35,354 nt of DNA from Bacilli bacterium (GTDB lineage: Bacteria > Bacillota_I > Bacilli_A > ML615J-28 > CAG-313), in assembly GCA_017463365.1 (NCBI GenBank), contig JAFTPH010000064.1, positions 1 through 35,354 on the forward strand. The letters run 5' to 3'. The position numbers were made by a program, and so were the translations under genes. The notes beneath the pieces are model-generated. The model was given only the letters and a program-made list of their open reading frames with translations, searched no databases and was not told the origin of the DNA. Positions within the stretch are counted from its first letter, which is position 1. Every line of letters begins with the position of its first letter. Below are positions 1 through 35,354 of the stretch, one piece after another.

Positions 1-72
1 ATATTTTTCAACTTCTGAAGCTAATAAAGCTTCATAAACTTTAAGGGTGAAAGGCCCATTTTTGCGTACCAT
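1..72 (-). CDS. Partial hypothetical protein cut by the left edge
   Basis: An open frame of 24 codons starts with ATG at 72 and runs off the left edge; the N-terminus reads MVRKNGPFTLKVYEALL. I do not recognise the family and too little is visible to name a function. The start is supported by an extended -10 promoter about 75 nt upstream (145-150) and by a terminator (199-227) lying just before that promoter. No clear Shine-Dalgarno site precedes the ATG; the stretch is A/T only. The leader contains a short inverted repeat (ATAGTA..TACTAT). Confidence 0.4.
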   Translation of the reverse strand, partial: MVRKNGPFTLKVYEALLASEVEKY

Positions 73-144
73 AAATTTATAAAATTGTAATTATAAAATA
101 ATTATAATCTAATTGCTTGATTTATTTATAGTAGGCTTTTTACT

Positions 145-153
145 ATTATACCA
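145..153 (-). promoter_or_regulatory. Extended -10 promoter of the left-edge gene
   Basis: On the minus strand the element reads TGTGGTATAAT, an extended -10 (TGG-TATAAT). No good -35 hexamer is seen 17 bp upstream. The same TGTGGTATAAT string occurs before gltX and before the cation diffusion facilitator. Confidence 0.45.
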
Positions 154-198
154 CAATTTATAATTTATAGTTTTAAAAAATATAATTCTTTATAAAAC

Positions 199-227
199 AA
201 AGATCACTTCATTTTGAAGTGACCTTT
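199..227 (-). terminator. Rho-independent terminator
   Basis: Stem AAAGGTCACTTC / GAAGTGATCTTT with a 5-nt loop as read on the minus strand, followed by TGTTTTAT. The only non-Watson-Crick pair is G-U on the minus strand but A-C on the plus strand, which supports minus-strand use. It would end the MATE transcript or the short transcript starting near 361. Confidence 0.65.
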
Positions 228-367
228 AAATTTATATGTATAAATTTCTTATTTATGTCTGAGATACACCTATACTTATATATTCCCACAAGATAAAGTT
301 CTTATAATATCAATCGTATTTTTTAGCATTAAAATAGTATTACATACCTTCACTATTAACATTTATT

Positions 368-396
368 ATGATACCATAAATAAGCAACTATTTCAA
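368..396 (-). promoter_or_regulatory. Promoter of a short leader or small RNA
   Basis: TTGAAA (391-396), a 17-bp spacer and TATCAT (368-373), preceded by TG at the extended -10 position. Predicted start is near 361. The only clear end for such a transcript is the hairpin at 199-227, giving about 160 nt. Confidence 0.45.
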
Positions 397-476
397 TTTC
401 CTTATTTAAAATAGATGATATTATTTTCAATAGAAACTCAAAATAAGGGTTTATATTCAAGTTTCTAAAAAGACTT

Positions 477-1874
477 CTATTGATTCGCATTCAACTCTTT
501 ATATGTTCTTCGTATAATAACAACAGCAATAATAAAAGTTAGTATATCCGCTGCAGGGAAAGAATATAATATTCCGTCAAGCCCCCAAAAAATCGGAAAT
601 ATAATTGGCAGAAAAACACCAAATATTATCTCTCTTGTCATAGTTATTATTGTAGAAAGTACCGCTTTTCCAAGAGCCTGCAAATATATAAACGCACCTT
701 TGTTTACCATAGCAAGAGGCATCATACAAAGATAAATACGGAAACTCTTAACAGCAAAATCTGTGTAATATGCACTTTCATTTTCTGCGCCAAAAATACC
801 TATTAACTGATGAGGTAAAAACTCAACAATCAGCAAGGCTATTAATCCAATAATTGATTCGATAATAAGAAGATAAGTAAATAACTGTCTTGCTCTGTCC
901 TTACGCCTTGCACCAATATTATATCCAACAATCGGAATACAACCTGCAGCGAGACCAATTGCAATAGAAATAGCAATTTGAAAGAATTTCATTACGATAC
1001 CTAAAACCGCAAGCGGGATTTGTGCATATTCAGGTTGTCCAAAAATATTATCCATTTCACCATATTTAGTACACATATTCTGTACTGCTGCCATTGAAAT
1101 AACAAGTGAGATTTGTGCAAGAAAACTCGTTATGCCAAGAGATAAAAATTTCTTGATTACCCCACCATAAAATTTAAAACTATCCTTGCTTAATTTAACA
1201 GATTTCATACGACAAATGTACAAAAGCGAAAGAAGTGCTGTAAATATTTGTCCTATGACTGTTGCGATGGCTGCACCAGCCATCCCCATTTTCATCGGAA
1301 AAATAAATATAGGATCAAGAATAATGTTTGTTATAGCACCTGTAAGAATAGCAAACATAGCAAATTTTGGACTTCCGTCAGAGCGGATAATCGGATTCAT
1401 TGCCTGTCCAAAAATATAAAAAGGTATTCCAAGTGATATCCAGAAAAAATATTCCTTTGAATAAGCAAAGGTTTCATCATTAACTCTACCACCGAAAACC
1501 GTCAAAATCGGTTCCATAAAAATAAGATAGATTGCTGTTAGCACAATACTACTGATAACACAAAGAAGTATTGCATTTCCAACACTTCTATGTGCCTCAT
1601 CTTTTTTGTTTGCTCCAAGTGATATGCTTACAAAAGCACATGAACCATCACCAATCATAACAGCAATACCAAGTGCAATAACAGTCATAGGGAATACGAC
1701 TGTGTTTGCCGCATTACCATAAGAGCCAAGATAAGTCGCATTAGCAATAAATATCTGGTCAACGATATTATACAATGCTCCAACAAGCAATGAAATAATA
1801 CAAGGTATTGCATATTTCTTCATAAGTTTTCCAAGTTTTTCTGTAACAAGAAAATTTTGTTCGATTTGTTCCAT
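477..1874 (-). CDS. MATE family multidrug efflux transporter
   Basis: A 465-residue integral membrane protein with about 12 hydrophobic helices, the usual size of the multidrug and toxic compound extrusion family, which exports cationic drugs or metabolites using a Na+ or H+ gradient. Family-typical segments are the N-terminal helix containing YNIVDQIF, the GDGSCAFVSISLGANKKDEA loop after helix 2 and the second-half equivalent VGYNIGARRKDRARQ, marking the internal two-fold repeat. I chose the ATG at 1874 because GGGAGG sits 10 nt upstream; an upstream TTG start would lie inside a hairpin. It lies downstream of guaA on the same strand but has its own promoter (1955-1983), followed at once by a terminator-like hairpin (1905-1937), so attenuation is likely. 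The substrate cannot be read from the sequence. Confidence 0.92.
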   Translation of the reverse strand: MEQIEQNFLVTEKLGKLMKKYAIPCIISLLVGALYNIVDQIFIANATYLGSYGNAANTVVFPMTVIALGIAVMIGDGSCAFVSISLGANKKDEAHRSVGNAILLCVISSIVLTAIYLIFMEPILTVFGGRVNDETFAYSKEYFFWISLGIPFYIFGQAMNPIIRSDGSPKFAMFAILTGAITNIILDPIFIFPMKMGMAGAAIATVIGQIFTALLSLLYICRMKSVKLSKDSFKFYGGVIKKFLSLGITSFLAQISLVISMAAVQNMCTKYGEMDNIFGQPEYAQIPLAVLGIVMKFFQIAISIAIGLAAGCIPIVGYNIGARRKDRARQLFTYLLIIESIIGLIALLIVEFLPHQLIGIFGAENESAYYTDFAVKSFRIYLCMMPLAMVNKGAFIYLQALGKAVLSTIITMTREIIFGVFLPIIFPIFWGLDGILYSFPAADILTFIIAVVIIRRTYKELNANQ

Positions 1875-1904
1875 AGAATTTTCCTCCCAAATTTTAAAAA
1901 AAAT

Positions 1905-1937
1905 AATGCGTAAGTCCAAAATCTGGACTTACGCATT
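1905..1937 (-). terminator. Terminator or attenuator between guaA and the MATE gene
   Basis: A perfect stem, ATGCGTAAGTCC / GGACTTACGCAT, with a 7-nt loop, followed on the minus strand by TTATTTTTTTT. It is the only good hairpin after guaA, so it probably ends the purine operon. It also lies within the leader of the MATE transcript, 31 nt before its start codon, so every MATE transcript from the nearby promoter must pass it. Confidence 0.8.
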
Positions 1938-1954
1938 TGCTACTCGATGTATAA

Positions 1955-1983
1955 ATTATATCATTTTTTTATTAAATTTTCAA
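1955..1983 (-). promoter_or_regulatory. Promoter of the MATE gene
   Basis: TTGAAA (1978-1983), an exact 17-bp spacer and TATAAT (1955-1960), with TGA making an extended -10. Predicted start is near 1948, only about 11 nt before the hairpin at 1937. Confidence 0.75.
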
Positions 1984-2050
1984 GAGAAAAAAATAAAAAT
2001 TTTTGTCCTGTTTCGTTTTTCAAAATGTATAAAAATGGATTAAATTGTTC

Positions 2051-3031
2051 CTATTCCCACTCAATTGTTCCAATTGGTTTTGGTGTTAAATCATATACAA
2101 CACGATTGATTCCTTCAACTTCATGAGTAATGCGATCAGTAATTTTTTTAAGAACTTCATACGGAATTTCTTCAATTGTTGCTGTCATAGCATCTTCAGT
2201 GTTAACTGCTCTAATGATTGCTGGCCAACCAACGTATCGTTTACCATCACGAACTCCAACACTCTTGAAGTCTGGTACCGCAATAAAGTATTGCCAAACT
2301 TTACCTGCTAAACCACAATTATCAAATTCTTCACGTAAGATTGCATCTGCTTCACGTAATGCATGTAAACGATCTTTTGTGATTGCTCCTAAACATCTAA
2401 CCCCTAATCCAGGTCCAGGGAATGGTTGACGATAAACCATTTCATGAGGAAGTCCTAAAGCATCACCTACTACACGTACTTCATCTTTATATAATAATTT
2501 AACTGGTTCAACTAATTCAAAAGCGAAATCTTCAGGTAATCCACCAACATTATGATGAGCTTTTACTCCTTTACTTTCAATAATATCTGGATAAATTGTT
2601 CCTTGAGCTAAGAATTCAACATCAGTTAATTTACGAGCTTCTTCTTCAAATACACGAATAAATTCTCCACCAATAATTTTACGTTTAGTTTCTGGATCAG
2701 CAACATCTTTTAATAAATCTAAAAAACGATCTTCTGCTTCAACATAAACTAAGTTTGCGTCAAGTTCTTTTCCGAATACTTTAACAACTAATTCACTTTC
2801 GCCTTTACGCATTAATCCATGATTAACATGAACACAAATTAATTGTTTACCAATCGCTTTAATAAGCAATGCAGCTACAACTGATGAATCAACACCACCA
2901 GATAAAGCAAGTAAAACTTTTTTATTCCCTACTTGTTCTTTAACTAAAGCAACTTGTTCTTCAATAAATTTTTCCGCAAGTTCAACATTAGTAATTCTTT
3001 GCATATCATCGGGTCTTTTAATTACACTCAT
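2051..3031 (-). CDS. guaA: GMP synthase ATP-pyrophosphatase subunit (no glutaminase domain)
   Basis: This 326-residue protein makes GMP by adenylating XMP and aminating it. It contains only the synthetase half: the PP-loop SGGVDS at residues 44-49, the XMP and dimerisation segments with QPFPGPGLGVR, and the C-terminal signature KPIGTIEWE. Fused bacterial GuaA is about 510 residues, with an N-terminal class I glutaminase; that domain is absent, and the sequence upstream is the end of glnN. A longer in-frame start at 3100 would overlap glnN; I chose 3031 because TTTGGAGGAAAAT precedes it. It is the last gene of the purine operon. The enzyme must either use free ammonia or pair with a separate glutaminase, as in archaeal two-subunit GMP synthases. 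None is visible in this window. Confidence 0.93.
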   Translation of the reverse strand: MSVIKRPDDMQRITNVELAEKFIEEQVALVKEQVGNKKVLLALSGGVDSSVVAALLIKAIGKQLICVHVNHGLMRKGESELVVKVFGKELDANLVYVEAEDRFLDLLKDVADPETKRKIIGGEFIRVFEEEARKLTDVEFLAQGTIYPDIIESKGVKAHHNVGGLPEDFAFELVEPVKLLYKDEVRVVGDALGLPHEMVYRQPFPGPGLGVRCLGAITKDRLHALREADAILREEFDNCGLAGKVWQYFIAVPDFKSVGVRDGKRYVGWPAIIRAVNTEDAMTATIEEIPYEVLKKITDRITHEVEGINRVVYDLTPKPIGTIEWE

Positions 3032-3044
3032 ATTTTCCTCCAAA

Positions 3045-5123
3045 TTAATTTTCAAATAATAAATCCATATATGTTGGCATTGGCCAATACTTATCATCAA
3101 CTTTTGTTTCTACTAAGTCAACAATTTGTCTTAATTTTTTCATTTGTTCTATTACTTCATTACGCCAAATAGTCGCAGCAACAGTAACATTATTTTTATT
3201 TTCTTGAGCTTTAATAATTAAAGACTCTAATTCTTTTGTTTCCCCTTTTATATCATTTAATAACTTAGCTAATATTTCTACATCATCTACTAAGAAATCA
3301 TTATTAACACCTACTTCTTTAACATTAATTGCTGATGCTGAAATATCTCCTAAGAATGATACAACTGCTGGATAAATTTGATTTTTAATCATTTTAACTG
3401 AAGTTTTAGCTTCTACTTGAATAAGTTTACAATAACTTTCTAATAGAACTTCATATCGTGATGCTACTTCATTTGCTGATAAAACTCCTAAAGTTGTTAA
3501 AACCTCAGTCATCTTTTCATCTTTTAAACATTCAATAGCTTCAACTGTTGTTTTACGATTAGGAAGACCACGTTTTTTTGCTTCTTCTTCCCACTCGTGA
3601 GAATATCCATCACCATTAAAAATAATACGTTTATGATTTTCAAAGAAATCTTTAATTACGTCTAATGGTTTTAATCCTTGTTCAATTAGTTCTGCCATTT
3701 TCTTCATTTCAATAGCAAGAATCGAATTAAGCATTGTATTAGCTACCGCAATTGATTGTGAAGACCCAACTCCACGGAATTCAAATTTATTACCTGTAAA
3801 GGCAAATGGTGAAGTTCTGTTACGATCCGCATTGTCTTTCGCAAAATCCGGAATAACTGATACTCCCGTTTGGAAACGGTCTTTAGTTAGTCCCTTTAAT
3901 GTTTTATTTTCAATAATTGCTTCAATAACTCGGTCTAAGTCTTGTCCTAAGAACATTGAAATAATCGCCGGTGGAGCTTCATTACCTCCTAAACGATGAT
4001 CATTTCCACTACAAGCAATACTTAAACGTAGTAAATCAGCATATTCGTCTACTCCTTTTACAATACATGCTAAAGTAGCAAGGAATGGCAAATTATTAAT
4101 TGGATCAGCACCTGGTTTGAACAGGTTTATTCCCGTATTAGTTACTACGGACCAGTTATTATGTTTACCAGAACCATTTATTCCCGCAAATGGTTTTTCA
4201 TGTAATAAACATCTTAATCCATGTTTTTTAGCAATATCTTGCATAAGTTCCATTAACAAATGGTTATTGTCAGTTGTCGTATTAACTGTACGATAGATAC
4301 AAGCTATTTCATGTTGACATGGAGCTGCTTCATTATGTTTAGTTTTCGCTGGAATTCCAAATTTCCAAAGTTCATGGTCTAGTTCTTTCATGAATGAGGC
4401 AACCTTTGGCTTAATACTTCCATAATAGTGATCATCTAATTCTTGACCTTTTGGGGCACTTGCGCCAAAAAGCGTACGACCAGTGAATTTTAAGTCTAAA
4501 CGTTGTTCATAGAATTCTTCCGAAATTAAGAAATACTCTTGTTCACTTCCAACATATGAAGTAACCATCGTAACATCTTCCATTCCAAGTAATGGTAATA
4601 ATCTTAAAGCTTCTTTATTTAACGCATCACATGATTTTAAAAGTGGGGTTTTATTATCTAACGCTTCTCCCGTATAAGAACAGAAAAGTGTTGGAATATA
4701 TAATGATCCATCTTTTACAAATGCAGGTGATGTGCAGTCCCAAGCAGTATAACCTCTTGCTTCAAATGTTGCACGTAAACCACCTGATGGGAAACTTGAA
4801 GCATCTGATTCACCTTTTCTTAAAAGTTTTCCACTAAATTCTAAAATAGGAGTATCACCTTTTAATTCTAAGAATGAATCATGTTTTCCGGCTGTAAATC
4901 CTGTTAGTGGTGAAAACCAGTGCGTGAAATGAGTTGCCCCTTTTTCAATCGCCCAGTTTTTCATCGCTTCCGCTATTACTCCGGCAATTTCTTTAGATAA
5001 TGGTTCACCTTTATCTAGGGCCTGATGAAATGCTTGATAAGTATCCAAAGGGATACGTGATTTCATTACTTCATCATTAAATGTATGTTGACCATATTCT
5101 TCTAATAGATTATTGATTCCCAT
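3045..5123 (-). CDS. glnN: Glutamine synthetase type III
   Basis: A 692-residue enzyme that makes glutamine from glutamate, ammonia and ATP. The length (about 700, against 440-470 for GSI) and the family motifs identify GSIII, known from Bacteroides, Clostridia and cyanobacteria: THWFSPLTG (67-75), FPSGGLR (111-117), the metal-binding EQEYF (194-198) and GSGKHNNWS around residue 318. GSIII forms dodecamers of two hexamer rings. The ATG at 5123 follows AAGGAGGT. It sits between guaB (24 nt upstream) and guaA (14 nt downstream) with no promoter or terminator between, so it belongs to the purine operon. That is unusual company for the main ammonia-assimilating enzyme and suggests its product, or ammonia management, is tied to purine synthesis. 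Some annotations would use the symbol glnA. Confidence 0.95.
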   Translation of the reverse strand: MGINNLLEEYGQHTFNDEVMKSRIPLDTYQAFHQALDKGEPLSKEIAGVIAEAMKNWAIEKGATHFTHWFSPLTGFTAGKHDSFLELKGDTPILEFSGKLLRKGESDASSFPSGGLRATFEARGYTAWDCTSPAFVKDGSLYIPTLFCSYTGEALDNKTPLLKSCDALNKEALRLLPLLGMEDVTMVTSYVGSEQEYFLISEEFYEQRLDLKFTGRTLFGASAPKGQELDDHYYGSIKPKVASFMKELDHELWKFGIPAKTKHNEAAPCQHEIACIYRTVNTTTDNNHLLMELMQDIAKKHGLRCLLHEKPFAGINGSGKHNNWSVVTNTGINLFKPGADPINNLPFLATLACIVKGVDEYADLLRLSIACSGNDHRLGGNEAPPAIISMFLGQDLDRVIEAIIENKTLKGLTKDRFQTGVSVIPDFAKDNADRNRTSPFAFTGNKFEFRGVGSSQSIAVANTMLNSILAIEMKKMAELIEQGLKPLDVIKDFFENHKRIIFNGDGYSHEWEEEAKKRGLPNRKTTVEAIECLKDEKMTEVLTTLGVLSANEVASRYEVLLESYCKLIQVEAKTSVKMIKNQIYPAVVSFLGDISASAINVKEVGVNNDFLVDDVEILAKLLNDIKGETKELESLIIKAQENKNNVTVAATIWRNEVIEQMKKLRQIVDLVETKVDDKYWPMPTYMDLLFEN

Positions 5124-5146
5124 TATCTATTACCTCCTTATATATT

Positions 5147-6646
5147 TTAAGATGTTGATTTATTCTTTAAAACAACATCGTGTGCTCCACCTTCAACAAT
5201 TGATGTTGCTGAAACGAGCGTAAGTTTTGCTTTTTGTTGTAACTCAGGAATTGTTAAAGCTCCACAGTTACACATTGTTGATTTTACTTTAGCTAAAGTT
5301 ACTTCAACATTATCTTTTAAAGGTCCTGCATATGGAACATATGAATCAACACCTTCTTCAAATGATAACTTTTGGCTTCCACCTAAATCATAGCGTTGCC
5401 AGTTTCTTGCACGAGCGCTACCTTCTCCCCAATATTCTTTCATATATTGTCCGTTAATTTTAACTTTATTAGTTGGAGATTCATCAAAACGAGCAAAGTA
5501 TCTTCCTAACATAATGAAATCTGATCCCATAGCTAAAGCTAAAGTCATATGGTAATCGTGAACAATACCACCATCTGAACAAATTGGTACATAAACCCCA
5601 GTTTCTTCAAAATATTCATCACGAGCTTTCGCAACTTCAATAGTGGCAGTTGCTTGTCCACGTCCAATACCTTTTGTTTCACGAGTGATACAAATAGATC
5701 CTCCTCCGATACCAACTTTGATAAAGTCAGCACCACAATCAGCTAAGAATCTAAATCCTTCGGCATCAACAACGTTTCCAGCTCCAACTTTTACTTTGTC
5801 ACCATATTTATTACGAATCCATTCGATTGTCATTTTTTGCCATTCGCTAAATCCTTCACTTGAGTCAATACACAAAACATCAACCCCTGCTTCAACTAAA
5901 GCTGGAACACGTTCTGCATAGTCTCTAGTATTAATACCAGCCCCAACGATATAACGTTTGTCAGCATCTAATAATTCATTAGGATTTGATTTTTTAGATT
6001 CATAGTCTTTTCTAAATACAAATGAATCTAAGTTTCCTTGTTCATCAACAATTGGTAATGAATTTAACTTATATTCCCAAATAATATCATTAGCTTCTTT
6101 TAATGTAACACCACTTTTAGCAGTAATTAACTTTTCAAGTGGAGTCATGAATTTTTCAACTTTTAAATCCGGAGCCATACGAGAAACACGATAATCTCTA
6201 CTTGTAACAACCCCTAATAATTTACCATTAGGTGTTCCATCTTCTGTTACCGCAATTGTTGAATGCCCAGTTCTTTCTTTTAAAGCTACAACATCTGCTA
6301 AAGTATTATCAGGTTTAACGTTTGAATCGCTTGATACAAATCCTGCTTTATATGCTTTTACTTTTTTTACCATTGCAGCTTGATCTTCAATTGATTGAGA
6401 ACCATAGATAAATGATACCCCTCCTTCTTTCGCAAGAGCAATTGCTAGTGTATCATTAGATACTGATTGCATGATTGCTGAAATTAAAGGGATGTTAAGT
6501 GAAAGAGCAGGTTCTTCTCCTTTTTTAAATTTAACTAAAGGTGTTTTTAAACTAACATTTTTTGGTTGACATTCTGCACTTGAATATCCTGGAACTAATA
6601 AATATTCACTAAAAGTGTGTGATGGTTCTTTATAATAATACGCCAT
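5147..6646 (-). CDS. guaB: IMP dehydrogenase
   Basis: This 499-residue enzyme oxidises IMP to XMP with NAD+, the first committed step to GMP. The TIM-barrel catalytic loop is [20 protein letters not shown], with the nucleophile Cys319. A CBS pair is inserted at about residues 107-220, between the barrel halves. The N-terminus ([20 protein letters not shown]) and GSICITRE instead of the common GSICTTR place it in a divergent IMPDH branch. The ATG at 6646 follows GGAGGA. It lies 12 nt after purF and feeds XMP to GuaA two genes later. The CBS pair in this family commonly binds adenine or guanine nucleotides and tunes activity, so feedback control is plausible but not shown here. Confidence 0.95.
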
Positions 6647-6658
6647 ATTTTCCTCCTA

Positions 6659-8068
6659 TTATTCTTTACCATTAAAGCAATATGTACAAAGTTTTTCTTC
6701 GCCAATACCAATTGCTTCAATTAAATCATCTAGTCGATGATATTTTAGCGATTTAAAATTCATTCTTCTACAAATTTCTTGAACCATTTGATTGTGTTTT
6801 TCACTATCAGGGTTCGTATATTCATCAATAATTTCGCTTGGAACATCATTAGTTCCTTCTAAATCGGCAATTACTCGTCTAGCTATTAAATCCATTTCTG
6901 ATGTTGAACGTGAGAAATTTAAAAATTTACATCCAAACATAATTGGTGGACAAGCCGGTCTAACGTGTACTTCCTTTACTCCTGAGTCATATAAGAACTC
7001 AGCTGTTTCTTTTAATTGCGTACCTCTTACAATTGAGTCATCAATTAAAAGTAATTTTTTATTTTGAATTAATTCTTGAACTGGAATTAATTTCATTTTT
7101 GCTATTAATTTTCTTTGTGATTGATTTTGAGGCATAAATGATCTAGGCCATGTTGGAGTATATTTAATAAATGGTCTAGTGTATGGTAAATGGGCGGCAT
7201 TTGCATAACCAATCGCATGAGCTATTCCTGAATCAGGAACTCCTGCTACCGCATCTACTTCTACATCATCACGTTTTCTCATCAATTCTCCACAACGATA
7301 TCTCATTGTTTCAACATTAATTCCTTCATAGGTTGCTGTTGGATAACCATAATATGTCCATAAGAATGAACAAATTTTCATATTATCATTTGGTTCTTTT
7401 AATACTTCTAATTCATCAGCTGTGATTGTTACAATTTCACCAGGACCTAAATCTTTTATGTATTTATAACCAAGATTTAAGTATGCAGAACTTTCAAAGG
7501 TTAAACAATATCCATCCTTCTTTTTACCAACAATTATTGGCGTTCTCCCATATTTATCTCTTGCAGCAACAATCTTATCTGAAAATAATAATAAGATACT
7601 CATTGAACCTTTAATCATGTTTTGCGCATGAACTATTCCATCAACAACATTATCTTTTTGATTAATAAGAGATGCCACAACTTCTGTTGGGTTTAATAAT
7701 CCATTATTCATTTCCATAAACTGAACTTTACCATTTTCAAAACAGTATTGTCTAATTTCTTCAAGATTATTAATTCTTCCAACCGTTGAAATCGCAAAAC
7801 TTCCTAAATGAGAATTAACAAGTAAGGGTTGAGCTTCGCTATCTGAAATACAACCAATACCGATATTACCTTTTAATTCTTCTACATCATGTTCAAACTT
7901 TGTTCTAAAGGGCGAATTTTCGATATTGTGAATTCGTTTTTGAAAACCATTTTCTCCAAAAACAGCCATTCCGCCTCTTTTTGTCCCTAAATGTGAATGA
8001 TAGTCAACACCAAAAAATAAATGCATTACACAATCTTTTTTCGATGCTACTCCAAAAAAACCACTCAT
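6659..8068 (-). CDS. purF: Amidophosphoribosyltransferase with a degenerate glutaminase domain
   Basis: A 469-residue PurF, the first committed step of purine synthesis (PRPP to phosphoribosylamine). The phosphoribosyltransferase half is intact: the PRPP motif LLIDDSIVRGTQ (340-351) and the C-terminal CTYCFNGKE. Cysteines 233, 380, 461 and 464 match the four 4Fe-4S ligands of the Bacillus subtilis enzyme. The glutaminase half is abnormal. The N-terminus is MSGFFGV, so the Ntn nucleophile Cys is Ser2 (codon AGT). The usual Arg-containing GHVRYST segment is replaced by IGCISDS (71-77), and the Asn-Gly of the NGN motif by VGR (96-98). It therefore probably cannot hydrolyse glutamine and would need ammonia. 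I recall Cys-less PurF-like proteins from Clostridia and Bacteroides, so this may be a family trait. The start has GAGGTGG upstream, and no in-frame upstream ATG supplies a Cys. Confidence 0.9.
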   Translation of the reverse strand: MSGFFGVASKKDCVMHLFFGVDYHSHLGTKRGGMAVFGENGFQKRIHNIENSPFRTKFEHDVEELKGNIGIGCISDSEAQPLLVNSHLGSFAISTVGRINNLEEIRQYCFENGKVQFMEMNNGLLNPTEVVASLINQKDNVVDGIVHAQNMIKGSMSILLLFSDKIVAARDKYGRTPIIVGKKKDGYCLTFESSAYLNLGYKYIKDLGPGEIVTITADELEVLKEPNDNMKICSFLWTYYGYPTATYEGINVETMRYRCGELMRKRDDVEVDAVAGVPDSGIAHAIGYANAAHLPYTRPFIKYTPTWPRSFMPQNQSQRKLIAKMKLIPVQELIQNKKLLLIDDSIVRGTQLKETAEFLYDSGVKEVHVRPACPPIMFGCKFLNFSRSTSEMDLIARRVIADLEGTNDVPSEIIDEYTNPDSEKHNQMVQEICRRMNFKSLKYHRLDDLIEAIGIGEEKLCTYCFNGKE

Positions 8069-8089
8069 TTTTCCACCTCATATATTGTC

Positions 8090-11000
8090 TTATTTTTTAA
8101 AGTAATTTACACCAGCTTCAAATAGTTTTTGATCCATTTCCCCATAAATATTTTTATTTCGATTATCTCCTTGACGTTCGCTATGTCCCATCTTACCTAA
8201 AATTCTACCATCAAGAGATACAATTCCTTCAATCGCCATCATTGATCCATTAGGATTAAATGGTGATGTCATTGTTGGATTATTATTTTCATCTACATAT
8301 TGCGTAAATACTTGTCCATTTTCAAACAATTCTTCAATTACTTCTGTAGGCGCAACAAATCGTCCTTCACCATGACTTACTGGAATTGTATGGATATCTC
8401 CAACATTTACATAAGCTAACCATGGTGATTTGACAGTTGAAACTCTTGTATTTACCATTTGTGATACGTGACGTCCAATTGTATTAAATGTTAATGTTGG
8501 ATCATTTTGATTCATTTCTTTAATTTTACCGTATGGTAATAATCCTAGTTTAATTAAAGCTTGGAATCCATTACAAATACCAATCATTAATCCATCACGA
8601 TTATCAAGCAAATCACTAATTGCATCTTTTAGAGCCTTATTACGAAGGAAGGTTGCAATAAACTTACCACTTCCTTCTGGTTCATCACCAGCACTAAATC
8701 CTCCAGGCAACATCATGATTTGTGCGCTTCTAATTGCTTTTTCTAATTCAGCAATTGATGCTTTAATATCATCTTCTGTTTTATTGCGGATAACTACTAA
8801 TTCAACTTTTGCTCCAGCTTTTTCAAATGATCGTTTAGAGTCATATTCACAGTTAGTTCCTGGGAACACTGGAATAACTACTTTTACTTCATCATATAAA
8901 ACTTTCGCTTTTAGAGGTGTTCTTTCATAACAATCTCTAATAATTAAATCTCTAGTAGGCGCAACTTCCGTTGTTGGATATACTTCATCTAAAATACTTT
9001 CATACACTTTATATGCAACATCTAATGATACTTCTTCATCGCCATATGAAACTACTTTAGAATTATTAGTGTGTCCTATAACTCTTGTGTATTCAGATTT
9101 TACAACTTCTTCATTTTCAACTTCTAAAATGATATTTCCATAATTCTTCCCTACTAAACTTTGTAAAGTATGTTCTTTATTTAATTCTACCCCTATTTCG
9201 TTACCAAAGGCCATTTTATATACTGCTTCAATTACCCCACCGTCTTTAACAGTGTAAGCACTATATACTTTACCTTCTTTCATTAAGTTCATTACATAAT
9301 CATATTGAGTTTTTAAAACATCAAAATCATATACACCAAACTTATCTTTTGGCAACATTATTTCTACTAGAGTATGTTTTGCATTTTTTAATTCTGGAGT
9401 GATAACTTCATCTGCTTCTGCTTTTGTAATCGCAAATGATACTAAAGTTGGCGGAACATCTAAATCTTCAAATGAACCAGACATTGAGTCTTTTCCCCCA
9501 ATTGATGGAAGTTTAAGTTCAGATTGAGCACGATATGCTCCGAGTAAAGCAGCAAAAGGTTTACCCCATTTGATAGGATTATTTAATAATTTTTCAAAAT
9601 ATTCTTGGAATGAGAAGCGAATATTGTGGTAATTACCACCCATCGCAACAATTTTAGCAACTGATTCAACAACCGCAGTAATTGCTCCATGATATGGTGA
9701 CCACTTAGAAATTACAGGATTATATCCATAACTCATAAGCGAGCAAGTTGTTGTTTCTTTTCCTAAAACTGGAATTAGGGCTGCCATCCCTTCAGTTTCT
9801 GTTCTAAATGTTTTACCACCATATGGGCTTAAAACTGTTCCATTACCAATGGAAGAGTCAAAACGTTCAACTAAACCTTTTTGGCTACATACAGAAAGTC
9901 TACTTAAAACTTCAATTGATGTATCTACAAATGATTCTTGAGGTTTTTCATCAAATGGTGTGTCATTGAAGTTAGGTAAAGCAACTTTAATATTTTGATA
10001 ACGACTAGCTCCGTTTTTATCTAAGAAATCACGATTAATATCAACAATTCTTTGTCCTAAATAATCCATTACTAAACGGTTTTTATTAGTGATTGTTGCT
10101 ACTTTAACAACTTCTAAATTTTCTTTAACACAAGCTTCTTTGATAAATTCTTCATCACTTGCTTCAACAACAATAGCCATTCTTTCTTGTGATTCAGAAA
10201 TCGCAAGTTCAGTTCCATTTAACCCATCATATTTTTTAAGTACCGCATCTAAATTAATATCTAAACCAGGTGCTAGCTCTCCAACCGCAACACATACTCC
10301 ACCTGCTCCAAAATCGTTACAACGAATTATTTTTTCAGATACAGCTTTATTTCTAAATAATCTTTGAATTTTACGTTCTTCAACTGGATTTCCTTTTTGT
10401 ACTTCGGCTCCTGCTGAAGTTGTTGTTTTAAGTTCATGAGATTTTGATGAACCTGTTGCTCCACCAATTCCATCACGACCAGTTCTACCACCGATTAATA
10501 ATACAATGTTACCATCAACTGGAACTAAGCGTTTAACTTGTTCTTTTGGTGCTGCTGCTACAACTGCCCCAATTTCCATACGTTTAGCAACATATCCATC
10601 ATGATAAATTTCATGAACATAACCTGTTGTTAAACCGATTTGGTTACCATAACTAGAGAATCCATGAGCTGCTTCACGACAAATCTTACGTTGAGGAAGT
10701 TTTCCTTTTAAAGTTTCATCATAACTACGTCTTGGATCAGCTGCTCCAGTAATACGCATTGATTGGTAAACATATGCTCGACCTGATAATGGGTCACGAA
10801 TAGCCCCACCTAAACAAGTCGCTGCTCCTCCGAATGGCTCAATTTCTGTTGGATGGTTATGAGTTTCATTTTTAAACATTAATAACCAATCCTCAACGCC
10901 ATCAGTAGTGTTAATCTTAACTTCTACTGAACAAGCATTAATTTCTTCACTTACTTCTAAGTCATCTAAATAACCGTTTTTACGAAGCTCTTTCATAGAA

Positions 11001-11839
11001 ATTGTCGCTAAATCCATTAAAGTCATTGGGCGAGTTGTATTAATACCATAAACCATATGTCTTGATGTTTTATAGTTTTCAACATCTTTAGCTAATATTT
11101 CTTTGAAAGCTCCATCTTCAATTTCTAAATCAGTTATTACGGTTGCGAAAGTCGTATGACGACAGTGATCTGACCAATATGTATCTAAAACTTTTAATTC
11201 AGTTTCAGTTGGATCACGATGTTCTTCATTTTTGAAGTAATCTTGAGTTACTTTTAAATCATCATAGTTCATCGCCATTCCGTTTTTACTAATATATTCT
11301 TTTAATTCATGATCAGTATAATCAATAAAACCTTTAATTACCGGAACTGGATCAATCACGACTTTATCATCACTTAAGTCTGTTACTTTGTCTATTGATG
11401 CAAGTCGTTGGTCAACAGGATTGATTAAATATTTTTGAATTTTTTCTTGTTCTACTTCCGTAATATCTCCCGTTAAAACAATTAATTTTGCACATTTAAC
11501 TTTGACATTCTTTTCTCCTGTTAATACTTGGAAACATTGTTCACAAGCATCAGCTCTTTGGTCATATTGACCAGGTAAGTATTCAATCGCAAAAACTTTT
11601 TTACCTTGTATAGGATAATCTTCTAAAACTACATCATCAACCATAGGTTCGCTTAGAATAATTGAAATACCTTCTTTTAAAGTATCTTCTGTTACTCCCG
11701 CAACATCATAACGATGAACAATGCTTAAGTCTTCAAGATTATTAATTTTTAATTGAGTTTTTACATTATGAAATACTTCGGATGCTTCAACCGCATATTC
11801 TTTTCTTTTTTCAACGTAAATTCGATATACCTTACTCAT
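8090..11839 (-). CDS. purL: Phosphoribosylformylglycinamidine synthase, single chain
   Basis: A 1249-residue FGAM synthase converting FGAR, ATP and glutamine to FGAM. It carries all parts in one chain: a PurS-like N-terminal domain, two AIR-synthetase-type halves (signature KNETHNHPTEIEPFGGAATC) and a C-terminal class I glutaminase. The glutaminase triad is complete: Cys1089 in GICNGFQAL, His1219 and Glu1221 in MGHSER. It is thus the only operon member that clearly still uses glutamine. I chose the ATG at 11839 (MSKVYRIYV) because AAGGAG lies just upstream; a longer frame from 11890 would overlap purD. The long single chain is unlike the split PurS/PurQ/PurL of Bacillus and resembles clostridial and Gram-negative forms. 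It lies 10 nt after purD. Confidence 0.96.
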   Translation of the reverse strand: MSKVYRIYVEKRKEYAVEASEVFHNVKTQLKINNLEDLSIVHRYDVAGVTEDTLKEGISIILSEPMVDDVVLEDYPIQGKKVFAIEYLPGQYDQRADACEQCFQVLTGEKNVKVKCAKLIVLTGDITEVEQEKIQKYLINPVDQRLASIDKVTDLSDDKVVIDPVPVIKGFIDYTDHELKEYISKNGMAMNYDDLKVTQDYFKNEEHRDPTETELKVLDTYWSDHCRHTTFATVITDLEIEDGAFKEILAKDVENYKTSRHMVYGINTTRPMTLMDLATISMKELRKNGYLDDLEVSEEINACSVEVKINTTDGVEDWLLMFKNETHNHPTEIEPFGGAATCLGGAIRDPLSGRAYVYQSMRITGAADPRRSYDETLKGKLPQRKICREAAHGFSSYGNQIGLTTGYVHEIYHDGYVAKRMEIGAVVAAAPKEQVKRLVPVDGNIVLLIGGRTGRDGIGGATGSSKSHELKTTTSAGAEVQKGNPVEERKIQRLFRNKAVSEKIIRCNDFGAGGVCVAVGELAPGLDINLDAVLKKYDGLNGTELAISESQERMAIVVEASDEEFIKEACVKENLEVVKVATITNKNRLVMDYLGQRIVDINRDFLDKNGASRYQNIKVALPNFNDTPFDEKPQESFVDTSIEVLSRLSVCSQKGLVERFDSSIGNGTVLSPYGGKTFRTETEGMAALIPVLGKETTTCSLMSYGYNPVISKWSPYHGAITAVVESVAKIVAMGGNYHNIRFSFQEYFEKLLNNPIKWGKPFAALLGAYRAQSELKLPSIGGKDSMSGSFEDLDVPPTLVSFAITKAEADEVITPELKNAKHTLVEIMLPKDKFGVYDFDVLKTQYDYVMNLMKEGKVYSAYTVKDGGVIEAVYKMAFGNEIGVELNKEHTLQSLVGKNYGNIILEVENEEVVKSEYTRVIGHTNNSKVVSYGDEEVSLDVAYKVYESILDEVYPTTEVAPTRDLIIRDCYERTPLKAKVLYDEVKVVIPVFPGTNCEYDSKRSFEKAGAKVELVVIRNKTEDDIKASIAELEKAIRSAQIMMLPGGFSAGDEPEGSGKFIATFLRNKALKDAISDLLDNRDGLMIGICNGFQALIKLGLLPYGKIKEMNQNDPTLTFNTIGRHVSQMVNTRVSTVKSPWLAYVNVGDIHTIPVSHGEGRFVAPTEVIEELFENGQVFTQYVDENNNPTMTSPFNPNGSMMAIEGIVSLDGRILGKMGHSERQGDNRNKNIYGEMDQKLFEAGVNYFKK

Positions 11840-11849
11840 AGCCTTCTCC

Positions 11850-13103
11850 TTATGCCAAACCGATATCTTTTCTAAAATATTTACCTTCAAAGTCTATAAC
11901 GCTTGAAGCTTTATATACTTTTTCTCTTACTTCATTTAAATTTTGACCTTTGGCACAAATATTTAATACTCGACCACCATTTGTTAAAATGCAGCCATTT
12001 TCTTCTTTTGTTCCCGCATGGAATACAATAATATCATCATCAACATCATTTAGCCCAGTAATTACTTTACCTTTTTCATAACTACCAGGATATCCTCCAC
12101 TTGCTAGAACTAAACAACAAACATGTTCGTCGCTCCATTTAACAGGTACTTGTTCTAAAGTTTTATTCGCAACCGCATACATAATATCAAATAAATCACT
12201 ATCTAAACGAAGAAGGATTGATTGAGTTTCAGGATCCCCAAAACGCACATTAAATTCTAAGACTTTCGCTTTATTATTTTCAATCATTAAACCAATAAAA
12301 ATAACTCCACGATAATCCATATTATCTTCTTTTAAGCCTTTCATAAATGGATCTAAAATATCTCGTTTTAAGACTTCATCCATATTTTCTGGCATAAATG
12401 GATTAGGAGATACCGTTCCCATACCACCAGTATTAGGTCCAATATTCCCATCATATATTTGCTTATGGTCTTTTGCGGAAACCATTGGCACAATTGTTTT
12501 ACCATCTGTAAAACATAGTAATGAACATTCAAATCCTGTTAAGAATTCTTCTAAGATTACTTTTGAACCAGCTCCGTCTAAAATACCATCAATAAGCATT
12601 TCTTTTAAAGTATTAGTAGCATCAACTTTTGATTCACAAATTACTACTCCTTTTCCAGCAGCTAGTCCATCAGCTTTAATAACTACTGGATAAGAAAATT
12701 TATCCAAGGCCTTACAAGCTTCTTCATAATTTGTTGTTTCAACATAAGCAGCTGTAGGAATATTGTGACGCATCATAAAGTCTTTTGAGAAAGCTTTACT
12801 TCCTTCTAAAGTAGCAGCAAATTTCTTTGGACCAAATACTAAATGATTTGAAGCTTCTAATAAATCAGCAAGCCCCATACATAGTGGTACTTCTGGACCA
12901 ATAACTGTTAAGTCTATATTGTAATCTTCAACAAATTTTTTGATTCCTTCTAAATCTTCAACACTACCTTTATGGCATGTTCCAATACTTGCAATACCGG
13001 GATTACCAGGGATTGCATGAATTTCTGTTACTTTATTACTTTTGCTTAATGCATGGGCAATCGCATGTTCACGACCACCACTACCAATTACTAATACTTT
13101 CAT
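11850..13103 (-). CDS. purD: Phosphoribosylamine-glycine ligase
   Basis: A 417-residue ATP-grasp enzyme joining phosphoribosylamine and glycine to GAR, directly after PurF in the pathway. The N-terminal motif VIGSGGREHAIAHAL, the ATP-grasp segment VVIKADGLAAGKGVVI, PNTGGMGTVSPNP and the metal-binding EFNVRFGDPETQ are all present. Length is normal (420-430 is usual). AGGAG precedes the start by 11 nt. It lies 13 nt after purH and 10 nt before purL in the same operon. Because its substrate phosphoribosylamine is short-lived, co-expression with PurF suits direct transfer. Confidence 0.97.
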   Translation of the reverse strand: MKVLVIGSGGREHAIAHALSKSNKVTEIHAIPGNPGIASIGTCHKGSVEDLEGIKKFVEDYNIDLTVIGPEVPLCMGLADLLEASNHLVFGPKKFAATLEGSKAFSKDFMMRHNIPTAAYVETTNYEEACKALDKFSYPVVIKADGLAAGKGVVICESKVDATNTLKEMLIDGILDGAGSKVILEEFLTGFECSLLCFTDGKTIVPMVSAKDHKQIYDGNIGPNTGGMGTVSPNPFMPENMDEVLKRDILDPFMKGLKEDNMDYRGVIFIGLMIENNKAKVLEFNVRFGDPETQSILLRLDSDLFDIMYAVANKTLEQVPVKWSDEHVCCLVLASGGYPGSYEKGKVITGLNDVDDDIIVFHAGTKEENGCILTNGGRVLNICAKGQNLNEVREKVYKASSVIDFEGKYFRKDIGLA

Positions 13104-13116
13104 AAAAAGTTATCTC

Positions 13117-14640
13117 CTAGTGTCTAAAATGTCTGTATCCACTAAATACCATTGGGATATTTAGTTCGTTACATAGATCAATTGAGTCTTGATCCTTAAT
13201 ACTTCCTCCTGGTTGAATAATTGCGCTAACACCAGCATTAGCCGCTACTTGTACACAGTCATTGAATGGGAAGAATGCATCACTTGCTAAAACAGAGTTT
13301 GTGAAGTCTTTATCTGGATTATTGTGAATAGCATTTTCTAAAGCCCACACACGTGATGTTTGTCCACCACCGATGGCTAAAGTTACACCATTTTTAACAA
13401 TGCAAATAGCATTTGATTTAACATATTTAACAACTTTCATACCAAATTCCATATCAGTTAGTTGTTCTTTAGTAGGTACGGCATTAGTTACAACTTTCAT
13501 TTCATCAATCATCTTAGTATTTAAACCTTGAACTAATACTTGACCTTCTAAATATTTGATATCATATTTAGCATCACGTGCATCTAAATTATGTAATTTT
13601 AAAATTCTTAAATTCTTTTTCTTTCTTAATACTGCTAAAGCATCTTCATCAAAGTTTGGAGCTGCAACGATTTCTAAGAAAATCTTATTCATTTCTTCAG
13701 CTGTTGCTTTATCAACTTTATAGTTAACTGCTACAATTCCACCAAAAATTGATTGTGGGTCAGCTTCATATGCTTTCATATATGAATCATAACCAGTTTC
13801 CCCAATTGCTACTCCACATGGAGTTGAGTGTTTAATTGCTGCTGTAACAGTAGATCCTTCGAATTCTCTAACTAATGCTACTGCTCCATATAAGTCATTT
13901 AAGTTATTGAAAGAAATTTCTTTTCCACCTAATTGTTCATAATCAAGTAATGATTTTTGAACAAATGCATCTTCATATTTATTAGCTGCTTGTTGTGAGT
14001 TTTCTCCATATCTTAAGTGTTCAGTTTTCTTAAGTGGAATATTTAATAATTCTGGGAATTCATCACCAACAACAGTTGCGAAATAACGAGATATTACTGC
14101 ATCATACGCTCCAGTTCTTGAGAATGCTTTATATGCTAAATTTAATCTAAAGTCATAATCATCAGTGTTATTAGCAATTGCATCTAATACACTATCATAA
14201 TCTTTTGGATCAGTTACGATTAAAACATCTTTAAAGTTTTTAGCAGCACTTCTAATCATTGAAGGTCCACCGATATCAATATTCTCAATCATTTCAGCAA
14301 GTGGTTTACCTGCTGCTAAAGCTTTTTCAAATTCATATAAGTTAACACATACTAAATCAATTGGTTTAATACCATGTTCTTTAATAGTTTCTACATGTGA
14401 TTCTAAATCACGACGATATAATAATCCTCCGTGCACCATTGGATGTAATGTTTTTACACGTCCATCTAGCATTTCAGGGAATCCTGTAACTTCATCAATT
14501 GGAATTGCTTTAACTCCTTCATCAGTTAATTTCTTTAATGTTCCACCTGTTGAAACAATTTCAAATCCTAACGATTCTAATCCTTTACAAAATTCAACAA
14601 TACCGTTTTTATTTGTAACACTTACTAAAGCTCTTTTCAT
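13117..14640 (-). CDS. purH: Bifunctional AICAR formyltransferase / IMP cyclohydrolase
   Basis: A 507-residue enzyme catalysing the last two steps to IMP. The N-terminal third is the MGS-like cyclohydrolase (SVTNKNGIVEFC, VSTGGT, DGRVKTLHPMVHGG). The rest is the formyltransferase with KHSTPCGVAIG and GGGQTSRVWAL, and it ends in the typical RHFRH. It uses 10-formyl-tetrahydrofolate; when that is short its substrate AICAR (ZMP) and the derived ZTP rise, which fits the ZTP riboswitch at the head of this operon. Its ATG overlaps the purN stop in an ATGA, so the two are translationally coupled. Confidence 0.97.
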   Translation of the reverse strand: MKRALVSVTNKNGIVEFCKGLESLGFEIVSTGGTLKKLTDEGVKAIPIDEVTGFPEMLDGRVKTLHPMVHGGLLYRRDLESHVETIKEHGIKPIDLVCVNLYEFEKALAAGKPLAEMIENIDIGGPSMIRSAAKNFKDVLIVTDPKDYDSVLDAIANNTDDYDFRLNLAYKAFSRTGAYDAVISRYFATVVGDEFPELLNIPLKKTEHLRYGENSQQAANKYEDAFVQKSLLDYEQLGGKEISFNNLNDLYGAVALVREFEGSTVTAAIKHSTPCGVAIGETGYDSYMKAYEADPQSIFGGIVAVNYKVDKATAEEMNKIFLEIVAAPNFDEDALAVLRKKKNLRILKLHNLDARDAKYDIKYLEGQVLVQGLNTKMIDEMKVVTNAVPTKEQLTDMEFGMKVVKYVKSNAICIVKNGVTLAIGGGQTSRVWALENAIHNNPDKDFTNSVLASDAFFPFNDCVQVAANAGVSAIIQPGGSIKDQDSIDLCNELNIPMVFSGYRHFRH

Positions 14641-15230
14641 TTTATAATTACCCTTTCATTTTCTACTTCTAATTTTCCATCACAATATAGTTTTACAGCT
14701 TCAACTAAAAGTTTGTGTTCTACATTGTTTAAGATTTTTTCCTGAATTTCTTCAGGTGTCTTTGCATCTTTAATATCTATCGCTTTTTGAAGAATAATTG
14801 GTCCGCCATCGACAACGGTTGACACAAAATGAACTGTTGCCCCACTTACCTTTACTCCTCTTTTAAATGCATGTTCATGAACATGGATTCCATAAAATCC
14901 TGGTCCACAAAACGATGGAATTAATGATGGATGAATATTCATTATACGATTTTCGTATAAATTAATTAACTTTTCAGAGACAATTGCTAGATATCCTGCT
15001 AAAACAATTAATTCTACTTGTTCTTCTTGTAATCTCTTGATTAATACTTCTTCATCTTTAATCCATTCAGCCTTAATTCCGGCATTTTTTGCTCTTTCTA
15101 ATCCATAAGCTTTTTTACGATTTGAAGCAACTAATACGATTTCTCCATTGATTTCTTTATTTTGAACCGCATCAATTATAGATTGTAAATTGGTTCCACT
15201 ACCAGAAATTAGTACCGCAATTTTTACCAT
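14637..15230 (-). CDS. purN: Phosphoribosylglycinamide formyltransferase
   Basis: A 197-residue folate-dependent GAR transformylase. The catalytic trio can be placed: Asn98 and His100 in [11 protein letters not shown] and Asp141 in [10 protein letters not shown]. The nucleotide loop ISGSGTNLQ is at the N-terminus. The stretch [15 protein letters not shown] is slightly longer than the E. coli loop. The start overlaps the purM stop by 7 nt and the TGA stop overlaps the purH ATG by 4 nt, so purM, purN and purH form a tightly coupled block. It consumes 10-formyl-tetrahydrofolate, the cofactor whose shortage ZTP reports. No purT alternative is seen. Confidence 0.96.
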
Positions 15231-16255
15231 TTTAAATCTACTTCTCCACTTTCAGTTACTTTACCAATAACATAAGCTGCTTCATTAATTTCTGAAAGTT
15301 TATTCATTACTAATTCAACATCTTTTTCTTCTACTGCTAGAATAAATCCAATACCCATATTGAAAACATTGTACATTTCTTTTTCAGGAATATCTCCTGT
15401 TTTCATAATTAAGTCAAAGATTTTTGGTCTAGGGAATGATTTAACATTGATTTCTACGCCAAGACCCTCTTTTAACATTCTAGGAACATTTTCATAGAAT
15501 CCACCACCAGTGATGTGACTCATTCCTTTAATGTCAATTCCAGCTTTAAATAAGTGTTTTAGAGTTTTTACATATATTTTAGTAGGTGTTAATAATTCTT
15601 CTCCTAATGTTTTACCGAATTCTGGATAGTATTCGTTAACATCAAGTTTTGCGTCTTTTAATAAAACTTTACGAACTAAAGAGAATCCGTTTGAATGACA
15701 TCCACTAGATGGAAGTCCAATTAATACGTGTCCAGCTTCGATTTTTTGTCCATCTAATAATTTAGATTTTTCAACTGCTCCAACACAAAATCCAGCAATA
15801 TCATAGTGTTCCACTGAATACATATCAGGCATTTCGGCAGTTTCTCCTCCGATTAAGGCACATTCACTTTGAACGCATCCATCAGCTACCCCTTTAACAA
15901 GTTGTTCGATTTTTTGAGGGTAATTCTTTCCAACGGCTAAATAGTCCAAGAAAAAAATTGGAACGGCTCCTTGTACTAAAACGTCATTAACACACATCGC
16001 AACCGCGTCAATCCCGATTGTGTCGTGTTTATCACATTCAAATGCAACCATAAGCTTTGTTCCAACTCCATCAGTACCTGATACTAAGACTGGTTCTTTC
16101 ATATTAAGCAAGCTTAAATCGAACATTCCTCCGAATGCCCCAATTGAATCCACTGCTCCTAATACTTTAGTTCTTGCTACGTGTGATTTGATTAATCTAA
16201 CTGATTCGTAACCAGCTTCTAAATCTACTCCTGCTTCTCTGTATTTATTACTCAT
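15224..16255 (-). CDS. purM: Phosphoribosylformylglycinamidine cyclo-ligase
   Basis: A 343-residue AIR synthetase that closes the imidazole ring of FGAM using ATP. Family motifs are the N-terminal [11 protein letters not shown], the ATP-binding [21 protein letters not shown], and the glycine-rich [15 protein letters not shown]. Length matches the family (about 345). The start is supported by AAGAGGAGG 9 nt upstream. It follows purE by 15 nt and overlaps purN by 7 nt. Confidence 0.97.
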
Positions 16256-16270
16256 AATACTGTCCTCCTC

Positions 16271-16756
16271 TTAATATTTAGTACTTATTTCATTGTTAGT
16301 TGCTAAAGCATCTTCTTCCATTTTTACGCGCTCAGCAAGTAGTTTTTGTCTAACTTCTTCATTTTTAACACCAATTATTTGTAGTGCTAAATAAGCGGCA
16401 TTCTTAGCGCCATTGATTGCTACTGTTGCAACTGGAATCCCCGGTGGCATTTGCGCAATTGATAATAAAGCATCTACACCATCTAGCACTGATCCACTAA
16501 TTGGTACACCAATTACTGGTAATACTGTCATTGATGCTACAACTCCCGGTAAAGCTGCTGCCATTCCCGCCGCCGCAATAATTACTTCCGTACCATTACC
16601 ATTTGCTTCTTCAATAAAGTTCGCTAATGGTCCATGAGCACGATGAGCTGATAAACAACGAACATCTACTGTTACACCGTAATCTTTTAAAATTGTTATA
16701 GCCGGTTCAACTTTAAGTAAATCACTTTTTGAACCCATAATCACTGCTACTTTCAT
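16271..16756 (-). CDS. purE: 5-(carboxyamino)imidazole ribonucleotide mutase / AIR carboxylase PurE
   Basis: A 161-residue PurE and the first gene after the ZTP riboswitch. It converts AIR or N5-CAIR to CAIR. The N-terminus VAVIMGSKSDL and the catalytic SAHR (36-39) are clear. The following loop reads AAAGMAAALPG (61-71), with Ala68 where E. coli-type PurE has His in GAGGAAHLPG. No purK, which makes N5-CAIR for class I PurE, lies in the operon. Either purK is elsewhere or this variant works on AIR and CO2; sequence alone does not decide. TTTTAGGAGGAAAC precedes the start. Confidence 0.95.
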   Translation of the reverse strand: MKVAVIMGSKSDLLKVEPAITILKDYGVTVDVRCLSAHRAHGPLANFIEEANGNGTEVIIAAAGMAAALPGVVASMTVLPVIGVPISGSVLDGVDALLSIAQMPPGIPVATVAINGAKNAAYLALQIIGVKNEEVRQKLLAERVKMEEDALATNNEISTKY

Positions 16757-16794
16757 GTTTCCTCCTAAAATACACTTCTTTAAAAAACCAAAAA

Positions 16795-16823
16795 GGGCGT
16801 AAAAATCCCTATGGATTACGCCC
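16795..16823 (-). terminator. Riboswitch-controlled terminator before purE
   Basis: On the minus strand GGGCGTAA pairs with TTACGCCC, followed by TTTTTGGTTTTTT. The 5' arm begins inside the conserved CCGTCTGGGCG end of the ZTP aptamer, so aptamer folding and terminator formation exclude each other. This is the normal ON-switch arrangement: ZTP bound, terminator prevented, operon expressed. Confidence 0.88.
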
Positions 16824-16888
16824 AGACGGTCGACATTATTACCTTATACTCCCATGTGGTGCACTCCACGATTCCGTCAGTTGTATAA
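16819..16888 (-). promoter_or_regulatory. ZTP (pfl) riboswitch aptamer
   Basis: Read on the minus strand, every element of the ZTP/pfl fold is present. P1 is TTATAC paired with GTATAA. The conserved CTGACGG takes the place of CTGGCG. P2 is GTGG/CCAC around AGTGCA, then the conserved GGGAG. After a linker comes the 3' segment GACCGTCTGGGCG, whose CCGTC pairs with GACGG to form the pseudoknot. It starts at the predicted transcription start of the purE operon and runs into an overlapping terminator. The ligand class is known to sense ZMP/ZTP; control of this operon is inferred from position. Confidence 0.9.
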
Positions 16889-16896
16889 TTACTTAT

Positions 16897-16925
16897 ATTA
16901 TACCATTATATTTTTTTATTTTCAA
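16897..16925 (-). promoter_or_regulatory. Promoter of the purine operon
   Basis: TTGAAA (16920-16925), an exact 17-bp spacer and TATAAT (16897-16902), with TGG forming an extended -10. Start is predicted near 16890, at the first base of the ZTP aptamer. No recognisable PurBox is seen. Confidence 0.8.
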
Positions 16926-16970
16926 CATAAAATATAAATTCCTTTAATGAAAACATTTTACTCAAAATAG

Positions 16971-16999
16971 TTGAAGCATAAAATAAAATGTGCTAAAAT
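16971..16999 (+). promoter_or_regulatory. Promoter of purC
   Basis: TTGAAG (16971-16976), a 17-bp spacer and TAAAAT (16994-16999), preceded by TGC at the extended -10. It is back-to-back with the purE promoter, 45 bp apart. There is no aptamer or hairpin between it and purC, so purC is not under the ZTP switch. Confidence 0.65.
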
Positions 17000-17034
17000 G
17001 TTTGCGTAAATTAAAATATGAGGAGAAATAGACA

Positions 17035-17718
17035 ATGAAGAAAGTTTACGAAGGAAAAACTAAAGATGTGTATAGCTTAGAAAACGGAAATGTATTATTA
17101 AAATTTAAAGATGACTGCACTGGAAAAGATGGAGTATTTGATCCGGGAGAAAACACAGTTGGTTTAACAATTGAAGGCATTGGACGTGAAAATTTAAAAA
17201 CTTCAATCTACTATTTTGAATTATTAAAACAAGCTGGTATTAAAACTCACTATGTAAATGCTAATATTGAAGAAGCAACAATGGAAGTATTACCAGGCAA
17301 AGTATTTGGTCATGGTCTAGAAGTTATCTGCCGACTAGTAGCAACAGGTAGTTTTATCCGTCGTTATGGAGAATACATTAAAGATGGAACTCATCTTCCT
17401 GGTGGATACGTAGAATGTACTTTTAAAAATGATGAAAAAGGTGATCCGCTTGTAACAGGTGAAGGATTAGCCGCTCTTGGAGTTATGAGCCCTGAATTAT
17501 TTGAAAGTATGAAAGAACAAACTTTAAAAATTACAAAAATTATCGCTGATGACCTTGCAACGATTGGTTTAGAGTTATGGGATATTAAATTTGAATTCGG
17601 ATATAATGATGGTGAAGTAATTTTAATTGATGAAATTGCTTCTGGTAATATGCGTGTATACCAAGATGGTAAAATTGTTGACCCTATTAAACTTACTTCA
17701 TTAATCTTAAATAGATAA
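17035..17718 (+). CDS. purC: Phosphoribosylaminoimidazole-succinocarboxamide synthase
   Basis: A 227-residue SAICAR synthetase joining CAIR and aspartate with ATP. It begins with the typical [20 protein letters not shown] and carries the catalytic-core motif [13 protein letters not shown]; the C-terminal metal-binding segment reads [11 protein letters not shown] in place of the better known DE.SPD.CR. Length is slightly short for the family (about 235). AGGAG lies 9 nt before the ATG. It is the only purine gene here on the plus strand, divergent from purE, with its own promoter and a terminator 33 nt after the stop. Confidence 0.96.
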
Positions 17719-17751
17719 TATTTGTTAAGCAAAAATTTCATAGCAAAATAT

Positions 17752-17781
17752 AAAATACTAGTCCAAATGGACTAGTATTTT
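17752..17781. terminator. Bidirectional terminator between purC and the ABC genes
   Basis: Perfect stem AAAATACTAGTCC / GGACTAGTATTTT with loop AAAT. Plus-strand U-run TTTTTT; minus-strand TTTTATATTTTG. It lies between convergent purC and the second ABC transporter and abuts the latter's stop codon. Confidence 0.88.
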
Positions 17782-20298
17782 TTATACATCATATTTAGTT
17801 AAAATCTTAGATGGAGTAAGTCTCATATACATCATAACTGGAATAATTCCAACTAAAACATTGATTAAAATTAACCCTAAAGTTACTCCTAAATATAGTT
17901 CTAAGGAAATTGCTGTAACATCTTTAATAAGTGGAATTCCCGCTATTAAATTAGTTATTAAGTAACATAATGTTCCCCCAACTAAAGTTGTTCGTAAGCT
18001 TATAATTAAAATTTCTAAAGCATACACGAACACTAAACTTCCCTTTTTAATACCTAAAGCTCTATATACTCCAAGGTCATAAATATTCTTCATCGCGAAA
18101 GATTTCATTGAAAAGAAAACAATGATAACTGATATTACAAGAATTGTTAGAGTAATTAATATTCTAGAGGTAACAGCTTTTTCAGCTTCTAATATGTGTG
18201 GATTAATTATGTTATCATAGTCTGAAGTTGCTGAAACAATTAGTTTAACATCTTTAAAAGTTAAAGGTATATTATCAGTAAAACCAAACTCTTCTGTTGC
18301 TTTTAACTCTCCACTATTATAGTAATCCGAAACTTCTTCTACAAAATCTGCGACTTGCATCTTTTCTTCTTCTGTTTCACAGAAAACTTTTAGTTCTTCA
18401 AAGTTTGTCGCAAGCACTGAAATTAATAAGTCTTCATATATTTCATCTGATAAAGCAAAATCATATGGGCATGCTCCAAAATCGATACTTTGAACAACAT
18501 CAATTGTTAAACTATTATCACCATTTAATATTAAATCATCTGTTTGATATGGGAAACCCGAATCTAAACTAGAAATACCTTCATATTTATCTAAATCAAT
18601 GTTTAAATTTGTTCCTAAGTATTTTTCTAGTTCTGATATTGAACATACAGTTTGTCCATTTTTCTTTAAAACAGATGGAAAAATATCAAATAAGGCCCAT
18701 TTATTTATATATATACTATTTTGATTATTAGCTGAAATTCCGACAACTTTAAATGTATACCCTTTATCACGCATTGTGATTGTTTTATTTACAAAGGAAG
18801 ATACATCCATAAAGTTACTAATTGTTGAATTCTCAATCGCATTTTCTAATACCCATTTATCAACTACAATTTCAGTCGCATTTTGAGGCATTCTTCCATA
18901 TATTAAATCTTCTTCATGAACTAATTCCGTAGTTAAAATTGAAAAACCACTTAGTTCATATTTTTGAACATTTATTTGGGTAAAGTTAGGTAATGCGAAA
19001 TAAAATTTATCCGAGTGATCCATTAAAGGTTCAATGTTAGGATTTTTGGTCATAAACTCTTTCACAAACTTTTTGAATCCGAATTTCGCAACCGTCGTAT
19101 TAACTTCTGCACTACCTTTTTCTAAAGTGATATTATAAATTCGTGAGTCACTATATACAAGATGTTGCTTATCAACAAAGCTAGCACTTACAACACTTTG
19201 TATACTAAATAGCGCTAAAACCACAATAATTATTAATGGGAACGCTAAAACAGCTGTTCTTTTCTTTAGCTTTTTCAGATTAGAAAAAGTTAAATTAAGT
19301 TTTTCTTTAAATGATAAACTTGGGGTTTTAACGTATTTTAAAGCTTTTAATTCATATTCGCTTGCCATACTTTCTTTAACCGCGTCAAGTTTTGTTTTAT
19401 GTTCATCTAGAACCTTAATTTCTGATGAATCATCTAAATGAACTAAATCATTTGAACTCTTAATGTAGAATTTACCTTTATCATAAATAATTTGTAAATT
19501 TACTTTGGCTTGATCATTACTATAAAAATCAATATTTACCACGTCATTCTCTATTTTTTGATATTGGTATTCTTTTAAATAAATGTTTTGATCATCTTCA
19601 TATTGATATGTATCTTTTCCATCAAGAGCTTTTTCTTTAATAATTTTACCATCACTTACTTCAATTATATAATCTGAATAACTTGTGGCAATTTTTCGTT
19701 CATGAGATACTAATATAACAAGCGTATTTTTACTAATCTTTTTAATAATATTCATTATTTGAATAGTATTTTTTTCATCTAAATTACCAGTTGGTTCATC
19801 AGCTAAAATTAATGATGGAGCTTTGATAAGTGCTCTGGCTATAGCGATACGTTGTTGTTGTCCACCTGATAATTCTGAAACATTTTTCTTTTTGTATTTA
19901 AGCATTCCAACAGCTTTTAAAACATAATCAATTCGTTCGTTTTTTTCCGCCTCTGTTATGTTATACATATTTAAAACAAGTTTTAAATTATCATAGACAG
20001 TTCGTTGTTGAAGTAGTAAATAGTTTTGGAAAATATATCCAACTTTTTCATTACGAATACGGTCCATAACTTTTGATGAATATTTCTTTATTTTGTATTC
20101 ATCAATTTCAATTGTTCCCTTATAGAAATCATCTAAACCACCTATAACATTCATTAAAGTAGTTTTACCAGAACCAGATTCACCAATAATAGTTACTAGC
20201 CCTGTTTGAGGAAATTCAAATGAAACATCATTTATAACATGAATTTCATTACTTTTATGATGATAAAAATATTTGTTAAGTTTTGTAATTCTAATCAT
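17782..20298 (-). CDS. MacB-type ABC transporter, fused ATPase and FtsX-like permease (second of pair)
   Basis: An 838-residue protein. Residues 1-225 are an ABC ATPase: Walker [10 protein letters not shown] (39-47), signature LSGGQ (143-147), Walker B LILADEP (163-169) and the H-loop His199. A charged linker of about 120 residues leads to helix 1 (348-370), an extracytoplasmic region of roughly 330 residues, and three C-terminal helices, the four-helix FtsX/MacB topology. Such type VII ABC proteins use ATP to drive motion outside the membrane (peptide or lipoprotein handling, antibiotic export) rather than classical channel transport. The start codon follows the stop of the partner gene by one base, with its GGAGG inside the partner's last codons, so the two are coupled and could form a heterodimer. 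Substrate unknown. Confidence 0.88.
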
Positions 20299-20299
20299 C

Positions 20300-22540
20300 T
20301 TATTCCTCCTTTAAAACCGTTATTTTGGCTTTATTCGTTAAGAATTTACCAAAAAGATTTCCCAGTATTAACATTGATGCCACGCTTATAACGAAAACAA
20401 TAAGATAGTCATAAACTTTTACATATCTAAACATATCTACCACTAAGGCATTTGTAACATTGTTTTTAACAATATTCGCTAAAACAATTAAAACAATATT
20501 AGAAATTAAACTATAGAACAATAATTCAACATAATTTATTCGAATACATAATTTATTAGTCATACCAATCATTTTAAATATGACATAATCGTTTTTCTTA
20601 AATTTTAAAATTGCATATCCTAATAAAACAATAATTAAATTAATAATTAATAAAGCAACAACTGAAACAATTAAGTTGATATAGCGGTTAATAACTTTAT
20701 TTGTATCATATCCAGTAACACTCGATTTAAAACATGATAATGATTCAAAACCAATATTGGCTAAATCATCTTGAACTTCATCTAAATACGCATAATCACT
20801 AACAAATAAAGCAAATTGTTTTTTATCTTGATATTTTTGATAAATATAATCAAATACTTCTCTGGATACACCTAATGCATTGTCCGTAACCGTTAACGCA
20901 TTTTCCAAATTAAACTTATAACTATGCCACTCTCCTACTTTATTATTAACCATATATGTATTGTTGGCATTATCAATTCGAGCATCTGATATTGCGTTCA
21001 ATCGACCAATGTCAAATGAAAGATCATATGAACCAATATTTGGATCATAAACAACTTTATCAAACGATAGTGTTCTTTTACGATAATAATAACCAATTTT
21101 AACAGCATAATGTACTTGTATAGAAAGTGTATGTTGTGTCAATTCCATCATTTGGCAAAGATAGTCGGAAAAATATACTTGATCAGTTGCTTCTTTTAAA
21201 ATACCTACAATCTTTACTTTATATTTATACCAAGTATCTTCTCCCCATTTACGAGCATTACGGAATAATACTATTTCTTCTGTATCTAAGATACTTTGAT
21301 CATCACTATAAACAACCATTTCTAATTCATTAGTTGGAAGTTTTCCACAGCTTAAATCATCTAAACTTAAAGAATAACTAGATCTCATAAAGTGACTATG
21401 GTCAACTAATAAAAGCGATGAAGAATCAATAAAGCTTACATTACCATTCAAATCAGGTTCAGTAAATCCTCCCGCATACTTTATTTTATAATCACCTTCA
21501 CGGTAATAATTTACATCCGTAATATAATCATATTTTTCAACACTTACGACATTATCAACATAAGCTTCTTGTAATATTTCATCAGTAATAATACTTGAAT
21601 CAGTTTTACGAGCTAACATTCTTGTTTCATCAAAATTAATAAATATCTTATCATCTAAAGCTTTTGTCTTATTATCATCTAAATTCATCTTGAAATTAGA
21701 AACAAAGATAAATGATGAGATAACCGAAACAATCGTAAGTAACATCAAAAGTAAAGTTTTCTTTGGTTGTGATTTAAGATTTAAGAAAGAAAAGTTCATC
21801 ATTTTTACGAAAGTTTTTTCTTTTTTAATCTCTTTTTCTTGAACATCTTCTTTTCTTTCTATCTCACTAATTTTTTCATCTAATACTATTTCTCCATCAT
21901 GTAGACGAACCTTTCTAGTAATAAATGGTTCAATTTGAGCTAAGTTATGGGTAACAACAATTACCAATTTATCTTTTGATAATTTCTTTAATAGTTCTAA
22001 AATAATACGACCATTTTCCGCATCCAAATTTCCTGTTGGTTCATCAGCCACAATAATATTTGTTTCTTTAGCTAACGCTCTCGCAATCGAAAGACGTTGT
22101 TTTTGTCCTCCTGATAATTTAATGGCTTTTTTGTGAATATCTTTATTAAGACCAACTAATTTTAATACTTCTTTGGCTTTAGCTTTGGCTTCTTTCGGTT
22201 TATATCCATCAATAATGTATGACACCGCAACATTTTCTAAAACCGTAAATGAATCAATCAAATTATAATGTTGGAAAATAAAAGCAATTTCTTCTTTACG
22301 ATATTTCTCCCAGTCTTCATCATCAAAATACGAAGTTTGTTTATCATGATAATACATTTCACCATCTTCATATGAATCAAGTCCCGAAATTAAATTAAGT
22401 AATGTTGTCTTCCCAGAACCAGACTCACCAGTTATTGCGACAAACTCCCCAATTTTAAAATCTAAATTGATTTTACGAAGGGCACAAGTTACATTAGAAC
22501 TGTTGTAATAATATTTTGAAATATTCTCTAGTTTTAACAT
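20300..22540 (-). CDS. MacB-type ABC transporter, fused ATPase and FtsX-like permease (first of pair)
   Basis: A 746-residue protein with the same plan as its neighbour: ATPase with Walker [10 protein letters not shown] (38-46), signature LSGGQ (142-146) and Walker B IIVADEP (162-168); a short charged linker; a first helix containing LLLMLLTIVSVISSFIFV; an extracytoplasmic domain; and three C-terminal helices. I chose the ATG at 22540 because AAGGAGG lies 8 nt upstream; the longer frame from 22675 runs through the promoter and a terminator. The extracytoplasmic domain is shorter and different from that of the partner, so they are diverged paralogues rather than a recent copy. The pair is transcribed from its own promoter downstream of the SPFH gene. 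Confidence 0.88.
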   Translation of the reverse strand: MLKLENISKYYYNSSNVTCALRKINLDFKIGEFVAITGESGSGKTTLLNLISGLDSYEDGEMYYHDKQTSYFDDEDWEKYRKEEIAFIFQHYNLIDSFTVLENVAVSYIIDGYKPKEAKAKAKEVLKLVGLNKDIHKKAIKLSGGQKQRLSIARALAKETNIIVADEPTGNLDAENGRIILELLKKLSKDKLVIVVTHNLAQIEPFITRKVRLHDGEIVLDEKISEIERKEDVQEKEIKKEKTFVKMMNFSFLNLKSQPKKTLLLMLLTIVSVISSFIFVSNFKMNLDDNKTKALDDKIFINFDETRMLARKTDSSIITDEILQEAYVDNVVSVEKYDYITDVNYYREGDYKIKYAGGFTEPDLNGNVSFIDSSSLLLVDHSHFMRSSYSLSLDDLSCGKLPTNELEMVVYSDDQSILDTEEIVLFRNARKWGEDTWYKYKVKIVGILKEATDQVYFSDYLCQMMELTQHTLSIQVHYAVKIGYYYRKRTLSFDKVVYDPNIGSYDLSFDIGRLNAISDARIDNANNTYMVNNKVGEWHSYKFNLENALTVTDNALGVSREVFDYIYQKYQDKKQFALFVSDYAYLDEVQDDLANIGFESLSCFKSSVTGYDTNKVINRYINLIVSVVALLIINLIIVLLGYAILKFKKNDYVIFKMIGMTNKLCIRINYVELLFYSLISNIVLIVLANIVKNNVTNALVVDMFRYVKVYDYLIVFVISVASMLILGNLFGKFLTNKAKITVLKEE

Positions 22541-22570
22541 ACTTTCCTCCTTTATTTGTTTTTTATATAT

Positions 22571-22597
22571 ATTATACACCTTTTTTTGATTTTTCAA
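22571..22597 (-). promoter_or_regulatory. Promoter of the ABC transporter pair
   Basis: TATAAT at 22571-22576 with TTGAAA at 22592-22597. The spacer is 15 bp, or 17 if the -35 is read as TTTTGA. The TG directly touches the -10 without the intervening base. The predicted start lies about 25 nt before the ATG at 22540. Confidence 0.5.
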
Positions 22598-22652
22598 AAT
22601 AAAATGACCTTTTATATAATATATAACAAATAAATCACCATTTTTATTTAAA

Positions 22653-22677
22653 AAATGTCTACTAAAAGTAGACATTT
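22653..22677 (-). terminator. Terminator of the SPFH gene
   Basis: Stem AAATGTCTACT / AGTAGACATTT with a 3-nt loop, followed on the minus strand by a T run. It starts 5 nt after the SPFH stop codon and separates that gene from the ABC pair. Confidence 0.85.
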
Positions 22678-22682
22678 AAATG

Positions 22683-24155
22683 TTATTCTTCATTATTTGT
22701 TTTTTCTTTTGCGATTAGTTTTCCACCTAGATATCCAGCTAATAGTGATTTAATATCTAAACCAGTAGCTTTTTCTAATCCTTCAAAAATTTGAGAACCA
22801 TTTTTACTAATTTCTTCTGTAAGTTTAGCAGTATTACCTTCACCATACATTGTGATTGAATCAATCTTCGCTAATGCTTCAGCCATTGGTTTACTATAAG
22901 CATCAACAATTTGTGGTAAAACACCTGAATCTAAAATTAATTGTAATGTTGCGGCTTCACCATATTGTTTCATCGCATCAGCTTTAGCCTTAATTGCGTC
23001 AGCTTCTGCACGACCTTTTGCTTCAATCCCTTCAGCTTCTGCTAAAGCAGCATCTTTTAAGGCATTTGCTCTTGTAACTTGAGCTAAAGCTTCGGCTTCA
23101 GCTTGGATTTTTAACGTTTCGGCTTCTTGTTCTTTTTCAAACTTACGAGCTTCGGCCGCCTTTTGACGAACATATAAATCAGCATCTGCTTCTTGTTGAG
23201 CAGCATATTTCTTTGAATCAGCAACTTTATTAATTTCAGCAGCTAGTTTCATTTCTTGAATTTCTACTTCACGATTTTCAAGTTCAACCATTCTTTCACG
23301 TTTAGCGATATCCGCATTAATTTGTGCAATATTAATTTCTTGTTGTCTTTTTTGTTCCTCAATTTTATATGCAGCATCAGCTTGAGCTTTAGCTGTATCA
23401 GTTTGTTGTTTTAAAGCTGATTCTTTTAATGATAATGTTGTATTTTGTTCAATTATTTTTTGATTTGCTTCAACTCTACTTCTATTAGCAGCCTCTTCAG
23501 CTTCTGATTTAGCAATTGTTACATCGCGATCAGCATTTGCTTTTGCGATAGCAGCATCTTTAGAGATTTGTGCAATATTATCAATCCCTAGGTTTTCAAT
23601 TACATGATTATCATCAGAGAATGATTGAATGTTAAAGTTAACAACTTCAATACCCATTTTAGCCATATCAGGAACAACGTTTTCTTTAACCGAACTTGCT
23701 ACTCCTTGACGATCTTGAACTAACTTTTTAATATCGACAGTCCCAATAATTTCACGCATATTACCTTGTAAAACTTGTTGTACTTGACGAATTAAGTTAG
23801 GTTCTGACATATTTAAAATAGATTCTGCTGCTCTATTTAATAATTCTGGATCAGATGAAATTTTTAAGTTAGCAACCCCATCAACACGAATATTAATGAA
23901 ATTAGACGTTGGAATTGCTTCGTCTGTTTTAATATCTACTTGGAACACTCTTAGCGATAATTTATCAATTCTTTGTAAAAAAGGAAATCTAAAACCAGCT
24001 TTTCCAATCAATATTTTTCTTTTTCCCATACCAGAAATAATAATTGCGGTATCAGGTGCGGCTTTAACATATCCGGAGAAAAATAATATTAATAAAAGTA
24101 ACACTATTATCCCTATAATACCAAATGTTACAACTGAGCTCATAAAATTAAACAT
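22683..24155 (-). CDS. Flotillin-like SPFH domain membrane protein
   Basis: A 490-residue protein with an N-terminal membrane helix (about 8-28), an SPFH/band 7 domain (about 30-195, with RVDGVANLKIS and the MGIEVVNFNIQSFSD segment), then a long Ala/Glu/Lys-rich coiled coil to about residue 400 and a small C-terminal region (GAATLQLILDSGVLPQIVDAYSK). The order and length match the FloT/YuaG flotillins, which assemble into large oligomers marking membrane microdomains. TAATAGGAGGTATT precedes the ATG. It is monocistronic: a terminator follows its stop. There is no NfeD partner gene here, although flotillins often sit beside one. Neighbouring ABC and XRE genes may be unrelated. Confidence 0.92.
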   Translation of the reverse strand: MFNFMSSVVTFGIIGIIVLLLLILFFSGYVKAAPDTAIIISGMGKRKILIGKAGFRFPFLQRIDKLSLRVFQVDIKTDEAIPTSNFINIRVDGVANLKISSDPELLNRAAESILNMSEPNLIRQVQQVLQGNMREIIGTVDIKKLVQDRQGVASSVKENVVPDMAKMGIEVVNFNIQSFSDDNHVIENLGIDNIAQISKDAAIAKANADRDVTIAKSEAEEAANRSRVEANQKIIEQNTTLSLKESALKQQTDTAKAQADAAYKIEEQKRQQEINIAQINADIAKRERMVELENREVEIQEMKLAAEINKVADSKKYAAQQEADADLYVRQKAAEARKFEKEQEAETLKIQAEAEALAQVTRANALKDAALAEAEGIEAKGRAEADAIKAKADAMKQYGEAATLQLILDSGVLPQIVDAYSKPMAEALAKIDSITMYGEGNTAKLTEEISKNGSQIFEGLEKATGLDIKSLLAGYLGGKLIAKEKTNNEE

Positions 24156-24192
24156 ACAATACCTCCTATTAATTATATAGCATTACTCCTAT

Positions 24193-24201
24193 ATTATATC
24201 A
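24193..24201 (-). promoter_or_regulatory. -10 element of the SPFH gene
   Basis: Minus strand TGATATAAT (TATAAT at 24193-24198, TGA extended). The -35 region is A/T-only without a clear hexamer. Confidence 0.45.
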
Positions 24202-24301
24202 TATTATTTTTATTAAATAAAACTATTTACTATTATTATTTTATGTTGTAAATAAACTCAAATTTTAATAAAAAAAGGATATAATAATTGGAGGTGAAAT
24301 T

Positions 24302-24580
24302 ATGAATCGAACAATTGGCGAAAAAATTCGTGATATTAGAATTGATATGGATTTATCTCAAAAAGAAGTTGCATCTATGATTCCAATGAATCAATCAAAT
24401 TATTCAAAAATCGAACGAGATATCCAAGAACCTAATGTATATCAATTAAAAAGAATTTCTGAAATTCTAAATACAAGTATTGATGAAATATTAGGTATCA
24501 ATAAAAAATCTCTTGATGAAGAGAAATTAAACGCTTTTCAAAAAGAATTTGTCAAACTATGTCATAAATATTTTTTCTAA
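24302..24580 (+). CDS. Small XRE-family helix-turn-helix regulator
   Basis: A 92-residue protein that is nearly all Cro/C1-type HTH: IGEKIRDIRIDMDLSQKEVA, recognition-helix region MNQSNYSKIERDIQEPN, and the closing ISEILNTSIDEILG (residues 5-65). The tail of about 25 residues has no recognisable ligand or dimerisation domain. GGAGGTG (24290-24296) lies 5 nt before the ATG. A TATAAT at 24280-24285 is so close that a start from it would fall inside the ribosome site, so the real promoter may be elsewhere. It is divergent from the SPFH gene and convergent with gltX. Its target is unknown; the 146-bp divergent region is the natural first candidate. Confidence 0.88.
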   Translation: MNRTIGEKIRDIRIDMDLSQKEVASMIPMNQSNYSKIERDIQEPNVYQLKRISEILNTSIDEILGINKKSLDEEKLNAFQKEFVKLCHKYFF

Positions 24581-24585
24581 AAGAA

Positions 24586-24611
24586 AAACAAGCAGATTAA
24601 TCTGCTTGTTT
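24586..24611. terminator. Bidirectional terminator between the XRE gene and gltX
   Basis: A perfect 26-bp palindrome, arms AAACAAGCAGA and TCTGCTTGTTT around TTAA. It is followed by TATTTTGC on plus and by TTTCTTTT on minus, and serves both convergent genes. Confidence 0.88.
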
Positions 24612-24618
24612 ATTTTGC

Positions 24619-26280
24619 TTATAATAGTTGATAAATTTTATTAAAGCGTTCTTTAATACGTTCTTCTCCTAAAATCGTTAGAATATTATAAAGATTTGGT
24701 GTATTCTTTTTACCACTGATGGCAATACGAATAATTTCGCTTAAATCTCCAATATGTCCAAGATATGCTTCTTTATTCTTTTTGTATTCTTTTACATTTG
24801 GACAGAATCCATGAAGTGGTGCTAAAGCTTTTAATTCTTCAAACCATTCTTCTTCTGTTAAATCTAAATGCATGTTTTTAGCATAATCTTCTAGAACTGC
24901 TTTAAATACTTTTTTGTCAATATTTGGATTCCATGGAAGTTCAAGTTTAATTGCTTCATTATAGTAATCATCATACATGAAATTGATAATTGGTAAAATA
25001 TCAGAATATTTTTCATAGTCTTTACGAGGTTTATCTTTTTCTCTTTCGATATTAATGATACTCATAAAGTAATCTTTATCACGATCAATAACTTCTTTTA
25101 ATTCAGGACTATATTTACATGCCCAATCATATGCTTGGTTTGTAAAATCTACTTTATTTAAATGAGCTAAACGTTCTTTACAGATATTCTTAACTTTTGC
25201 TAAATCAAATAAAGCTCCATCTAGAGTCATTTTATCAAATGATAACATGAAATTATATTTATCTTCATCTAAATGTTCATTACGCCATTCTTCATAGTTA
25301 GAGTTGGCAATTGTAAGTAAGTATTCAATAAATCCACTTACTGGATACCCTTCTTCTAAGAAATAAGATACCGCTGCTTCTGGGTCTTTACGTTTAGATA
25401 ATTTACGACGTTTACCTTCATCAAGTTTCATAATTACTGGAAGGTGAGCATAATTAATTCTTGGCCATCCCATAGCATCAAATAATTCTAAGTGTAAAGG
25501 TAAGCTTGCTAGCCATTCTTCACCACGAATTACATGAGTTGTATGCATAAAGTGATCATCTACTAAGTGCGCAAAGTGATATGTTGGAAGTCCATCTGAT
25601 TTTAATACAACGATATCTTGGTCATTTTGAGCAAGTTCTAAATGTCCACGTATCATATCAGTTACTTCAATACGATTTAAGTATGATCCATTTGATCTAA
25701 ATCTTAATACATAGTGTTCACCAGCTTCAATGCGTTTGATTGCTTCATCAGCTGGAATATTACGGCATTTTGCATATTCACCATAATATCCTGGATTTAA
25801 TTTATTAGTTTCTTGATAAGCTCTTAATTCACTTAAATCATCTGGTGTACAAAAACATGGATATACACGTCCCATTTTCATCATTTCTTTAATAACGATA
25901 CGATATAATTTTTCACGATCGCTTTGACGATATGGACCATATTCACCTTTTTCAATTTCTCCTAAATATCCTTCATCAGGATTAACTGAAAAAGCATGAA
26001 GTTCATTAATTAATGATTCTCCACTACCAACAATAAGACGTTTTTGGTCAGTATCTTCAAGTCTGATATAGAATACTCCTCCTGTTTGTTTAGCCATTTT
26101 ATAACAAATTAGAGAAGCAAATAAACTTCCTGTATGTAAAAATCCTGTTGGGCTTGGTGCAAATCTTGTTACCATTGCCCCAGCTGGTAAAGAACGAGCT
26201 GGATAACGAGCTTCTAAATCAGCAACAGTTTCTGTTACGTCAGGAAAAATATATTCGGCTAATTTAACATAATCATTCAT
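24619..26280 (-). CDS. gltX: Glutamate-tRNA ligase
   Basis: A 553-residue class I aminoacyl-tRNA synthetase that charges tRNA-Glu. The HIGH-type motif is SPTGFLHTG (43-51) in FAPSPTGFLHTGSLF, and the KMSKS-type motif is KLSKR (293-297). RLEDTDQKR and the RGEEWLASLPLH region are also family-typical. It is longer than the standard 470-490 residues, with about 35 extra residues before the catalytic fold; I recall similar long forms in Clostridia. I chose the ATG at 26280 (weak AGAGAG upstream), since the frame from 26322 begins inside the promoter. No glnS is visible, so it may also charge tRNA-Gln for later amidation; that is inference. It has its own strong promoter and a shared terminator. 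Confidence 0.95.
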   Translation of the reverse strand: MNDYVKLAEYIFPDVTETVADLEARYPARSLPAGAMVTRFAPSPTGFLHTGSLFASLICYKMAKQTGGVFYIRLEDTDQKRLIVGSGESLINELHAFSVNPDEGYLGEIEKGEYGPYRQSDREKLYRIVIKEMMKMGRVYPCFCTPDDLSELRAYQETNKLNPGYYGEYAKCRNIPADEAIKRIEAGEHYVLRFRSNGSYLNRIEVTDMIRGHLELAQNDQDIVVLKSDGLPTYHFAHLVDDHFMHTTHVIRGEEWLASLPLHLELFDAMGWPRINYAHLPVIMKLDEGKRRKLSKRKDPEAAVSYFLEEGYPVSGFIEYLLTIANSNYEEWRNEHLDEDKYNFMLSFDKMTLDGALFDLAKVKNICKERLAHLNKVDFTNQAYDWACKYSPELKEVIDRDKDYFMSIINIEREKDKPRKDYEKYSDILPIINFMYDDYYNEAIKLELPWNPNIDKKVFKAVLEDYAKNMHLDLTEEEWFEELKALAPLHGFCPNVKEYKKNKEAYLGHIGDLSEIIRIAISGKKNTPNLYNILTILGEERIKERFNKIYQLL

Positions 26281-26310
26281 AATATAATCTCTCTTTCTAA
26301 ATCTTTGAAT

Positions 26311-26339
26311 ATTATACCACAATCTCTAAATTTTGACAA
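26311..26339 (-). promoter_or_regulatory. Promoter of gltX
   Basis: TTGTCA (26334-26339), a 17-bp spacer and TATAAT (26311-26316) with TGG extended -10. It lies between the YccF stop and gltX. There is no terminator between them, so read-through from the upstream pair is also possible. Confidence 0.75.
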
Positions 26340-26351
26340 TATAATCGACTA

Positions 26352-26705
26352 CTAAAATTCAGCACCAAAGGGAATTAGAACTAAAGCAGCAAGTCCAAAG
26401 CATTTAATTCCCAGTGGAATCCCTACAATTGTAAGACATAACACAATTCCCGCAAGGATTGCTGAAACAGCTGCTTCCCATCCAAATAGCACAAGCCATA
26501 AAATATTAGCAATTGGATGAGCTTCAAAATGCGTTTTAACAGTTTTTCCAAATGGAGCTAGTAAAAAGCCACCGATTTTAAAACATTGAACCCCAAATGG
26601 AATTCCAATAATAGTAATACATAATAGTAAACCTATTAAAAAATATCCAATTGAAAGCCATAAACCAGCTAAAATAATCCAAATGATATTCGCAATTGTT
26701 TTCAT
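26352..26705 (-). CDS. YccF domain inner membrane protein
   Basis: A 117-residue membrane protein made of two related halves. Each has a glycine-rich hydrophobic stretch with the YccF signature (CITIIGIPFGVQCFKI and CLTIVGIPLGIKCFGL), separated by a short polar link (KTVKTHFEAHPIAN). The first half starts ANIIWIILAGLW and the second ANILWLVLFGWE, so it is an internal duplication. The biochemical role of YccF proteins is not established. Its ATG overlaps the TAA of the cation diffusion facilitator (TAATG), and its GGAGGT lies within that gene's last codons, so the two are translationally coupled and may work on the same process. Confidence 0.9.
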   Translation of the reverse strand: MKTIANIIWIILAGLWLSIGYFLIGLLLCITIIGIPFGVQCFKIGGFLLAPFGKTVKTHFEAHPIANILWLVLFGWEAAVSAILAGIVLCLTIVGIPLGIKCFGLAALVLIPFGAEF

Positions 26706-27895
26706 TATTTACCTCCATTATAATCGTGATCAATAACTAATACGGTATTAATTACACAATTATTTCCTATTTTATATTTTTTAAATTCTAAATCAATCAT
26801 TTTCTTTAAATCATCATCATCTATTTGATATCTTATTGGCACTAAAACATCAAATAAAACATTAATGTGTGTTTCCCCTTTAACAATTCTAAAATCATGA
26901 AAGTTAAGTTTTGGATCTATTTTTTGTAGAATTCGATAAGCTTCTTCTTTTAATTCTAATGTTACTTCATCTTTAGTATCAATTGGATCCATATGAATTA
27001 CAAGATTGATTCCCAAATTTTCTCTAAAATCTTGTTCAATATTATCTATTTCATCATGAGTTACTAAAATACTTTCTTCAGAATCTACTTCAACATGGAT
27101 AGTAGCAAAAATCTTTCCAGGTCCATATGAATGAATTACTAAATCATGAATTCCTAGCACTTTAGGATAACTAAGTACTTTTTCTACAATTTGATCAACT
27201 AACTCTTTTGATGGTTTTTCTCCTATTAATGGTGACATTGCTTCTTTTACTAATTTATACCCACTATATAGAATAAATAGTGAAACTAAACATCCCATAT
27301 AACCATCTAATGATAAATCAGTAAAAATAGAAATTATTGAAGCAATTAAAACCGCCCCCGTAGAGATACAATCATTTAAACTATCAATTGAAGTTGCTAA
27401 AACGGCAGTAGAATTTATTAATTTACCAACTCGGCGATAAAAAATACTTTGAAGACATTTAATGATAATGGAAATAGCTAAAATAATAGCACTCATTACA
27501 CTAAAATTGGCTTTTGCTTCAGGATTAAAAATACTTTCAATTGAAGATTTTAATAAAATAATTCCAATCGCAATAATAATAAATGATACAATTAACCCTG
27601 TTAAATATTCAACTCTTTGATGTCCAAACGGATGATCAGCATCAGCTGGTTCACTAGCAAGTTTAAAACCAATAAGAGTAACAATTGATGATCCCGCATC
27701 ACTTAAATTATTTATCCCATCAGCAATATATGAAAAACTACCAATTAAAAAACCAGTTATTATTTTTAATGCACAAAGTAGTAAATTACTAATAATTCCC
27801 ACAATTCCTGATAATTTACCATATGCCGCTCTAACTAGTGGATTTTGATAGTTTTGGTAATCTTTAATAAATAGTTTCCCTAATAACTTAACCAT
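26705..27895 (-). CDS. Cation diffusion facilitator transporter, probable Mn2+ exporter
   Basis: A 396-residue CDF protein with six membrane helices (about 30-210) and a cytoplasmic metal-binding domain (about 215-300). A further C-terminal extension of about 95 residues resembles a second such domain (KLNFHDFRIVKGETHINVLF). The transport-site positions read N62..D66 in helix 2 (ADGINNLSD) and D171..D175 in helix 5 (SIDSLND). An Asn/Asp/Asp/Asp site without His is the pattern reported for Mn exporters such as streptococcal MntE, whereas Zn exporters carry His. The loop DADHPFGHQRVEY is a family hallmark. It is promoted from an extended -10 element and coupled to the YccF gene. Metal choice is inference. 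Confidence 0.9.
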   Translation of the reverse strand: MVKLLGKLFIKDYQNYQNPLVRAAYGKLSGIVGIISNLLLCALKIITGFLIGSFSYIADGINNLSDAGSSIVTLIGFKLASEPADADHPFGHQRVEYLTGLIVSFIIIAIGIILLKSSIESIFNPEAKANFSVMSAIILAISIIIKCLQSIFYRRVGKLINSTAVLATSIDSLNDCISTGAVLIASIISIFTDLSLDGYMGCLVSLFILYSGYKLVKEAMSPLIGEKPSKELVDQIVEKVLSYPKVLGIHDLVIHSYGPGKIFATIHVEVDSEESILVTHDEIDNIEQDFRENLGINLVIHMDPIDTKDEVTLELKEEAYRILQKIDPKLNFHDFRIVKGETHINVLFDVLVPIRYQIDDDDLKKMIDLEFKKYKIGNNCVINTVLVIDHDYNGGK

Positions 27896-27918
27896 AGTAT
27901 CTCCTCATTTCACATAAT

Positions 27919-27927
27919 ATTATACCA
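27919..27927 (-). promoter_or_regulatory. Extended -10 promoter of the CDF-YccF pair
   Basis: Minus strand TGTGGTATAAT (TATAAT at 27919-27924, TGG extended). No clear -35 hexamer. Predicted start about 15-20 nt before the ATG, leaving room for the GAGGAG site. Confidence 0.6.
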
Positions 27928-27975
27928 CAAAGAGGATAGTTATCTGAACTTTTTTAGAATTTTTCTGTAAACACC

Positions 27976-28004
27976 TTGCCAAAAATCATATATTTTGATA
28001 TAAT
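27976..28004 (+). promoter_or_regulatory. Promoter of the DUF6273 lipoprotein gene
   Basis: TTGCCA (27976-27981), a 17-bp spacer and TATAAT (27999-28004) with TGA extended -10. GGAGGT (28022-28027) follows, 5 nt before the ATG at 28033. Confidence 0.75.
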
Positions 28005-28032
28005 TACTCTGTGTATAAAACGGAGGTACTAG

Positions 28033-29106
28033 ATGAAAAAAATATTTACCATGTTATTACTAGGTATTTATCTACCTTTTATGTTTGCTTGTGGCAATGA
28101 AACGCCTGATAATCCAGATGATAATCCAACAGACAATCCTGGAGAAATTATCCCACCAAATAATGAACCAACTGAATATGATTTATATTTAGAAGAATTA
28201 AATGAAATTGTTAGCGTTGAAAAAGGTAAAATTTTTGAACGATATGATGATTTCACGGACGAACCTAAAAACTTTATGTATTTTGGGGATTATCCAGGTC
28301 GTGTAATTACAAATGAAGATTTAATTAAAGAATTAGATAAAATTACAACTACCAATGAATTTGGATACATTGAATTTGAAAATTTAAGTTTTATTAAAGT
28401 GACTATTGAAAATACTTACGATTCTTTAGAAATCGGTGATGAAGCTTTTGAAAACTATACTAAATTTGAAATTGGATCAACACATTATTTCTTAGTTGAA
28501 CCACTTCTTTGGCGAGTTCTAACTTATAATCCAGAAACTGATAAAGCATTCTTAATTTCTAATAATATTGTCGATGCCCAAATGTTTGTAAATGAAACAA
28601 GTGATCGTTTCATCGATGGACGAGTTATTTATCCAAGTAACTACGAATATAGTGATGTTCGCAAATGGTGCAATAATGAATTTTATCAACAAGCATTTAC
28701 TGCTGGAGAAAAAAATATGATCCCTCTAACTTCTATTAATAACCAATATATAAACTACTTCTCAAATCACATCTATGATAAAGACACTGAAGATTATGTA
28801 TTCTTACCAAGTTATAAAGAAATGACAAGTAAAACTTATGGTTATGAAACAAGTGGAATTTTCTCATATTCTAGATTCTCTGAACCAACTGATTATGCTA
28901 GTGCAAAAGGTGTTTATACTTCATCTTTAGAAGAAGATATTCCAAGTAGTGGTTTATACTTATTAAGAAGTGGTCTTGACCACGTTAGAAGTTATGCTTA
29001 TTTTGTTAAATTTGATGGTTATTCATTAAATCCATATTATGTAAATTCTCCATCAACAGGGGTAAGAGTTTGTATTAAACCAATTATTCCTGATGCGGAA
29101 AAATAG
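28033..29106 (+). CDS. DUF6273 domain lipoprotein
   Basis: A 357-residue exported protein. A signal peptide ends in LPFMFAC, with Cys20 the likely lipid-modified residue; the lipobox is loose (Met and Phe at -3 and -2). A low-complexity Asp/Asn/Pro linker (about 23-48) follows, with DNPDDNPTDNPG. The folded part carries segments I associate with DUF6273: MYFGDYPG, FLVEPLLWRVL, AFLISNNIVDAQMF, YSDVRKWCNNEFYQQAF, and a C-terminal GVRVCIKPIIP. These domains are common in surface proteins of gut Bacillota and their function is unknown. It stands alone with its own promoter and terminator on the plus strand. Confidence 0.82.
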   Translation: MKKIFTMLLLGIYLPFMFACGNETPDNPDDNPTDNPGEIIPPNNEPTEYDLYLEELNEIVSVEKGKIFERYDDFTDEPKNFMYFGDYPGRVITNEDLIKELDKITTTNEFGYIEFENLSFIKVTIENTYDSLEIGDEAFENYTKFEIGSTHYFLVEPLLWRVLTYNPETDKAFLISNNIVDAQMFVNETSDRFIDGRVIYPSNYEYSDVRKWCNNEFYQQAFTAGEKNMIPLTSINNQYINYFSNHIYDKDTEDYVFLPSYKEMTSKTYGYETSGIFSYSRFSEPTDYASAKGVYTSSLEEDIPSSGLYLLRSGLDHVRSYAYFVKFDGYSLNPYYVNSPSTGVRVCIKPIIPDAEK

Positions 29107-29143
29107 ACTAGCTAGAATTAGATAGGGTCTTAAACCAAAAATT

Positions 29144-29179
29144 AAAGCGATAATAGAGAAATCTATTACCGCTTTTTTT
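29144..29179. terminator. Terminator shared by the lipoprotein gene and the SRP operon
   Basis: Stem 29144-29156 with 29163-29175 (AAAGCGATAATAG / CTATTACCGCTTT, one A-C mismatch on plus that is G-U on minus). A seven-T run on plus makes it strong for the lipoprotein. On minus, TTTAATTTTT follows, so it can also end the ffh transcript. Confidence 0.82.
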
Positions 29180-29217
29180 GTGTCTACTTATACTTGACTA
29201 TTTCAATTTTTTTCTTT

Positions 29218-30621
29218 TTAAAATCTAAATTGTCCTTTATTTTTACCTTTACCTTTTTTAGGACGGCTCATATTGCTTGGAGGCATCCCAGTTCTTGCCA
29301 TTTGTTTCACTTGTTTTTCATCAAGTCCCATCATACGTTTCATTTGAGTACGCATATCTTCAAATTGACGAGTTAATGCATTTACTTCTGGATATCCCCT
29401 TCCAGATCCTCTCGCAATACGTTCTTTTCTTGATTGGCTTCTTGAAACTAAATCAGGATTTTTACGTTCTTCTTTAGTCATTGAACTAATGATGGCTTCA
29501 ATCTTATCAAATTGTTTGTCATCAATATCCATATTCTTTAATTGAGAACCCATCCCCGGAATCATTCCTAAGATACTCTTTAAAGAACCCATTTTTTTAA
29601 TCATTGAAAGTTGTTTTAAGAAATCATTGTAATTGAAATGACCTTTTGAAAGTTTTTCTGCTAAATCCATTGCATCAGTTTCATCAATGCTTTCCGTAGC
29701 TTTTTCAATTAAACTCATGACATCTCCCATACCTAAAATACGGTCTGCCATACGTTCTGGATGGAACACTTCAATTTGATCCAATTTTTCTCCTACCCCA
29801 CAGAATTTAATTGGAATACCAGTCATGTAACGAATTGAAAGGGCAGCCCCACCACGAGTATCACTATCAAGTTTTGTTAAAATACATCCTGTAATTCCTA
29901 ATTTTTCATGGAAACTGCTCGCTACATTTACTGCATCTTGCCCAGTCATAGCATCTACTGCAAGTAAGATTTCATTAGGACGAGCAATTTTTTTGATATC
30001 TGCAAGTTCATCCATTAACTTTTCATCAATTTGTAAACGACCAGCAGTATCAATAATAACCACATTACAGTTTTTAGTCTTAGCATATGCTAAACCATTT
30101 TCAACAATTTTTTGAGGTTTTACATCTACTCCTTGTTCGAACACTTCAACATTTAATTGTTTTCCTAGTGTTACCAGTTGATTAACTGCTGCTGGACGAT
30201 ATACGTCAGCTGCAATAAGTAACGGTCTCGCATTATATTTTTTACGAATATAATTCGCAAGTTTTCCCGCATGTGTTGTTTTCCCTGAACCTTGAAGTCC
30301 GGCAAATAAAATAACGGTTGTTCCATTTTCATTAATATTTAAAGGTACAGCTTCTTCTCCCATTAAAGATTTTAATTCTTCATTAACAATCTTTAAAACT
30401 TGATCTCCTGGAGTTAAAGATTTCATTACTCTTTCTCCAAGGGCTTTTTCTTTAATATCCGCAATAAAACTTTTTACAATTTTATAGTTAACGTCTGCTT
30501 CTAGTAAAGCAACCCTAACTTCTTTCATTATTTCATCAATGTCATTTTCATTGATTTTACCACGTCCTGTAAGACGTCTTAAGGACATCTGTAAACGTTC
30601 TGATAAACTATCAAATGGCAT
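29218..30621 (-). CDS. ffh: Signal recognition particle protein Ffh
   Basis: A 467-residue SRP54 homologue that binds signal sequences of nascent membrane and secreted proteins. It has an N domain (1-about 90), a GTPase G domain with P-loop GLQGSGKTT (108-116), the DTAGR motif near 195 and TKLDSDTRGG, and a C-terminal methionine-rich M domain (about 330-435: MGSLKSILGMIPGMG, MRTQMKRMMG). The tail is Lys/Gly-rich. It needs the SRP RNA, which I do not find in this window. It is the last gene of ftsY-ylxM-ffh, 5 nt after ylxM. Confidence 0.97.
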   Translation of the reverse strand: MPFDSLSERLQMSLRRLTGRGKINENDIDEIMKEVRVALLEADVNYKIVKSFIADIKEKALGERVMKSLTPGDQVLKIVNEELKSLMGEEAVPLNINENGTTVILFAGLQGSGKTTHAGKLANYIRKKYNARPLLIAADVYRPAAVNQLVTLGKQLNVEVFEQGVDVKPQKIVENGLAYAKTKNCNVVIIDTAGRLQIDEKLMDELADIKKIARPNEILLAVDAMTGQDAVNVASSFHEKLGITGCILTKLDSDTRGGAALSIRYMTGIPIKFCGVGEKLDQIEVFHPERMADRILGMGDVMSLIEKATESIDETDAMDLAEKLSKGHFNYNDFLKQLSMIKKMGSLKSILGMIPGMGSQLKNMDIDDKQFDKIEAIISSMTKEERKNPDLVSRSQSRKERIARGSGRGYPEVNALTRQFEDMRTQMKRMMGLDEKQVKQMARTGMPPSNMSRPKKGKGKNKGQFRF

Positions 30622-30626
30622 TTAAA

Positions 30627-30941
30627 TCACTCCATTTCTTGAATTCTCTTTATTAGCTCTAAACAATTTTCATTTTGTTCATATTCTTTAAGTAACTTGT
30701 TTAATTTTTGATCTTTTTCATATAACCCAAGTTTCTTTTCAAATTCATCTAAACTATTTAAAACTTTTTTAATGGTATCGTGTACCGCATTACGAGAAAT
30801 ATTATGTTCTTCCGCAATCTCTGCTAAACTATAATCTTCACCATAATACTCTTCAAACATTGTTTGTTGTTTTTCCGTTAATAACACTCCATAATATCCA
30901 AATAAGATATTATAATAGTTCTTTTTTTCTAAATCAGACAT
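30627..30941 (-). CDS. ylxM: YlxM/p13-like SRP operon DNA-binding protein
   Basis: A 104-residue acidic, all-helical protein with a sigma-70 region 4-like HTH: LTEKQQTMFEEYYGEDYSLA, then EIAEEHNISRNAVHDTIKK (about residues 18-65). It ends in a charged helix. This is the YlxM family, found beside ffh throughout Gram-positives; work in streptococci suggests it modulates SRP GTPase activity rather than acting as a classical regulator. Its ATG overlaps the ftsY stop (TAATG) and ffh follows after 5 nt, so the three are coupled. Confidence 0.93.
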   Translation of the reverse strand: MSDLEKKNYYNILFGYYGVLLTEKQQTMFEEYYGEDYSLAEIAEEHNISRNAVHDTIKKVLNSLDEFEKKLGLYEKDQKLNKLLKEYEQNENCLELIKRIQEME

Positions 30942-31921
30942 TATTCATTCTCCACAAATAATCCATAGATATAATCTTCTAAATCAAAATATTCTAAATC
31001 TTCCATTTGTTCTCCAAGTCCAACAAACTTAATCGGAATATTTAATTTGTCACGAATCGCTAGAACTATTCCCCCTTTACTTGTTCCATCAAGTTTAGTA
31101 AGAATAACTCCAGTAATATCAGTAATTTCACCGAATGCTTCAGCTTGACTCATTCCATTTTGTCCAGTTGTTGCGTCAATCACAAGTAAAGTTTCATGAG
31201 GAGCACCTTCTACTTCTTTGTTAATTACACGATTCATTTTTTCAAGTTCTTTCATTAAATTAACTTTATTTTGAAGACGCCCTGCCGTATCACAAAGTAA
31301 AACATCATAGTTTTCAGCTTTAGCTTTTACTAAAGCATCATAAATTACACTTGATGGATCACTTCCTGCATCTTTTGTAACAATATCAACACCTAATCTT
31401 TTTGCCCATTCAGCAAGTTGATCAATAGCTCCAGCTCTAAATGTATCTCCCGCTGCTAAAAGAATCTTTTTACCTTCTTTTTTTAGACGATAAGCAATTT
31501 TAGCAATTGTTGTTGTTTTTCCTACGCCATTAACTCCTACAAATAAGAAAACACTTAAACCATCTTTTTGAATATTAAGATTGGCATTAACTATTTCATT
31601 TTTTAAGTATAACTCGAACATTTTATCAACAATAATCGGTTGTAATTCAGAAACTTCATGAATACCTTTAACACGTTCATCGTCTTTTAATTCTTCAATA
31701 AAATCTAAAGTTGTTTCTACCCCAATATCAGCCATAATGAAAACATCGGTTAAATCATCAAATAATTCTTCCGTAATTTCATCATATCCTGATAAAACAT
31801 TCTTAAGTTTAGATAAAAAACCACTTCTTGTTTTTTTAAGACCTAAATTATATTTTTTGGCTTTTTCAAGCGCTTCATTTGATGTTTCTTTTTTCTTTTT
31901 AAAAAAATCAAATAATCCCAT
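30941..31921 (-). CDS. ftsY: Signal recognition particle receptor FtsY
   Basis: A 326-residue SRP receptor GTPase. It has a short basic N-terminus (FFKKKKETSNEA) in place of the long acidic A domain of E. coli, a helical N domain, and a G domain with P-loop GVNGVGKTT (129-137), DTAGR (211-215) and TKLDGTSKGG. It docks Ffh-ribosome complexes at the membrane. The short form is usual in Gram-positives, where the amphipathic N-terminus contacts lipid directly. It is the first gene of the SRP operon. A -10 (31953-31958) lies about 30 nt before the ATG, and the candidate small RNA with its terminator lies directly upstream. Confidence 0.97.
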   Translation of the reverse strand: MGLFDFFKKKKETSNEALEKAKKYNLGLKKTRSGFLSKLKNVLSGYDEITEELFDDLTDVFIMADIGVETTLDFIEELKDDERVKGIHEVSELQPIIVDKMFELYLKNEIVNANLNIQKDGLSVFLFVGVNGVGKTTTIAKIAYRLKKEGKKILLAAGDTFRAGAIDQLAEWAKRLGVDIVTKDAGSDPSSVIYDALVKAKAENYDVLLCDTAGRLQNKVNLMKELEKMNRVINKEVEGAPHETLLVIDATTGQNGMSQAEAFGEITDITGVILTKLDGTSKGGIVLAIRDKLNIPIKFVGLGEQMEDLEYFDLEDYIYGLFVENE

Positions 31922-31952
31922 ATTATACCTCTTTTGATTCTTATTCTAAAAT

Positions 31953-31958
31953 ATTATA
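31953..31958 (-). promoter_or_regulatory. Possible -10 element of ftsY
   Basis: TATAAT on the minus strand without a clear -35 and without the TGN seen at most promoters here. It lies downstream of the small RNA terminator, so it would allow SRP operon expression independent of that RNA. Read-through of the terminator is the alternative source. Confidence 0.4.
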
Positions 31959-31996
31959 CTACATTTTTATGATTTTTACCATTTATATAATAAATG

Positions 31997-32091
31997 AAAA
32001 AAATAGACCTCCCGGTTAAGGGAGATCTAGGAAGGGAAATGTTAATAATAATTAACATTGTGTAGGGGATATGTACACTCTCATCGAGTGC
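31997..32091 (-). ncRNA. Candidate small regulatory RNA (about 95 nt)
   Basis: This is a self-contained transcription unit with no credible open frame. It has a perfect consensus promoter (32098-32126), a predicted start near 32091, and an intrinsic terminator (32004-32029). The RNA would open with an 11-bp hairpin (TATGTGCACTC / GAGTGTACATA, loop GATGA). Next is a single-stranded TCCCCTACAC, a 9-bp hairpin (AATGTTAAT / ATTAACATT), then TTCCCTTCCTAG, and the terminator stem. C-rich single-stranded motifs between hairpins are typical of Gram-positive small RNAs such as RsaE/RoxS, which pair with Shine-Dalgarno sites; that resemblance is by architecture only. It could also be an attenuated leader of ftsY. 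It does not match the SRP RNA core. Confidence 0.6.
32004..32029 (-). terminator. Terminator of the candidate small RNA
   Basis: On the minus strand TAGATCTCCC / GGGAGGTCTA with loop TTAACC (one G-U pair), followed by TTTTTTTC. Confidence 0.85.
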
Positions 32092-32097
32092 ACATAC

Positions 32098-32126
32098 ATT
32101 ATACCAATTTTTTTTACATTTGTCAA
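32098..32126 (-). promoter_or_regulatory. Consensus promoter of the candidate small RNA
   Basis: TTGACA (32121-32126), a 17-bp spacer and TATAAT (32098-32103) with TGG extended -10. It matches consensus at all twelve positions, the strongest promoter in the window. Confidence 0.85.
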
Positions 32127-32139
32127 TAGTTTTTGACAA
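32120..32139. repeat. Inverted repeat over the small RNA -35
   Basis: TTGTCAA (32120-32126) and TTGACAA (32133-32139) form a 7-bp inverted repeat with a 6-bp centre. One arm is the -35 hexamer. It could be an operator, or a weak hairpin at the end of the lipoprotein transcript; no T-run follows on the minus strand. Confidence 0.4.
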
Positions 32140-32152
32140 TTTTTTTATTTTT

Positions 32153-32809
32153 TTATTCTGATACTGTTCCGTTATATGCTTCTTCTGGAATTGTGATTGT
32201 TACATTACCATATTCAGAAAAAGTCATTGTCATGGCATAATTAACTGACATTCCGTCCATTGATAATTTGAAATTAATATCCATAACTGAAACTATACCA
32301 TCTTCAAGAGTTAATTCAACCCTTACATCTTTAAAATCTACCTCACCCATACCTTCAAACATATCACCCATTGAATCTAGTAATCCAGCTAATTCAATGT
32401 CTTCAGCAACATATTTTTCTAGTTCTTCATCATAAACAAAATCTTCTGGAGTTAATCCTTCAAGTATTGATTCTGAGTTAGGGTTTTCTGTTTTTGTGAT
32501 ATACCACTCATTTTCCAATTGTTGATATGTCGTAATAATATTTGTTTCTTCATCAAGCTCTGTATATGAAACAACTTTGCTGCCAAATACATCTATTTCA
32601 GTTTGAGTTTTGTTTCCATCTATTTTCATTAAAACTTCCATACTCATACCACTAACTTCTAAAGTCATTAATACTTGACAACTAGTTTCATCTTCAAATT
32701 TTTCTAACGCTTTGATAAGTTGTTTTTCTTTACTTGCACATCCAGCCAAACTCAATATTAATCCAATTAATAGAACTAATAATCCTAATTTTTTAAAATT
32801 TTTATTCAT
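32153..32809 (-). CDS. Hypothetical lipoprotein, possibly LolA/LppX-like fold
   Basis: A 218-residue lipoprotein. A basic start (MNKNFKKLG), a hydrophobic stretch and a clear lipobox LAGC put the lipidated Cys at residue 24. The mature part is acidic (many Glu/Asp) with alternating hydrophobic strands and the repeated theme of short Met-rich strands: SGMSMEVLMKIDG, ISMD-like turns and MSVNYAMTMTF. Its length and strand pattern recall the LolA/LppX-type half-barrel domains of Gram-positive lipoproteins that bind lipids or hydrophobic ligands; this is a weak fold guess, not a recognised family match. GGAGGAG precedes the start. It is monocistronic, between topA and the small RNA. Confidence 0.75.
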   Translation of the reverse strand: MNKNFKKLGLLVLLIGLILSLAGCASKEKQLIKALEKFEDETSCQVLMTLEVSGMSMEVLMKIDGNKTQTEIDVFGSKVVSYTELDEETNIITTYQQLENEWYITKTENPNSESILEGLTPEDFVYDEELEKYVAEDIELAGLLDSMGDMFEGMGEVDFKDVRVELTLEDGIVSVMDINFKLSMDGMSVNYAMTMTFSEYGNVTITIPEEAYNGTVSE

Positions 32810-32832
32810 AATATCTCCTCCTTGATAACTTT

Positions 32833-32841
32833 ATTATATCA
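32833..32841 (-). promoter_or_regulatory. -10 element of the lipoprotein gene
   Basis: Minus strand TGATATAAT (TATAAT at 32833-32838). The -35 position falls at the T-rich tail of the topA terminator and is not consensus. Confidence 0.5.
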
Positions 32842-32863
32842 TTTTAAAATAAATACTAAAAAT

Positions 32864-32891
32864 AAAACGTTCAAATTAATTTGAACGTTTT
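32864..32891 (-). terminator. Terminator of topA
   Basis: A perfect 28-bp palindrome, arms AAAACGTTCAAA / TTTGAACGTTTT, followed on the minus strand by ATTTTT. It starts 7 nt after the topA stop. Confidence 0.85.
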
Positions 32892-32898
32892 AAATATC

Positions 32899-34986
32899 CT
32901 ATTTAGTTTCTTTCTTTTTGCGGTTAGTCTTACATCGTTCATTCCCACAACGAACAGTATCTTCAACTTTAATCATTGGTGAACCACATTCACTACATTT
33001 TTCTCCTGTTGGAAGGCCAGAATATGTTGCGCGACACTTAGGGAATTTGTCACAAGCATAGAATTTCGCTCCTTTATTTCTTCCACGCACATTAATTCGT
33101 TCTACAAGCTCCCCTTCATGACAAAGTGGACATTCAATACCTGTTTTAACGGGATCTGGTTTAACAGCCTTTTTAATGTATTTACAATGTGGATAACCAC
33201 TACATGCGGTAAACTCACCGAATGGGCCTCTTCTTATATATAAAGGTAATCCACAAGTTGGACAAAATTCATCAGTTAGTTTTGGATATAGTTTAACCAT
33301 ATTGTCTCTAGCATTTTCCACAAGTGGCATAAATGTTTCATAAAATTTACGAATTTCTTCATACCAAACAATATTTCCTAAACTGATTTCATCAAGAGTG
33401 TTTTCCATATCTGCTGTATACTTAACATTAATAATACTTGAGAAGAATAAATCAAGTTGTTCACTAGTTAAACGACCTTGTTTACTTGGAACAAATGTTC
33501 TCTTATCCATCGTTACATAACTTCTAAGTCTTAGTGTTTCCATCGTTAATGCGTATGTTGATGGACGTCCAATCCCTAGTTCTTCCATTTTTCGAATTAG
33601 TCTTGCTTCTGTATAACGATGAGGGGGATTAGTGAATTTTTGTTCATATAAAAGTTCATTAAGTGGTAATACTTCTCCTATTTCAAGACTAGGTAAGCGA
33701 CTTAAATCTTCACTTTCATCAATTTTAGCTTCTTCATAAATTTTTAAGAAACCATCAAAAACAACTCTTTCACCTTCTAAGTTAAATAAACAATTATTAG
33801 CTAAAATATTAACTTTTGTATCTTCTACAACTGCATCACTCATTAAAGAGGCTACTGCACGGTTATAAATTAGAGTATATAACTTATATTCATCAGTTGA
33901 CAAATATTTTTTCATTTTTTCCGGTGTTCTTTCAATTGATGTTGGTCTAATAGATTCATGGGCATCTTGAACATGAGCACCTTTTTTGTTTTTATTTTTG
34001 AAACCTTTATAGTAATTCTTACCATAGTTACTTTCAATATGCGATTTTGCTGAAGCAATAAACTCATCAGATAAACGAATAGAGTCTGTACGCATATAAG
34101 TAATTAACCCAACACGTTCTTCTCCTAAATCTATCCCTTCATAAAGTTTTTGAGCAATCATCATTACCCTTTTCGCATTATATTTTAAACGTGCTCCCGC
34201 ATCTTGTTGAAGAGTTGAAGTAATAAATGGTGGTTTTGATGAACGATTACGATTCTTAACATCAATACTATCAATTTTATATTCGGCATTTTGTAATAAA
34301 GAAACAACTTTCATAGCTTCTTCTTCACTATTTAATGCTGATTTACCATCTTGATCTTTAATAAACTTTGCTTTTAAAAGATTGTCATCTTTCTTTAATA
34401 AAGCATGAATATCCCAATATTCTTTTGAATCAAAAGCTTCAATTTCTTTTTCACGATCAACAACTAATTTTAAAGCAACTGATTGAACCCTACCAGCTGA
34501 TTTAGAACCAATTTTTTGTTGAAGTAAACTAGATAATCTAAATCCAATAATGCGGTCTAAAATACGACGTGATTCTTGAGAATGAACTAAATCCATATCA
34601 ATATCACGAGCATTAGGAATAGCATTTAATACCGCATTCTTAGTAATTTCATTAAATACAACCCTTGATACTTTATATGCAGGTTGTTGTAAAACTTCTT
34701 GTAAGTGCCAACTAATAGCTTCTCCCTCACGGTCCGGGTCGGTTGCTAAATATATATGTTCAGCTTTATCAGCAAGAGATTGTAGTTTAGCCACTACATC
34801 CTTTTTCTCTTTTAATACTTCATATGATGGTTGGAAGTTGTTTTCAATATCAACTCCAAATCCCCCTTTACCCTTAATAGTCAAATCACGAATATGTCCA
34901 ATACTTGATTCAACAACATAATCATCCCCTAGATAACGTTCAATAGTTTTAGATTTGGCTGGAGATTCAACAATTAGTAATTTCAT
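32899..34986 (-). CDS. topA: DNA topoisomerase I
   Basis: A 695-residue type IA topoisomerase that relaxes negative supercoils. The Toprim domain has the acidic triplet in ATDPDREGEA (81-90). The active-site tyrosine is Tyr297 in GLITYMRTDSIRLS. The helical core includes HSQESRRILDRIIGFRLS. Three C-terminal zinc-finger modules are visible: CPTC..CSGYPHC, CPLC..CDKFPKC and CSEC..CGNERC, with all twelve cysteines, ending in a basic tail (KTNRKKKETK). Length is normal for Gram-positive TopA. A GAGGAT site precedes the ATG. It has its own promoter and terminator; the usual neighbour dprA is not in view. Confidence 0.97.
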   Translation of the reverse strand: MKLLIVESPAKSKTIERYLGDDYVVESSIGHIRDLTIKGKGGFGVDIENNFQPSYEVLKEKKDVVAKLQSLADKAEHIYLATDPDREGEAISWHLQEVLQQPAYKVSRVVFNEITKNAVLNAIPNARDIDMDLVHSQESRRILDRIIGFRLSSLLQQKIGSKSAGRVQSVALKLVVDREKEIEAFDSKEYWDIHALLKKDDNLLKAKFIKDQDGKSALNSEEEAMKVVSLLQNAEYKIDSIDVKNRNRSSKPPFITSTLQQDAGARLKYNAKRVMMIAQKLYEGIDLGEERVGLITYMRTDSIRLSDEFIASAKSHIESNYGKNYYKGFKNKNKKGAHVQDAHESIRPTSIERTPEKMKKYLSTDEYKLYTLIYNRAVASLMSDAVVEDTKVNILANNCLFNLEGERVVFDGFLKIYEEAKIDESEDLSRLPSLEIGEVLPLNELLYEQKFTNPPHRYTEARLIRKMEELGIGRPSTYALTMETLRLRSYVTMDKRTFVPSKQGRLTSEQLDLFFSSIINVKYTADMENTLDEISLGNIVWYEEIRKFYETFMPLVENARDNMVKLYPKLTDEFCPTCGLPLYIRRGPFGEFTACSGYPHCKYIKKAVKPDPVKTGIECPLCHEGELVERINVRGRNKGAKFYACDKFPKCRATYSGLPTGEKCSECGSPMIKVEDTVRCGNERCKTNRKKKETK

Positions 34987-35011
34987 AAATCCTCATCCTT
35001 TCGTGTGTTAA

Positions 35012-35040
35012 ATTATATCACTTGTTTTTTTCTAATGCAA
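35012..35040 (-). promoter_or_regulatory. Promoter of topA
   Basis: TTGCAT (35035-35040), a 17-bp spacer and TATAAT (35012-35017) with TGA extended -10. Predicted start is about 20 nt before the ATG. Confidence 0.7.
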
Positions 35041-35107
35041 CTGTTTTAAATACTTTACTAGTTTTTTTATATTTTTTCGAAAGGCATTTTATTACAAAAA
35101 ATGAAAA

Positions 35108-35144
35108 AAGTCAAAAAATTTAATAATTTAAAATTTTTTGACTT
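35108..35144 (-). terminator. Terminator of the leucine-rich repeat gene
   Basis: Fourteen-bp stem AAGTCAAAAAATTT / AAATTTTTTGACTT, followed on the minus strand by TTTTCATTTTTT. It lies 11 nt after the stop at 35156. Confidence 0.85.
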
Positions 35145-35155
35145 CTATATTTATA

Positions 35156-35354
35156 TTATTTTTTGGGCGTAGGAATACCCTCTTCATTATATTCCCATTC
35201 GTTTCCCCAATAGATAGTTGTTGATGGTCCAGCAAAGCCTCGATCCCATTTAGCAGGTTTTGATTCTGCTTCAATATATAAAACTCCATGAGTAAATGCT
35301 CTATATCCAATATCTTTTACACTACTTGGAATTACTACATATTCTAAATTTGGA
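35156..35354 (-). CDS. C-terminal end of a BspA-like leucine-rich repeat protein (cut by the right edge)
   Basis: An open frame of 65 codons enters from the right edge and ends in TAA at 35156-35158. It begins LEYVVIPSSVKDIGYRAF, one unit of the BspA/LRR_5 repeat (L..V.IP.SV..IG..AF), and finishes with LYIEAESKPAKWD and TTIYWGNEWEY, the closing segment common in these proteins. They are usually large surface or secreted proteins of gut and oral bacteria, linked to adhesion. The N-terminal part, including any signal or anchor, is outside the window. A different minus-strand frame over the same bases is spurious. A strong terminator follows. Confidence 0.8.
   Translation of the reverse strand, partial: PNLEYVVIPSSVKDIGYRAFTHGVLYIEAESKPAKWDRGFAGPSTTIYWGNEWEYNEEGIPTPKK

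Follow-up and report, generated by a model that had tools for sequence, protein, structure and literature searches.

A small-RNA gene upstream of ftsY

The window, by which we mean the whole 35,354-nt stretch of DNA analysed, carries a putative small-RNA (sRNA) gene on its minus strand, with topA (32899-34986, minus strand) and ftsY (30941-31921, minus strand) as its conserved upstream and downstream neighbours, respectively, and with a lipoprotein ORF (32153-32809) lying between topA and the sRNA. Directly downstream of topA, a 13-bp inverted repeat enclosing a 4-nt loop (32863-32892) was observed, which is a probable terminator ahead of the lipoprotein ORF. Elsewhere in the window, a ZMP/ZTP riboswitch (16813-16894, minus strand, 53.6 bits) was found directly upstream of the ORF at 16271-16756.

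The predicted sRNA promoter (32098-32126, minus strand) matches the consensus at 12 of 12 positions, consisting of TTGACA, a 17-nt spacer and TATAAT with a TG ahead of the −10 element. Scanning of the window found this to be the sole perfect site, with four others carrying one mismatch. The transcript matched by our final covariance model (R2, see below) spans about 96 nt (31997-32092, minus strand; 74.6 bits, genome-wide E 9.8e-12), and its true 5′ end probably lies at 32091-32095. Folding of 32092-31996 gave three hairpins at −30.9 kcal/mol, compared with −13.2 kcal/mol (sd 2.6) for shuffled sequences (z = −6.8), and none of the 200 shuffles was equally stable.

Hairpin 1 (32069-32097, minus strand; TATGTGCACTC-GATGA-GAGTGTACATA) folds with up to 12 bp around a 5-nt loop, seven pairs of which are modelled, and reaches 11-12 bp if transcription begins a few bases ahead of the usual position. 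It is followed by a C-rich linker 1, TATCCCCTACA (32061-32071, minus strand), the first TAT of which could also pair within hairpin 1 in the window copy. Hairpin 2 (32038-32059, minus strand) is formed by 9 bp of AATGTTAAT/ATTAACATT with TATT between the strands, and the C-rich linker 2 (32030-32037, minus strand) reads TCCCTTCC. Hairpin 3 and its U-tract (31997-32029, minus strand), which were detected by a terminator scan, constitute an intrinsic terminator with a 10-bp stem (32029-32004), a TTAACC loop and a run of TTTTTTT. In the predicted fold, CCCCUACAC is exposed between hairpins 1 and 2, and UCCCUUCC between hairpin 2 and the terminator.

Because ftsY has a promoter-like site of its own (31950-31922, 10/12), the sRNA is regarded as a separate unit. 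These results bear out an earlier note made on this DNA, which gave no strand and had claimed a stand-alone RNA gene of about 95 nt served by a perfect promoter that is the strongest of the window, folding into three hairpins with two exposed C-rich segments and ending in an intrinsic terminator. Taken together, the promoter, terminator, structure and conservation signatures confirm, at the level of sequence, a real minus-strand sRNA gene.

The RNA belongs to a family spread across the class

A DNA-similarity search for the RNA in its own genome returned no match except itself. Using the FtsY protein as query, 80 relatives were fetched, among the nearest named of which was Anaeroplasma bactoclasticum (78% FtsY identity), which marks the window as part of an Anaeroplasma-like genome. 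The topA-ftsY gap at three loci (L014, L016 and L018) held the same design with the same linkers and other hairpin sequences. Since MAFFT misaligned hairpin 3 in the first four members, a hand-padded seed was used to build a covariance model, R1, which served solely to start the search. Besides these three loci, R1 matched others of Acholeplasma-like type, in each of which the RNA lies 650-760 bases ahead of ftsY, and within the order it detected the RNA in 22 of 43 genomes, almost always as a single copy. It was then replaced by R2, which was built from 31 real sequences. Across the class, 395 genomes were searched with R2, of which 77 gave a match at E ≤ 1e-4 (82 at 0.1); the matches belong to at least eight families (f1, f2, f8, f10, f13, f15, f21 and f22). 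The gene thus belongs to an old RNA family that several families of the class share, a point beyond the view of the earlier note. The motif pattern TATYCCCTACA, which was also tried as a family finder, returned true members together with chance matches within genes and was discarded.

Detection among relatives was patchy. Within the Acholeplasma-like family (that of genome G129), 41 of 88 genomes carried the sRNA, and no copy was detected among the 29 small genomes (0.3-0.9 Mb) of a genus that, judged by size, is phytoplasma-like. Within the window's own family, neither R1 nor R2 found it in G001, G003, G004, G005 or G013, which reflects either loss or strong divergence. With a detectable copy missing in most of genus g2, in the phytoplasma-like genomes and in about half of the order, the function of the sRNA would seem dispensable.

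Hairpins covary while the linkers stay

The relatives share one architecture, consisting of hairpin 1, a UUAUCCCCUA linker, hairpin 2, a AUCCCCUU linker (the form of linker 2 in most relatives) and the terminator hairpin. The earlier note had named covariation in relatives as a check on its hairpins, and in an alignment of 60 distinct members, which was fitted to the structure and hence is biased towards it, all 24 modelled pairs showed changes on both sides, with 93.4% of cells paired compared with 34-46% in slid controls. The covariation score was 0.92, versus 0.20 for shuffled and 0.09-0.19 for slid controls. Compensatory changes were found in all seven modelled pairs of hairpin 1 (91% of cells paired), all six core pairs of hairpin 2 (96%) and all nine pairs of hairpin 3 (97%). 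As independent support, a structure-free MAFFT alignment showed compensatory changes in hairpins 2 and 3 but did not recover hairpin 1, and single-sequence folding produced three hairpins in 56 of the 60 members.

While the stems change, being wholly different in sequence between families, the linkers stay nearly invariant. The consensus of linker 1 is CtTATCCCcTA, with the motif present in 60/60 aligned members, and that of linker 2 is tcCCCtT, with at least two C-runs in 60/60 members; the C-rich motifs were 92% unpaired in the folds of members. Promoters are conserved as well: 52 of 61 relatives scored at least 9/12, versus about 11 expected from shuffles, and these sites are sigma-70-like, mostly with a 17-nt spacer and with 10-11 nt, as scored, separating the end of the −10 element from the model start.

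The comparison of members also bears on whether the transcript could be a short message encoding a small peptide. Some members do contain a frame of up to 36-42 codons; nevertheless, the longest possible frame varies from 6 to 42 codons among members, in line with the earlier claim that the RNA has no usable frame, and the stems change in a compensatory manner and differ wholly in sequence between families. We therefore rejected the peptide reading, which is exceedingly improbable.

In the Acholeplasma-like members L133-L149, linker 1 could become hidden if its UAUCC paired with GGAUGC, the 3′ strand of hairpin 1, and RNAalifold on the Acholeplasma-like subset gave a GAUG/UAUC pairing in place of hairpin 1. 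This predicted alternative pairing is possibly a switch, or possibly a coincidence.

Genomic neighbourhood and copies

In the window's family and the Acholeplasma-like family, the sRNA follows topA and is itself followed by ftsY, or by tpx and then ftsY. In family f13, ftsY lies 29-78 bases downstream at three loci, one of which has an intact topA upstream. As the sRNA adjoins topA and/or ftsY in three families, the topA-ftsY gap is likely the ancestral site of one ancestral gene. In family f2, the sRNA is located elsewhere. Some genomes hold 2-4 copies, with up to four in f13 genomes. Two copies in genome G042 (contig C60, 51805-51912 and 52353-52431; L123 and L130) lie on the same strand about 0.5 kb apart, and the second enters masked sequence.

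This variation is informative on whether the element is a cis-acting leader or attenuator of its downstream gene, ftsY in the window. The terminator at the end of the RNA would suit an attenuator, and so would its position, since the gene that directly follows it is ftsY in two families and tpx in a third. However, the downstream gene varies, f2 and the extra copies have neither ftsY nor tpx downstream of the RNA, extra copies occur elsewhere in one genome, ftsY has its own promoter-like site, and an antiterminator alternative was not seen. Because the neighbours change among genomes, a cis element is disfavoured; we consider it very unlikely and rejected it.

The C-rich linkers are predicted to pair preferentially with gene starts

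The reading that we favour, and consider probable, is that the sRNA acts in trans by masking Shine-Dalgarno sequences; we infer its expression, trans action, repression and target set from the sequence data. Under this model, a strong sigma-A-type promoter would produce a transcript of about 96 nt, in which three hairpins would hold two single-stranded segments, UAUCCCC/AUCCCCUU, exposed. These segments would pair with the G-rich Shine-Dalgarno sequences (AGGGGA, AAGGGG and AGGAGG types) of several mRNAs, and the pairing would block ribosome binding and turn down other genes, without Hfq. Hfq was sought in 14 carriers and found in none; in E. coli and B. subtilis, the same search was positive.

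To evaluate the targets, each linker was paired with the −35 to +10 region of every gene in all of G129 (1,496,992 bases, 1377 genes called) and in 900 kb of G200, and decoys were generated by keeping CCCC and shuffling the flanks. At −12 kcal/mol or better, linker 1 paired with 48 gene starts versus 7 mid-gene stretches in G129, and linker 2 with 63 versus 7, that is, a seven- to ninefold preference for gene starts by both linkers. This clear preference supports the Shine-Dalgarno-complementary character that the earlier note had ascribed to the segments. Compared with the decoys, which averaged 50 starts for linker 1 and 29 for linker 2, the two linkers behaved differently. The level of linker 2 was reached by 5 of 40 decoys at −12 and by 1 of 40 at −14 kcal/mol in G129, and by 2 of 40 and 1 of 40 in G200, whereas gene-start pairing of linker 1 was no better than that of its flank-shuffled decoys. 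Of the target prediction proposed earlier for both C-rich segments, the enrichment of gene starts thus stood for both, while a predicted specificity beyond the C-run was observed solely for linker 2. Among orthologue pairs of G129 and G200, 10 had both members as predicted targets versus 5.0 expected (p = 0.017); the predicted targets mostly differed between the two genomes.

Given that linker 1 pairs at decoy level, generic Shine-Dalgarno pairing leaves its strong conservation unexplained, and a protein-binding RNA has to be weighed. CsrB, for example, acts as a decoy or scaffold for CsrA. By this alternative, hairpin 2 would separate the two UAUCCCC motifs, which would serve as repeated binding sites for a protein that recognises single strands, making the RNA a decoy or scaffold. 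Two near-identical exposed motifs with near-invariant flanks (CtTATCCCcTA), beyond what Shine-Dalgarno pairing needs, would fit such a role, as would the decoy-level mRNA pairing of linker 1. Yet two or three sites per RNA are few for a sponge, the C-rich linkers fit the established anti-Shine-Dalgarno pattern of Bacillota sRNAs, and we know of no bacterial protein with a UAUCCCC site. We therefore hold protein binding to be unlikely, and Shine-Dalgarno masking remains the preferred reading.

Two further observations concern target searching. AGGGGA near ATG was tried as a target guide in the window's own genome and abandoned, giving 58 sites versus 32 for the reversed pattern, with few true starts and no common theme. 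In G129, two near-identical copper-ATPase-like genes (g1_746 and g1_1086) are preceded by a CsoR-operator-like palindrome, TACCCCCTACATAGGGGTA, within which CCCCTACA bears a resemblance to the sRNA linker that is probably fortuitous.

khpA as a candidate target

Among the 446 orthologue pairs of G129 and G200, khpA, an RNA-chaperone gene recognised by visual inspection of its sequence (82 aa, KH motif VIGKGGK), ranked first by summed pairing energy and was the only pair with a shared AAGGGGG site. This signal was noted post hoc and then tested in other genomes, with KhpA searched by protein and AAGGGGG-N5-12-ATG by pattern. The pattern ended exactly on the khpA start in G108, G305, G135 and G073, and was not found at khpA in G194, G170 and G217. 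Including G129 and G200, the site is thus present in 6 of 9 genomes of the Acholeplasma-like family, a count that overstates independence as these genomes are related; the motif background is about 1% of genes (16/1377 in G129). Outside this family, AAGGGGG was not found at khpA in G000, G006, G149, G087 and G188, the window's genome included, and no khpA was found near ftsY in the relatives' loci.

By these predictions, khpA is the best conserved target candidate, in one lineage only, and its AAGGGGG could also be a conserved ribosome-binding site unrelated to the sRNA. KhpA has been reported to bind RNAs, including sRNAs, in other bacteria (PMC12456014). A feedback loop between the RNA and KhpA, in which the sRNA of the Acholeplasma lineage would repress khpA via this unusual conserved ribosome-binding site, is a speculative idea that we regard as rather unlikely. 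If true, an sRNA of bacteria without Hfq would set the level of KhpA, a candidate substitute chaperone.

Significance and comparison with known RNA families

Conservation of trans-acting sRNAs past close relatives is rare. The present RNA has been traced to no fewer than eight families of the class, and no Hfq was detectable in the carriers searched. By comparison, RsaE has been described as the only sRNA besides 6S common to Staphylococcus aureus and Bacillus subtilis (PMC4409812). Acholeplasma laidlawii is cultured and its transcription start sites have been mapped (PMC5138195), and post-transcriptional control in Hfq-less bacteria would become directly testable. The covariance model is usable for genome annotation.

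Consistent with the earlier claim that the RNA matches no known family, none of 4227 Rfam families reached its gathering cut-off at the RNA in the window or at 26 member-bearing loci, and no report of it was found in the literature searched, in which the family appears undescribed. The Acholeplasma motif uORFC-13-1 sits upstream of aroF and was rejected as the same element.

A diverged member of LhrC or RsaE/RoxS was also considered. Through shared AUCCCCUUU segments, the Acholeplasma-like member L136 matched LhrC (RF00616) with 28.7 bits (E 0.007) and RsaE/RoxS (RF01820) with 18.6 bits (E 0.35), but these scores fall far below the membership cut-offs of 110 and 79 bits, respectively, the LhrC alignment departs from the helices of this RNA, and the window copy matched neither family at E ≤ 10. 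Membership in a known Rfam family is accordingly very improbable and was rejected.

The closest known systems lie among the C-rich sRNAs of Bacillota. UCCC motifs that bind Shine-Dalgarno sequences are established for RNAIII, RsaE, SprD, FsrA and LhrC (PMC4132741, PMC4409812). RsaE has several C-rich regions that bind Shine-Dalgarno sequences, with no major effect of Hfq (PMC4409812). Like the present RNA, RsaE/RoxS of Staphylococcus and Bacillus is a Bacillota sRNA of about 100 nt with C-rich regions, including AUCCCCUU, and a 3′ terminator hairpin (PMC4409812). However, the Rfam model places its first C-rich region inside a longer-range helix, whereas both lie between separate hairpins here, and no locus was seen in common. 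LhrC1-5 of Listeria is a multicopy sRNA that binds the region around the Shine-Dalgarno sequence through three redundant UCCC motifs and can dispense with Hfq (PMC4132741). Multiple UCCC motifs are also a trait of the present sRNA, and f13 genomes likewise carry it in several copies; in contrast, LhrC has two hairpins with two motifs in loops, and in the present RNA the motifs occupy the linkers between three hairpins. FsrA of Bacillus and other C-rich Bacillota sRNAs, to which no covariance match was obtained at cut-off, follow the same working principle (PMC4132741). With conserved signatures of its own promoter and intrinsic terminator and with exposed UCCC motifs, the RNA has these two features of the functional class, and would represent a new RNA family within a known kind, the C-rich Bacillota sRNAs, whose mechanism we infer for it.
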